Source: Candidatus Mediterraneibacter pullicola
GTDB lineage: Bacteria; Bacillota; Clostridia; Lachnospirales; Lachnospiraceae
Direction of reading: 5' to 3'
NCBI GenBank assembly: GCA_019117065.1
Contig: DXAK01000045.1
Span: 98,822 to 162,821 of the forward strand
DNA length: 64,000 bases
The notes beneath the pieces are model-generated. The model saw only the letters and a list, made by a program, of their open reading frames with translations. It did not search any database and was not told where the DNA came from. Positions 1-64,000 of this stretch are shown here, one piece after another (the stretch's first letter is position 1; the number at the start of each line of letters is the position of its first letter). The position numbers were made by a program, and so were the translations under genes.

Positions 1-1251
1 AAGGGGGACGCAGACGCTCCTCTTCGGGCACTCATCTTTGATTCCAAATATGATTCATACAAGGGAGTAATTGTATTCTGCCGTATAAAAGAGGGAAGTG
101 TGCGCAAAGGTACACCGATCCTTATGATGGCGACAGGAGCAAAGGCAGAAGTCGTGGAGGTCGGAACATTTGGTGCGGGACAGTTCATTCCCTGTGAGGA
201 GCTAGAGGCCGGCATGGTAGGCTATATTACAGCGAGCCTGAAAAATGTCAAAGAGACCCGTGTGGGTGACACGATCACAGATGCTTCAAGACCATGCGAG
301 AAGCCGCTGCCGGGTTATAAGAAGGTAAATCCCATGGTATACTGCGGGCTTTATCCCGCCGATGGAGCGAAGTACCCGGATCTTAGGGACGCTCTAGAGA
401 AGCTGCAGCTTAATGACGCGGCGCTCCAGTTTGAGGCGGAGACATCTGTTGCCCTCGGGTTTGGATTCCGATGCGGTTTCTTAGGGCTTCTCCATCTGGA
501 GATCATACAGGAACGTCTGGAGCGGGAGTATAATCTGGATCTTGTGACGACGGCGCCCAGCGTTATCTATAAAATACACAAGACAAACGGGGAAGCGGTT
601 GATCTGACGAACCCGACCAACATGCCGGACCCGGCGGAGATCGATTATATGGAAGAGCCAATGGTAAAAGCGGAGATTATGGTGACCTCAGAGTATATCG
701 GGGCGATCATGGATCTGTGTCAGGAGAGAAGGGGAATCTATCAGGGCATGGAGTATATCGAGGAAAAGCGTGCGGTGCTTAATTATCATCTGCCTCTTAA
801 CGAGATCATCTATGATTTCTTTGACGCGCTGAAATCCAGATCAAGGGGGTACGCATCCTTTGACTATGAGATGATGGGATATCAGAGGTCAGAACTTGTG
901 AAGCTGGATATCCTTATCAACCGGGAAGAGGTGGACGCCTTATCCTTCATTGTATTTGCAGGAAGTGCATATGAGAGGGGAAGAAGGATGTGTGAGAAAC
1001 TAAAGCAGGAGATCCCCAGACAGCTCTTTGAGATTCCGATTCAGGCGGCGATCGGCAGCAAGATCATCGCCCGTGAGACTGTGAAGGCGATGCGCAAGGA
1101 TGTGTTGGCGAAATGCTACGGCGGTGATATCTCGCGTAAGAAGAAGCTTCTGGAGAAACAGAAGGAAGGCAAGAAGCGTATGCGTCAGGTGGGAAATGTG
1201 GAGATCCCGCAGAAAGCGTTCATGAGCGTATTGAAACTGGACGACGACTGA
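1..1251 (+). CDS. lepA: Elongation factor 4 (LepA), C-terminal part, truncated by window start
   Basis: Open in frame from base 1; C-terminus [43 protein letters not shown] is the LepA C-terminal signature. Confidence 0.97.
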
Positions 1252-1310
1252 TGGCGTACCGTTGCAGAATAGCGTATAGCGGTGTGTATATAAGAAAAAG
1301 AGATTTATAT

Positions 1311-2603
1311 ATGAATAAAAAAGAACTGGAACTATATGTGCATATTCCATTCTGTGTGAGGAAATGTGCCTACTGTGATTTCCTGTCGTTCCCCTCGGGG
1401 GAGCATGAGAGAGCGTCCTATGTGGATGCTCTCCTTGAGGAGATCAAAGAACAGAAAGACAATTTTAAAGATTATTTTGTGACAACAGTATTTTTAGGCG
1501 GCGGCACTCCCTCGTTATTGCGGGAGGATGACACCGCCCGTATTTTTGATGCTCTGTGGGAGAACTTTGATATTAGCAGAAGTGCAGAGATCACGCTGGA
1601 AGTGAATCCGGGAACCGTGACCGGGAAGAAAGCGGCTGTGTGGAAGGCATGCGGCATGAACCGCCTGAGCATAGGGCTTCAGTCCGTAAATGACGGGGAG
1701 CTTAAGATGCTGGGGCGCATCCATACTTTTAAGGAATTTCTAGATACATGGAGGATTGTAAGGGAGAAGGGGTTTGACAATATCAATATCGACTTGATCT
1801 CAGCCATTCCCGGCCAGACGGTGCAAAGCTGGGAGAAGACCCTGCGCACGATAGCTGAGCTGGGGGCGGAGCACATTTCGGCGTACAGTCTGATTATCGA
1901 GGAGGGAACGTCCTTTTACAGGCTGTATGGGGAAGTTCATAATTCGGATGGGGAAACCCCTGCTTCATGTGCGGAAAAGAACGGGGGAGCGTCAGGCATC
2001 CCGCCTCTTCCCGGGGAGGATGCCGAGCGAGAAATATACAAAAGTACCGGGCGCATCCTAAAGGAATACGGTTATCACAGGTACGAGATTTCCAACTATG
2101 CGAAAGAGGGATATGAGTGCCGTCATAATCTCGGCTACTGGGAGAGGAAGGAGTACCTCGGGCTTGGACTCGGGGCGTCGTCCCTGATCAGTGAACACCG
2201 CTTTCACAATACGGAGAACATGGAGCGGTATCTGCAAATATTCGGAAAACATTCCGTTCTGGCAGGAAGCGGCAGCAGGGCTACAAGCCCTCGTACATTT
2301 CCGGCGGGCGGGAATGGTACAAATCCGCAGATGCTCCCGACGGGGGCTGCCGCGGAAGATGTAGAAGCGCTTTCCGTGTCGGAACAGATGGAAGAATCCA
2401 TTTTTCTCGGCCTGCGCAAGACGGAAGGTATCTCCTGCCGTGAGTTCAGGGAAAAGTTCGGACAGACTTTGGATGAAGTATACGGGGAACAGATTCGACG
2501 TTTTGAGAAGCTCGGGCTGATGGAGAGGGAAAAGGACCGGCTTAGACTAACAGAGCGCGGGATCGATGTGAGTAATTCTATATTTGTGGAATTTATGCTG
2601 TAA
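1311..2603 (+). CDS. hemW: Radical SAM heme chaperone HemW (oxygen-independent coproporphyrinogen III oxidase-like)
   Basis: CVRKCAYCDF radical-SAM motif and HNLGYW (HemW HNxxYW). Start at ATG 1311 (MNKKELELYVHIPFC) is more plausible than the ORF-track start 1251. Contains two extra low-complexity insertions. Confidence 0.93.
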   Translation: MNKKELELYVHIPFCVRKCAYCDFLSFPSGEHERASYVDALLEEIKEQKDNFKDYFVTTVFLGGGTPSLLREDDTARIFDALWENFDISRSAEITLEVNPGTVTGKKAAVWKACGMNRLSIGLQSVNDGELKMLGRIHTFKEFLDTWRIVREKGFDNINIDLISAIPGQTVQSWEKTLRTIAELGAEHISAYSLIIEEGTSFYRLYGEVHNSDGETPASCAEKNGGASGIPPLPGEDAEREIYKSTGRILKEYGYHRYEISNYAKEGYECRHNLGYWERKEYLGLGLGASSLISEHRFHNTENMERYLQIFGKHSVLAGSGSRATSPRTFPAGGNGTNPQMLPTGAAAEDVEALSVSEQMEESIFLGLRKTEGISCREFREKFGQTLDEVYGEQIRRFEKLGLMEREKDRLRLTERGIDVSNSIFVEFML

Positions 2604-2698
2604 AATACGTCTTTAGAACATAGATAAGGTACGTTCCCGGAACTGTATCATATCGCAAAACCGTTCCGCTCTACTTCAAAGATTTGGGCGGATATAAC

Positions 2699-2743
2699 AA
2701 GATAGGCTGATGTGCGACCAAAGGGTCTACATCAGCCTATCTT
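2699..2743. terminator. Bidirectional intrinsic terminator between convergent hemW and nitrilase gene
   Basis: Perfect 15-bp inverted repeat AAGATAGGCTGATGT / ACATCAGCCTATCTT with 15-nt loop. Confidence 0.75.
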
Positions 2744-2845
2744 TAACATCCGGCTCAAATGCTTTTCAGAACGCTCTCACTTAAAGTTTTGCTTTATGAC
2801 ACAGCCTTGGGAACTTCTTTATCCATGCCGGGGAACAAGAATCAA

Positions 2846-3727
2846 TTATTCCCGATAATCACTTCTGATAAATGGCTCGTCGATTTTCGATTCGGTCAAG
2901 AGTTTATATTTTTTAGGATGCCGGTAGGCATTGCCGAATGTTTCATGTTCACGATACTCACGCAGCTGGTCTAAATCAAGCTTGGCAATATAGATTCCTT
3001 CTTCTTCACCTGCCTGAAGAATACAGGTATCTCTTGAACCGCTTTCATCCGGCAAATAAGCAACGCCATCAAATACACTTGAGTTACCGTTGCAGTCCGG
3101 CACGGTTTCAGGGTAATTGCAGGTGGCGACAGCCAGCATATTTTCAAACGCTCTGGCGCGAAGCTGAGAAAGACGGTTTATTTCCATCGGGCAGGCATTT
3201 GGAACAAGAATAAGTTCCGCGCCTTTTAACATGAGGATTCTTGCGCTTTCGGGAAATTCTCTGTCATAACAGATCATTGCGCCTGTTTTTATTTTGCCGC
3301 AGGGTGTATCAAGTGTTGTAACATAAAAGTTTTCGCCCGGTGTCAGATTTCGTTCTACATCAAAATCACACGTATGTACTTTTGCATAAACAAATTTCAA
3401 TTCTCCGTATCTGTCAAAAAGGGCAAGTGAATTACGGGGGGAATCTTCATATTTTTCAAGGAAGGTAATTCCGATAGCCATATCAAGCTGCTTTGCAAGT
3501 CTGCCAAAAGAACTGATAAAATCGCTGTCGATAGAAATAGCGTCTTTTTTCCATTCATCAACAGGTCTGTTATAAATGTTATATCCGTTGCTCCACATTT
3601 CAGGAAACAGTGCGATGTCGGCACCGTTTTCTTTTGCCTTTTTACAGTACATGATTCCTTTTTCAAGATTTTCTTTTAGATTTTTGTAAGGTGCAATTTG
3701 CAATAATGCAATGTTTAACACGCTCAT
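2846..3727 (-). CDS. Carbon-nitrogen hydrolase (nitrilase superfamily)
   Basis: Glu (FPEMW), Lys (AKVHTCDF) and Cys (MICYDREFPE) triad contexts of the nitrilase superfamily. Confidence 0.88.
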   Translation of the reverse strand: MSVLNIALLQIAPYKNLKENLEKGIMYCKKAKENGADIALFPEMWSNGYNIYNRPVDEWKKDAISIDSDFISSFGRLAKQLDMAIGITFLEKYEDSPRNSLALFDRYGELKFVYAKVHTCDFDVERNLTPGENFYVTTLDTPCGKIKTGAMICYDREFPESARILMLKGAELILVPNACPMEINRLSQLRARAFENMLAVATCNYPETVPDCNGNSSVFDGVAYLPDESGSRDTCILQAGEEEGIYIAKLDLDQLREYREHETFGNAYRHPKKYKLLTESKIDEPFIRSDYRE

Positions 3728-3755
3728 TGTTTCAATTCCCCTTTCAGATTAGAAA

Positions 3756-4316
3756 TCAAACGGTATCTTTTATATTTTTTCTGCATTTCCGGTACTGATA
3801 CCCGAGAGAGCACAAAACTGTCGCATAGATAATGCACGCCACTGACAGTACAAATACAAATATTTCTGAATAAGGCGATGCGGAAAAGATATTGAACAGG
3901 AGGCTCGGGAGAAGTCCGGCTAAGAAGAGCAGGGTAAGGGGCAGTATCCGCCATCTGTATACCCGCTCGATCATATCAAGACGCGATTCGTCGTCACAGA
4001 AGATTTCTTCCTGACCATGCATCTTGGAAACCGGTTTGCGAAAATAGCTGTATCCCGCAAAATCCTGAAGGTATTCCCATCCGCAGTCGCGGAACATCTC
4101 AACATATTCGTCTTTGTGCGCCAGACCGTCAGGATTGTAATCAAGCTGGTAGATTACGTCTTCCGGCTCGCATTTTTTAAAATGGTATACACCGGCGGAT
4201 GTGACCCCGGTAAATCTCCAGCCCGTCAGGTGCTGCATGCGCAGATATGCCTCCTCCTTTTTCCACGCCGCGATGCTGAAAAAGCGGAGTTCTTTTTTCT
4301 CTTCCTTCATCTTCAT
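3756..4316 (-). CDS. DUF2812 domain-containing membrane protein
   Basis: N-terminal FFSIAAWKKEEAYLRMQHLTGWRFTGV...Y.F and two TM segments; gene order with a PadR regulator is typical for DUF2812. Confidence 0.75.
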   Translation of the reverse strand: MKMKEEKKELRFFSIAAWKKEEAYLRMQHLTGWRFTGVTSAGVYHFKKCEPEDVIYQLDYNPDGLAHKDEYVEMFRDCGWEYLQDFAGYSYFRKPVSKMHGQEEIFCDDESRLDMIERVYRWRILPLTLLFLAGLLPSLLFNIFSASPYSEIFVFVLSVACIIYATVLCSLGYQYRKCRKNIKDTV

Positions 4317-4627
4317 CTGACCTCCTTCATATTGCGGTAAAGACGTTCGATTCTCTTCATCTCGAGATCGAGGACCTGCCTGCCGAGTTCGGTGATGTGA
4401 TAGATCTTCCGTTTTTCTTCCTCGCGGACAAAACGGATCAGACCGTCCTTTTCCATCTTGGAGAGACTGCCGTACATCGTACCCGGGCTTAACAGGATCT
4501 CGCCGTCCGTCAGTTCCTCCACCTTTCGGACGATGCCGTATCCGTGCGAGTCTTCCCGCAGGCAGAGCAGGATATAGAATCCCGTTTCCGTCATCGGGAC
4601 ATAGACCTTTTTAATATGAGCATTCAT
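4313..4627 (-). CDS. PadR family transcriptional regulator
   Basis: TETGFYILLCLREDSHGYGIVRKVEELTDGEILLSPGTMYGSLSKMEKDGLI is a PadR winged-helix signature; overlaps the DUF2812 gene by 4 nt. Confidence 0.93.
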   Translation of the reverse strand: MNAHIKKVYVPMTETGFYILLCLREDSHGYGIVRKVEELTDGEILLSPGTMYGSLSKMEKDGLIRFVREEEKRKIYHITELGRQVLDLEMKRIERLYRNMKEVR

Positions 4628-4697
4628 AAAACCACTCCTGTGTCAAATCGGTTTCTCGCATTTAGTGCGATGTATCGTACTGCGATACTGTGATTTT

Positions 4698-4726
4698 AAT
4701 ATAGCACTGCGATATATATGTGTCAA
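4698..4726 (-). promoter_or_regulatory. Sigma-A-like promoter of the PadR-DUF2812 operon
   Basis: On minus strand TTGACA - 17 nt - TATATT. Confidence 0.65.
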
Positions 4727-4757
4727 CATTCGATTTCTAAAAAATGTAGAAACACTG

Positions 4758-4786
4758 TTGACAAATAGAAATCCGGGTGCTATCTT
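4758..4786 (+). promoter_or_regulatory. Sigma-A-like promoter of the hrcA operon
   Basis: TTGACA (4758-4763) - 17 nt - TATCTT (4781-4786), immediately upstream of CIRCE. Confidence 0.7.
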
Positions 4787-4801
4787 AATATACGAAAGGT
4801 G

Positions 4802-4828
4802 TTAGCACTCAAAACGAGGGAGTGCTAA
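4802..4828 (+). promoter_or_regulatory. CIRCE element (HrcA operator)
   Basis: Perfect TTAGCACTC-N9-GAGTGCTAA. Confidence 0.98.
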
Positions 4829-4850
4829 TAGCGAGAAAGGAGGCAGAACT

Positions 4851-5900
4851 GTGGCGGTCGATACATCGTTGAGCGAAAGAAAACTTATCATATTAAAAGC
4901 GATCATACAGAACTACCTTGAGACCGGGGAGCCGGTCGGCTCGCGGACGCTTTCAAAATATACGGAGCTGAACTTAAGCTCCGCGACGATCCGCAACGAG
5001 ATGGCGGATCTGGAGGATCTCGGATATATTTTCCAGCCCCATACGTCAGCGGGCAGGATTCCTTCAGACAAAGGATACCGTCTCTATGTGGATATGCTGA
5101 TGGAAGAGAAAGAGCAGGAGATCACACAGCGCGAGGATGCTATGCTGGAGAAGGCTGACAAAGTGGAAAAAGTTCTTCAGCAGGCGGCGAAGGTGCTCGC
5201 CTCTAACACGAATTACGCGACCATGGTCTCATCGCCGGTCAACAGCCGTAACACTCTGAAGTTCATCCAGCTTTCACAGGTGGATGCGGAGCAGATCGTG
5301 GCGGTGATCGTGCTTGGTGGAAACGTGATTAAGAATAAGATTATCGAGGTCGGTGAAACACTAAGCAATGAAAATCTCTTAAAGCTGAATATGTTGCTCA
5401 ACACGACACTGAACGGGATGCCTATTGACCAAATCACACTGGGGCTCATCGCCAGGCTGAAAGAGCAGGCAGGTATTCACAGCGAGGTCGTCGGAAATGT
5501 ACTGGACGCCGTGGCAGAGATTATTCATGTGGAAGATGATATGAAGATCTATACCAGTGGCACGACGAACATCTTCAAGTATCCGGAACTCAGCGACAAG
5601 CAGAGCGCGCAGGAAATTATCAGTGCGTTTGAAGAAAAGCAGCAGCTTGCCGATTTGGTGACAGAGACTCTGGCCAGCGAGAACAATCACGGGATTCAAG
5701 TGTACATCGGGGACGAGGCCCCGGTTAAGACGATGAAGGATTGCAGCGTGGTGACTGCGACTTATGAACTGGGCGCGGGTATGAAGGGAACCATCGGCAT
5801 CATCGGTCCGAAACGGATGGATTATGAACATGTTATGAAGACGCTGAAGACTTTGCAAGGTGAGTTGGATGCGATATACAATAAAAACCCGAAAGAATAG
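4851..5900 (+). CDS. hrcA: Heat-inducible transcription repressor HrcA
   Basis: GTG start; LSSATIRNEMADLEDLGYIFQPHTSAGRIPSDKGYR motif; first gene of hrcA-grpE-dnaK-dnaJ. Confidence 0.97.
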   Translation: MAVDTSLSERKLIILKAIIQNYLETGEPVGSRTLSKYTELNLSSATIRNEMADLEDLGYIFQPHTSAGRIPSDKGYRLYVDMLMEEKEQEITQREDAMLEKADKVEKVLQQAAKVLASNTNYATMVSSPVNSRNTLKFIQLSQVDAEQIVAVIVLGGNVIKNKIIEVGETLSNENLLKLNMLLNTTLNGMPIDQITLGLIARLKEQAGIHSEVVGNVLDAVAEIIHVEDDMKIYTSGTTNIFKYPELSDKQSAQEIISAFEEKQQLADLVTETLASENNHGIQVYIGDEAPVKTMKDCSVVTATYELGAGMKGTIGIIGPKRMDYEHVMKTLKTLQGELDAIYNKNPKE

Positions 5901-5915
5901 GAAGGTGGAAAGCTG

Positions 5916-6650
5916 GTGAGTGAAAAGATGAGCAAGGAAGATATGGTGAAGGAAGCAGTTGAGGAAGCAAAGGCAAAGGCGGCCGAGGAGGCTGTGCAGT
6001 CCGAAGAATCCGCGGATGAGTCAGAAGCGGGTGCAGCTGCGCAAGACGCTCAGGAAAAGGAAAAAGATGCAGACGCGGCCGGAGATGATGTGGACGGCGG
6101 CGACAGCGCGGAAGAAGACAGTGATGACTCTGACGATATGACAGAAGGCTCTGGGGAAGAGGATGCTTCTAAGAATGAGAAAAGGAAACTCTTCGGCAAG
6201 AAGAACAAGAAAGATAAGAAAGACGAGAAGATTGAAGAACTGACAGACCGTCTGACCCGTCAGATGGCAGAGTTTGATAATTTCCGTAAACGTACGGAAA
6301 AGGAAAAATCCCAGATGTACGAGATTGGCGCGAAGGATATCATAGAGAAGATCCTTCCGATTGTAGATAATTTCGAGCGAGGGCTCGGATCCATGAATGA
6401 AGAAGAAAAAGCGACTCCTTTTGCGGAGGGGATGGAGAAGATCTACAAGCAGCTTATGACTACGCTGGAAAGCTTAGGAGTGAAGCCCATCGATGCGGTG
6501 GGTCAGGAGTTCAATCCAGACTTCCACAACGCGGTGATGCACGTGGAGGATGAGGAACTGGACGAGAATATTATCGCTGAGGAGTTCCAGAAAGGCTACA
6601 TGTATCGTGACAGCGTCGTGAGACACAGCATGGTAAAAGTAGCAAATTAA
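5916..6650 (+). CDS. grpE: Nucleotide exchange factor GrpE with long acidic N-terminus
   Basis: DNFRKRTEKEK...ILPIVDNFERGL...FNPDFHNAVMHVED...GYMYRDSVVRHSMVKVAN. Confidence 0.97.
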   Translation: MSEKMSKEDMVKEAVEEAKAKAAEEAVQSEESADESEAGAAAQDAQEKEKDADAAGDDVDGGDSAEEDSDDSDDMTEGSGEEDASKNEKRKLFGKKNKKDKKDEKIEELTDRLTRQMAEFDNFRKRTEKEKSQMYEIGAKDIIEKILPIVDNFERGLGSMNEEEKATPFAEGMEKIYKQLMTTLESLGVKPIDAVGQEFNPDFHNAVMHVEDEELDENIIAEEFQKGYMYRDSVVRHSMVKVAN

Positions 6651-6685
6651 GACGGTTTTAACAATATTTAGTATAAAACAAATAA

Positions 6686-8581
<1,896 letters not shown>

Positions 8582-8608
8582 GTATCGTTTAAGTGATGTG
8601 AAACTTTC

Positions 8609-8692
8609 GGAGAAACGGGGATACCCCGGAACTATTTCTCCAGATAAAAAAGAGGATTCTACGGGGTTGCAAAACAGCTTCGTAGAATTTTC
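8609..8692 (+). terminator. Two consecutive hairpins in the dnaK-dnaJ intergenic region (possible intra-operon attenuator/terminator)
   Basis: GGAGAAA-CGGGG/CCCCG-TTTCTCC (8609-8641) and ATTCTACG/CGTAGAAT followed by TTTCTT (8656-8692). Confidence 0.55.
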
Positions 8693-8736
8693 TTGAGATT
8701 ATATAAAAAGCGTATGTACGCAGTAGGAGACACTTT

Positions 8737-9921
8737 ATGGCAGAGGTAAAGAGAGATTATTACGAAGTGCTCGGCGTAGGCAAGGATGCCGACGACGCAG
8801 CGATCAAAAAAGCATACCGTGTGCTCGCGAAGAGGTATCATCCGGATATGAATCCGGGGGATCAGGAGGCGGAGAAAAAATTCAAGGAAGCTTCCGAAGC
8901 GTATGCCGTTTTGAGCGATCCTGAAAAACGCCGACAGTACGACCAGTTCGGCCATGCGGCGTTTGAGGGCGGAGCAGGCGGTGCAGGCGGCTTCGGTGGA
9001 TTCGACTTCAGCGGCGCGGATTTCAGCGATATTTTCGGAGATATCTTTGGAGATTTGTTTGGAAGCTCGCGCAGAGGCGCTCGCGGCGGCAACGGGCCAA
9101 TGAAAGGTCCGAATATCAGGAAGAGCATCCGTATAACATTTGAGGAGGCTGTTTTCGGCTGTGAGAAGGAACTGGATCTGGTCTTAAAAGACCCCTGCGA
9201 AGATTGTCACGGAACAGGTGCGAAACCGGGTACTTCCCCGGAGACATGTCCGAAATGCGGCGGAAGAGGTCAGGTTGTCTATACTTCCCAATCCTTCTTC
9301 GGTACGGTTCAGAATGTGCAGACATGTCCAAATTGCGGCGGATCGGGGAAGGTCATTAAGGAGAAGTGCCCGAAATGTTCTGGAAGCGGCTATACGGCAA
9401 GCAGAAAGAAGATACAGGTGACGATTCCTGCGGGAATCGACAATGGGCAGAGTGTCCGCATCCGTGACAAAGGAGAGCCGGGCGTAAATGGCGGGCCTAG
9501 AGGCGATCTGCTCGTGGAAGTAAATGTTTCCAGACATCCGATATTCCAGAGGCAGGATGTGCACATTTTCTCCACAGTGCTGATCTCATTCGCGGTGGCC
9601 GCGCTTGGCGGCGATGTACGGATTCCGACGGTGGACGGAGATGTGATATACACCGTGAAGCCGGGAACAAAAACGGATACAAAAGTGCGTCTGAAAGGAA
9701 AGGGCGTTCCATCGCTTCGCAATTCGCAGGTCAGAGGTGACCATTATGTGACGCTTGTCATCCAGACGCCGGAAAGATTGAGCGCGGAAGCGAAGGAAGC
9801 GCTACGCAAGTTCGACGAGTTGACAGGAAATACCCTCCGGCAGACTGCAGGGGCAGAGAAACCGGAAAAGAAGAAAAAGAAAGGCTTCATGGATAAAGTA
9901 AAAGAGGCCTTTGAGGAATAA
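8737..9921 (+). CDS. dnaJ: Molecular chaperone DnaJ
   Basis: J domain with HPD, Gly/Phe-rich region, four CxxCxGxG-type zinc repeats. Confidence 0.98.
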
Positions 9922-9936
9922 GAAAGAAATTTACAT

Positions 9937-9995
9937 CAAAAGATCTCTGAAGAAATGGAGGCATATTTTGCCACGGTTTCTCCGGGGATCTTTTG
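9937..9995 (+). terminator. Candidate terminator hairpin after dnaJ
   Basis: CAAAAGATC ... GATCTTTTG outer arms with additional internal pairing (GAAA/TTTC). Confidence 0.5.
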
Positions 9996-10324
9996 TACAA
10001 TTATAAATGATTTTTGTCTATTCTGTCGGATTGTTTTTCCTTTTTCTGTATGTTATTCTCTGTTTACGGATACGGACGGAGTTCTTGTCGTCCGGCCATT
10101 CATGTCGTGATGTCTTCTCATTTTCGGAAGTTCCTTTCGGAACAGTTACCCGGTAATGAACAAAACCCTGCAGTTTTGAATTCATCAGCACCCTGATGCT
10201 TTATCTGCCGGTTGGAGTACAAAGGAGGGAAATATATGAAAATATTCTGAAAAAAATACGGTAGAATATGGTGTCCGTTTTATTGGACATGTGGAAATGT
10301 ATAATAAAAAAAGTAAGATTGTTG

Positions 10325-10378
10325 TTGACATTTGATAAGTGGTATAATACTATAATACCAGATGCGAACAATTGTTCG
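10325..10378 (+). promoter_or_regulatory. recA promoter with LexA (SOS) box
   Basis: TTGACA (10325-10330), TACTAT at 17-nt spacing; perfect CGAAC-AATT-GTTCG at 10365-10378, the Gram-positive LexA box. Confidence 0.88.
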
Positions 10379-10402
10379 ATACAAGAAAAGGAGAATTGGA
10401 TA

Positions 10403-11500
10403 ATGGCAGGAAATGATGAGAAGAAGAAAGCATTAGACGCGGCGATCGCGAAGCTTGAGAAAGATTTTGGAAAAGGTACGGTTATGAAGCTGGGAGAATC
10501 TGGTGCTCACGTAGCTGTTGAGACTGTACCTACGGGCTGTCTAAGCCTTGACCTTGCTCTCGGGCTGGGGGGAGTGCCGAAAGGGCGTGTTATTGAAATA
10601 TATGGGCCGGAATCAAGCGGTAAGACGACAGTGGCTCTGCACATGATAGCAGAGGTGCAGAAGAGAGGCGGTATCGCGGGCTTTATTGACGCAGAGCATG
10701 CGATGGACCCGGTATATGCGAAGAACATCGGCGTGGATATTGACGAGCTTTACATATCACAGCCGGACAGTGGAGATCAGGCTCTGGAGATCGCAGAGAC
10801 TATGGTTCGCTCCGGCGCCATTGATATCATCGTTATCGACTCTGTGGCAGCTCTTGTTCCCAAGCAAGAGATCGAAGGGGATATGGGAGACAGCCATGTG
10901 GGACTTCAGGCGAGACTGATGTCACAGGCGCTGCGTAAGCTCACCCCGGTGATTAGCAAGTCGAATTGTGTCGTTATCTTTATCAACCAGCTCCGTGAGA
11001 AAGTGGGCGTAATGTTCGGGAACCCGGAGACGACGACGGGCGGGCGCGCGCTTAAGTTCTATGCGTCAGTCCGCATGGATGTGAGAAGGATTGAGACATT
11101 GAAGCAGAGCGGCGAAATGGTTGGAAACCGCACGCGTATTAAGATTGTAAAGAATAAAATTGCGCCTCCGTTTAAAGAGGCGGAGTTCGATATTATGTTT
11201 GGGAAAGGAATTTCCAGAGAAGGGGATATTCTTGATCTTGCGTCGGGCATTGATCTGGTGAAGAAGAGCGGGGCATGGTATGCGTACGAAGGTGAGAAGA
11301 TCGGGCAGGGAAGGGAGAATGCGAAAGCATATCTTGAGAGCCACCCAGAAGTGATGGAAGAGCTGGATCGGAAAGTGCGCGCCCACTATCATCTGCTGGG
11401 CGTTGAGGCAGGTGATGAGGAGAAAGCGGCGATTCAGGAGCCGGTGGGGTCAAAGAGCAGTCAGGGCAGTGATCTTTCACTTAAAGGCGGGAAACAGTAA
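10403..11500 (+). CDS. recA: Recombinase RecA
   Basis: [32 protein letters not shown]...GPESSGKTT; true start 10403 rather than ORF-track 10268. Confidence 0.98.
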
Positions 11501-12123
11501 TGACCGTCACGAAAGTGGAACCACTGACAAAGATGAAATTTAAAGTGTATCTTGACGGACAGTTTGCCTTTGTACTCTACAAGGGCGAACTGTCCCGTTT
11601 TGGCATTAAAGAAGGCGTAAATCTCTCGGAAGAGATGGAAGAGAAGATTCGCATGGAAGTGATCTTAAAGCGGGCAAAGCTGCGGGCGCTGCATCTTCTT
11701 GAGGATATGGACCGTACAGAGGCCGCGCTCAGGGAAAAACTTAGGCAGGGGATGTATTCTGCGGACGCCGTGGACAAGGCGGTTGAGTATGTGAAGTCTT
11801 TCGGTTATCTGAATGATGCCCGGTATGCGGAGAATTTCGTCCGAAGCAGAAAAGGCGGTAAAAGCCGCAAAGAGATCCGCGCTCTGCTTATGGGTAAGGG
11901 GGTGGCGCCAGAACTGGCGGACGCTGCTTTTGAGATATGTTATGACAGGGGTGAGGATGACGGGGAAGAAGAGGCGGTCCGCAAGATTTTAAGGAAGAAA
12001 CGTTTTAATCCAGAGGATGCCGACGAGGTACAGACGCAGAAAATATACGGTTATCTTGCAAGGAAAGGTTTCCGCTACGACACTGTCCGTCAAGTGATAC
12101 AAAATTATAATGAGGATGCTTGA
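11500..12123 (+). CDS. recX: Regulatory protein RecX
   Basis: Starts in a TAATG overlap with recA; sequence and position fit RecX. Confidence 0.93.
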   Translation: MTVTKVEPLTKMKFKVYLDGQFAFVLYKGELSRFGIKEGVNLSEEMEEKIRMEVILKRAKLRALHLLEDMDRTEAALREKLRQGMYSADAVDKAVEYVKSFGYLNDARYAENFVRSRKGGKSRKEIRALLMGKGVAPELADAAFEICYDRGEDDGEEEAVRKILRKKRFNPEDADEVQTQKIYGYLARKGFRYDTVRQVIQNYNEDA

Positions 12124-12204
12124 CATTGTTGTGAAAACAGTATAAAATTTAACTGTTGTATTTAAGTATTATGTACAATGAAAATTAAATAAGGAGGTGC
12201 TCCT

Positions 12205-13764
12205 GTGCAATTAAGTTTAGGCTTATGTATAGTAATTGCCGTGGCCCTCGCGTTGATAGTTGGGATCATATCTCATTTTGTGACGGTTTCTAATCTGAAG
12301 AAGAATGCTGAGAGTAAGATTGGGAATGCGGAAGCGAAGGCAAGGGAGATCATCGACGATGCTGTGAAAACTGCTGAGACAACGAAAAAGGAAGCTCTTT
12401 TGGAAGTGAAAGAAGAGTCGATCAAGACGAAAAATGATCTTGAGAAAGAGACTAAGGAAAGAAGAGCAGAACTGCAGCGCTATGAAAAGAGAGTGCTTGC
12501 AAAGGAAGAAGCGGTTGACAAACGCTCAGACGCTCTGGAACATCGGGAGTCAAAGCTCACAGCAAAGGAAGAACAGCTACGCCAGCGTGAAGCCAAGGCA
12601 GAAGAACTGAGTCAGAAACGGGTGCAGGAACTGGAACGAATCTCAGGACTTACCTCCGAACAGGCAAAAGAATATCTGTTGAAAACTGTTGAAGAAGATG
12701 TTAAACATGACACCGCGAAGATGGTCAGAGAGTTGGAAGCTCAGGCAAAGGAGGAGGCTGACAAGAAGGCGAAAGAGTATGTTGTCAATGCCATCCAAAG
12801 ATGTGCCGCAGACCATGTAGCAGAGACGACGATTTCTGTTGTGCAGCTTCCGAGCGATGAGATGAAGGGACGTATTATCGGCCGCGAGGGAAGGAATATC
12901 CGGACGCTGGAGACCCTTACAGGTGTGGAACTGATTATTGACGACACACCGGAGGCGGTGGTTCTCTCCGGATTTGACCCAATCCGTCGTGAGGTCGCAA
13001 GGATTGCTCTCGAGAGGCTGATTGTGGACGGACGTATTCATCCGGCTAGGATTGAAGAAATGGTAGAAAAGGCGCAGAAGGAAGTCGATACGATGATTAG
13101 GGAAGAGGGGGAAGCTGCGGCGCTCGAAGTTGGAGTGCCGGGCATTCATCCCGAGCTGATCCGCCTCCTTGGACGCATGAAGTTCAGAACAAGTTATGGG
13201 CAGAATGCCCTGAAGCACTCCATCGAGGTGGCTCAGCTTGCAGGGCTTCTTGCAGGTGAGATCGGCATTGACGTGAGAGTGGCGAAGCGTGCTGGACTTT
13301 TGCACGATATAGGCAAATCTATCGACCATGATGTAGAAGGGTCACATATCCAGATAGGTGTGGATCTGTGTAGAAAATACAAGGAGTCCGCAACTGTCAT
13401 AAATGCTGTGGAAGCACATCACGGCGATGTGGAGCCACAGACACTGGTCGCCTGTGTAGTACAGGCTGCTGACACGATTTCAGCGGCAAGACCGGGCGCA
13501 AGGCGTGAGACCATTGAAACATATACAAACAGATTGAAACAGTTAGAAGAGATTACCAACCAGTTTAAAGGTGTGGATAAATCTTTTGCCATTCAGGCAG
13601 GTAGAGAGATTCGTGTTATGGTAGTTCCGGAGCAGGTATCTGATGATGATATGGTGCTTATGGCAAGGGATATTGCAAAACAGATCGAGTTTGAGCTGGA
13701 ATATCCCGGACAGATCAAGGTAAATGTCATCCGTGAATCGCGGGCGACAGATTACGCGAAATAG
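12205..13764 (+). CDS. rny: Ribonuclease Y
   Basis: N-terminal TM plus coiled coil, KH domain ([31 protein letters not shown]), HD domain ([15 protein letters not shown]). Confidence 0.97.
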
Positions 13765-13794
13765 CAATAAATCATAACAACAGATGAAAAACCG

Positions 13795-13820
13795 GCCCCT
13801 GTCGTAAGACAGGGGCTTTT
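13795..13820 (+). terminator. Intrinsic terminator after rny
   Basis: GCCCCTGTC GTAA GACAGGGGC followed by TTTT. Confidence 0.9.
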
Positions 13821-13893
13821 TAGTTATATGGGAAAACCCAGAGGCAGAAATTTTAACAGGAATAACAAATCCGGAAAATAAAGGAGATTAAGT

Positions 13894-14433
13894 ATGAGTG
13901 AGCATATCAAACGGTTGAAAAGAGAGTTAAAATTCAGAGGAACGATCATTGATTTTTATCAGGATACTATGGAGATCAACGGGGATCACACAGCGGTCTG
14001 GGATTTTATTAAGCACAAAGGAGCGGCGGCCGTGGTACCAGTGACAGAGGATGGGAAGATTCTCATGGTGCGCCAGTACAGAAACGCCCTTGACCGGTAT
14101 ACACTTGAGATTCCGGCAGGCGCTCTGGATAAGGAGGATGAGCCGGGAAGAGAGTGCGCGTCCCGGGAACTGGAGGAGGAGACGGGTTTTTGCAGTGAAA
14201 ATCTGGAGTGGCTCATCACTCTTCGCACGACAGTCGCCTTCTGTAACGAGCGGATCGAGGTTTATGTGGCGAAGAATCTGATGCCGTCAAAACAACATCT
14301 TGACGAGGATGAATTTATTGATGTTCAGCCATATACGCTGGATGAGCTCAAGGAGAAGATTTTTTTAGGAGAGATCGAGGATGGGAAAACTGTGGCGTCA
14401 TTGATGGCATACGCTGTGAAATATAAAGAATAA
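13894..14433 (+). CDS. NUDIX hydrolase (ADP-ribose pyrophosphatase-like)
   Basis: Nudix box GALDKEDEPGRECASRELEEETGF. Confidence 0.93.
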   Translation: MSEHIKRLKRELKFRGTIIDFYQDTMEINGDHTAVWDFIKHKGAAAVVPVTEDGKILMVRQYRNALDRYTLEIPAGALDKEDEPGRECASRELEEETGFCSENLEWLITLRTTVAFCNERIEVYVAKNLMPSKQHLDEDEFIDVQPYTLDELKEKIFLGEIEDGKTVASLMAYAVKYKE

Positions 14434-14495
14434 AAGAACAACCCCGGCATATAATGAAATATCCCGCTACATCCGGACTGATAGGAGGAGGCAGC

Positions 14496-15035
14496 ATGAG
14501 AATATTTCATACGAGAAAGCAGCTTCTTGTTTTCTTTATGCCGGGGTTTTTACTCGGCATTATTTATGTCAATTTTATCGCAAAAAAATACATGGCTGAA
14601 CCGGGAATTTTTAGCGATTATTTTCTGGAGCAGTTCCGGTCAGCCTCCGTGGAGGCAAGAGAGTATATTTGGTACTTGCTGAAGATCCGGGCTGTGCCCT
14701 TTCTCACATTGATTGGCTTGTCTTTTACAAAGGCGAGGAAGGTATCATCCGTCCTGTTTCTCCTGTGGACGGGCATAGCCTTTGGCATTCTGATATCTGC
14801 TGCTGTGCTGAATATGGGGATCAAGGGAAGCCTTCTGTGTGTGGCTGGCCTGTTCCCGCAGTTTCTATTCTATATCCCGGCGTACCTTGTGCTTTTATGG
14901 CACTGTTACATGGTTCCTCAGAATAGCTGGAACCGTCAGAAAACTATATTTACCTCCTTGATGATGACAGTCGGCATCATGATGGAATTGTATGTCAATC
15001 CCATTCTTGTCAAAGCATTTCTTTCGGTGATGTAA
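14496..15035 (+). CDS. Stage II sporulation protein M-like membrane protein
   Basis: MPGFLLGIIYVNFIAKKYM... multi-TM SpoIIM-like protein; ATG 14496 preceded by AGGAGG. Confidence 0.6.
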   Translation: MRIFHTRKQLLVFFMPGFLLGIIYVNFIAKKYMAEPGIFSDYFLEQFRSASVEAREYIWYLLKIRAVPFLTLIGLSFTKARKVSSVLFLLWTGIAFGILISAAVLNMGIKGSLLCVAGLFPQFLFYIPAYLVLLWHCYMVPQNSWNRQKTIFTSLMMTVGIMMELYVNPILVKAFLSVM

Positions 15036-16347
15036 TTTTTTTTATCTGCACCCAAAGTACGAGAAATGCCAACGCAGAGACGATGAGTTGACTGACTAGC
15101 AATCCCCACAGATACCCTTGTATCCCAAATCCGGGGATGATGAGGAATACACCGGCGATACGGACGAGCAGCCCGGTGGCATTGATGAGAAAAGTAAGGG
15201 CTGTCTTTCCCAGACCATTGATAGCGCTCACAAGGGCGGTGTTCGTATAGAGAAAGGGGCAGATCCATGCAAGAGTGAGGATGAATCGTCCCGCGGAATT
15301 GCTATGGAAGAGGAGGCTCCCGATGAGATTGCCGAACAGAAGAAAGAACAGGCAGCTCGATAATCCAAGGATCAGGCAGCTTCCTACAGCCTTTTTCAGA
15401 AGCCGCGCCATGCCTGTGCGGTTCCCGGAAACCTGAGCCGCGCTTACCGCCGGCATAAGAACGGTTCCAACGGAGTTGGTGATGGCGGATGGAAATAGGA
15501 TGCAGGGCAGTGCCATTCCTGTCAGCACCCCATACATACTGAGTGCTTCGCTTGTGCTCATCCCGTAAAGTTTAAGACAGGAGGGGATGGAGGCGGCTTC
15601 CACGCTTTGGAGCAGGGTGACTGCCGCTCGGTTAGCGGTCAGAGGTATGGAGAGGGAGAGTAGTTCCCGCAGATTACCCGTGAGAGTGGAAAAGGCGGGA
15701 CACGGCATGGGCGCCTCCTGTCTGGAAAGAAAACGGGATGAGAACAGGGCGGAGGCAAATTCTCCCGCCACGATTCCTACCGTAGCAATCTGGATGGATG
15801 GAATGCGCCCATTTTGTTTCATGAATACGAAAAGAAGGAACACAGACAGGATACGCAGTATCTGTTCTATGAGTTGACTTAGCGCGGGGAGGGCTGTTCT
15901 TTGAAGCCCGAGGCTATATCCGCAGATACAGCTATGTACGGCAGCGCAAGGAAGGGCATAGGAAATGATAATCAGCAGTTCTTCACACCGAGAATCTCCG
16001 AGGAAGGTCTGTGCAATAAATGCCGCATTCTGCTGGACAAAAATTACCTCTGTGAATGAGAGGAGAAGAGTGAGGCTAAGAGCAGTGTATAGAATGCTCT
16101 TAGCCTCTTTTTGTCTTCCAAGTGAGACTTTTCCTGCTACCATGCGGGAGACGGCCGTCTGGATACCTGAAGTACTAAGGGAAAGACAGAGTGCATATAC
16201 GGGAAATGTAAGCTGATATAGTCCTACATTTTCCTCGCCAAAGGCGTGGCTTAAAAAGATGCGGAAGAAAAATCCCATAAAGCGGGTGATGAAACCGGCG
16301 GCAGTCAGTATGATGGCTCCCTGAAATAATTTGTGTTTTGAAGGCAT
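15010..16347 (-). CDS. Oligosaccharide/lipid flippase, SpoVB/MATE-like polysaccharide biosynthesis protein
   Basis: 12+ TM helices; KHKLFQGAIILTAAGFITRFMGFFFRIFLSHAFGEENVGLYQL N-terminal motif of SpoVB family. Confidence 0.82.
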   Translation of the reverse strand: MPSKHKLFQGAIILTAAGFITRFMGFFFRIFLSHAFGEENVGLYQLTFPVYALCLSLSTSGIQTAVSRMVAGKVSLGRQKEAKSILYTALSLTLLLSFTEVIFVQQNAAFIAQTFLGDSRCEELLIIISYALPCAAVHSCICGYSLGLQRTALPALSQLIEQILRILSVFLLFVFMKQNGRIPSIQIATVGIVAGEFASALFSSRFLSRQEAPMPCPAFSTLTGNLRELLSLSIPLTANRAAVTLLQSVEAASIPSCLKLYGMSTSEALSMYGVLTGMALPCILFPSAITNSVGTVLMPAVSAAQVSGNRTGMARLLKKAVGSCLILGLSSCLFFLLFGNLIGSLLFHSNSAGRFILTLAWICPFLYTNTALVSAINGLGKTALTFLINATGLLVRIAGVFLIIPGFGIQGYLWGLLVSQLIVSALAFLVLWVQIKKITSPKEML

Positions 16348-16428
16348 ATGCTATCACTCCGATATTCGTCCGCCGGATATCGACCGCGGACAGAAGCAGA
16401 CTTTTTACAGCATATGTTAATTCATGAC

Positions 16429-16457
16429 TTGACAGAACAAAGCTCGGGTGATATTCT
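16429..16457 (+). promoter_or_regulatory. Promoter of Rrf2 regulator / isc operon
   Basis: TTGACA (16429-16434) - 17 nt - TATTCT (16452-16457). Confidence 0.65.
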
Positions 16458-16541
16458 ACAAAAGTAAATCCCAGTAAAATACTAGGAAATAGAGAAGGGT
16501 TTCGCGATACAGCGAGAAAGCTTGACAAAGAAGGTGAGAAG

Positions 16542-16997
16542 GTGAAGCTGTCTACAAAAGGAAGATACGGGCTACGCGCACTGATTGATCTCGCCCAGAA
16601 CAGCAAAGAGACGCCAGTGTCCATTACCAGCATATCGGCTCGTCAGGATCTGTCGGAGCGGTATCTGGAGCAATTGATGTCCATGCTGAAGAAGGCGGGG
16701 CTGGTAGAGAGTATCCGAGGTGCCGGAGGCGGATATATTCTGGCGAAGGATATGAAAGAGATCTCTGTCGGCGATGTGCTAAGAGCACTGGAAGGCTCGT
16801 TAGAGCCTGTGGAGTGCGCGGGACTTGAGCCAGACGGAGGATGCAGAGCTTCAGATAGCTGTGTGACTAAATATGTCTGGCAGAGGATCAATGAGAGTAT
16901 CAACCGCACAGTGGATGAGATCATGCTGGATCAGCTTGTGCGGGAGAGTTTGAAGAAGGAAGGTACGGGCGCGGACCGTGCTGGATGCAAAAATTAG
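16542..16997 (+). CDS. Rrf2 family (IscR-like) transcriptional regulator
   Basis: MKLSTKGRYGLRALIDLAQ...SISARQDLSERYLEQLMSMLKKAGLVESIRGAGGGYILAKD; C-x(7)-C-x(5)-C cysteine cluster (CAGLEPDGGCRASDSC) and adjacency to iscS. Confidence 0.93.
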   Translation: MKLSTKGRYGLRALIDLAQNSKETPVSITSISARQDLSERYLEQLMSMLKKAGLVESIRGAGGGYILAKDMKEISVGDVLRALEGSLEPVECAGLEPDGGCRASDSCVTKYVWQRINESINRTVDEIMLDQLVRESLKKEGTGADRAGCKN

Positions 16998-17014
16998 AAT
17001 ATACGGAGGCAGAT

Positions 17015-18208
17015 ATGAACAAACTAATCTATCTTGACAACGCGGCAACAACGAAGACATCTCCCGAGGTGGCGGAGGCAATGCTGCCGTATTTTACAGA
17101 GCATTATGGGAATCCGTCCAGTGTGTACGGATTCGCTTCGGAGAATAAAGAAGTCATCACGAAACAGAGAGAAATTATCGCAAAGGTTCTTGGTGCAAAA
17201 GACAATGAGATCTATTTTACGGCGGGCGGGACAGAGTCCGATAACTGGGCGCTCATAGCTACCGCTGAAGCTTATGCGCCAAAGGGGAAACACATTATTA
17301 CAAGTAAGATAGAGCATCATGCAGTCCTGCACACGTGTGAGTATCTGGAAAAGCAGGGGTACGAAGTGACTTATTTGGATGTGGATGAGAACGGGCTTGT
17401 AAATCCAGAAGATGTGGAAAAGGCGATCCGCCCAGACACGATTCTTGTTTCCATTATGTTTGCTAACAATGAGGTCGGCTCCATTCAGCCAGTTGCTGAG
17501 ATTGGAAGGATTGCTCATGAGCATGGCGTCCTTTTCCATACGGATGCGGTGCAGGCGTTTGCCCAAGTGCCGATCAATGTAGATGAATGTAATATTGATA
17601 TGTTAAGCGCCAGCGGTCACAAACTGAACGGTCCGAAAGGAATTGGATTCCTCTATATTAGGAAAGGTGTGAAGATTCGTTCCTTCATTCACGGCGGCGC
17701 TCAAGAGAGAAGGCGCCGTGCGGGAACGGAGAATGTGCCGGGAATCGTAGGGCTTGGGAAAGCAGTGGAACTTGCCGCGGCGTCCATGAAAGAGAGAGCA
17801 GAAAAAGAATCTGAACTCAGGGATTATCTGATCGGCAGGCTTGAGAAGGAGATTCCGCACTGTAGACTGAATGGGGATCGGGTAAAACGTCTTCCTAACA
17901 ATGTGAATTTCAGTTTCCGTTTTGTAGAAGGTGAATCATTGCTTATCATGCTGGACATGAAAGGGATCTGCGCTTCCAGTGGTTCCGCCTGTACGTCCGG
18001 GTCTCTGGATCCGTCTCATGTGCTCCTTGCCATCGGACTGCCCCATGAGATCGCACACGGATCTCTTCGCATGACTCTGGGGGCGGACACGACGAAGGGA
18101 GACGTGGATTATGTGGTGGATTGCTTAAAAGAGATTGTCGCACAGCTTCGGAGCATGTCGCCGCTATATGAAGATTTTACACGTAAGCAGGCAAAACCCG
18201 CAGACTGA
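17015..18208 (+). CDS. iscS: Cysteine desulfurase (IscS/NifS family)
   Basis: IYLDNAATTKTSPEV...; SGHKLNGPKGIGFLYIRKG PLP-Lys region; SSGSACTSGSLDPSHVL active-site Cys loop. Confidence 0.95.
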   Translation: MNKLIYLDNAATTKTSPEVAEAMLPYFTEHYGNPSSVYGFASENKEVITKQREIIAKVLGAKDNEIYFTAGGTESDNWALIATAEAYAPKGKHIITSKIEHHAVLHTCEYLEKQGYEVTYLDVDENGLVNPEDVEKAIRPDTILVSIMFANNEVGSIQPVAEIGRIAHEHGVLFHTDAVQAFAQVPINVDECNIDMLSASGHKLNGPKGIGFLYIRKGVKIRSFIHGGAQERRRRAGTENVPGIVGLGKAVELAAASMKERAEKESELRDYLIGRLEKEIPHCRLNGDRVKRLPNNVNFSFRFVEGESLLIMLDMKGICASSGSACTSGSLDPSHVLLAIGLPHEIAHGSLRMTLGADTTKGDVDYVVDCLKEIVAQLRSMSPLYEDFTRKQAKPAD

Positions 18209-18302
18209 TCTGGTCTGCATGCAGAATGTATTTGTAATATAACAGGATATTAGCTAAGAGTAGCAGATAAAAGAAAATACACAGATTAGGAGGAAAGAAT
18301 AG

Positions 18303-18740
18303 ATGTATACAGAGAAAGTAATGGATCATTTTCAGCATCCGAGAAATGTAGGAGAGATTGAGAACGCCAGCGGCGTTGGGACAGTTGGAAACGCAAAATG
18401 CGGGGATATCATGAGGATCTATCTGGATATCGATGAGAATCAGATTATCCGTGATGTAAAGTTTAAGACATTTGGCTGCGGCGCGGCTGTGGCGACAAGC
18501 AGCATGGCAACAGAGCTTGTAAAAGGAAAAAGTGTTCAGGAAGCCATGGAAGTGACGAATAAAGCGGTCATGGAGGCTCTGGACGGACTTCCGCCGGTCA
18601 AGATACACTGTTCCCTTCTGGCAGAGGAGGCGATCCACGCAGCTCTATGGGACTACGCGGAGAAGAACGGGATCAAGATCGAGGGCTTGGAAAAGCCGAA
18701 GTCTGACATTCATGAGGATGAGGAAGAAGAGGAATATTAA
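18303..18740 (+). CDS. iscU: Fe-S cluster assembly scaffold (IscU/NifU N-terminal type)
   Basis: MYTEKVMDHFQHPRNVGEIENASGVGTVGNAKCGD...FKTFGCGAAVATSSMATEL...KIHCSLLAEEAI. Confidence 0.95.
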   Translation: MYTEKVMDHFQHPRNVGEIENASGVGTVGNAKCGDIMRIYLDIDENQIIRDVKFKTFGCGAAVATSSMATELVKGKSVQEAMEVTNKAVMEALDGLPPVKIHCSLLAEEAIHAALWDYAEKNGIKIEGLEKPKSDIHEDEEEEEY

Positions 18741-19822
18741 TGAGCAAGGTTGTCGTTGGAATGTCTGGAGGAGTGGACTCTTCTGTAGCGGCATATCTGC
18801 TGAAAGAACAAGGATATGATGTGATTGGTGTGACCATGCAGATCTGGCAGAAGGAGGATACTTGCTCTGTCGAGGAAAATGGCGGGTGCTGCGGTTTGAG
18901 CGCTGTGGAGGATGCCAGACGGGTAGCGGCAGCTCTTGACATCCCTTACTATGTGATGAACTTCAGGAGGGAGTTTCAAACGAGTGTGATTGACTATTTC
19001 ACGGACGAGTATCTGAATGGGCGAACACCAAACCCGTGTATCGCCTGCAACCGGTATGTGAAATGGGAGGCACTCTTAAACCGTAGTCTGTCCATCGGGG
19101 CGGAATATATCGCAACGGGACATTATGCCCGTGTAGAACAGCTTCCGAATGGAAGGTATACGCTGAAGCACTCAAAAACCCTGACAAAGGATCAGACTTA
19201 TGCCCTTTACAATTTGACACAGGAACAGCTTAGGCGGACGCTGATGCCGGTGGGGGCATATTCAAAGGACGAGATCCGAGCCATAGCGGAGAGAATCGGG
19301 CTGCTTGTTGCAGACAAGCCGGACAGTCAGGATATCTGTTTTGTGCCGGACGGGGATTATGCCTCGTTTATTGAGGAGACAGTCAAAAAACAGACAGGAC
19401 AGGAACTTCCGGCGGGGAATTTTGTAAGCCCGGGCGGGCATGTTCTCGGAAAGCATAAAGGGATCATCCACTATACGGTAGGACAACGGAAAGGGCTGGG
19501 GCTGTCGCTGGGGCATCCGGTTTTCGTCCTTGAGATCCGTCTGGAAACCAATGAGGTGGTCATCGGAACTTATGAGGAATCGCTGACCCGCACGGTGAGG
19601 GCAGACGGGCTGAATTTTATGAGTGTGGAAGACTTAACGGAGCCGAAACGGGTCTTTGCTAAGATCCGTTATAACCATAAAGGCGCATGGTGTACGGTGG
19701 AAAAGAGCGGAGATGATGAAGTGACTTGTCATTTTGAAGAGCCCCAAAGGGCGGTGACCCCGGGTCAGGCGCTTGTACTTTATGACGGAGAATATGTTCT
19801 GGGAGGAGGAACTATCCTGTGA
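18740..19822 (+). CDS. mnmA: tRNA-specific 2-thiouridylase MnmA
   Basis: VVVGMSGGVDSSVAAYLLKEQGYDVIGVTMQIW; NPCIACNRYVKW; PDSQDICFV. Confidence 0.97.
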   Translation: MSKVVVGMSGGVDSSVAAYLLKEQGYDVIGVTMQIWQKEDTCSVEENGGCCGLSAVEDARRVAAALDIPYYVMNFRREFQTSVIDYFTDEYLNGRTPNPCIACNRYVKWEALLNRSLSIGAEYIATGHYARVEQLPNGRYTLKHSKTLTKDQTYALYNLTQEQLRRTLMPVGAYSKDEIRAIAERIGLLVADKPDSQDICFVPDGDYASFIEETVKKQTGQELPAGNFVSPGGHVLGKHKGIIHYTVGQRKGLGLSLGHPVFVLEIRLETNEVVIGTYEESLTRTVRADGLNFMSVEDLTEPKRVFAKIRYNHKGAWCTVEKSGDDEVTCHFEEPQRAVTPGQALVLYDGEYVLGGGTIL

Positions 19823-20694
19823 ACGGAGAGAAATATGAAAGTGCGTTTGGAATGTCTGCTCAGAAGGGGATTCTCTGTGATGCCCATATGCACACGTCTT
19901 TTTCCACAGACTCTTCTGCGCCGGTGAGTAGTATGCTGGACTGCGCGGTTGCAAGAGGATTGAAGGCGGTTTGTATCACGGATCATATGGATTTGGATTT
20001 CCCGCCTCAGGAGGGGGAGGATGTCTCCGCAGATCCGCAGCTCTTTCAGTTTGATATTGAGGAATATTTTCGTGTCCTGCTTCGCCTGAAAGAAGAGTAT
20101 AAGGACAGGCTGGAGGTGCGGATCGGTATTGAGCTGGGGCTTCAGTCTCACCTTGGAGATCGGTACAAAGAACTGCTGGCACGATATCCTTTTGATTTTG
20201 TCATCGGTTCCATCCATCTGGTGAGAGGTATGGATCCATATTACGGGAAATTGTTCGAGGGCAGACCGGATGCAAAAGCATACGAGGAGGCTTTTGAAGA
20301 AACATTACTCTGCATAAGGCACAATGAAGGTTTTGATGCGCTGGGGCATCTGGACTACGTGGTGCGTTACGGCAAACATCAGGCACGGGAGTATTCTTAC
20401 TGTGCGTTTGCAGATCAGATTGATGAAGTGTTAAAAGAGTTAATCTCCATGGGGAAAGGCTTAGAACTCAATACAGGAGGGCTAAAATACGGGCTTGGAT
20501 TTACAAATCCTCATCCGGATGTGCTAAAGCGTTACCGGGAGCTGGGCGGTGAGATTGTTACCGTGGGGGCGGATGCCCATAAACCGAAACATGTGGGATA
20601 CGAGTTCAAAAAAGCGGCCAGTATACTGGAGGCGTGCGGATTCCGTTATTATGTGGAGTTCAAAGAGCGCAAGCCCGTTTTTAAGAGATTTTGA
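19819..20694 (+). CDS. PHP-domain histidinol-phosphatase (HisJ family)
   Basis: CDAHMHTSFSTDSSAPVSSMLDCAVARGLKAVCITDHMDLDFPP PHP motifs. Confidence 0.85.
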   Translation: MNGEKYESAFGMSAQKGILCDAHMHTSFSTDSSAPVSSMLDCAVARGLKAVCITDHMDLDFPPQEGEDVSADPQLFQFDIEEYFRVLLRLKEEYKDRLEVRIGIELGLQSHLGDRYKELLARYPFDFVIGSIHLVRGMDPYYGKLFEGRPDAKAYEEAFEETLLCIRHNEGFDALGHLDYVVRYGKHQAREYSYCAFADQIDEVLKELISMGKGLELNTGGLKYGLGFTNPHPDVLKRYRELGGEIVTVGADAHKPKHVGYEFKKAASILEACGFRYYVEFKERKPVFKRF

Positions 20695-20743
20695 TATTTG
20701 TACTTGAATTTTTGTTTCCATTTTAGTACAATTATTCTAGTTG

Positions 20744-20779
20744 ATGAATCCTTAACAATTTCTGTTTTTAGGGATTCAT
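20744..20779 (+). other. Hairpin upstream of gap
   Basis: ATGAATCC ... GGATTCAT inverted repeat with long loop. Confidence 0.35.
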
Positions 20780-20833
20780 TGTTATGGCTGTAACACAGTC
20801 AAATATTTTTTAAATTCTTAGGAGGAATTAATC

Positions 20834-21853
20834 ATGGCAGTAAAAGTAGCGATCAATGGATTTGGACGTATCGGACGTCTTGCTTTCAGACAGATGTTTG
20901 GGGCAGAGGGATTTGAGATCGTGGCAATTAACGACCTTACATCTCCGAAAATGCTGGCTCACTTACTGAAATATGACTCAACACAGGGCAAGTATGCACT
21001 GGCTGACAAGGTTGAGGCAGGAGAGGATTCCATCATTGTTGACGGAAAAGAGATCAAGATTTACGCGAAGGCTGATGCTAAAGAGCTTCCGTGGGGCGAG
21101 ATTGGCGTTGACGTTGTTCTGGAGTGTACAGGATTCTACACATCCAAGGCAAAAGCTCAGGCTCATATCGATGCAGGCGCTAAGAAAGTTATCATCTCTG
21201 CTCCGGCAGGCAACGACCTTCCGACTATCGTTTACAATGTAAACCACGAGACACTTACAAAGGATGATGATATCATTTCCGCAGCTTCTTGTACAACAAA
21301 CTGCCTTGCTCCGATGGCTAAGGCTCTCAATGATCTTGCACCGGTTAAGTCTGGTATTATGTGCACGATCCACGCTTACACAGGCGATCAGATGACACTT
21401 GACGGACCGCAGAGAAAGGGCGACTTAAGAAGATCCCGCGCAGCAGCCGTGAATATCGTTCCGAACAGCACAGGCGCAGCGAAAGCAATCGGTCTTGTTA
21501 TTCCGGAGCTCAATGGCAAACTGATCGGTTCTGCACAGCGTGTTCCGACTCCGACAGGTTCTACAACAATCCTTACAGCAGTTGTAGAGGGAGAGGTTAC
21601 AGTTGATCAGATCAATGCAGCTATGAAGGCAGCGGCTAACGAGTCTTATGGCTACAACACAGATGAGATCGTATCTAGCGATATCGTTGGTATGACATAT
21701 GGATCTCTGTTTGACGCTACACAGACAATGGCTCTTCCGGTTGGCGATGGCACAACGGAGGTTCAGGTTGTTTCATGGTATGACAACGAGAACTCTTACA
21801 CAAGCCAGATGGTAAGAACAATCAAATACTTCGGAAAACTTCTTGAAGCTTAA
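20834..21853 (+). CDS. gap: Glyceraldehyde-3-phosphate dehydrogenase, type I
   Basis: [34 protein letters not shown] active site. Confidence 0.98.
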
Positions 21854-21909
21854 TCCTTATTGAGAGGACAGGCAGTCATAAGTTGATCCGTAATAATTGA
21901 CTCACAATG

Positions 21910-21944
21910 GGGTCCGGTCTTATTGTTGGACCGGACCCTGTTTT
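21910..21944 (+). terminator. Intrinsic terminator after gap
   Basis: GGGTCCGGTC / GACCGGACCC perfect 10-bp stem followed by TGTTTT. Confidence 0.85.
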
Positions 21945-22022
21945 GCGTGATGGAACAAGCCAGACAAAGATCTGTGCCGCTTCCACCACGTTGTTATTCT
22001 AAAAGATCAGGAGGCAGTAAAA

Positions 22023-23222
22023 ATGGCAGCACTCAATAAAAAATCAGTAGATGATATCAATGTAAGAGGAAAAAGAGTCCTTGTTAGATGTGACTTTAAT
22101 GTTCCGCTTATCGACGGAAAGATCACGGACGAGAACCGTATTGTAGCGGCGCTTCCGACTATCAAGAAGCTGATCGCGGATGGAGGGAAGGTAATCCTTT
22201 GCTCACATCTCGGTAAGCCGAAAGGAGAGCCGAAGCCGGAGATGTCCCTTGCGCCGGTTGCAGTAAGACTTTCCGAGCTTCTCGGACAGGAAGTGAAATT
22301 CGCAGCTGACCCGGAGGTCGTAGGACCGAACGCTAAGGCAGCAGTAGAAGCGATGAAGGACGGAGATGTGGTTCTTCTTGAGAATACTCGTTACAGAGCA
22401 GAAGAGACAAAGAACGGCGAGGCATTTAGCAAAGAGCTTGCCTCTCTGTGTGATGTGTTTGTGAACGACGCATTTGGCACCGCTCACAGAGCTCACTGCT
22501 CAAATGTAGGCGTTACACAGTATGTTGACACGGCAGTAGTCGGATACCTGATGCAAAAAGAGATCGATTTCCTTGGAAACGCAGTAGAGAATCCGGAGAG
22601 ACCGTTCGTAGCGATCCTCGGCGGTTCTAAAGTATCCAGCAAGATTTCTGTCATCAACAATCTGCTTGAGAAAGTAGATACTCTTATCATCGGCGGCGGA
22701 ATGTGCTACACATTTACAAAGGCACAGGGCGGTAAAGTGGGAACCTCTCTTCTTGAGGAGGATTATCTCCAGTATGCGCTGGATATGATCGAGAAAGCAA
22801 AGGAGAAGGGTGTGAAGCTTCTTCTTCCCGTTGACTCAGTGATTGCGGATGCATTCTCCAACGATGCAAATACAAAGGTTGTCGCTCAAAGCGACATCCC
22901 GGACGGATGGATGGGTCTGGATATTGGACCGGAGACAGCGAAAATTTATGCGGATGCTGTGAAATCTGCTAAGACTGTTGTGTGGAACGGACCGATGGGA
23001 TGCTTTGAGATGCCGAAGTTTGCCGACGGAACAAAGACAGTAGCAGAGGCGCTTGCAAATACAGACGCCGTAACGATTATTGGCGGTGGAGATTCTGCGG
23101 CGGCCGTCAACCAGCTCGGCTACGGCGATAAGATGACCCATATTTCAACAGGCGGCGGAGCTTCCCTTGAGTTCCTCGAGGGTAAGGAACTGCCGGGCGT
23201 AGCAGCAGCAAACGACCGCTAA
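22023..23222 (+). CDS. pgk: Phosphoglycerate kinase
   Basis: [40 protein letters not shown]. Confidence 0.98.
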
Positions 23223-23297
23223 GTGGAGTATATGCCCCGATTGCGGCGTCAGATGCGTCGAGGAGATCGATAAGAAATATCAAGGAGAAATAATAAG

Positions 23298-24047
23298 ATG
23301 GCAAGAAAGAAAATTATCGCAGGCAACTGGAAGATGAACAAGACTCCCAGCGAGGCAGTTGCTCTTGTAGAAGAATTAAAACCATTAGTAGCAAACGAGG
23401 AAGTGGATGTAGTATTCTGTGTTCCGGCGATTGACATCGTTCCGGTTGTTGAGGCTGTAAAGGGAACAAATATTCAGGTGGGCGCTGAGAACATGTATTT
23501 TGAGGAGAGCGGGGCTTATACAGGCGAGATCGCTCCGAACATGCTTGTGGATGCGGGCGTGAAATATGTTGTTCTCGGACACTCTGAGAGAAGAGATTAC
23601 TTCGGAGAGACAAACGAGGATGTAAACAAGAAAGTCCTTAAAGCGCTTGAGCATGGCATCACACCGATCATGTGCTGCGGCGAGACGCTGGAGCAGAGAG
23701 AGCAGGGCGTGACAATGGACTTTATCCGCCAGCAGGTGAAGGTAGGTCTTCAGAATGTAACAGCAGATCAGGCGAAGACAATGGTAATTGCTTACGAGCC
23801 GATCTGGGCGATCGGAACAGGAAAGACTGCTACAACAGAGCAGGCTGAAGAAGTGTGCAAGGGTATCCGTGAGTGTATCGCTGAGGTTTATGACGAGGCG
23901 ACTGCAGAAGCGATCCGTATCCAGTACGGCGGTTCCGTAAACGCAGGAAACGCAGCAGAGCTCTTCGCTCAGGCTGATATTGACGGTGGTCTGGTAGGTG
24001 GAGCTTCCTTGAAGGCTGACTTTGGAAAGATCGTAAATTATAAGTAA
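23298..24047 (+). CDS. tpiA: Triosephosphate isomerase
   Basis: [28 protein letters not shown]. Confidence 0.98.
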
Positions 24048-24049
24048 TC

Positions 24050-24096
24050 TTAATTGGGGACGTAGTAAAATCGGATTTCACTACGTCCCCAATTAA
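24050..24096. repeat. Perfect long palindrome (17-bp arms), terminator or REP-like element downstream of tpiA
   Basis: TTAATTGGGGACGTAGT - 13 nt - ACTACGTCCCCAATTAA; related half-site TGTCCCTAATT follows at ~24106-24116. Confidence 0.8.
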
Positions 24097-24170
24097 GTTT
24101 TACCCTGTCCCTAATTTTATCTTGTATAAATTTACTAAAAGTGAGTTTCTGAATTTGTCTGATATGACAA

Positions 24171-24199
24171 TGGACATAAAAGATGAGTTCTGATATAAT
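24171..24199 (+). promoter_or_regulatory. Promoter of licT-type antiterminator gene
   Basis: TGGACA (24171-24176) - 17 nt - TATAAT (24194-24199). Confidence 0.65.
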
Positions 24200-24212
24200 T
24201 TATACGTCAATT

Positions 24213-24273
24213 AGATTGTTACTCTTTGAGGCATTACTGATGACATGAGTCACTTATGGAGTGACGTGTTTTT
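24213..24273 (+). promoter_or_regulatory. RAT (ribonucleic antiterminator) site and overlapping terminator upstream of BglG/LicT-type gene
   Basis: AGATTGTTACT...GAGGCA resembles the RAT consensus GGATTGTTACT...GCAGGCA; followed by ACAtgaGTCACT/AGTGACgTGT hairpin and TTTTT. Confidence 0.75.
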
Positions 24274-24306
24274 GTGCCTTGAGGAGTTTTTTTATTGGAG
24301 ACAAAA

Positions 24307-25152
24307 ATGCGTGTAGTAAAGAAGCTGAACAATAATTTTGCAATCTGCGTTGACGGAGAGGGGAAAGAGCTGATCGCGGCAGGAAAAGGGATCGGCTTCC
24401 CAAAAACTCCTTATGAATTAGAGGACTTGAACCTGATTACGCGGACATTTTACGATATCGATCAGAAATATACCGGGCTGTTCAACGAACTGCCGGAGAC
24501 GGTTATTCATTTCACTGCGAAGCTGATAGACATTGCCCGTGATGAGCTGAAATATGAGCTGAATCCAAACGTAGTTCTTACTATGTCAGATCATATTAAC
24601 TTCTGTATCCAGAGAGCGAAGGAGGACATTTATGTGCAGATGCCACTGATCTATGAGGTGGAGCAGACGTTTCCAGCAGAAGCGAAGATCGGGAAATATG
24701 CCGTAAAGCAGATCGAGCGCCGCTTTCATGTCAGGCTCAATCAGAATGAGGCCTCGGGTATTGCAATGAATCTGGTAAATGCGAGGTATAATGCGAAAAG
24801 CGGGACTGATGTGACAGAGGAGCTACAGCGGCGGTATGACGACATTCTGGAAGATACGATCAGTATTGTGGAGGACGAGACAGGGATTATGATTGAGAGA
24901 GATTCTTTCAATTTTGCCCGGTATTCTTCCCATCTCATGTACTTGCTTAACCGGATCGCGGGCAACCGTACGCTGGATTCTGACAACGGGATCATGTATC
25001 AGTCTATGAGGAAAGAATTTCCCGAGATTGCGGCATGCGTGGATCTGATTGACAGGTATTTCCGTAGAAAGCTAAAAATTGATCTCTCAAAAGAGGAAAA
25101 ATTATATTTAATCCTGCATATCAACCGAATATGCACAAGAGAAGGATTGTAA
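24307..25152 (+). CDS. licT: BglG/LicT family transcription antiterminator (two PRDs)
   Basis: MRVVKKLNNNFAICVDGEGKELIAAGKGIGF CAT domain; two PRD regions. Start may be TTG 24295 or ATG 24307. Confidence 0.92.
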   Translation: MRVVKKLNNNFAICVDGEGKELIAAGKGIGFPKTPYELEDLNLITRTFYDIDQKYTGLFNELPETVIHFTAKLIDIARDELKYELNPNVVLTMSDHINFCIQRAKEDIYVQMPLIYEVEQTFPAEAKIGKYAVKQIERRFHVRLNQNEASGIAMNLVNARYNAKSGTDVTEELQRRYDDILEDTISIVEDETGIMIERDSFNFARYSSHLMYLLNRIAGNRTLDSDNGIMYQSMRKEFPEIAACVDLIDRYFRRKLKIDLSKEEKLYLILHINRICTREGL

Positions 25153-25331
25153 CCAAACGGGCATTACCTTCCATGGCAGAATACTTGCGCGCAGCGCAGG
25201 TCTGTTGTGGGAGGTTTTTCCATTTCCGGGGATAAGCGCGCAGGAACCGGGATATATAAAGCGCCGCAGGATACGGGCGCACGATTATAGTCACATTGGA
25301 AAACAAAGAAAAAGAATAGGAGGAAGAGAGA

Positions 25332-29499
<4,168 letters not shown>

Positions 29500-29617
29500 G
29501 CCGCAAAGATCCCGAACTGACAAGTAAGGTTTGCTCTGTCTTGCAAAATCTCCTAAAAGCGGGTACAATAAATAGCGGAATAAAAACCATAAATGTACAG
29601 TTAAAGGAGATATGGAA

Positions 29618-31156
29618 ATGAGTAAGAAACCAACCGTATTGATGATATTAGACGGCTATGGCTTGAGAAGTGATAAGAAAGGGAATGCTGTGGCCGAGGG
29701 AAAGACTCCGGTAATGGATAAACTGATGGTTGAATGCCCGTTCGTAAAAGGAAATGCCAGCGGAATGGCGGTAGGTCTTCCAGAGGGGCAGATGGGAAAC
29801 TCCGAGGTCGGACATCTGAACATGGGCGCAGGCCGTATCGTATATCAGGATCTGACAAAGATTACGAAAGCCATTCAGGACGGAGATTTTTTTGAGAACA
29901 AGGCGCTCCTTGCAGCTTGCGAGAATGTAAAGGCGAACGATTCTTCCCTGCATATGATGGGACTGGTATCTGACGGCGGTGTGCACAGCCACAACACACA
30001 TATTTACGGGCTGCTTGAGCTGGCGAAGAGACAGGGGCTTGAGAAAGTCTATGTTCACTGTTTCCTTGACGGACGTGATACACCTCCGGCATCCGGAAAA
30101 GAGTATGTGGAAGAACTGGAAGCAAAGATGAAAGAGATCGGTGTCGGTCAAGTCGCGACAGTGGCAGGACGCTACTATGCGATGGACAGAGATAACCGTT
30201 GGGACCGTGTAGAGAGAGCTTATAAAGCTCTTGTAAAGGGTAAAGGTGTGGAGGCGGATTCTGCAACGGCAGGGATTCAGACTTCTTATGACAAAGAAGT
30301 CACGGATGAGTTCGTAGAGCCTATGATCGTGATGAAGGACGGCGCTCCGACAGCTACAATAAAGGATGGAGACTCCATTATCTTCTTTAACTTCCGTCCG
30401 GACCGCGCAAGAGAGATCACAAGAACATTCTGCGATGATGAGTTCACAGGGTTTGACAGAGGCGAAAGAGTAAAGACAACCTATGTATGCTTCACGGAGT
30501 ATGATGTTACAATACCGAATAAGCAGGTTGCGTTTGTAAAAGAAGAAATCACCAATACGTTTGGGGAGTTCCTTGCAGCGAACGGACTGAAGCAGGCACG
30601 CATCGCAGAGACTGAGAAGTACGCTCATGTGACTTTCTTTTTCAATGGCGGTGTGGAAGAGCCAAACCCGGGAGAGGACAGGATCCTTGTGAAATCCCCG
30701 AAGGTTGCCACATATGACTTAAAGCCGGAGATGAGTGCGTACGAGGTGTGCGATAAGCTGGTTGAGGCGATCAAGTCAGGCAAGTACGATGTGATTATCA
30801 TCAACTTCGCGAACCCGGATATGGTCGGACATACCGGTGTGGAGAACGCCGCGATCAAAGCTATCGAGGTGGTTGACGAGTGCGTAGGAAAAGCAGTTGA
30901 TGCCATCAAAGAGGTGGACGGTCAGATGTTTATCTGTGCGGATCATGGAAACGCAGAGCAGCTTATTGACGAGGAGACAGGCGAGCCGTTCACGGCGCAC
31001 ACGACAAACCCTGTTCCGTTTATTCTTGTAAACGCAGATCCGTCCTATAAACTCAGAGAGGGCGGGTGCCTTGCGGATATCGCCCCAACACTGATCGAGA
31101 TGATGGGAATGGAGCAGCCAAAAGAAATGAGTGGGAAATCCCTGATCATAAAGTAA
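29618..31156 (+). CDS. gpmI: 2,3-bisphosphoglycerate-independent phosphoglycerate mutase
   Basis: [54 protein letters not shown]. Confidence 0.98.
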
Positions 31157-31193
31157 GGGTTAAATCGTTCCTGACAGAATAACGATTTTATTG

Positions 31194-31220
31194 CAGAGGC
31201 ACGGGGATACCGCGCCTCTG
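31194..31220 (+). terminator. Hairpin after gpmI, probable terminator
   Basis: CAGAGGC...GCCTCTG with inner CGG/CCG, followed by T-rich TCTCTATTCT. Confidence 0.55.
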
Positions 31221-31284
31221 TCTCTATTCTGTGACGGGGGCATGGTGAAAATGGAAATTGCCAGAAAAAGAAGAGGAGAAAAAG

Positions 31285-31788
31285 ATGCGCGAAAAACTGA
31301 CAAAGAGTGACGTGGAAAAGATTCAGGCGGAGATCGAACATCGGAAGCTGGTGGAGAGGAAGGAATTGATCGAAGCGGTGAAAGAAGCCCGTTCTCACGG
31401 TGACCTAAGCGAGAATTTTGAATACCATGCTGCAAAAAAGGAAAAGAATCGCAACGAAAGCCGTATCCGGTATTTAGAAAGGATGCTCAAGACAGCGGTT
31501 ATTGTGGAGGATCACTCTGCGGTGGATGAAGTCGGGCTGAATAATACAGTGGAGATCTATTGTGAGGACGACGATGAGGTGGAGATATACCGCATTGTCA
31601 CATCTGTCAGGGGCAGCTCACTCAATGGTTTGGTGAGCATTGAATCGCCAATTGGGAAAGCACTTCTTGGACATAAGGAAGGCGACCGGGTTTACGTAAA
31701 GGTGAATGATGATTTTGGATATTATGTGGTGATACGAAAGGTAATAAAGACCCAGAGTGAAGATGAAGATCATATCCGCAGTTTCTGA
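31285..31788 (+). CDS. greA: GreA/GreB family transcription elongation factor
   Basis: LTKSDVEKIQAEIEHRKLVERKELIEAVKEARSHGDLSENFEYHAAKKEKNRNESRIRYLERML. Confidence 0.92.
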   Translation: MREKLTKSDVEKIQAEIEHRKLVERKELIEAVKEARSHGDLSENFEYHAAKKEKNRNESRIRYLERMLKTAVIVEDHSAVDEVGLNNTVEIYCEDDDEVEIYRIVTSVRGSSLNGLVSIESPIGKALLGHKEGDRVYVKVNDDFGYYVVIRKVIKTQSEDEDHIRSF

Positions 31789-31837
31789 AATAATTCTTCA
31801 GTTAAAAAATGGTTAAAAAGAGATCAGGAGGAAATCT

Positions 31838-32503
31838 ATGAAAACAGATACCGTATTATTTGATTTAGACGGCACGATCACGGACTCCGCACCGGGGATT
31901 ATAAATAGTATCCGTTATTCTCTTGAGAAGCATGGAATCGCCGTGCTAGATGAACAGGAATTACGCAAGTTTGTAGGACCACCTCTACAGCAGCAGTTTC
32001 AGAAAGTATTCGGGGTGATGGAGAAAGAAGCGAGGCAAATGATGGATTCATACCGGGAGTATTATGGTACAAAAGGCATGTATGAGAACCGGGTATATGA
32101 GGGAGTTCCAAGGATGCTCTCCCGGCTTCAAAGCGCCGGGATCAGGATTCTGATGGCGACATCTAAACCGGAAAAATACGCCCGCATGATAGCGGAACAT
32201 TTTGGATTTACAAAATATTTTGAATATATCGGCGGTGCGTGCATGGACGGGACAAGAACGATGAAATACGATGTCATTGAATATGTTTTGGACGTTTGTA
32301 AGGTTACGGACAGAGAGCGCGTGGTTATGGTAGGAGACCGCTGCCATGATATGATTGGAGCCCAGCAGGCGGGGCTCCACAGGCTCGGTGTCCTCTACGG
32401 ATATGGATCACAGGAAGAACTGGAGCAAAGCGGGGCGGAATCATTGGCAAAGACTCCGCAGAATGTGGCGGAGTATATCCTTCTTACACCGCTAAATGTA
32501 TAA
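31838..32503 (+). CDS. HAD hydrolase, phosphoglycolate phosphatase-like
   Basis: TVLFDLDGTITDSAPGIINSIRYSL; VMVGDRCHDMIGAQQAGL. Confidence 0.88.
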   Translation: MKTDTVLFDLDGTITDSAPGIINSIRYSLEKHGIAVLDEQELRKFVGPPLQQQFQKVFGVMEKEARQMMDSYREYYGTKGMYENRVYEGVPRMLSRLQSAGIRILMATSKPEKYARMIAEHFGFTKYFEYIGGACMDGTRTMKYDVIEYVLDVCKVTDRERVVMVGDRCHDMIGAQQAGLHRLGVLYGYGSQEELEQSGAESLAKTPQNVAEYILLTPLNV

Positions 32504-32628
32504 AGATATTGCATCCGCAATCTGTACTACGGATACATGGGGGATTTCGTTGTGGCGGGCATGGTTTATGCCCGCCAAACACTTCTCTAATTCCGCCGCC
32601 GTTTTCAGCCTTTCCTCTGTATCCGTTT

Positions 32629-35600
32629 TTATCCATTTTCCGCTTCAAGATTTTTAAAGGCCGTGGAAAGCATAAGTTTGATCCTGTTTAACTGGTTCAC
32701 TTCACTTGCGCCCGGGTCAAAGTCAATGGCAACCACATTGGAATGGGGATGGAGCCTTCTCAGCTCCTTGATAACACCCTTTCCTACCACGTGGTTCGGC
32801 AGGCAGGCGAAGGGCTGTGTACATACGATATTTCCTGCTCCGCTGTGGATAAGCTCCAGCATCTCACCCGTTAAGAACCATCCCTCGCCGGTCTGGTTTC
32901 CGATGGATACAATCTCGGACGCCATCTTTGCCAGATCTTTGATATGTGCCGGCGGATCAAAATGCTTACTCTCGGCAAATGCTTTTGTCGCTGGGGAGCG
33001 CAGCCACTCGACCGCCCGTATTCCAAGGTTTCCAATCAGCGCTTTTGATTTCTTGAAGCCAAGGTGCGATACTTTGAAGTTTTGGTTGTAGAAGCAGTAC
33101 TGCATGAAGTCGATCAGATCGGGCACGACTGCCTCGGCGCCTTCTGCTTCAAGAAGATCTACCAAGTGGTTGTTTGCCGCTGGGAGGAATTTTACAAGAA
33201 TTTCCCCGACGACTCCGACTCTTGGCTTCTTGATATCCAATGTCTCGATGTTGTCAAAATCATGAATAATATCCCGGCAGAGTTTTTTAAATTTTCTGCG
33301 GGAAGGGTACCCTTCTGATACAAATTTCTGGCATACGCTGACCCATTTCCTGTGCATTGCGTTTGTCGTGCCCGGTACGGCTTCGTATGGGCGCATCCGA
33401 TAGACGCACTTCATGAAGATGTCACCGAATACTGCCGCATATGCGATACGCACGGCAAGGGGAAGCGTGATCTTAAATCCCGGGTTGGCTTCCAGACCAC
33501 TTAAATTGATGGAGATGACTGGGATATGTTCATATCCTGCCTTCTTTAACGCGCGGCGGATGAAACCGATATAGTTGGATGCACGGCATCCACCACCTGT
33601 CTGGCTAATGATTACTGCCAGATGGTCTGTGTCATACTGTCCAGACAGAATGGCGTCCATGATCTGTCCGACCACGATAAGAGACGGATAACATGCGTCG
33701 TTATTCACATATTTTAATCCCATATCCACCGCCTGACGGTTGTCGTTGGGCAGGACTTCAATTTTGTAGCCTGCCGCTCTGAATGCGGGCTCTAAAAGCT
33801 CGAAGTGGATGGGCGACATTTGCGGGCAGAGGATAGTGTGGGTCTTGCGCATCTCTTTTGTAAATGGCACCTTCTCGATCAATGCCGGATGGATATTGCG
33901 CTCGGTCTTGTGCTGTTCGCGCACACGGATTGCCGCTAACAGGGAACGCACGCGGATACGCGCCGCCCCTAAGTTGTTGACCTCGTCAATCTTTAAGGTG
34001 GTGTAGATCTTATCTGAGTCTGTCAGGATCTCTGCCACCTGATCTGTGGTGACCGCATCCAGACCACATCCGAAGGAATTGAGCTGGATGAGATCTAAGT
34101 TCTCCGTTGTTTTAACATAGTTTGCCGCGGCGTACAGACGGGAGTGGTACATCCACTGATCCATAACGTTTAGAGGACGTTCTACCTGATGCAGATGGGA
34201 GACAGAGTCCTCCGTAAGCACGGCGATATTATAGGAGTTAATCATCTCCGGCAGCCCATGGTGGACCTCCGGATCGATATGGTAAGGACGTCCTGCCAGC
34301 ACGATGCCACGATTCCCTGTTTCATTTAAGAATTTAATCGTCTCCTCGCCCTTGCGGCGCATGTCCTCACGGCATGCGGCAAGCTCATTCCATGCATCAT
34401 GGACGGCAGACTTGATCTCGTGCTCTGGTATGGAGAACTTTGCACCCAGTTCATCGATCAGGCGATAGGAGATCGTCTCCTCGCTCTGGAGAGAGAGGAA
34501 TGGATGGATAAAGTCTACTTCCCCATGCACGATGGAGTCCATGTTGTTTTTGATGTTCTCCGGGTAGGAGGTGACGATGGGACAGTTGTAGTGGTTGTTC
34601 GCATCCTCAAATTCGTTCCGCTCATAAGGAACGGACGGATAGAAGATGTGCTTAACTCCTTTGTTGATCAGCCACTGTACGTGCCCGTGAGCTAACTTTG
34701 CCGGATAGCACTCGGATTCACTAGGGATGGACTCGATGCCAAGCTCATAGATTTTTCTTGTAGAAGCAGGGGAGAGTACTACACGGAATCCAAGCTTCGT
34801 GAAAAATGTAAACCAGAATGGATAATTCTCGTACATATTTAGCACTCTCGGGATGCCAATGGCGCCTCTCTTTGCATCTGCTTCCTCAAGCGGTTCATAG
34901 TCAAAGTAGCGGTGGAACTTATAGTCAAATAGATTCGGTATAGTGTTTTCTGACTTCTCTTTTCCAAGACCGCGTTCGCAGCGGTTTCCCGTGATGAACC
35001 TGCGCCCGCCGCTGAAATGATTGATAGTCAGACGACATGTGTTTGTGCATTTTCGGCATTTCGTCATTGTTGTGGAGTATTCCAGCGACTCAATATCTTC
35101 AATAGATAGCATGGTAGTGCCTTCGCATTCAGTGTAGCGCTCCCTGGCAATCAGCGCCGCGCCGAACGCTCCCATAATTCCGGCGATGTCTGGACGTATT
35201 GCTTCACAGTCCGCAATTTTTTCAAAACTTCTTAAGACTGCGTTGTTGTAGAATGTTCCACCCTGAACAACGATGTGGTTTCCGAGCTCAGAGGCGCTGG
35301 ATACTTTAATAACCTTAAACAGTGCGTTTTTGATAACGGAGTACGCCAGCCCTGCAGAAATATCTGCCACAGCTGCCCCCTCCTTCTGTGCCTGCTTAAC
35401 CTTAGAATTCATAAATACCGTGCAGCGTGTGCCAAGATCAATAGGATTCTGTGCGTAGAGCGCCTCGTGAGCAAAATCTTCGACGGTATAGTTCAGTGAC
35501 TTTGCAAATGTTTCGATGAAAGAACCGCACCCGGAGGAACATGCCTCATTAAGCTGTACACTGTCCACAGTCTGATTCTTGATCTTGATACATTTCATAT

Positions 35601-36879
35601 CTTGTCCGCCGATATCAAGGATGCAGTCTACATCCGGCTCAAAGAACGCCGCAGCATAGTAGTGGGCGACAGTTTCCACCTCACCCTCGTCGAGCATGAG
35701 TGCTGCCTTAATCAGTGCCTCTCCGTACCCGGTCGAGCATGAGTGAACGATTTCCACATCCTCTGGAAGCTGGCTGTAGATGTCTTTGATGGCGGAAATA
35801 GTAGTTCCAAGCGGATCTCCTTCATTATTATGGTAGAAGGAGTATAAAAGTGTTCCGTCCTCGCCCACAAGCGCAGCCTTTGTAGTTGTGGATCCGGCAT
35901 CGATACCAAGGAAAGCTTTTCCCTTATAGGTAGCCAGATCTTTGACTGGTACCTGATGCTTCGCGTGACGGGCAGTGAATTCTTCAAATTCTGCCGTGGT
36001 GGCGAATAAGGGTTCCAGACGCTCTACTTCGATTTCCATCTGGATTCGTTTCTCCAGACGATTCTGAAGTTCTCTAAGTGCTATCGGAGTATCCTTTTTT
36101 GAATTTAGGGCAGAACCGATGGCTGCAAAAAGGTGAGAATGGTTCGGCGCAATGATATGTTCATCATCCAGTTTGAGCGTGCGGATAAATGCCTCTCTAA
36201 GCTCGGAGAGGAAGTGAAGAGGTCCGCCCAGAAACGCTACGTGCCCTCGGATCGGTTTCCCGCAGGCAAGACCACTGATCGTCTGGTTGACAACCGCCTG
36301 AAAAATAGATGCGGCAAGATCTTCCTTGGATGCGCCCTCGTTGATGAGCGGCTGTATATCCGATTTTGCAAACACGCCGCAGCGGGCAGCAATAGAATAG
36401 AGCGCCTGATAATTTTTGGCGTACTCGTTCAGACCGGATGCGTCTGTCTGTAAAAGAGAAGCCATCTGGTCGATAAAAGAACCTGTACCTCCGGCACAGA
36501 CCCCGTTCATTCGCTGTTCTACATTTCCTCCTTCAAAATAAATGATCTTGGCGTCCTCGCCGCCCAACTCGATAGCAACGTCTGTCTGCGGCGCGTAGTC
36601 CTGAAGCGCTGTGGACACCGCGATGACTTCCTGAACAAAAGGTACGCCCAGATGTTTCGCCAGTGTCAGCCCACCGCTTCCGGTGATGACCGGAGAGACT
36701 TGGACGGGTCCTAGTTTATACAGTGCGCGTCCTAAAAGATCAGATAATGTTTCTTGGATATTGGCAAAGTGCCTTTCATAGTCGGAGAAGAGCACTTCAT
36801 TTACCTCATCCAGAATTGCGATTTTAACTGTGGTGGAACCGATATCGATTCCAAGAGTATGTAATTCTTTCAGATTCAT
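32629..36879 (-). CDS. 2-hydroxyacyl-CoA dehydratase activase (BadF/BadG/BcrA/BcrD ATPase, two copies) with C-terminal DUF2229-type domains, 1416 aa
   Basis: Two ASKHA ATPase modules ([33 protein letters not shown]), each with GxCAxGTGSF/SSGCGSFIE-type Cys motifs; long C-terminal DUF2229-like region. Confidence 0.93.
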
Positions 36880-37156
36880 TGTATGATCCCCAATCTTATG
36901 TACTAAAATTTATATGAGTTTCTTCCTATTAAATGTATTCGCATATTTTACAACAACCTACATTATACGACAGGAAAACAAAAAAGACAATTGTTATTAT
37001 TATGCGGGATTTGAAAATAATTCCGTTACTTATGGATAATTTATATAAAGATCGTGTGAAACCTGCGAAAAGGGGCAACATATATTTGACAAACAGATGG
37101 ACGTTCGTTACAATTGTATGGAAATTAAAACAATAATTTTAAGAGTAAGGAGTAAG

Positions 37157-38008
37157 ATGTATTTGAATTGGCTGGATAAATTAGAGAGAAAGATGGGACG
37201 TTTTGCCATACCAAATCTAACGGTCTATCTGCTGGCAGGATATGTGGTCGGATTTGTAGTGATGTATCTGATGCCGAGTCTTTTGGGCTGGCTTACGCTG
37301 GAACCGGCATATATCGTGCGAGGGCAAGTGTGGAGGCTTATATCATGGGTGCTGATCCCACCGACAACGCAGCCCATCAGCCTTGTCTTTCTTGTGCTTT
37401 TGTATTATTCTCTAGGGACTGCGCTTGAAAGAACATGGGGGACATTCCGTTACAATGTGTATATTTTCTCAGGGATTCTGTTTACAGTAATCGCAGTGTT
37501 TATTCTCTATGGGGTGCTGTATCTGGTATATGGTGCGGAAGCGATGCTCTCCATGATCAGCCTTGTCAGCACGAACTACATTACAATGTCCATATTCCTT
37601 GCGTTTGCCGCTATTTACCCGGATATGGAGGTGTACCTGTACTTTATTCTTCCAGTGAAGATGAAGTGGATGGCATTGGTCTATGCCGCGATGGCGCTGT
37701 ATTATTTCATCACGGGAGGACTTATCGATCGTGTTGCTATCGGCGCGTCGCTTTTAAACTTTGTGATCTTCTTCTTTTTCAATCGAAATATGAGCAGGTT
37801 TTCACCGAGAGAACGGGCGCGCAAAGCAAAGTTTAAGCAACAGTCAGCTCAGCATATGCACTATGCGGGCGGGGCGAAGCATCGGTGCGCGGTGTGCGGA
37901 AGGACGGAACTGGACGATCCTTGTTTGGAGTTCCGCTTCTGCTCGAAATGCAACGGTAACTATGAGTATTGTCAAGACCACCTGTTCACTCATGAGCATG
38001 TGAAATAA
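37157..38008 (+). CDS. Rhomboid-like multi-TM membrane protein with C-terminal Cys-rich (zinc-ribbon-like) tail
   Basis: Six or so TM helices with GQVWRLISWVL (rhomboid WR motif); no GxSG; C-terminus HRCAVCGRTELDDPCLEFRFCSKCNGNYEYCQDHLFTHEH. Confidence 0.7.
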   Translation: MYLNWLDKLERKMGRFAIPNLTVYLLAGYVVGFVVMYLMPSLLGWLTLEPAYIVRGQVWRLISWVLIPPTTQPISLVFLVLLYYSLGTALERTWGTFRYNVYIFSGILFTVIAVFILYGVLYLVYGAEAMLSMISLVSTNYITMSIFLAFAAIYPDMEVYLYFILPVKMKWMALVYAAMALYYFITGGLIDRVAIGASLLNFVIFFFFNRNMSRFSPRERARKAKFKQQSAQHMHYAGGAKHRCAVCGRTELDDPCLEFRFCSKCNGNYEYCQDHLFTHEHVK

Positions 38009-38034
38009 TTATTATAAGGAGAGAATTAATATTT

Positions 38035-39471
38035 ATGAAAAAGACAAAAGTAGTCTGCACAATGGGTCCAAACACAAATGACAGAGAGCTTATGAAGAAG
38101 CTTATGGAAAATGGTATGGATGTCGCTCGTTTCAATTTTTCCCACGGGGATCATGAAGAGCAGAAAGGAAGAATGGATCTGCTCAAGGAGCTGCGTGAAG
38201 AGCTGCACACAAACACAGCGATTCTTTTGGATACAAAGGGACCGGAGATCCGTACAGGCGTGCTTAAGGACGGCAAAAGGATCATGTTGGAAGCAGGCGC
38301 ACAGTTTACTCTTACGGTAGACGACATTGTGGGAGATCAGAACAAGGTGTCTATCACATACGCGGGGCTCGTGGAGGATGTAGAGGCAGGTAAGGTCATC
38401 CTCATTGACGACGGGCTGATTGAGTTGAAGGTTCTGAGAAAGACAGAGAAAGACATTGTTTGTGAGGTTATAAACGGTGGTGAGCTTGGCGAGAAGAAAG
38501 GTGTGAACGTGCCTAATGTGTCGGTGAGGCTTCCGGCGATCACGGAGAAGGATAGGGATGATATCCGCTTCGGTGTGGAGCAGGGAATTGATTTTATCGC
38601 GGCTTCTTTTGTAAGAAACGCAGAGTGTGTCCTTGAGATTAAGGCATTCTTAAAAGAACTGAACGCTCCGTTTATTCCGATTATTGCAAAGATTGAGAAT
38701 GCGGAAGGTATTAAAAATATTGATGAGATCATCCGTGCGGCGGATGGTATCATGGTTGCCCGCGGAGATCTTGGCGTGGAGATTCCAGCCGAGGAGGTTC
38801 CATATCTTCAGAAAATGCTGATCCAGAAGTGTAACAGCAATTTCAAGACAGTCATCACAGCTACACAGATGCTGGATTCTATGATTAGAAATCCGCGCCC
38901 GACAAGAGCGGAGGTGACAGACGTCGCCAATGCAGTATACGACGGGACAGACGCGGTCATGCTCTCAGGAGAGACAGCACAAGGCAAATACCCTCTGGAG
39001 GCCCTTCAGATGATGGTCCACATCATCGAGAATACAGAGCAGCATCTTGACTATGAGAGAATGTTGGAGACTAGAGGCGGTGATTTGAAGACAGGATTGT
39101 CCAGCGCTATTGGATATTCTTCCGTGTTGGCGGCGGCGAACCTGAATGCGAAATGTATCCTCACTCCGTCTGTATCGGGAGCAACTACAAGAGTTGTCTC
39201 TAATTTGAGACCGAAACAGTTAATTCTCGGTGTAACGCCAAATGAGAGGACGCTTAGAAGAATGTCCATCTACTGGGGGGTAAAACCGCTTCAGTCTCAG
39301 CAGTTTAATACGACAGATGACATCTGTGACGGAGCGATTGAACTTGCGAAGATAAAAGAGTATGTGGAGCCGGGAGATGTGGTCGTTCTCACGGCGGGTA
39401 TTCCCTCCCCGAATGTAAAGCAGGAAAGAAGCACGGCAAGCAACATGATGCGCATTGCAACAGTGGAATAA
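38035..39471 (+). CDS. pyk: Pyruvate kinase
   Basis: KKTKVVCTMGPNTNDRELMKKLMENGMDVARFNFSHGDH; PIIAKIENAEGIKNIDEI. Confidence 0.98.
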   Translation: MKKTKVVCTMGPNTNDRELMKKLMENGMDVARFNFSHGDHEEQKGRMDLLKELREELHTNTAILLDTKGPEIRTGVLKDGKRIMLEAGAQFTLTVDDIVGDQNKVSITYAGLVEDVEAGKVILIDDGLIELKVLRKTEKDIVCEVINGGELGEKKGVNVPNVSVRLPAITEKDRDDIRFGVEQGIDFIAASFVRNAECVLEIKAFLKELNAPFIPIIAKIENAEGIKNIDEIIRAADGIMVARGDLGVEIPAEEVPYLQKMLIQKCNSNFKTVITATQMLDSMIRNPRPTRAEVTDVANAVYDGTDAVMLSGETAQGKYPLEALQMMVHIIENTEQHLDYERMLETRGGDLKTGLSSAIGYSSVLAAANLNAKCILTPSVSGATTRVVSNLRPKQLILGVTPNERTLRRMSIYWGVKPLQSQQFNTTDDICDGAIELAKIKEYVEPGDVVVLTAGIPSPNVKQERSTASNMMRIATVE

Positions 39472-39489
39472 CATTTTTAAAAAAGTTTT

Positions 39490-39560
39490 CAGAGGCACAG
39501 GATTTTTAAGACCTGTGCCTCTGACTGTAGACGAAGTCCCCGGGTTACACCGGGGTTTTT
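39490..39560 (+). terminator. Tandem terminator hairpins after pyk
   Basis: CAGAGGCACAGG/CCTGTGCCTCTG (39490-39523) then CCCCGG GTTACA CCGGGG TTTTT (39538-39560). Confidence 0.8.
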
Positions 39561-39755
39561 CTTCTGTAGTTATTAACATTCCAATTATCTTTTCTCTTTT
39601 TATCAAAAAAATTCCTTTTATCCAGTACCTCTATGGGATTAAGAGAATGCGACAGCCAATAAAAGAAATCAAAGTAAACGTAGCTTATCGCTGGTTTCTC
39701 GGTTTCACCTGATATTTTTTTATGCATACAATGAAGAAAAAAGGAAAAAGACAGA

Positions 39756-40625
39756 TTGAGATCAGATTTTTATAAAATCGCTGTGATCGGCGGAGATAAA
39801 AGACAGGTGTATCTGGCACGTATCCTTGCGAAGAAAGGATATGTGGTCTCTGTGTATGGACTCTGTGAAAGAATACATGATGAAAGGATACAGGAGGCGG
39901 CATCATTGAAAGAAGCTTTGAAAAATGTGGAGGCTGCTGTAGGTCCTGCGCCTTTTATTCGGTCGGGGAAGGTTACGGGGACGTATGAGGTTTCAGATAT
40001 AAATATAGAAGTGCTCTTTGATGAGTTGCCAGAGAATGCGGTCTTTTTTGCTGGGAATATCCCAGATGAGGTAAAAAGATATGCAGAGGGAAAGGGAATC
40101 AGAGTATATGACATGATGAAAGATGAACTTGTAGCAGCAAGGAACGCTGTTGCAACTGCAGAGGGGACGGTTACTGAAGCAATCACAAGAAGTCCTGTCA
40201 ACCTGACGAAGAGCAGATGTCTGGTTCTTGGTTACGGCAGGTGCGGAAGCGTACTGACGCGACTTTTGAAGTCTCTCTTTTGCAGGGTGTTTGTTTCTGA
40301 AAAAGATGAGACAAGAGCTGCAGATGCATTTATACTGGCGGACGGCATTGTGTCCGAAGCCGAGCTGACGGATGCGGTAGAAAATGTTGATTTTATTTTT
40401 AATACAGTGCCTGAGAGGATCCTGCCAGAAGAGAAACTCCGGAATGTAGGAAAGAATACATGGATCCTTGATATTGCGTCAGCGCCAGGAGGTGTGGATT
40501 ACAGAGCGGCAGAGGTTCTGTCTGTGAATGCCGTTCTGCTTCCCGGTCTTCCCGGCAGATATGCGCCCGCTTCTTCCGCTGAGATTCTTGCTGATTTTAT
40601 AGAGAGTCAGGTTGAATTGCGCTGA
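39756..40625 (+). CDS. dpaA: Dipicolinate synthase subunit A
   Basis: DFYKIAVIGGDKRQVYLARILAKKGYVVSVYGL...; followed directly by subunit B; TTG start. Confidence 0.92.
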   Translation: MRSDFYKIAVIGGDKRQVYLARILAKKGYVVSVYGLCERIHDERIQEAASLKEALKNVEAAVGPAPFIRSGKVTGTYEVSDINIEVLFDELPENAVFFAGNIPDEVKRYAEGKGIRVYDMMKDELVAARNAVATAEGTVTEAITRSPVNLTKSRCLVLGYGRCGSVLTRLLKSLFCRVFVSEKDETRAADAFILADGIVSEAELTDAVENVDFIFNTVPERILPEEKLRNVGKNTWILDIASAPGGVDYRAAEVLSVNAVLLPGLPGRYAPASSAEILADFIESQVELR

Positions 40626-40658
40626 ATCTGTCCCAGATAGAAGGAGTAGTTGGTATTT

Positions 40659-41237
40659 ATGAAGCTGAAAGGAAAAAAGATTGGCGTAGCGCTTACAGGA
40701 TCGTTCTGCACTTATGAGAAGACATTTGTACAGCTCAGGAAACTGAAAGAAGAGGGAGCGGAGATTGTAACGATCTTTTCCAATGTCTCTCAGACGATAG
40801 ACAGCCGTTTCGGGAGTCCGCAAGATTTTATGAAGGAAGCAGAAGAAATTACCGGATCCCGCCCGCTGCTTACTATCAGTCAGGCAGAGCCGATTGGCCC
40901 CAAGAGCCTTTTGGATCTGCTGATTATCCTCCCATGTACCGGCAATACTGCGGCGAAGCTGGCTAATGGCATCACAGATTCACCGGTCCTTATGGCGGCA
41001 AAGGCACATTTGCGGAATGAAAAACCGCTGCTGATTTCCATATCTACAAACGATGCTCTCGGGATGAATATGAAAAATATCGGGATTCTGCTTAATGTAA
41101 AGCATATCTTTTTTGTTCCCTTTGGTCAGGATGATCCGGAGAAAAAACCGAATTCTATGACTGCCAGAACAGAGATGCTGATTCCGGCTGCAGAGGCGGC
41201 ACTGGAGGAGCGGCAGTATCAGCCTATAATCCAGTGA
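40659..41237 (+). CDS. dpaB: Dipicolinate synthase subunit B (flavoprotein family)
   Basis: MKLKGKKIGVALTGSFCTYEKTF...; LPCTGNTAAKLANGITDSPVLMAAKAHLRNEKPL. Confidence 0.93.
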   Translation: MKLKGKKIGVALTGSFCTYEKTFVQLRKLKEEGAEIVTIFSNVSQTIDSRFGSPQDFMKEAEEITGSRPLLTISQAEPIGPKSLLDLLIILPCTGNTAAKLANGITDSPVLMAAKAHLRNEKPLLISISTNDALGMNMKNIGILLNVKHIFFVPFGQDDPEKKPNSMTARTEMLIPAAEAALEERQYQPIIQ

Positions 41238-41358
41238 ACTGCAAAGCAACTGAAGGACCAGGTAGAAGAGGCCAGCGTGGCAGTACTATTAGAGAGGTAT
41301 TCAGGATGAAACTGCCGCGTAGAAGATCGGGGAATTGTTGAAAAAAGGAGAAGAAAAT

Positions 41359-43212
41359 ATGTGCGGAATTGCGGGCTTTTACAGCAGCAGACACAGCTAT
41401 ACGCAGGAAGATGAACGGTGGAGGAAGGTTTTGGAAGGTATGAACCGCGCCCAGAAACGCCGTGGACCGGATGAAGAAGGAGTCTGCCTTAGCGATCACT
41501 GTGGACTTGCGCATGTGAGGCTTTCTATCATTGATTTGAACAGGGGCAGGCAGCCGATGACGAGAAGCGTGGAAGGCAGAACCTGTACTGTCTCTTTTAA
41601 CGGAGAAATCTACAATATGCCGGAGCTGCGCAGAGAACTGGAAAGGGAAGGCGCGGTGTTCAAATCTGACAGCGATACAGAGGTGATCCTTCAGGGATAT
41701 CTTCTATATGGCGAAGAGTATGTGAGGAAACTAAACGGAATTTTTGCCATTGCATTGTGGGATGCTCTGGAAGAAACATTGTATCTGTTCCGGGATCGAG
41801 TCGGTGTGAAACCTCTGTTCTATACCCGGCAGAAAGATACGCTGGTATTTGCCTCCGAATTAAAAGGGATCTTTGCTTTTCCCGGGATTCGTCCAACTAT
41901 CGACAGGGAAGGATTATGCGAAATCTTTGCCCTTGGTCCCGCGAAGACATATGGAAAAGGAGTTTTCCGGGGAATATCGGAGGTGCTCCCCGGACATTAT
42001 CTTGTCTGTCGGGAGAGTTCGGTGAAGGATATTTGTTATTGGAAACTGGAGAGCTGTCCGCATGGGGACTCCTTTGAGAAAACAGTGGAGAAGACAGCAT
42101 GGCTTGTCGAGGATGCAGTGAAGAAGCAGATGCTCTCAGATATCCCGATCAGTACATTCCTGTCTGGCGGGGTGGACAGCAGCCTTGTGACAGCAATCTG
42201 TGCTTCGGAGTTAAAGAAGCAGGGCAAGATCCTCAATACATTTTCTTTTGATTTAGCAGAAAACCAAAAGTATTTTAGGGCAAATTCATTCCAGCCCAGC
42301 CAGGATAAGCCGTGGGTAGAAAAAATGGTAGAATACTGTGGAACAAATCATCGTTATTTGGAATGTAACAATACGGCTTTGATCGACAATCTTTTCCGGG
42401 CGGTGGATGCAAGAGATCTTCCATGTATGGCGGATGTAGAATCATCCATGTTATACTTTTGCTCGAAGGTGGTGGAATATAATAAGGTCACGCTGACAGG
42501 GGAATGTGCAGATGAGATATTCGGAGGCTATCCATGGTTTCACAAAAAAGAAGCATTCGAGACAGCAGCTTTCCCTTGGTCGAATGATATGGAGGCACGT
42601 CAGGCGCTGCTTAAAGAAGAATTGATCCGGGAACTTCCAATGGAAGAATACGCATCAGCAGCGTATGAAAAGACAGTGCGGGAGACTCCGGTATGTAGCG
42701 AAGATACTTCGGAAGAGCGGAGGCGGAGAGAAATCGCCTATCTGAATCTAAAGTGGTTTATGGCAACACTTCTTGACCGGATGGATCGCACGAGTATGTA
42801 CTCAGGATTGGAGGCAAGGGTTCCTTTGGCTGATCATCGAATTATAGAGTATGTATGGAATGTGCCTTGGGAAATGAAGTGCCCGGATGGACTCGTGAAA
42901 GGACTGCTGCGGAATGTTGGAAAAGGAAAACTTCCGAACGAAGTGCTCTTTCGCAGGAAAAGTCCTTATCCGAAGACCTATCATCCGGAATATGAGAAAC
43001 GGCTTGGAGAAATGCTGCTTGAGGTTATGAACGATCCTGCTGCGCCGATCCACAGCCTGATTGACAGAGAGAAGCTGAAGAGGTTTCTGGATACCCCGTC
43101 CGACTATGGACGCCCGTGGTATGGGCAGCTTATGGCAGGGCCTCAGATGCTGGCTTATATGCTTCAAGTTAATTACTGGTTGGAAAAATATCAGATTCAG
43201 ATCATCCTTTGA
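41359..43212 (+). CDS. asnB: Asparagine synthase (glutamine-hydrolysing)
   Basis: MCGIAGF N-terminal Cys glutaminase; STFLSGGVDSSLVTAI PP-loop; ECADEIFGGYPWFH. True start 41359. Confidence 0.95.
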   Translation: MCGIAGFYSSRHSYTQEDERWRKVLEGMNRAQKRRGPDEEGVCLSDHCGLAHVRLSIIDLNRGRQPMTRSVEGRTCTVSFNGEIYNMPELRRELEREGAVFKSDSDTEVILQGYLLYGEEYVRKLNGIFAIALWDALEETLYLFRDRVGVKPLFYTRQKDTLVFASELKGIFAFPGIRPTIDREGLCEIFALGPAKTYGKGVFRGISEVLPGHYLVCRESSVKDICYWKLESCPHGDSFEKTVEKTAWLVEDAVKKQMLSDIPISTFLSGGVDSSLVTAICASELKKQGKILNTFSFDLAENQKYFRANSFQPSQDKPWVEKMVEYCGTNHRYLECNNTALIDNLFRAVDARDLPCMADVESSMLYFCSKVVEYNKVTLTGECADEIFGGYPWFHKKEAFETAAFPWSNDMEARQALLKEELIRELPMEEYASAAYEKTVRETPVCSEDTSEERRRREIAYLNLKWFMATLLDRMDRTSMYSGLEARVPLADHRIIEYVWNVPWEMKCPDGLVKGLLRNVGKGKLPNEVLFRRKSPYPKTYHPEYEKRLGEMLLEVMNDPAAPIHSLIDREKLKRFLDTPSDYGRPWYGQLMAGPQMLAYMLQVNYWLEKYQIQIIL

Positions 43213-43267
43213 TACCACGGTCGATAGGAAGAAATAGCAGGACATCTAAATCCAACAGGAATATAAG

Positions 43268-43298
43268 GCACAGGATTTTTAAGTCCTGTGCTTTTTTT
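43268..43298 (+). terminator. Intrinsic terminator after asnB
   Basis: GCACAGGA TTTTTAAG TCCTGTGC TTTTTTT. Confidence 0.92.
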
Positions 43299-43308
43299 AA
43301 AATATCTG

Positions 43309-43337
43309 TTGACAGCTATGTGGAACTGTAATATAGT
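43309..43337 (+). promoter_or_regulatory. Promoter of TrmB-type regulator gene
   Basis: TTGACA (43309-43314) - 17 nt - TATAGT (43332-43337). Confidence 0.6.
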
Positions 43338-43408
43338 GTTCCTGAAAAGAACCACTAATTAAGGCGCCGCTTTTGACGCATAGTAAAATATTTTGAAAGA
43401 AGGGTATT

Positions 43409-44116
43409 ATGGAGGAGAGCAGGGCGACAGAATATCTGGTGCATTTCGGGCTTTCCAGACAGGAGGCGCTTGTCTATGAACAGCTGCTTGCAGGCGGGAA
43501 GCAGACTGGGTATGAAATAGCGAGAGATACGGGCATATCCCGTTCCAACGCATACACTTCGCTTGCGGCGCTGGTGGAGAAAGGAGCCGCCTATCTGGTT
43601 GAAGAGTCCGCGAAAAAATATATTCCGGTCTGTCCGGAAGAATTCTGTGGCAACCGGATCCGGCGTATGCAGGAAGAACAGAGGTGGCTTGTCGAGAACT
43701 TGTCCCGCCCGGCGCCGGAAGAAGAAGGCTATATTACTGTAGACAGGGAAGAAAACATTAAGGACAGGATCTATAACCTGCTGGATCAAGCAGAAGAGAG
43801 AGTTTATTTTTCTTGTTCCGCAGTCTGTCTGGAGCAGTTTAGGGGAAAATTGTCCGCTATGGCAAAGAGCGGAAAAAAGATTGTTCTTATCACAGACAGG
43901 CCGCTTGTGATGGAAGGGGCTGTCGTCTATGTAACAGAGGAGCGGGGAGACCAGATCGGACTGATCGCGGACTCCAGATATGTGCTCTCGGGAGAATTTG
44001 GGCAGGGCAGCATGAATACATGCCTGTATTCAGGACAGAAGAATTTTGTCCGGCTGTTTAAAACAGCGATGGCGAATGAGATCGAACTGATTAAAATACG
44101 AAAAGGAGACAGATAA
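43409..44116 (+). CDS. TrmB family helix-turn-helix transcriptional regulator
   Basis: YLVHFGLSRQEALVYEQLLAGGKQTGYEIARDTGISRSNAYTSLAALVEKGA. Confidence 0.85.
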   Translation: MEESRATEYLVHFGLSRQEALVYEQLLAGGKQTGYEIARDTGISRSNAYTSLAALVEKGAAYLVEESAKKYIPVCPEEFCGNRIRRMQEEQRWLVENLSRPAPEEEGYITVDREENIKDRIYNLLDQAEERVYFSCSAVCLEQFRGKLSAMAKSGKKIVLITDRPLVMEGAVVYVTEERGDQIGLIADSRYVLSGEFGQGSMNTCLYSGQKNFVRLFKTAMANEIELIKIRKGDR

Positions 44117-44117
44117 A

Positions 44118-45401
44118 ATGAAGAAAAAACCATTTGTGACAAAAGAACAGATCGAAGAGGTTGCAAAAACTTACCCCACGCCGTTTCACATTTATGATGA
44201 AAAGGGGATTCGTGAAAATGTAAAGGCGCTGAAGGAAGCATTTTCATGGAATAAAGGATATAAAGAGTATTTTGCAGTGAAGGCAACTCCGAACCCATTT
44301 CTTATTAAGATATTAAACGAGTACGGCTGCGGCTGCGACTGTTCTTCCTATACAGAGCTTATGCTGTCAGATGCAATGGATATCCGGGGAAATGATATCA
44401 TGTTTTCCTCCAACGACACGCCCGCGGAAGAGTTCGCCTTGGCGGAGAAGCTGGGCGCGATCATCAATCTGGATGATATCACGCATATTGATTTTCTTGA
44501 AAAGACCATCGGGTATATCCCGGAGACAATCAGCTGCCGGTATAATCCCGGAGGGTTGTTCAAGATTAGCAATGATATCATGGACAATCCGGGAGACGCA
44601 AAGTACGGAATGACGACAGAGCAGATCCTTGAGGCGTACAACATCTTAAAAAGCAAGGGGGCGAAAGAGTTCGGCCTTCATGCGTTTCTTGCAAGCAATA
44701 CAGTTACCAATGACTACTATCCGATGCTGGCAAAAGTACTTTTTGAGCAGGCGGTGAGACTGTCCAAAGAAGCAGGAGTACACATCAAATTTATCAACCT
44801 TTCCGGAGGAATCGGTATCCCATACAGACCGGATCAGGAGCCGAATGATATCTATGCGATTGGTGAGGGGGTTAGAAAGGTATACGAGGAAGTGCTTGTC
44901 CCGGCAGGAATGGGTGATGTAGAGATTTACACAGAGCTTGGACGTTACATGATGGGACCGTACGGATGCCTTGTGACAAAAGCAATTCATGAAAAGCACA
45001 CGCACAAAGATTATATCGGAGTAGACGCGTGTGCAGTCAATTTGATGCGCCCGGCAATGTATGGCGCGTATCACCATATTACAGTGCTTGGAAAGGAGGA
45101 CGCTCCCTGCGACCATAAATACGATATCACGGGATCCCTGTGCGAGAATAACGATAAGTTTGCCATTGACAGGATGCTGCCAGAGATTGAGAAAGGAGAC
45201 TATCTTGTGATCCACGACGCGGGCGCTCACGGATTCGCCATGGGTTATAATTATAATGGAAAGCTGAAATCCGCAGAGCTGCTCTTAAAAGAGGATGGAA
45301 GCGTGCAGCTTATCCGTAGGGCAGAGACGCCGGCAGATTATTTTGCTACCTTCGATTGTTTCGAAATCGGGAAAAAACTGATTAAAGGATATGCTGACTG
45401 A
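44118..45401 (+). CDS. Diaminopimelate decarboxylase-like fold-III PLP decarboxylase
   Basis: YPTPFHIYDEKGIRENVKAL; YFAVKATPNPFLIKIL PLP-Lys motif; FINLSGGIGIPY; EIYTELGRYMMGPYG. Confidence 0.85.
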   Translation: MKKKPFVTKEQIEEVAKTYPTPFHIYDEKGIRENVKALKEAFSWNKGYKEYFAVKATPNPFLIKILNEYGCGCDCSSYTELMLSDAMDIRGNDIMFSSNDTPAEEFALAEKLGAIINLDDITHIDFLEKTIGYIPETISCRYNPGGLFKISNDIMDNPGDAKYGMTTEQILEAYNILKSKGAKEFGLHAFLASNTVTNDYYPMLAKVLFEQAVRLSKEAGVHIKFINLSGGIGIPYRPDQEPNDIYAIGEGVRKVYEEVLVPAGMGDVEIYTELGRYMMGPYGCLVTKAIHEKHTHKDYIGVDACAVNLMRPAMYGAYHHITVLGKEDAPCDHKYDITGSLCENNDKFAIDRMLPEIEKGDYLVIHDAGAHGFAMGYNYNGKLKSAELLLKEDGSVQLIRRAETPADYFATFDCFEIGKKLIKGYAD

Positions 45402-45589
45402 TGTTAGTGAAAAATGGAAGAAATATTGGAAAATTGGCTGAAAAACATTGTTCTTTTTCAATATACAATGTATGATATATGTATTATATTGCCGAAAGTA
45501 CAAAATCTTGATGTGCCGGCTGTATGATAACCGAATTGTCCGGATCGAGGCGTGCGAATCGGACTGCGGGGTAGAAGGAGGAAAAGAAT

Positions 45590-46225
45590 ATGAAAAAAAG
45601 AGGAATTGCAGTATTGCTGGCTGTGGGATCAGCCCTGTGCCTGAGCGCATGCGTTGGGGGATTTACAACAGAAGATGCCCAGAATTATGTCCAGTCCGCA
45701 CTGGACGCCAGCTACAAAGCAGATTTTGAGGAGTATGTCGAACAGACAAACTCCACGCAGGAAGAAGCGGAAGCGATGTTCCAACAGAATATCGATAATG
45801 TTCTGGCAGGAATAGGGCTTGAGGAGGCGGGAGTCTCAGATGAGCTGGTGCAGCAGTACCGTGATGTGGCAGATGATTTACTGGACTTGGCAAATTATGA
45901 GGTAACAGGGGCCGAAGAGACCGAAGATGGTTTTGCTGTTGAGGTTGCTTACGAGCCATTTGTTGGTTATGACAATTTGAATGCAGGCTTAGAGACGGTT
46001 CTGACAGATATTGCTTCGTCCATGACAGAAGTTCCCAGTGATGAAGAACTTAATCAGATCATATATGAAGAGATACTCAAGCTTGTCCAGCAGATGGTGG
46101 ATGAGCCATCCTATGGAGAACAGGAGAATTTCACAATTCATATAAATAAAGACTCAGGTAATGTATATACCATCAATGAAGATGACCTTGTTGCTCTGGA
46201 TCTTGCAATGTTTTCAGGCGAATAA
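45590..46225 (+). CDS. Putative lipoprotein of unknown function
   Basis: Signal peptide plus lipobox LCLSAC. Confidence 0.7.
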   Translation: MKKRGIAVLLAVGSALCLSACVGGFTTEDAQNYVQSALDASYKADFEEYVEQTNSTQEEAEAMFQQNIDNVLAGIGLEEAGVSDELVQQYRDVADDLLDLANYEVTGAEETEDGFAVEVAYEPFVGYDNLNAGLETVLTDIASSMTEVPSDEELNQIIYEEILKLVQQMVDEPSYGEQENFTIHINKDSGNVYTINEDDLVALDLAMFSGE

Positions 46226-46337
46226 GATCTGGGCAGGTGCATAGAAGAACATTGAGTGGATAATAGGAAATTAAGTATTGCAATGCCATTTTTTTAATGG
46301 TATAATTCTATCTGGTCGTCAAAAGGCGGCCAGACAA

Positions 46338-46417
46338 GCCGCTGTGGCGGAACTGGCAGACGCATACGACTCAAAATCGTACGGGAAACCATATGGGTTC
46401 GAGTCCCATCAGCGGCA
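46338..46417 (+). tRNA. tRNA-Leu (anticodon CAA)
   Basis: Acceptor GCCGCTG/CAGCGGC, anticodon arm TACGA-CTCAAAA-TCGTA, T arm ATGGG-TTCGAGT-CCCAT, discriminator A. Confidence 0.95.
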
Positions 46418-46428
46418 TCAGCAAATTC

Positions 46429-46462
46429 AGCTCTTTAGCTTCCATGCTAGAGAGCTTTTTTC
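46429..46462 (+). terminator. Terminator after tRNA-Leu(CAA)
   Basis: AGCTCTtTAGC TTCCAT GCTAgAGAGCT followed by TTTTT. Confidence 0.85.
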
Positions 46463-46611
46463 TTTCCTCTTTCATAATTACTGATATCGTATACACATAT
46501 ACAATAAAATAAAACTTCTTCTTGCCATTCTAGGAAGATAATGTTAAGGTAAAAGTGTATCAGTATCTATATCCATAAATAATTAGTAAGGTTAAGGAGG
46601 GAAGTATACGA

Positions 46612-48669
46612 GTGATAAGAAAATCTAAATTACTGATATGCACGCTTGTCATGTCCATGATGGTGACTGTATTGCCAGGGATGACAAGCTATGCAGCTGA
46701 AGCAGAAGGGGAGACAGAGGCTTCAGCGACGGAACTTCAGGACGAGAACAGTCAGCGTCTTGAAGAAGTTACAGCAATGGACGAAGAAGGAAACATTTAC
46801 GAGATTGCTGATACCGACGGTACGGTTTCAGAAGAAGTTTCTGAGGAAACTGCCGAAGAGGAGACAAACGGGATTGCGCTGTTCAGCGCCCGGTCTGTTG
46901 AGAACAAAGTGGTCAACTTTAATACAAAAGGAAACGCTACGACAAATTATACTGACAGTAATGGAAAATCGGGATACACGAACGGGGCATACGGCGCGGA
47001 TGCGGCATATCTCGGAACGACTTCTGACGGTAATATCAAATTTATGCTGGCAGGCGTTACAGGGACAGTAAGTGCTTCTGACGTTGAACTTGTGGATTAC
47101 AGCACCGTGGCGGATAGGGTGAGTTATTATAAGGTGTCGGGAGGAAGGCTGATTCATTACATTTCCCAGAACCTGAACAATGCTCCTTCATCTACCATAG
47201 ATAATGGTCCCGCACCGTCCTATTTGAGTCAAGACACGAAGTATTACAGCTATGACGGACATTATTTTTACACGGATTACGGCGTGATGCTCTCAGATTA
47301 TCAGAGCGGATGCAACGGGGATTCCGCAGTTAATTCGGGGAACCGGTTTGAAAATTATTTCCAGTTCCTTGATATGAACAGTTCTACGGGATATTCTGCA
47401 GATGAATTGAACACCATTCTCAACGACACATTACAGAGCAAGGGAAAAAATTCAAGCTCCAAACTGTGGGATGCGGGAAACCTTTTCGTGAAATACCAGA
47501 ATACATACGGAGTCAATGCCCTGTTGTCCGTGGGAATCGCAATCAACGAGAGCGGCTGGGGGACAAGCAGTATTTCTCAAAATAAGAATAATCTTTTCGG
47601 TCTAAACGCTCAAGACAGCAACGTGGGGAACGCGTCAAGTTATTACAGTGTTGAGAGCTGCATTATAGACTTCATGAAAAACTGGATGGCAGGCGGATAC
47701 CTAAACGATGCAAGTTGGAAGAACTTCGGAGAGTTTCTCGGCAACAAGGGTGAAGGTATCAATGTAAAGTACGCGTCCGACCCGTACTGGGGCGAGAAAG
47801 CTGCGGCTCACGCATGGACTTTGGATGAGAACGGAGATAGCAGAGATTATACCGGTGTGGTTATCGAACCGCCGGCGGACGTTCCATCAACAGACGAACC
47901 GACAACGGATGAACCGGTAACAGATGTTCCATCAACAGACGAGCCGACAACGGATGAACCGGTAACAGACGTTCCATCAACAGACGAGCCAGTAACGGAT
48001 GAACCGGTAACAGATGTTCCATCAACAGACGAGCCGGTAACGGATGAACCAGTAACAGATGTTCCATCAACAGACGGGCCGTCAGTGGGATCAGGTTCAG
48101 ACGGCACAACGGCGGGTTCAGGCTCGGATGATACAGTAACAGGAGATGCAGGCTCAAACAGCGGAGCACAGACAGAGACACAGAAAACGGTTTCTGATTC
48201 CGCAGGAAAGGTTACAGTCAGCGGTAAACTTTCAGGAGGCGCAGGAGTTACAGTGGATATGGTTGCGCCAAATACAGATGCGTATACAAGGTATGTGTCT
48301 GCCGAATGCTTGAAGGGTAAGACCATTTTGGGTGTATATGATATTACGCTGACAGGAGAACTGGAGGGCGAAGCACAGCTTACTTTCCATGTGGATGCCA
48401 AGTACAATGGTAAAGATGTAATCATCCTGCATTATGCGGATGACGGAACATATGAAACTTACAATGCAAAAGTAGAAAACGGGCAGGTTACGATCAGTGT
48501 GAAAGGATTTTCTCCCTATGTGATCGCACTGAATGAGAGCGGCTCAGGCGCCGGTGCGGCAGCGCCGAAAACAGGCGATTCTTCTAACATAATGTTGTGG
48601 ATTGCACTACTTGGAATTTCAGTGGCAGCGGCAGCTGGAGCTTTGATAAGGAGAAGAGTATCTAGATAA
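46612..48669 (+). CDS. Cell-wall-anchored glucosaminidase-domain protein with D/P/T repeats and sortase signal
   Basis: Signal peptide; NTYGVNALLSVGIAINESGWGTSSISQNKNNLFGLNAQD glucosaminidase motif; 15-aa tandem repeats; APKTGD + TM + RRR C-terminus. Confidence 0.85.
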   Translation: MIRKSKLLICTLVMSMMVTVLPGMTSYAAEAEGETEASATELQDENSQRLEEVTAMDEEGNIYEIADTDGTVSEEVSEETAEEETNGIALFSARSVENKVVNFNTKGNATTNYTDSNGKSGYTNGAYGADAAYLGTTSDGNIKFMLAGVTGTVSASDVELVDYSTVADRVSYYKVSGGRLIHYISQNLNNAPSSTIDNGPAPSYLSQDTKYYSYDGHYFYTDYGVMLSDYQSGCNGDSAVNSGNRFENYFQFLDMNSSTGYSADELNTILNDTLQSKGKNSSSKLWDAGNLFVKYQNTYGVNALLSVGIAINESGWGTSSISQNKNNLFGLNAQDSNVGNASSYYSVESCIIDFMKNWMAGGYLNDASWKNFGEFLGNKGEGINVKYASDPYWGEKAAAHAWTLDENGDSRDYTGVVIEPPADVPSTDEPTTDEPVTDVPSTDEPTTDEPVTDVPSTDEPVTDEPVTDVPSTDEPVTDEPVTDVPSTDGPSVGSGSDGTTAGSGSDDTVTGDAGSNSGAQTETQKTVSDSAGKVTVSGKLSGGAGVTVDMVAPNTDAYTRYVSAECLKGKTILGVYDITLTGELEGEAQLTFHVDAKYNGKDVIILHYADDGTYETYNAKVENGQVTISVKGFSPYVIALNESGSGAGAAAPKTGDSSNIMLWIALLGISVAAAAGALIRRRVSR
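47881..48078 (+). repeat. In-frame 45-bp tandem repeat (4 copies plus partial) encoding VPSTDEP(T/V)TDEPVTD
   Basis: Repeat starts GTTCCATCAACAGAC at 47881, 47926, 47971, 48016, 48061. Confidence 0.95.
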
Positions 48670-48700
48670 AAATTTGGATATAGAATAAGGTACATAATAA

Positions 48701-48736
48701 CAGAAAGCCTGCCGGGGTGACCCGGCAGGCTTTCTG
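48701..48736. terminator. Bidirectional terminator between convergent genes
   Basis: Perfect 16-bp stem CAGAAAGCCTGCCGGG GTGA CCCGGCAGGCTTTCTG. Confidence 0.92.
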
Positions 48737-48763
48737 TGTGTAAATCATCTCATGCAAACAATT

Positions 48764-49384
48764 TTAAAGAAACATTTTCTCAAGGTCTTCAAATCTCTGG
48801 ATCCTCGTTTCAGCCTTTGGTACAGCACCGAGACCGTACTCTGCAAAAATAAACGGAATCCCAGCATATGCACAGGCATCTGCATCACCTTGTGTGTCTC
48901 CGATATACACTGGATCTTTCAAGCCATTTCTTTCCATTAACATTAGGATCGTCTCGCCTTTGGACACAAGTGTCTCTCCAAAACAGAGATGATCTTTGAT
49001 GTAGGGACCGATCTCCAAAGACTTCATCATGAGTTCGATGTATCCTAGCTGGCAGTTGCTCACGATAAAGAGAGAATATTTTTCCGCAAGCTTTCTGATT
49101 GTCTCAGTTACGCTGGGATATGCAGATCCCGGATGATCTTCCAGATAGCGATTTTCATAGGAAAAGCAAATATCCAAAAGATTCATGCGTTCAGCAGGGG
49201 AAAGGGAGGGGAAAAGCAGGTCTCCGATCTCAGTCATTGTTTTCCCGAATACCTTTCCCATAGCTTCTGCGTCTAAAGTAAGATTAAGGGAAGAGTTCTC
49301 GCGCACTGCGCGGTCCCATGCAGCGGCGACTGGCTCTGTGGAATCCCACAGCGTACCATCTACATCAAAGATTATTCCATCCAT
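48764..49384 (-). CDS. HAD family hydrolase (phosphoglycolate phosphatase-like)
   Basis: MDGIIFDVDGTLWDSTEPVAAAWDRA; VYIGDTQGDADACAYAGIPFIFAEYGLG. Confidence 0.87.
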   Translation of the reverse strand: MDGIIFDVDGTLWDSTEPVAAAWDRAVRENSSLNLTLDAEAMGKVFGKTMTEIGDLLFPSLSPAERMNLLDICFSYENRYLEDHPGSAYPSVTETIRKLAEKYSLFIVSNCQLGYIELMMKSLEIGPYIKDHLCFGETLVSKGETILMLMERNGLKDPVYIGDTQGDADACAYAGIPFIFAEYGLGAVPKAETRIQRFEDLEKMFL

Positions 49385-49497
49385 AATATGACTCCTTTAT
49401 TCGATTACCACTTGGTGTATCATAGCATAAAATCTCTCTTTTAAAAAGGGGGTTTTTAGTGTATACTTTAGTAATGGTTATAGACGGAGGCGGATTT

Positions 49498-52113
49498 ATG
49501 AGAGAAAAAATCGTACTGATAGACGGGCACAGTATTTTAAACCGGGCATTCTACGGAGTTCCGGATCTGACCAACTCAGAAGGGCTTCATACAAATGCAG
49601 TCTACGGGTTTTTAAATATTATGTTCAAAATTCTTGACGAAGAGAAACCGGAATATTTGACTGTTACATTCGACGTACACGCGCCTACGTTCCGGCATGA
49701 GATGTATGCGGATTATAAAGGCACGAGAAAACCTATGGCAGAAGAGCTTAGACAACAGGTTCCGGTCATAAAGGATGTCTTAAAAGCGATGAACATCGAG
49801 ATCATCGAGCAGGCAGGGCTGGAGGCAGACGATTTGCTGGGAACAATTTCCCGCATGTGTGAGGACAAGGGCATGGATGTGTCCATTATTTCGGGGGATA
49901 GGGATACGCTTCAGCTTGCCACGGATCATGTAAAGATCCGTATTCCCAAGACAAAGCAGGGAAAGACGGAAGTAGAAGATTATAACGCCGGAGATGTAAA
50001 AGAGCGCTATGGTGTTACGCCTGAAGAATTCATCGACGTGAAGGCTCTTATGGGTGATGCGTCTGATAATATACCGGGTGTTCCAGGTGTCGGCGAGAAG
50101 ACGGCGACAAAAATCATTCAGGATTATCAGTCGATTGAAAATGCCTATGAGCACGCGGACGAGATCAAACCGCCCCGCGCCAGCAAGAATCTGAAAGAAT
50201 ATTGGGAACAGGCGAAGTTGAGCAAAGTGCTGGCGACGATTAACACTCATGCAGAGATTGATTTTGATGTGGAAAAAGCACGTCACGGCAATCCTTATAC
50301 GAAGGAAGCGCATGAAATTTTTAAGCGCTTGCAGTTTAAAAACATGCTGAGCCACTTTGATGTGGAGGCGGACGTCAATGAGATTGAAAACTCCTTCTGT
50401 GAAGTTACGGATAAAGCAGAGATTGACCGTATTTTTAAGGAGGCGGCACAGGCAAACTGGGTGGGCGCTTCATTTTCTAAAGACGCGGGAAATGTCTTGC
50501 CTTTGTTTGCCCATCCGTCGGGATTCGGCAGAATTGCCATCGCGTATGGGAAGGACAAGATCTATTCCATCCCATGCGACATGGATACGGATATGGACTT
50601 CCTTTTTGGGAAGATGTCCGAACTGGCGGGAAGTGCAAAACAGTTTGCTATGTGCGGGCTGAAAGAGTATCTGGGTTATCTGCCTGCGGCAAATAAGGAG
50701 ACTTGTTTTGATGTGATTTTGGCGGCTTACCTTCTGAATCCTCTGAAAAGTGATTATGAATATGAGGATGTGGCGCGGGAACAGTTAAATCTGCTCATTG
50801 ATGAGAAGGTGGGCAGCGCGGAAAAAGCCTGCTATGAGGCATACACTGCCTATGCGGCGGCGCCGGTTCTTGATACAAAGTTAAAGGAAGCGGGCATGGA
50901 CCGTCTCTTTTATGACATCGAGATGCCTCTTGTATTTACGCTGTTTGATATGGAACAGACAGGGGTGCGCATCGAGGCAGAAGCGCTGAAAACCTATGGC
51001 GATGAGCTGGGCGGCAGGATTGTGGAGCTGGAAAAAGAGATCTATGATCTGGCGGGAGAAGCGTTTAATATCAATTCTCCTAAACAGCTTGGAGTTATTC
51101 TGTTTGAGAAGCTTGGGATGCCTCATGCGAAAAAGACAAAGACTGGGTATTCTACAGCGGCGGATGTGCTGGACAAGCTGGCCCCGGATTATCCCATTGT
51201 GGCAAAGATTCTGGAGTACCGCCAGCTTACAAAACTGAAATCTACCTATGCAGACGGGCTGGCCGCTTATATTGGAAATGACGGGCGGATTCACGGGAAG
51301 TTCAACCAGACAGTGACGGCGACAGGGCGCCTAAGCAGCACTGAACCAAACCTTCAGAATATCCCGGTACGCATGGAATTGGGACGGCTCATACGGAAGG
51401 TATTCGTGCCGGAAGAAGGATATATTTTTGTGGACGCAGACTATTCTCAGATTGAGTTGCGTATTCTGGCGCACTGTTCTGGAGATGAACAGCTGATTCA
51501 GGCGTACCGGGAGGCGAGGGATATCCATAGGATGACTGCGGCCCAAGTGTTCCACACGCCCTTTGATGAGGTCACCGATCTGCAGCGCCGCAACGCGAAG
51601 GCAGTAAACTTTGGGATTGTGTACGGCATCAGCTCTTTCGGGCTTAGTCAGGACTTAAGTATCACAAGAAAAGAAGCGACACAGTATATCGAGCATTATT
51701 TTGAGACTTATCCGGGGATTAAAAAGTTTCTGGATGACTGTGTGGCGAACGCAAAAGAAAAAGGTTATGCGGTCACACTGTTTGGCCGAAGAAGACCTGT
51801 GCCAGAACTGAAATCCAGCAATTTCATGCAGAGGAACTTCGGGGAGAGGGTGGCGATGAACGCGCCGATTCAGGGAAGCGCGGCGGATATCATTAAGATT
51901 GCGATGATAGATGTCAATGAGGAACTGAAAAAGCGGGGAATGAAGTCACGACTTATCCTTCAGGTGCATGATGAGCTTCTGATTGAAGCCGAGAAATCCG
52001 AAGTGGAAGAGGTTAAGGAAATTTTAAAGGATAAAATGGAACATGCAGCAGAGCTTTTGGTGCCGCTGATCGCGGATATGCACACTGGGAAAAACTGGTA
52101 TGAGGCAAAATAA
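49498..52113 (+). CDS. polA: DNA polymerase I
   Basis: MREKIVLIDGHSILNRAFYGVP (5'-3' exo); DADYSQIELRILAHCSGD; AVNFGIVYGISSFGL; LQVHDELLIEA. Confidence 0.98.
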   Translation: MREKIVLIDGHSILNRAFYGVPDLTNSEGLHTNAVYGFLNIMFKILDEEKPEYLTVTFDVHAPTFRHEMYADYKGTRKPMAEELRQQVPVIKDVLKAMNIEIIEQAGLEADDLLGTISRMCEDKGMDVSIISGDRDTLQLATDHVKIRIPKTKQGKTEVEDYNAGDVKERYGVTPEEFIDVKALMGDASDNIPGVPGVGEKTATKIIQDYQSIENAYEHADEIKPPRASKNLKEYWEQAKLSKVLATINTHAEIDFDVEKARHGNPYTKEAHEIFKRLQFKNMLSHFDVEADVNEIENSFCEVTDKAEIDRIFKEAAQANWVGASFSKDAGNVLPLFAHPSGFGRIAIAYGKDKIYSIPCDMDTDMDFLFGKMSELAGSAKQFAMCGLKEYLGYLPAANKETCFDVILAAYLLNPLKSDYEYEDVAREQLNLLIDEKVGSAEKACYEAYTAYAAAPVLDTKLKEAGMDRLFYDIEMPLVFTLFDMEQTGVRIEAEALKTYGDELGGRIVELEKEIYDLAGEAFNINSPKQLGVILFEKLGMPHAKKTKTGYSTAADVLDKLAPDYPIVAKILEYRQLTKLKSTYADGLAAYIGNDGRIHGKFNQTVTATGRLSSTEPNLQNIPVRMELGRLIRKVFVPEEGYIFVDADYSQIELRILAHCSGDEQLIQAYREARDIHRMTAAQVFHTPFDEVTDLQRRNAKAVNFGIVYGISSFGLSQDLSITRKEATQYIEHYFETYPGIKKFLDDCVANAKEKGYAVTLFGRRRPVPELKSSNFMQRNFGERVAMNAPIQGSAADIIKIAMIDVNEELKKRGMKSRLILQVHDELLIEAEKSEVEEVKEILKDKMEHAAELLVPLIADMHTGKNWYEAK

Positions 52114-52179
52114 AAGATCGGCGGACGGATTTCTTTTCATAAAAGGATCCTTGTAAAGTGAAGAGAGGAAGAGAACAGG

Positions 52180-52764
52180 TTGAAGGTTCTGGGAATTACA
52201 GGAGGCGTAGGCTCGGGAAAAAGCGAGGTGCTCCGGTATCTGAAAGAAGAGTACGGGGCTTATGTATGCCAGATGGATGAGACGGCAAAGGAATTGCAAA
52301 GGAGCGGCACAGACTGCTTCCGTCAGATCGTTGCGCGTTTCGGGAACAGGGTAATAGGTCCTGACGGAGAGCTTGACCGGGCAGAGCTTGGGAGCATTGT
52401 GTTTGCGGATGAAGTGGCACTGCACGCCTTAAATGCCATCGTTCATCCGGCTGTTTTCCGCTGGGTGAGGGAGGATATCAGGGAAAAACGTGAGGAGGGA
52501 GTGGACCTCTATGTGGTGGAAGCGGCTCTTCTGACAGAAGAGGGAAAAACGCTGTGCGATGAGCTCTGGTATATTTATGCGGAAGAGTATGTGCGCAGAG
52601 AACGGCTGAAGGCTTCCCGTGGGTACACGGATGAGAAGATTACGCAGATGATTGCCTCCCAGCCGGCGGAGGAGAGCTTTCGTAAGGCATGTACCGCTGT
52701 CATAGACAACAGCGGAGGATTTGAAGATACAAAGAGACAAATAGGAGAGAGACTGAAACTATGA
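52180..52764 (+). CDS. coaE: Dephospho-CoA kinase
   Basis: LGITGGVGSGKSEVLRYL P-loop; TTG start; DNSGG C-terminal motif. Confidence 0.94.
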   Translation: MKVLGITGGVGSGKSEVLRYLKEEYGAYVCQMDETAKELQRSGTDCFRQIVARFGNRVIGPDGELDRAELGSIVFADEVALHALNAIVHPAVFRWVREDIREKREEGVDLYVVEAALLTEEGKTLCDELWYIYAEEYVRRERLKASRGYTDEKITQMIASQPAEESFRKACTAVIDNSGGFEDTKRQIGERLKL

Positions 52765-53558
52765 GAATGTGCAGCATTGCCAGTGGCAGCAGCGGGAATT
52801 GCATCTATGTCGGGAGTGACAATACGCATCTGCTGGTGGATACAGGGATCAGTAAAAAGCGGATTGAGGAAGGCTTAAAAGAACTGGAGATCAAAGGGGA
52901 AGAATTAGACGGGATACTCATCACCCATGAGCACTCGGACCATATTCAGGGACTGGGCGTATTCAGCCGGAAATATCAGATTCCGGTTTATGCCACTCCG
53001 GGTACAATACAGGGGATCATGAGTTATTCCGGGCTGGGAAAAGTGCCGGAGGAAATTTTTCATCCCATACATACAGACGAGCCGTTTCTTGTGGGAGATG
53101 TGACCGTGAATCCGTTCGCGATCTCCCATGACGCCAATGAGCCGTCCGGATATCGTATGGAATGCGGTGGGAAATCAGTAGCAGTGGCGACAGATCTGGG
53201 AAAATACGACAGTTATACTGTGGAACATTTAAAGGGACTAGACGCTGTGCTCTTAGAGGCAAATCATGATATACATATGCTGGAAGTCGGAGGGTATCCA
53301 TATTATTTAAAACAGCGTATTTTGGGCGATCAAGGGCATTTGTCAAATGAATTGTCAGGGCGTCTGCTTTGTGATATACTACATGATAATCTGAAGCATA
53401 TTGTTCTCGGACATTTAAGTAAAGAAAACAATTATGCAAAGCTTGCCTATGAGACGGTTAAACTGGAGGTCACGTTGGCAGATAATGAGTACAGAGGCGA
53501 AGATCTCGATATGTTTGTGGCTAGTAGGGATACCGTTTCAGATATCATTATGGTCTGA
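52761..53558 (+). CDS. walJ: MBL-fold metallo-hydrolase, YycJ/WalJ family
   Basis: MRMCSIASGSSGNCIYVGSDNTHLLVDTGISKKRIEEGL; HEHSDHIQGLG. Confidence 0.88.
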   Translation: MRMCSIASGSSGNCIYVGSDNTHLLVDTGISKKRIEEGLKELEIKGEELDGILITHEHSDHIQGLGVFSRKYQIPVYATPGTIQGIMSYSGLGKVPEEIFHPIHTDEPFLVGDVTVNPFAISHDANEPSGYRMECGGKSVAVATDLGKYDSYTVEHLKGLDAVLLEANHDIHMLEVGGYPYYLKQRILGDQGHLSNELSGRLLCDILHDNLKHIVLGHLSKENNYAKLAYETVKLEVTLADNEYRGEDLDMFVASRDTVSDIIMV

Positions 53559-53576
53559 TCGAGGAGGAAAAGAAAG

Positions 53577-53849
53577 ATGAAGAAATGCATTGTCACGGTA
53601 CTTGGGAAAGATACAGTAGGTATTGTCGCGAAAGTATGTACCTATCTGGCGGAGAATAAGATCAATATCCTTGATATCTCGCAGACGATTATTCAAGGGT
53701 ATTTTAATATGATGGTGATCGCAGACATAACCGAGCTTGAAAAAGATTTTACACTTGTGTGCGATGAAATGGAAAAGCTGGGAGAAGAGATTGGGGTGAG
53801 CATCCGCTGCCAGAGAGAAGATATCTTTGAGAAAATGCACAGGCTGTAA
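53577..53849 (+). CDS. ACT domain-containing protein (UPF0237)
   Basis: [49 protein letters not shown]. Confidence 0.93.
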
Positions 53850-53875
53850 GATGGAGAGATTGCGAGGAAACGACT

Positions 53876-55240
53876 ATGATCAATATGTATGAAGTGTCAG
53901 AGACAAATAAGATGATTGAGCATGAGAATCTAGATGTGAGGACCATTACGCTGGGTATCAGCCTGCTCGATTGTATTGACTCTGATTTAAAGGAACTGAA
54001 TCGTAAGATTTACGAGAAAATCACAAAAACAGCAGAGAATCTTGTCTCCGTGGGTAAGGATATTGAGAAGGAGTTCGGAATCCCGATTGTAAATAAAAGA
54101 ATCTCTGTTACACCTATCGCTTTGATAGGCGGTTCGGCGTGCAAATCTTCCGAGGATTTTGTAACCATTGCCAGAACCCTTGACAAGGCGGCTGAGAAGG
54201 TGGGGGTGAATTTTATCGGCGGATATTCCGCGCTCGTGTCAAAAGCTATGACAAAGAGTGACGAGAACCTGATTCTCTCTATTCCACAGGCGCTTTCTGA
54301 GACAGAGCGGATTTGCAGTTCAGTGAATGTGGGATCTACGAAGACTGGGATCAACATGGATGCGGTGCGTCTCTGCGGTGAGATTGTCAAGGCGACTGCT
54401 GAGGCTACAAAAGAGAGAGATTCTCTTGGGTGTGCGAAATTGGTTGTGTTCTGCAATGCTCCGGACGACAACCCGTTTATGGCAGGGGCATTCCTTGGAG
54501 TGACAGAGGCGGACGCGGTTATCAATGTAGGCGTAAGTGGCCCGGGGGTTGTGAAGAAAGCGCTGGAGAATGTACGAGGGAAAGGTTTCGAGGAACTCTG
54601 CGAGACGATCAAAAAGACGGCTTTCAAGGTGACCCGTGTAGGACAGCTTGTTGCGGGAGAGGCATCCCGCCGGCTTGCTATCCCCTTTGGTATCGTGGAT
54701 CTTTCCCTTGCTCCTACTCCGGACGTGGGCGACAGTGTGGCAGAGATTCTGGAAGAGATCGGACTGGAGAGAGTGGGTGCTCCGGGTACGACGGCGGCTC
54801 TCGCTTTGCTTAACGATCAGGTGAAAAAGGGCGGTGTCATGGCATCCTCCTATGTGGGAGGACTGAGTGGGGCATTTATCCCGGTAAGTGAAGATCAGGG
54901 GATGATCGATGCGGTTCATGCGGGCTCACTCACCTTAGAGAAGTTGGAGGCCATGACTTGCGTGTGTTCGGTAGGTTTAGACATGATTGCGATTCCGGGG
55001 AAGACGAGCGCCAGCACCATTTCCGGCATCATTGCGGACGAGATGGCAATCGGTATGGTCAATCAAAAAACAACGGCGGTCCGTCTGATTCCAGTGATTG
55101 GAAAAGACGTGGGGGATACGGCGCAGTTCGGAGGCCTTTTGGGGTATGCGCCGATTATGCCTGTAAATGAGTTCGGATGCGAGACATTTGTCAGCAGACG
55201 GGGCAGAATACCGGCGCCGATTCACAGTTTTAAAAATTAA
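53876..55240 (+). CDS. PFL family protein (UPF0210/DUF711)
   Basis: Sequence and conserved pairing with the upstream ACT protein; [15 protein letters not shown]. Confidence 0.9.
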
Positions 55241-55297
55241 GAGGAATTCCGAAAATAAAAAGTACCGCCGTATGATACGGCAGAAATGGAGAGAAAA

Positions 55298-56155
55298 ATG
55301 AGTAGAGTGGCGATCGTAACTGACAGTAACAGCGGGATCACACAGGACAGAGGAAAAGAGCTGGGAATCTATGTGCTTCCCATGCCATTTTTTATCGACG
55401 GTAAATTATTTTTAGAGGATATCAACCTGACACAGGACGAGTTCTACAGGAGGCTGGGAGAGAATTCTGATATTTCTACCTCTCAGCCCTCGCCGGGGCA
55501 TGTGATGGATCTGTGGGAGGAAGCGCTTAAGGAATATGATGAGATTGTCTGTATCCCCATGTCCAGCGGGCTTTCCAGCACATGCTCTACCGCTATGTCG
55601 ATTGCGGCAGAGTACAAAGGGCGCGTTCAGGTTGTGGATAACCAGAGAATATCCGTCACACAGGAGCAGTCTGTGTACGATGCGATGAAATTGCGTGATC
55701 AGGGGAAGTCAGCTGCGGAGATTAAAGAGGTTCTTGAGCGGGAAAAACTTCAGGCAAGTATCTATATTACAGTAGACACGCTGAAATATTTAAAAAAGGG
55801 CGGGCGCATCACACCAGCGGCGGCAGCCATCGGCACGGTACTGAACTTAAAGCCCGTCCTCCAGATCCAAGGGGAAAAGCTGGACGCTTTCGCAAAAGTA
55901 AGAGGCTGGAAGGCCGCGAAGAAAGCGATGCTCAATGCTATTGAGAAGGATCTGAACGAGCGGTTTGCGGATGTGAAGGACGATATGATTCTCGGAATCG
56001 CATATACCTGTACTAAGGAAGAGGCAAAGGAGTGGAAGCAGGAGGTCATGGATCGGTTTCCCGGATACGATATCGTGGAAGGCCCTCTGTCGCTGAGCGT
56101 GGCGTGCCATATCGGGCCGGGCGCAATGGCTGTGACGTGTATGAAAAAGGTGTAG
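55298..56155 (+). CDS. DegV family fatty-acid-binding protein
   Basis: VAIVTDSNSGITQDRGKELGIYVLPMPFFIDGKLFLED; STSQPSPGHVMDLWEEAL. Confidence 0.94.
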   Translation: MSRVAIVTDSNSGITQDRGKELGIYVLPMPFFIDGKLFLEDINLTQDEFYRRLGENSDISTSQPSPGHVMDLWEEALKEYDEIVCIPMSSGLSSTCSTAMSIAAEYKGRVQVVDNQRISVTQEQSVYDAMKLRDQGKSAAEIKEVLEREKLQASIYITVDTLKYLKKGGRITPAAAAIGTVLNLKPVLQIQGEKLDAFAKVRGWKAAKKAMLNAIEKDLNERFADVKDDMILGIAYTCTKEEAKEWKQEVMDRFPGYDIVEGPLSLSVACHIGPGAMAVTCMKKV

Positions 56156-56190
56156 GGATCGGGATTTCTGAAACAATAGAATATAGCAGG

Positions 56191-56295
56191 CAGCAGAGCA
56201 GATATTGAGTGATGGTGGGGATATATTTTCCGCAGGTGTGGAAGCGGATTTAGCGCCCCCTTGCTAGGCAAGATGCTCTGCTGTTTTCTGTTTTT
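56191..56295 (+). other. Structured intergenic region (large closed stem with internal hairpins and U-rich tail): degV terminator or small RNA
   Basis: CAGCAGAGCA (56191-56200) pairs perfectly with TGCTCTGCTG (56274-56283), then TTTTCTGTTTTT; internal TTCCGC/GTGGAA and TTGC/GCAA. Confidence 0.55.
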
Positions 56296-56346
56296 GCTTA
56301 GATCATGAGGGGACAAGTCCTCTGCAGAACTTTATCTAAATAATTG

Positions 56347-56375
56347 TTGACAACTGGGAAGAGATGTGGTAAATT
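56347..56375 (+). promoter_or_regulatory. Promoter of infC-rpmI-rplT operon
   Basis: TTGACA (56347-56352) - 17 nt - TAAATT (56370-56375). Confidence 0.65.
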
Positions 56376-56384
56376 ATTTTCTGC

Positions 56385-56545
56385 GTGAAGCAAAAAACAA
56401 AGTAGAGTATCCACTCTCACCATAGCACAATCGGGTGACTATTGGTCTGATATTGATGTATCGCTTCTCTGTTTTTGTGAGGGAGCGGCTTATTGATTTC
56501 GGGTGGATATGATATTCACTCGTTTTTTTGTGTTTTCGCATAGGG
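56385..56545 (+). promoter_or_regulatory. infC operon leader, probably an L20-type autoregulatory leader with terminator
   Basis: ~200-nt leader upstream of infC ending in a GGGTGGATATGATATTCACTCGTTTTTTT terminator-like hairpin; position matches the Firmicutes L20 leader. Confidence 0.6.
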
Positions 56546-56581
56546 AACCTAAAGGAATTCATTTGACGGAGGTATACGACA

Positions 56582-57088
56582 ATTAGCGATTTAATGATTA
56601 ACGAGCAGATTAGAGACAGAGAGGTTCGTCTGATCGGCGCGGATGGGGAACAGTTAGGTATCATGTCGGCCCGCGAGGCCATGAAAATCGCTCAGGAGGC
56701 AGAACTTGATCTTGTCAAGATTGCGCCTACGGCGAAGCCGCCTGTGTGCAAGATTATTGACTATGGCAAGTATAAGTATGAGCAGACAAGGAAAGAGAAA
56801 GAGGCAAGAAAGAAACAGAAAACGGTTGAGCTAAAAGAAGTGCGTCTTTCTCCGAATATCGATACGAATGACTTGAACACAAAGATCAATAATGCTAAAA
56901 AGTTTATCTCAAAAGGAAATAAAGTGAAAGTGACACTGCGTTTCCGCGGAAGAGAGATGGCTCATGTTCAGCAGAGCAAGCACATTCTCGATGATTTTGC
57001 AGAGACACTCGCTGATATTGCGGTAGTCGAGAAGCCGGCGAAGATGGAAGGAAGAGCAATGAGCATGGTTTTAACTGAAAAACGTTAA
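56582..57088 (+). CDS. infC: Translation initiation factor IF-3 (probable ATT start codon)
   Basis: [38 protein letters not shown] at 56568-56572 is correctly spaced for ATT at 56582 and too far from ATG 56594. Confidence 0.95.
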
Positions 57089-57143
57089 AATATATCCCGG
57101 GATGAATATCCGGAAAGGCAGCACAATAAAGGAGGAAATTATC

Positions 57144-57341
57144 ATGCCAAAGATCAAAACAAATAGAGCGGCAGCAAAACGCTTCAAAAAGACAGGTACA
57201 GGGAAACTGAAAAGAAATAAAGCCTACAAGAGCCATATCTTAACAAAGAAGTCGACGAAGAGAAAAAGAAATCTCAGACAGTCAACGATCACTGACGCAA
57301 CAAACGTAAAGAACATGAAAAAGGTATTACCGTATCTGTAA
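57144..57341 (+). CDS. rpmI: 50S ribosomal protein L35
   Basis: [46 protein letters not shown]. Confidence 0.98.
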
Positions 57342-57446
57342 AAATAGTTCAGCCATGCATTGAGCGAGGTACGGTTTTACGCACGGCGCGAGATGAACGG
57401 ATGAAGGAAAATAACAGGTATCGTATTTTGATAGGAGGATTAAGAA

Positions 57447-57803
57447 ATGGCAAGAATCAAAGGCGGAATGAACGCTAAGAAGAAACATAACAGAACACTG
57501 AAATTGGCGAAAGGATACAGAGGAGCACGCTCTAAACAGTACAGAGTTGCAAAGCAGTCTGTAATGAGAGCACTTACATCAGCTTACGCAGGAAGAAAGC
57601 AGCGTAAGCGCCAGATGAGACAGCTCTGGATCGCGCGTATAAACGCGGCTGCAAGAATGAACGGCCTGTCATACAGCAAGTTTATGTATGGACTTAAACT
57701 GGCTAACGTTGACATGAATAGAAAGATGCTGGCAGAGCTGGCAGTAAACGACAAGGAAGGATTTGCAACACTCGCGGCACTTGCAAAAGAGAAGGTTGCG
57801 TAG
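57447..57803 (+). CDS. rplT: 50S ribosomal protein L20
   Basis: [43 protein letters not shown]. Confidence 0.98.
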
Positions 57804-57820
57804 TAAAATAGAGATAGGAG

Positions 57821-57848
57821 CCCGGTCCCGGTTGGGATTCGGGTTTTT
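57821..57848 (+). terminator. Intrinsic terminator after rplT
   Basis: CCCGgTCCC GGTT GGGAtTCGGG TTTTT. Confidence 0.85.
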
Positions 57849-57926
57849 CTTTATATTGCGGGAAACGCTATGATTTGTCTGAAAAGGGGAGAAGGAAGGT
57901 TTACATATTGAAATAAAAACAGGGGA

Positions 57927-58955
57927 GTGGTAATAATGAGAAATCATGAAGTGACTGCAGAACAGCCTCTCTTGGATGAGAAAGGCAGAATTTCAGAACC
58001 CGGGTGGGCGCGGCGGCAGGTATGGAAGTATGAAAGGGAGAAGATTACGGCACCGAAATACCGAATCAAAGAGCGGGATTATTATTTGGTCATGAATGAA
58101 GGGTATGCAGCTGCGTTTACCCTTTCAGATGACGGGTATATGGGGCTTCAGTCTGTTTCCCTCCTGAATTTGAAAGAAAGATGGGAGCACACGGAGACGG
58201 TTCTCACCCCGTTCCCCATGGGTAAGATGAAGATGCCTTCTTCCTCTTCGGAAGGCAATATCGTTTATAAGGATAAACGGTTGCGTATGGAATTTAAAGT
58301 GGAAGAGGGAAAGAGAATGATCTCTTGTGACTTTAAAGATTTCTATCAGGGGAAGCCGTTCTATTGTGAGATTGCTTTAGATCAGCCGAGGATGGATACC
58401 ATGGCTATCGCTATGCCATGGAGCGGTAAGAACGCATTCTATTATAACCAGAAAATCAACTGTATGCCCGCAGAAGGGTATATGGCTTATGATGACGTAA
58501 CATACTGGTTTAATCCAAAGACGGATTACGGTACATTGGACTGGGGGCGCGGCGTGTGGACCTATGACAATACATGGTACTGGAGTTCAGGAAACGGTAC
58601 TGTGGGAGGCAGGCCTTTCGGTTTTAATATTGGTTATGGTCTTGGGGATACGTCTGCTGCGACCGAAAATATTCTGTTTTATGATGGAAAAGGGCATAAG
58701 CTAGACGACGTGACTTTTCACATCCCTGAGGAGAATTGCATGAAACTATGGACTTTTACCTCTGGTGACGGACGGTTTGAGATGGAATTTGAGCCGGTGC
58801 TTGACTGTGCAGCGGGTATTTCTATGCTGGCGCTGTCCTCTGATCAGCATCAGGTGTTCGGGAAGATGAGCGGGACAGTGGTGCTGGACGACGGAAAATT
58901 TATTGAACTGAAAGATTTTATGTGTTTTGCGCAGAAAGTGCACAGTCGATACTGA
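57927..58955 (+). CDS. DUF2804 domain-containing protein
   Basis: NHEVTAEQPLLDEKGRISEPGWARRQVWKYEREKI; YWSSGNGTVGGRPFGFNIGYGLGDTSAATENILFYDGK. Confidence 0.85.
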   Translation: MVIMRNHEVTAEQPLLDEKGRISEPGWARRQVWKYEREKITAPKYRIKERDYYLVMNEGYAAAFTLSDDGYMGLQSVSLLNLKERWEHTETVLTPFPMGKMKMPSSSSEGNIVYKDKRLRMEFKVEEGKRMISCDFKDFYQGKPFYCEIALDQPRMDTMAIAMPWSGKNAFYYNQKINCMPAEGYMAYDDVTYWFNPKTDYGTLDWGRGVWTYDNTWYWSSGNGTVGGRPFGFNIGYGLGDTSAATENILFYDGKGHKLDDVTFHIPEENCMKLWTFTSGDGRFEMEFEPVLDCAAGISMLALSSDQHQVFGKMSGTVVLDDGKFIELKDFMCFAQKVHSRY

Positions 58956-59076
58956 ACGCATTGCTGCTGGAAGAGAGTATCTGATGAAGATATCTGAAAA
59001 AAGTAGATGGAAAAATAGAATTTACCAAAATAAAAACCGGGCAGAAAATGAAAAGTAAGAAAATAAAAGATAAGGG

Positions 59077-59105
59077 TTGACATTCCCACTGCACCATGAT
59101 AAAGT
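59077..59105 (+). promoter_or_regulatory. Promoter of T-box/trpB2 transcript
   Basis: TTGACA (59077-59082) - 17 nt - TAAAGT (59100-59105). Confidence 0.6.
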
Positions 59106-59114
59106 TTTTTTAAA

Positions 59115-59431
59115 CCAGTGAGGAAGAGCAAGTAACTTCAAGATACTACTTTACAGAGAGCCCCGGATGGTGGGATCGGGGCAGGAAAGTGGTGAGGCGA
59201 ATGGACTTCTGAGGGCGAACTGAATACCGGGCGCGCAGCGCGGCCAGCGGATGCGGCGTCAGTTAGTAGGCGAGACGGAGACCAGACTTCGTTAGAGAAA
59301 GGAGCATATGCCAGTATGCATGAGAGGGTGTAGGATTACACCAAGCCGGGTGGCACCGCAGGAGTTTTGAATAATAGCTCTTGTCCCTGCAATAGTTATT
59401 TGTATGGGATGAGGGCTTTTTTGTTGTATAA
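59115..59431 (+). promoter_or_regulatory. T-box leader, predicted tRNA-Trp specificity, upstream of trpB2
   Basis: Stem I motifs (GAGGAAGAGCAAGTA, AGAGAGCC), T-box GGGTGGCACCGCAGG (59348-59362), candidate specifier TGG (59202-59204), terminator ending GGGATGAGGGCTTTTTT. Confidence 0.93.
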
Positions 59432-59461
59432 AAGCCGTACATCCCGGAAAGGAGAAAAAAA

Positions 59462-60847
59462 GTGAGAGAAAAGAAAATTCCTTACAAAATCTATCTTGAA
59501 GAGAGCGAGATGCCAAGAGAATGGTACAATGTCCGCGCGGATATGAAGAATAAGCCTGCGCCTCTTCTGAATCCGGGAACTCTTCAGCCCATGACAGAGG
59601 AGGAGCTGGAGGTTGTATTCTGTGAGGAACTTGTGAAGCAGGAACTGGACAATGACAACCGTTATATTGAAATTCCGAAAAAGATCCGGGATTTCTATAA
59701 GATGTATCGCCCGTCGCCACTTGTGCGCGCCTACTGTCTGGAAGAAAAGCTACAGACTCCGGCAAAAATTTATTATAAGTTCGAGGGGAATAATACGAGT
59801 GGAAGCCATAAGCTTAATTCCGCGATCGCGCAGGCCTTTTATGCAAAGGATCAGGGATTAAAGGGCGTGACCACAGAGACGGGCGCCGGACAATGGGGAA
59901 CAGCGCTGTCGATGGCGTGCTCTTATCTTGATTTGGACTGTAAGGTATATATGGTGAAATGCTCTTACGAGCAGAAGCCGTTCCGCCGTGAAGTGATGCG
60001 TACTTACGGCGCCAGCGTAACGCCGTCTCCTTCTGATACTACGGAAGTGGGTAGAAAAATTCTTGCAGAGCATCCGGGAACGACGGGAAGTCTCGGCTGT
60101 GCCATTTCCGAGGCGGTCGAAGTGGCGACTCACACGGAAGGATACAGATACGTTCTGGGAAGTGTGCTTAATCAGGTGCTTTTGCATCAGTCCGTCATCG
60201 GCGTAGAGACGAAGACTGCCATGGACAAATACGGCATCAAACCGGATGTGATTATAGGATGTGCGGGCGGAGGATCGAATCTGGGAGGTCTGATCTCGCC
60301 GTTCATGGGAGAAAAGTTAAGAGGAGAGGCGGATTATCAGTTTATCGCAGTAGAACCGGCATCTTGCCCGAGCCTCACAAGAGGCGTGTATGCGTATGAT
60401 TTCTGTGATACCGGAATGGTGTGCCCGTTGGCGAAGATGTATACACTGGGAAGTAACTTTATTCCGTCCGCAAACCACGCGGGAGGCCTCCGTTATCACG
60501 GCATGAGCTCCACCCTGTCACAGCTTTACCACGACGGATATATGGAGGCTCGCGCAGTCGAACAGACTGCGGTATTTGAGGCGGCAGAGCAGTTTGCTCG
60601 TGTTGAGGGTATTCTTCCGGCGCCAGAAAGCAGCCATGCGATTAAAGTTGCAATCGATGAAGCAATGAAGTGTAAGGAAACGGGAGAGGAAAAGACAATC
60701 CTCTTTGGACTTACTGGTACAGGATACTTCGATATGTACGCTTATGAGGCATTTAACGACGGAAAGATGACAGACTACATTCCTACAGACGAAGATCTCA
60801 AAGCCGGATTTGACGGAATACCAAGATTCCATGGAAATATGGAATAG
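59462..60847 (+). CDS. TrpB-like PLP-dependent enzyme (TrpB2)
   Basis: PSPLVRAYCLEEKLQTPAKIYYKFEGNNTSGSHKLNSAIAQAFYAKDQG; ETGAGQWGTALSMA; CAGGGSNLGGL; TrpB2-type N-terminal extension. Confidence 0.93.
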   Translation: MREKKIPYKIYLEESEMPREWYNVRADMKNKPAPLLNPGTLQPMTEEELEVVFCEELVKQELDNDNRYIEIPKKIRDFYKMYRPSPLVRAYCLEEKLQTPAKIYYKFEGNNTSGSHKLNSAIAQAFYAKDQGLKGVTTETGAGQWGTALSMACSYLDLDCKVYMVKCSYEQKPFRREVMRTYGASVTPSPSDTTEVGRKILAEHPGTTGSLGCAISEAVEVATHTEGYRYVLGSVLNQVLLHQSVIGVETKTAMDKYGIKPDVIIGCAGGGSNLGGLISPFMGEKLRGEADYQFIAVEPASCPSLTRGVYAYDFCDTGMVCPLAKMYTLGSNFIPSANHAGGLRYHGMSSTLSQLYHDGYMEARAVEQTAVFEAAEQFARVEGILPAPESSHAIKVAIDEAMKCKETGEEKTILFGLTGTGYFDMYAYEAFNDGKMTDYIPTDEDLKAGFDGIPRFHGNME

Positions 60848-60873
60848 CATTGAGCCATGCACAGAATATCCGG

Positions 60874-60977
60874 AATCCGTCTCGTACTTGTACGAAAGAC
60901 GGAATCCGGATATTTCTGTATAGGGCGAGAGCCCGCAGCGAGAAGAAGCGAAGCGGAATCGAGCTGGCATGGCGAAA
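60874..60977. repeat. 104-bp direct repeat, copy 1
   Basis: Identical to 60993-61096; includes the long palindrome 60861-60919. Confidence 0.97.
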
Positions 60978-60992
60978 AGGAACAAGGAGAAA

Positions 60993-61096
60993 AATCCGTC
61001 TCGTACTTGTACGAAAGACGGAATCCGGATATTTCTGTATAGGGCGAGAGCCCGCAGCGAGAAGAAGCGAAGCGGAATCGAGCTGGCATGGCGAAA
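60993..61096. repeat. 104-bp direct repeat, copy 2
   Basis: Identical to 60874-60977, separated by AGGAACAAGGAGAAA. Confidence 0.97.
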
Positions 61097-61158
61097 TATT
61101 CTAAATTTTTTGAAAAGTAAATACAATTTTCAAACTTTAAAAATTTGAGGATTAAAGG

Positions 61159-61187
61159 TTGACTTTTCATGCGGGGAATAGTATTAT
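61159..61187 (+). promoter_or_regulatory. tRNA-Leu(AAG) promoter
   Basis: TTGACT - 17 nt - TATTAT. Confidence 0.65.
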
Positions 61188-61240
61188 ATCACTTGTGGTC
61201 AGCGCCGTAGAGAGCAGATCACGAAAATCCAATATGGAAT

Positions 61241-61324
61241 GCGGAAGTGTCGGAACTGGCAGACGAGCAAGACTAAGGATCTTGTGACATTCGTGTCGTG
61301 TGGGTTCAAGTCCCATCTTCCGCA
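61241..61324 (+). tRNA. tRNA-Leu (anticodon AAG)
   Basis: Acceptor GCGGAAG/CTTCCGC, anticodon arm CAAGA-CTAAGGA-TCTTG, long variable arm, T arm TGGG-TTCAAGT-CCCA, discriminator A. Confidence 0.95.
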
Positions 61325-61333
61325 CTGGAGTAA

Positions 61334-61378
61334 ATCTCGGAAGTGCTATAAATCTAGTGTTTCCGGGATTTTTCTTTT
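61334..61378 (+). terminator. Terminator-like hairpin after tRNA-Leu(AAG)
   Basis: ATCTCGGAA / TTCCGGGAT (one G-U) followed by TTTTCTTTT. Confidence 0.7.
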
Positions 61379-61414
61379 CCCGTCATAAGAAAAAGGGGCA
61401 CCAAGGGGGCAAAC

Positions 61415-62527
61415 TTATAAAATCTTTATGCTCTTTATTTGGTTGTTTTCTTTCTCTTTTAGTTTCTTTGTAGCGTGCAAGTATATTTCTTTCGTGATTT
61501 TCGAATCAGTATGCCCTAGCCTTCTTGAAATACTATCTTCACTCATTCCGTTTTCCATCATCAGACTCGCATGTGTGTGCCGGAGAGTATGAGGTGTAAT
61601 TGCCCGCCCGAGCTCTTTTGTTGAGATTTTGCGGAGATATTTGTTATAGGCAAAGAAACTTATGTGTTCCCCATTATCGTCTGTAAAAAGTGGATTTCCG
61701 GCGTTCAGAGAGACGATTGTATTTGATATTGACTCTGATATGATATGTCTGCAAAGTACATATAGTTCGTCCTGCATATACACATCACGAATGGAAGTCC
61801 TTGTTTTTGGAGTAGTGATTATTTTGTTTACAGAATCATAGTTTTTTGTAACATGGATCACTCGCTCTTTAAAATCCAGATCCGATTGTTTCAACGCAGC
61901 AGCTTCTCCGAAACGCAGACCAGATAGGGTGAGGAAAAGCGTTAAGTTTTTCCATTTCTGTACTTTCATACCACTGATTAGAACAGCTACTTCTGTTGAT
62001 TCCAGAAACTTATTTTCAATCTTTTCTCTGTGCGGAGTATCTGAGAATGGCTCCAACTTATCGAGATAAGCGATATTTCCGACATAGTCATTACGATATC
62101 CCCATCGAATTAGAGCCTTTAATCGCGTCAGATGCTCATTAAGGGTACCATGATTTTTACCGGTACTTAATAATGATTTACGGATATACCCAGCCGCTAG
62201 ATTCTTTACCTTGGTATCTGATCCAAGAATCTTTTTTAGAGTCTCACATGCAAAATAATTTCTTTGGTAGGTTGAGTCCTTTACAGTTCTTTTTTGTTCT
62301 TCCCGATATTTTTCAATCAGTTCTTCGAGTGTAATGTCCTCTGAATTTGCACATACATCTTTTTCGGCATCCTCTATCTTCTTCGATATGGCCTTTTGAG
62401 CTTGTTTTCGGCTCTGAGGAGTATCTTTATCGAGTGTGACAGAAACGCGTCTGTATTTTCCTGTCAGAGGATCTGTGTAGCGCTCAATATACTTGTATTT
62501 TCCTTTCTTAGTTTGTTCTACCCACAT
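61415..62527 (-). mobile_element. int: Tyrosine recombinase/phage-type integrase (CDS) pointing toward tRNA-Leu
   Basis: SGLRFGEAAAL, HTLRHTHASLM, LGH, Y in KEIYLHATKKL: the catalytic Arg, His-x-x-Arg, His and Tyr are all present; N-terminal AP2-like arm domain. Confidence 0.93.
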
Positions 62528-62657
62528 GATATCATCCTCCCTTCTTTGAGTAAAATTAAATTAAAACTTAATTTTCTCAAAATAGGTACAAAAATAACAG
62601 CCCGTAGATATTTCCAAAATGGAAGCGACCACTTGCACGGTTGCCCGGGTAAATACA

Positions 62658-63074
62658 TTACTCTTCTATACGGATCAGATTGCTTACATACGGACGTTTT
62701 CCTGACAGCACCTCGTCATAAAAATTCTGTTTCCAGTTAATATAGTACACACTGTCCTCCAGTTCCTGAATCGAAGCGCGCAGGGCATCCTGCTTTTTTG
62801 CAAGAAGTTCTTTTCGACGAGGGATCGTAGACTGTCCCTGAAGACACAGATCCAGATATTCTTTCATTTCCTGAATACTCATTCCGCATTTTTTCAGGCA
62901 AATAAGATCCTTGATCCATTTGACATCTGCTTCATCGAATACCCGCCTGTTATTCTTATCACGCTTTACATTGGGGACAAGCCCTTCGTTGCAATAATAT
63001 TTTAGGGCTTGATATGTCATGTCTGTTTCGCGGCACACCTGCATCATTGTATACATCGGAACATTCCTCCTCAT
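62658..63074 (-). CDS. MerR family transcriptional regulator
   Basis: YTMMQVCRETDMTYQALKYYCNEGLVPNVKRDKNNRRVFDEADVKWIKDLICLKKCGMSIQEMKEYLDL. Confidence 0.92.
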   Translation of the reverse strand: MRRNVPMYTMMQVCRETDMTYQALKYYCNEGLVPNVKRDKNNRRVFDEADVKWIKDLICLKKCGMSIQEMKEYLDLCLQGQSTIPRRKELLAKKQDALRASIQELEDSVYYINWKQNFYDEVLSGKRPYVSNLIRIEE

Positions 63075-63229
63075 CTCATTATCCTGATAAAATTTTTAAA
63101 CTTTTTCAAATAAGATATTGACCGGTTGTTACTATCGGATAATATAATCGGTTGTATAAACCGATAATTTCTAACGGATTATAGCATGAAATAAATTCAA
63201 ATTCAAGAAAATCAGAAGGGAGAGATGTT

Positions 63230-63994
63230 ATGGTATTCTATTTTACCGGTACAGGAAACAGTCTTTACATTGCGAAACAGTTGGATAGCCATCCGCTCAG
63301 CATCCCGCAGGTGCTCCGCCAGTCCAAGACAGAATTTACAGATGAAAAAATCGGTATCGTGGCTCCGATTTACGGGCATGAGGTTCCGGAGATGGTAAAG
63401 GAATTTATGCGAAAAACTGATTTTCGGACAGACTATTTCTACATGATCCTGACTTATGGGAACCGGCACGAAGGGGCTGCGGAACTGGCGGAACAATTGT
63501 GTAAAAGCTGCGGGATTACCGCCAGTTACATCAATGTGATCCGGATGGTTGACAACTGGCTCCCCGCCTTTGACATGGAAGAGCAGCGAAAGGAGGAGAA
63601 ACATGTGGAGGAACAGTTAGATACGATTCTCCGCGATCTTTGTGCCGGGAAACATATGATTGCACCGGTCGCAAAAGAAGACCGCGTCGCGCACAGACAG
63701 TTCCTTGAGCGTATGAACAAAAGTCCTTCGGATGCGTGGCAGCATCTTCTGAAAATCGGGGAAGGGTGTATCGGATGCGGAATCTGTGAAAAGGTATGTC
63801 CATCGTCTTCCATTCATGTAAAAGACGGAAGAGCGGTACATATTCCGGGAAACTGCCAGACCTGTCTGGCATGTGCCCACGCCTGCCCCCAGAAAGCAAT
63901 CGGCATGACTGTCCCCGAAAAAAATCCTCAGGCGCGTTACCGTAATGAGAAGATCTCTTTGCAGGAGATTATAAAAGCCAATTCGCAGATCTGA
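63230..63994 (+). CDS. EFR1-type flavodoxin-fold/2[4Fe-4S] ferredoxin protein
   Basis: MVFYFTGTGNSLYIAKQL flavodoxin-like start; CIGCGICEKVCPSSSIHV and CQTCLACAHACPQKAIGM clusters. Confidence 0.9.
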   Translation: MVFYFTGTGNSLYIAKQLDSHPLSIPQVLRQSKTEFTDEKIGIVAPIYGHEVPEMVKEFMRKTDFRTDYFYMILTYGNRHEGAAELAEQLCKSCGITASYINVIRMVDNWLPAFDMEEQRKEEKHVEEQLDTILRDLCAGKHMIAPVAKEDRVAHRQFLERMNKSPSDAWQHLLKIGEGCIGCGICEKVCPSSSIHVKDGRAVHIPGNCQTCLACAHACPQKAIGMTVPEKNPQARYRNEKISLQEIIKANSQI

Positions 63995-64000
63995 GATGAG

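Follow-up and report, generated by a model that had tools for sequence, protein, structure and literature searches.

The window, a stretch of 64,000 nucleotides from Candidatus Mediterraneibacter pullicola, carries between a trpB2-like gene and a tRNA-Leu gene a palindromic element that is partly duplicated in tandem. The preliminary description overlooked the true start of this element, which lies at 60854, seven bases downstream of the stop codon of trpB2. The features of the locus are as follows.

59462-60847, + strand: trpB2-like upstream gene (tryptophan synthase beta-like, 461 aa; ORF list), stop codon TAG at 60845-60847
60848-60853, + strand: leader CATTGA, the end of a weak leader consensus that precedes P1 in many copies
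60854-60860, + strand: P1 5' strand, GCCATGC (fold, pair counts)
60861-60919, + strand: P2, a long hairpin of 25 bp, arms 60861-60886 and 60891-60919, CTTG apex 60887-60890
60920-60922, + strand: linker ATA, invariant in a 24-sequence alignment
60923-60934, + strand: P3, hairpin GGGC-GAGA-GCCC (fold, RNAalifold)
60936-60966, + strand: P4, CAGC-GA-GA..GC-GAA-GC..GA-GCTG, the most conserved part of the element
60967-60973, + strand: P1 3' strand, GCATGGC (fold, pair counts)
60978-60992, + strand: spacer between the copies, 15 bp, AGGAACAAGGAGAAA (coordinate check)
60993-61096, + strand: tandem copy 2, with inner P2 to 61038, P3 at 61042-61053, P4 at 61055-61085 and P1 3' strand at 61086-61092
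61241-61325, + strand: tRNA-Leu(AAG), the downstream neighbor, outside the element

The two P1 strands pair with each other and close a four-way junction of P1, P2, P3 and P4, the last being a stem rich in purines that contains tandem G-A oppositions and ends in a GC-GNA-GC tip. Folding of positions 60855-60990 gave a minimum free energy (MFE) of -58.1 kcal/mol, compared to -33.2 +/- 3.8 kcal/mol for dinucleotide shuffles (z = -6.6), and none of 200 shuffles was as stable; the reverse strand folds with similar stability (z = -7.5). The long inverted repeat that had been noticed at the left edge is therefore real and corresponds to P2, and the GGGC-GAGA-GCCC hairpin is present where P3 lies. 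ORFs on both strands cross the element mechanically, as the ORF list shows. As far as tested, it holds that no CDS explains the sequence: conservation across species falls on base pairs and not on codons, which rules out a coding function.

The neighborhood holds several other features. Upstream of trpB2, a T-box leader-like RNA (59109-59391, + strand) matched at 75 bits (E 7e-16; gathering score of 93 unmet), so that trpB2 probably has a 5' leader that senses tRNA and controls the gene. The tRNA-Leu gene is preceded by promoter-like sequence (-35 TTGACT at 61159-61164, -10 near 61182-61189) and is adjoined by an ORF (61415-62527, - strand) that, by reading, resembles a tyrosine recombinase; the contig stops at the end of the window, and the extent of any integrated element is beyond view. 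At 47866-48090, 15-bp tandem repeats of the GAACCGGTAACAGAT type look like the coding repeat of a surface-type protein.

Repeat search and direct string comparison both showed that 60874-60977 and 60993-61096 are two copies of 104 nt, 100% identical and 119 nt apart from start to start, exactly as first described. The coordinates also confirmed that the outer left arm is gone from copy 2: its P2 keeps the inner left arm (60994-61005) and the entire right arm, and the P1 5' strand is missing as well. Copy 2 is a 119-bp tandem duplication of copy 1 with the outer P2 arm lost. When folded jointly, the two copies can form a nested larger structure of -99.9 kcal/mol. Since the repeated unit begins within the P2 left arm or apex in this genome (G000) and likewise in G007 (L015) and G076 (L265), the window duplication is one case of a recurring type.

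A DNA-similarity search of this genome matched only the two window copies, as would suit the idea that a trpB2 terminator next to a recombination-prone tRNA and integrase was duplicated once. The same search among relatives, however, gave matches in 34 of 61 genomes, all 34 from the same genus, mostly to the part that follows P2 and often in tandem with a period of about 50-80 bp. The extracted copies nearly always fold into the same architecture (P1 of 5-10 bp; P2 of 20-31 bp within 52-66 nt), with an invariant ATA linker followed by P3 and by a P4 of the form CAGY-GA-GAU-GNA-GC-GNA-GC-GGA-AUC-GA-RCUG. A MAFFT alignment of 24 sequences, A1, served to build a covariance model, R1. This model found 15 matches in this genome, diverged P4 variants included, and hundreds in relatives: genomes of 55 of the 58 species of Mediterraneibacter carry matches, up to 36 per genome, as do 115 of 200 Lachnospiraceae genomes (by name Mediterraneibacter and, outside it, for example Muricomes, Eisenbergiella, Coprococcus comes and Faecalicatena). 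R1 E-values are rough, but the control was clean, since a 200-genome sample of the phylum gave no match outside the family, the two genomes with matches being the query and a second member of the Lachnospiraceae. The idea that only these two copies exist is thus refuted, and a one-off duplication has next to no probability left. We conclude that the window holds, duplicated in tandem, one copy of an interspersed structured element found across the Lachnospiraceae, hereafter the P1-P4 element. A phage origin was ruled out by the absence of the exact P4 core pattern from 2.9 million viral contigs.

To describe the conservation of the fold, we took pair statistics on A1, which had been aligned without use of structure. 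Standard pairs fill 92.4% of the pair cells and 30 of the 44 pairs changed on both sides, in agreement with RNAalifold; 261 cells are compensatory (changed on both sides), against 80.7 +/- 8.5 after shuffling and 55-82 when the partners were slid. Compensatory change in the stems, which a mere local duplication would lack, is therefore massive. In P2, all 25 model pairs vary on both sides. Between copies of one genome, P2 identity was 0.53 versus 0.44 for shuffled sequences, with none of 60 pairs above 0.8, and the mean identity of the remaining part was 0.80. Even the orthologous copies between trpB2 and tRNA-Leu (in G002, G004, G035, G036, G064, G074, G076 and G081) have arms that visibly differ and are still complementary. 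The P2 sequence is hypervariable with its pairing kept, which makes this a conserved structured element.

The strand that folds could be addressed through imperfections in P2. Each P2 was aligned with its own reverse complement under a strand-symmetric scheme, and isolated mismatches were collected from 118 elements. On the strand that runs in the direction of the upstream gene, G-U oppositions occurred at 38 distinct places versus 12 for A-C (p = 3e-4), A-C on this strand being equivalent to G-T on the opposite one, and G-A oppositions occurred at 32 distinct places versus 0 for C-U (p = 5e-10). These biases indicate that the co-directional strand, rather than duplex DNA generally, is under structural selection. 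The natural reading is that the folding molecule is RNA, a specific single DNA strand being the alternative; together with the covariation, the biased mismatches favor a structured RNA over a palindrome that acts at the DNA level alone.

The position of the element relative to genes is equally marked. Among 138 distinct elements, 131 had an upstream neighbor called by a simple ORF picker, and 107 of these 131 neighbors are on the same strand. As many as 96 of the 131 elements start 0-18 nt after a same-strand stop codon, and 89 of the 107 same-strand copies lie within 15 nt; copies at orthologous loci are not independent, and these counts represent 30 distinct stop-adjacent upstreams. There are 23 unrelated clusters of upstream genes, which include aldehyde dehydrogenase, M23 peptidase, SNF symporter, V-ATPase B, trpB2, ABC transporter, FabG-like reductase, Fe-ADH, rubrerythrin, L28, EF-Tu, phosphorylase, acetolactate synthase small subunit, MatE, SpoIVA, AIRS-type, SmpB and GltD-like oxidoreductase genes, among others. 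The weak leader consensus before P1 is TAAGCATTGA, and its TAA or TAG is often the stop codon of the gene. Stop-codon recoding (selenocysteine, pyrrolysine or readthrough) was ruled out by the distribution of the adjoining stop codons (TAA 46, TAG 36, TGA 14). In a Candidatus Scybalocola faecavium contig, a copy (L144) follows the stop codon of smpB, whose product is the partner of tmRNA, at a distance of 5 nt.

A stable hairpin directly behind a stop codon and in the orientation of the gene is also what intrinsic terminators look like, and the element could be an unusual terminator or a terminator replacement. At trpB2, element-bearing species have no obvious G+C-rich hairpin-plus-U-tract terminator past the element, whereas several element-free relatives have one, a descriptive comparison from a hairpin survey that over-calls terminators in AT-rich sequence. 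However, the U-tract of intrinsic terminators is absent from the window copy, where ATAGGGCG comes after P2 and GAAA/GAAATATT after P1, and copies lie inside apparent operons: one (L020) between V-ATPase B and an ORF that by reading is D-like, another (L021) between aldehyde dehydrogenase and an ORF that by reading is alcohol-dehydrogenase-like and starts 34 nt past the element. We conclude that the element is not simply a terminator, from which it also differs in its much larger size and its conserved domain, and a terminator function of this kind appears improbable.

The trpB2 locus itself could be compared across the genus, in which 48 of 58 species have trpB2 orthologues. The element occupies the same gap between trpB2 and tRNA-Leu in about ten other species, and dozens of other loci carry it too, so that the suggestion of a recombination-prone junction is not supported; this tRNA-Leu and the integrase are incidental to the element. 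In most element-free species, the gap contains a terminator or a different stable hairpin or palindrome, and about nine lack any strong hairpin, so the element is not required there. A search for a clean empty site or a target duplication at trpB2 found no clear case of either, only deletion-like remnants and diverged gaps. The remnants are in G012, G027 and possibly G063, and as the first two look like deletion derivatives, copies appear to be lost as well. In some relatives (L242, L246, L264 and L312), the same gap holds other palindromic repeats, GGTGCCAGGCACTTTTGCAAAAGTGCCTGGCACC and GGGGTCAGACCCC...GGGGTCTGACCCC.

Evidence of mobility came from two other genera. Near-identical copies, at least nine of them, occur in genome G224 with unrelated upstream flanks, and G265 carries four that are identical and lie at contig ends, together with relatives, which shows recent dispersal in both. 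The G224 copies comprise two P2 types, which are set apart by few differences, two compensated double changes among them; one copy at a contig end (L280) joins the left arm of one P2 type to the right arm of the other and is either a recombinant or an assembly chimera. No recent-looking pairs of copies were found within Mediterraneibacter. The P1 strands form inverted repeats at the element ends, and inspection of the G224 and G265 flanks revealed no clear target-site duplication. Loci hold from one to at least five P3-P4 modules, usually with P3-P4 alone repeated.

These observations raise the possibility of a purely selfish MITE- or REP-like DNA element, mobilized in trans and without a host role, whose arms are kept complementary by hairpin-templated correction during replication. 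The near-identical copies with unrelated flanks, the diverged arms among within-genome copies elsewhere and the frequent tandem arrays agree with it, but strand-biased mismatches are not expected if duplex DNA alone matters, co-orientation with the upstream gene is strong, and target-site duplication is not established. Moreover, a search for the Y1 transposase (PF01797) gave no match in G224, in spite of its recent copies, and one weak match in G000, so that mobilization by RAYT/Y1 is unsupported; the hypervariable stems are the opposite of those of REPs. We therefore regard purely selfish DNA as rather unlikely. The preliminary description, which had proposed a REP/MITE-like palindromic element or a duplicated structured RNA, was right in that the element is interspersed, palindromic, structured and locally duplicated, but a REP in the strict RAYT sense is not supported.

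We then looked for known RNA families. An Rfam scan of the window returned nothing at gathering score except tRNAs, and sub-gathering matches to eukaryotic miRNA families, which match any long hairpin, were dismissed. The Clostridiales-1 RNA model (RF01699) aligns full-length (1-166) to a window copy with an E-value of 1.4e-4; its gathering score of 48 bits is unmet, the window copies scoring 32.0 and 20.7 bits and the best of 20 relatives' loci 37.7 bits. In its source paper (Weinberg et al. 2010, PMC2864571), this RNA is confined to a row of a table. It appears to share with the P1-P4 element a closing stem, a long hairpin with a GCUUGC-type apex, a shorter domain with a GC-GNA-GC-like tip and an occurrence in Clostridiales of the gut, but beyond the long hairpin it continues with a longer and different part, and in one copy the alignment of that domain has many gaps and broken pairs. 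Diverged Clostridiales-1-like elements also occupy separate loci in this same genome. Thus, the two are probably distant relatives and not one family. The sub-threshold Clostridiales-1-like elements (L005-L010; C3, C44, C29, C39 twice in tandem, and C22) include tandem duplications too; several end in CAGTTCAG...CTGAACTG inverted repeats, and one such tail adjoins a P1-P4 element in L072.

That P4 is near-invariant suggests that it has a partner, which makes an sRNA or ribonucleoprotein role the main rival to an mRNA-borne function. Here, the element would be a stand-alone or 3'-UTR-derived sRNA family, distantly related to Clostridiales-1, in which P4 binds a putative partner protein or RNA and the mRNA is a mere carrier. 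The focus of sequence conservation on P4, P3 and the ATA linker and the full-length sub-threshold Clostridiales-1 matches are in line with this, as are some free-standing copies with promoter-like sequence, from which a transcript would begin at P1. A suitably placed -10-like hexamer was present in 7 of 17 distinct free-standing copies versus 18% of control windows, and the near-identical G265 copies (L269-L274) have in common a TATAAT that precedes the element by about 20-25 nt; some copies may thus be independent sRNA genes or 5' leaders and not 3'-UTR elements. At least one of these G265 copies is placed like a 5' leader, directly ahead of a gene start that has a ribosome-binding site. A promoter of their own for free-standing copies in general was dropped because only those 7 of 17 have the hexamer. 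Against an sRNA family, most copies lie at a stop codon without a promoter of their own, and up to 36 copies per genome would be unusual for a trans-acting sRNA; we consider this explanation possible, though unlikely.

Judged by description, the closest functional analogues of the P1-P4 element are BOX elements and REP/BIMEs. Like the BOX elements of Streptococcus pneumoniae (PMC3049150), it is interspersed, structured, modular and variable in the number of tandem modules, and it is predicted to be transcribed as they are. BOX has the form boxA-boxB(n)-boxC, in which boxB folds apart, whereas in the P1-P4 element the iterated 3' module is P3-P4, to which part of P2 is sometimes added; further differences are its hypervariable hairpin and its tight adjacency to stop codons. 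The stems of REPs are short and conserved in sequence; the P1-P4 element differs in its hypervariable stems, in its separate conserved P3/P4 domain and in having no Y1/RAYT link in G224. Its resemblance to REP/BIMEs (PMC12306157) is that both are palindromic, have many copies and often lie behind stop codons and between the genes of operons.

On balance, we lean toward a REP/BOX-like interspersed 3'-UTR RNA element with a role at mRNA boundaries or near stop codons. The element occupies for the most part 3'-UTRs and the spaces between cistrons, in the orientation of the upstream gene, and its sense transcript would fold to a four-way junction in which a near-perfect hairpin of roughly 23-31 bp stands beside the compact conserved P3/P4 domain. 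After Rho termination (Rho is encoded in the genome) or internal cleavage, the fold could set a 3' boundary that resists 3'-5' exonucleases, and protective intercistronic structures without a U-tract are known, as in the malE-malF case (PMC5927463). The folded RNA may also brake the ribosome at the stop codon, a mode of action like that of the stop-proximal REP/BIMEs of enterobacteria; according to work cited in PMC12306157, REPs within 15 nt of stop codons stall ribosomes. By these analogies, we infer that the exact action would be protection of the mRNA 3' end, braking of the ribosome at the stop codon or release of an sRNA. The element would spread as a non-autonomous repeat, and the P3-P4 arrays and the 119-bp duplication would arise later through local tandem duplication. 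More speculatively, it may be a portable module for translation termination or mRNA ends, with a nearly free hairpin sequence whose pairing and length are kept, inserted or retained precisely behind stop codons, which its own leader would often supply, and possibly spread by RNA copying and not by Y1.

We found no description of the P1-P4 element in the open-access literature; supplementary tables of RNA-motif screens (e.g. PMC8040213), which were outside the search, may list it unnamed. Because it is sub-threshold in Rfam, its loci go unflagged by standard Rfam-based annotation. Stop-adjacent REPs of E. coli are known to affect translation and mRNA life; the P1-P4 element is an easily searched RNA element, spread across a family outside the enterobacteria, that lies behind core genes of common gut bacteria (EF-Tu, SmpB, L28, V-ATPase) and varies naturally in presence and copy number at orthologous sites. 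If stop-adjacent elements stall ribosomes, the smpB-adjacent copy would be of interest. The hypervariable paired arms, together with the near-invariant P4, lead to clear testable predictions: rescue by re-pairing of the arms and pull-down of a partner.
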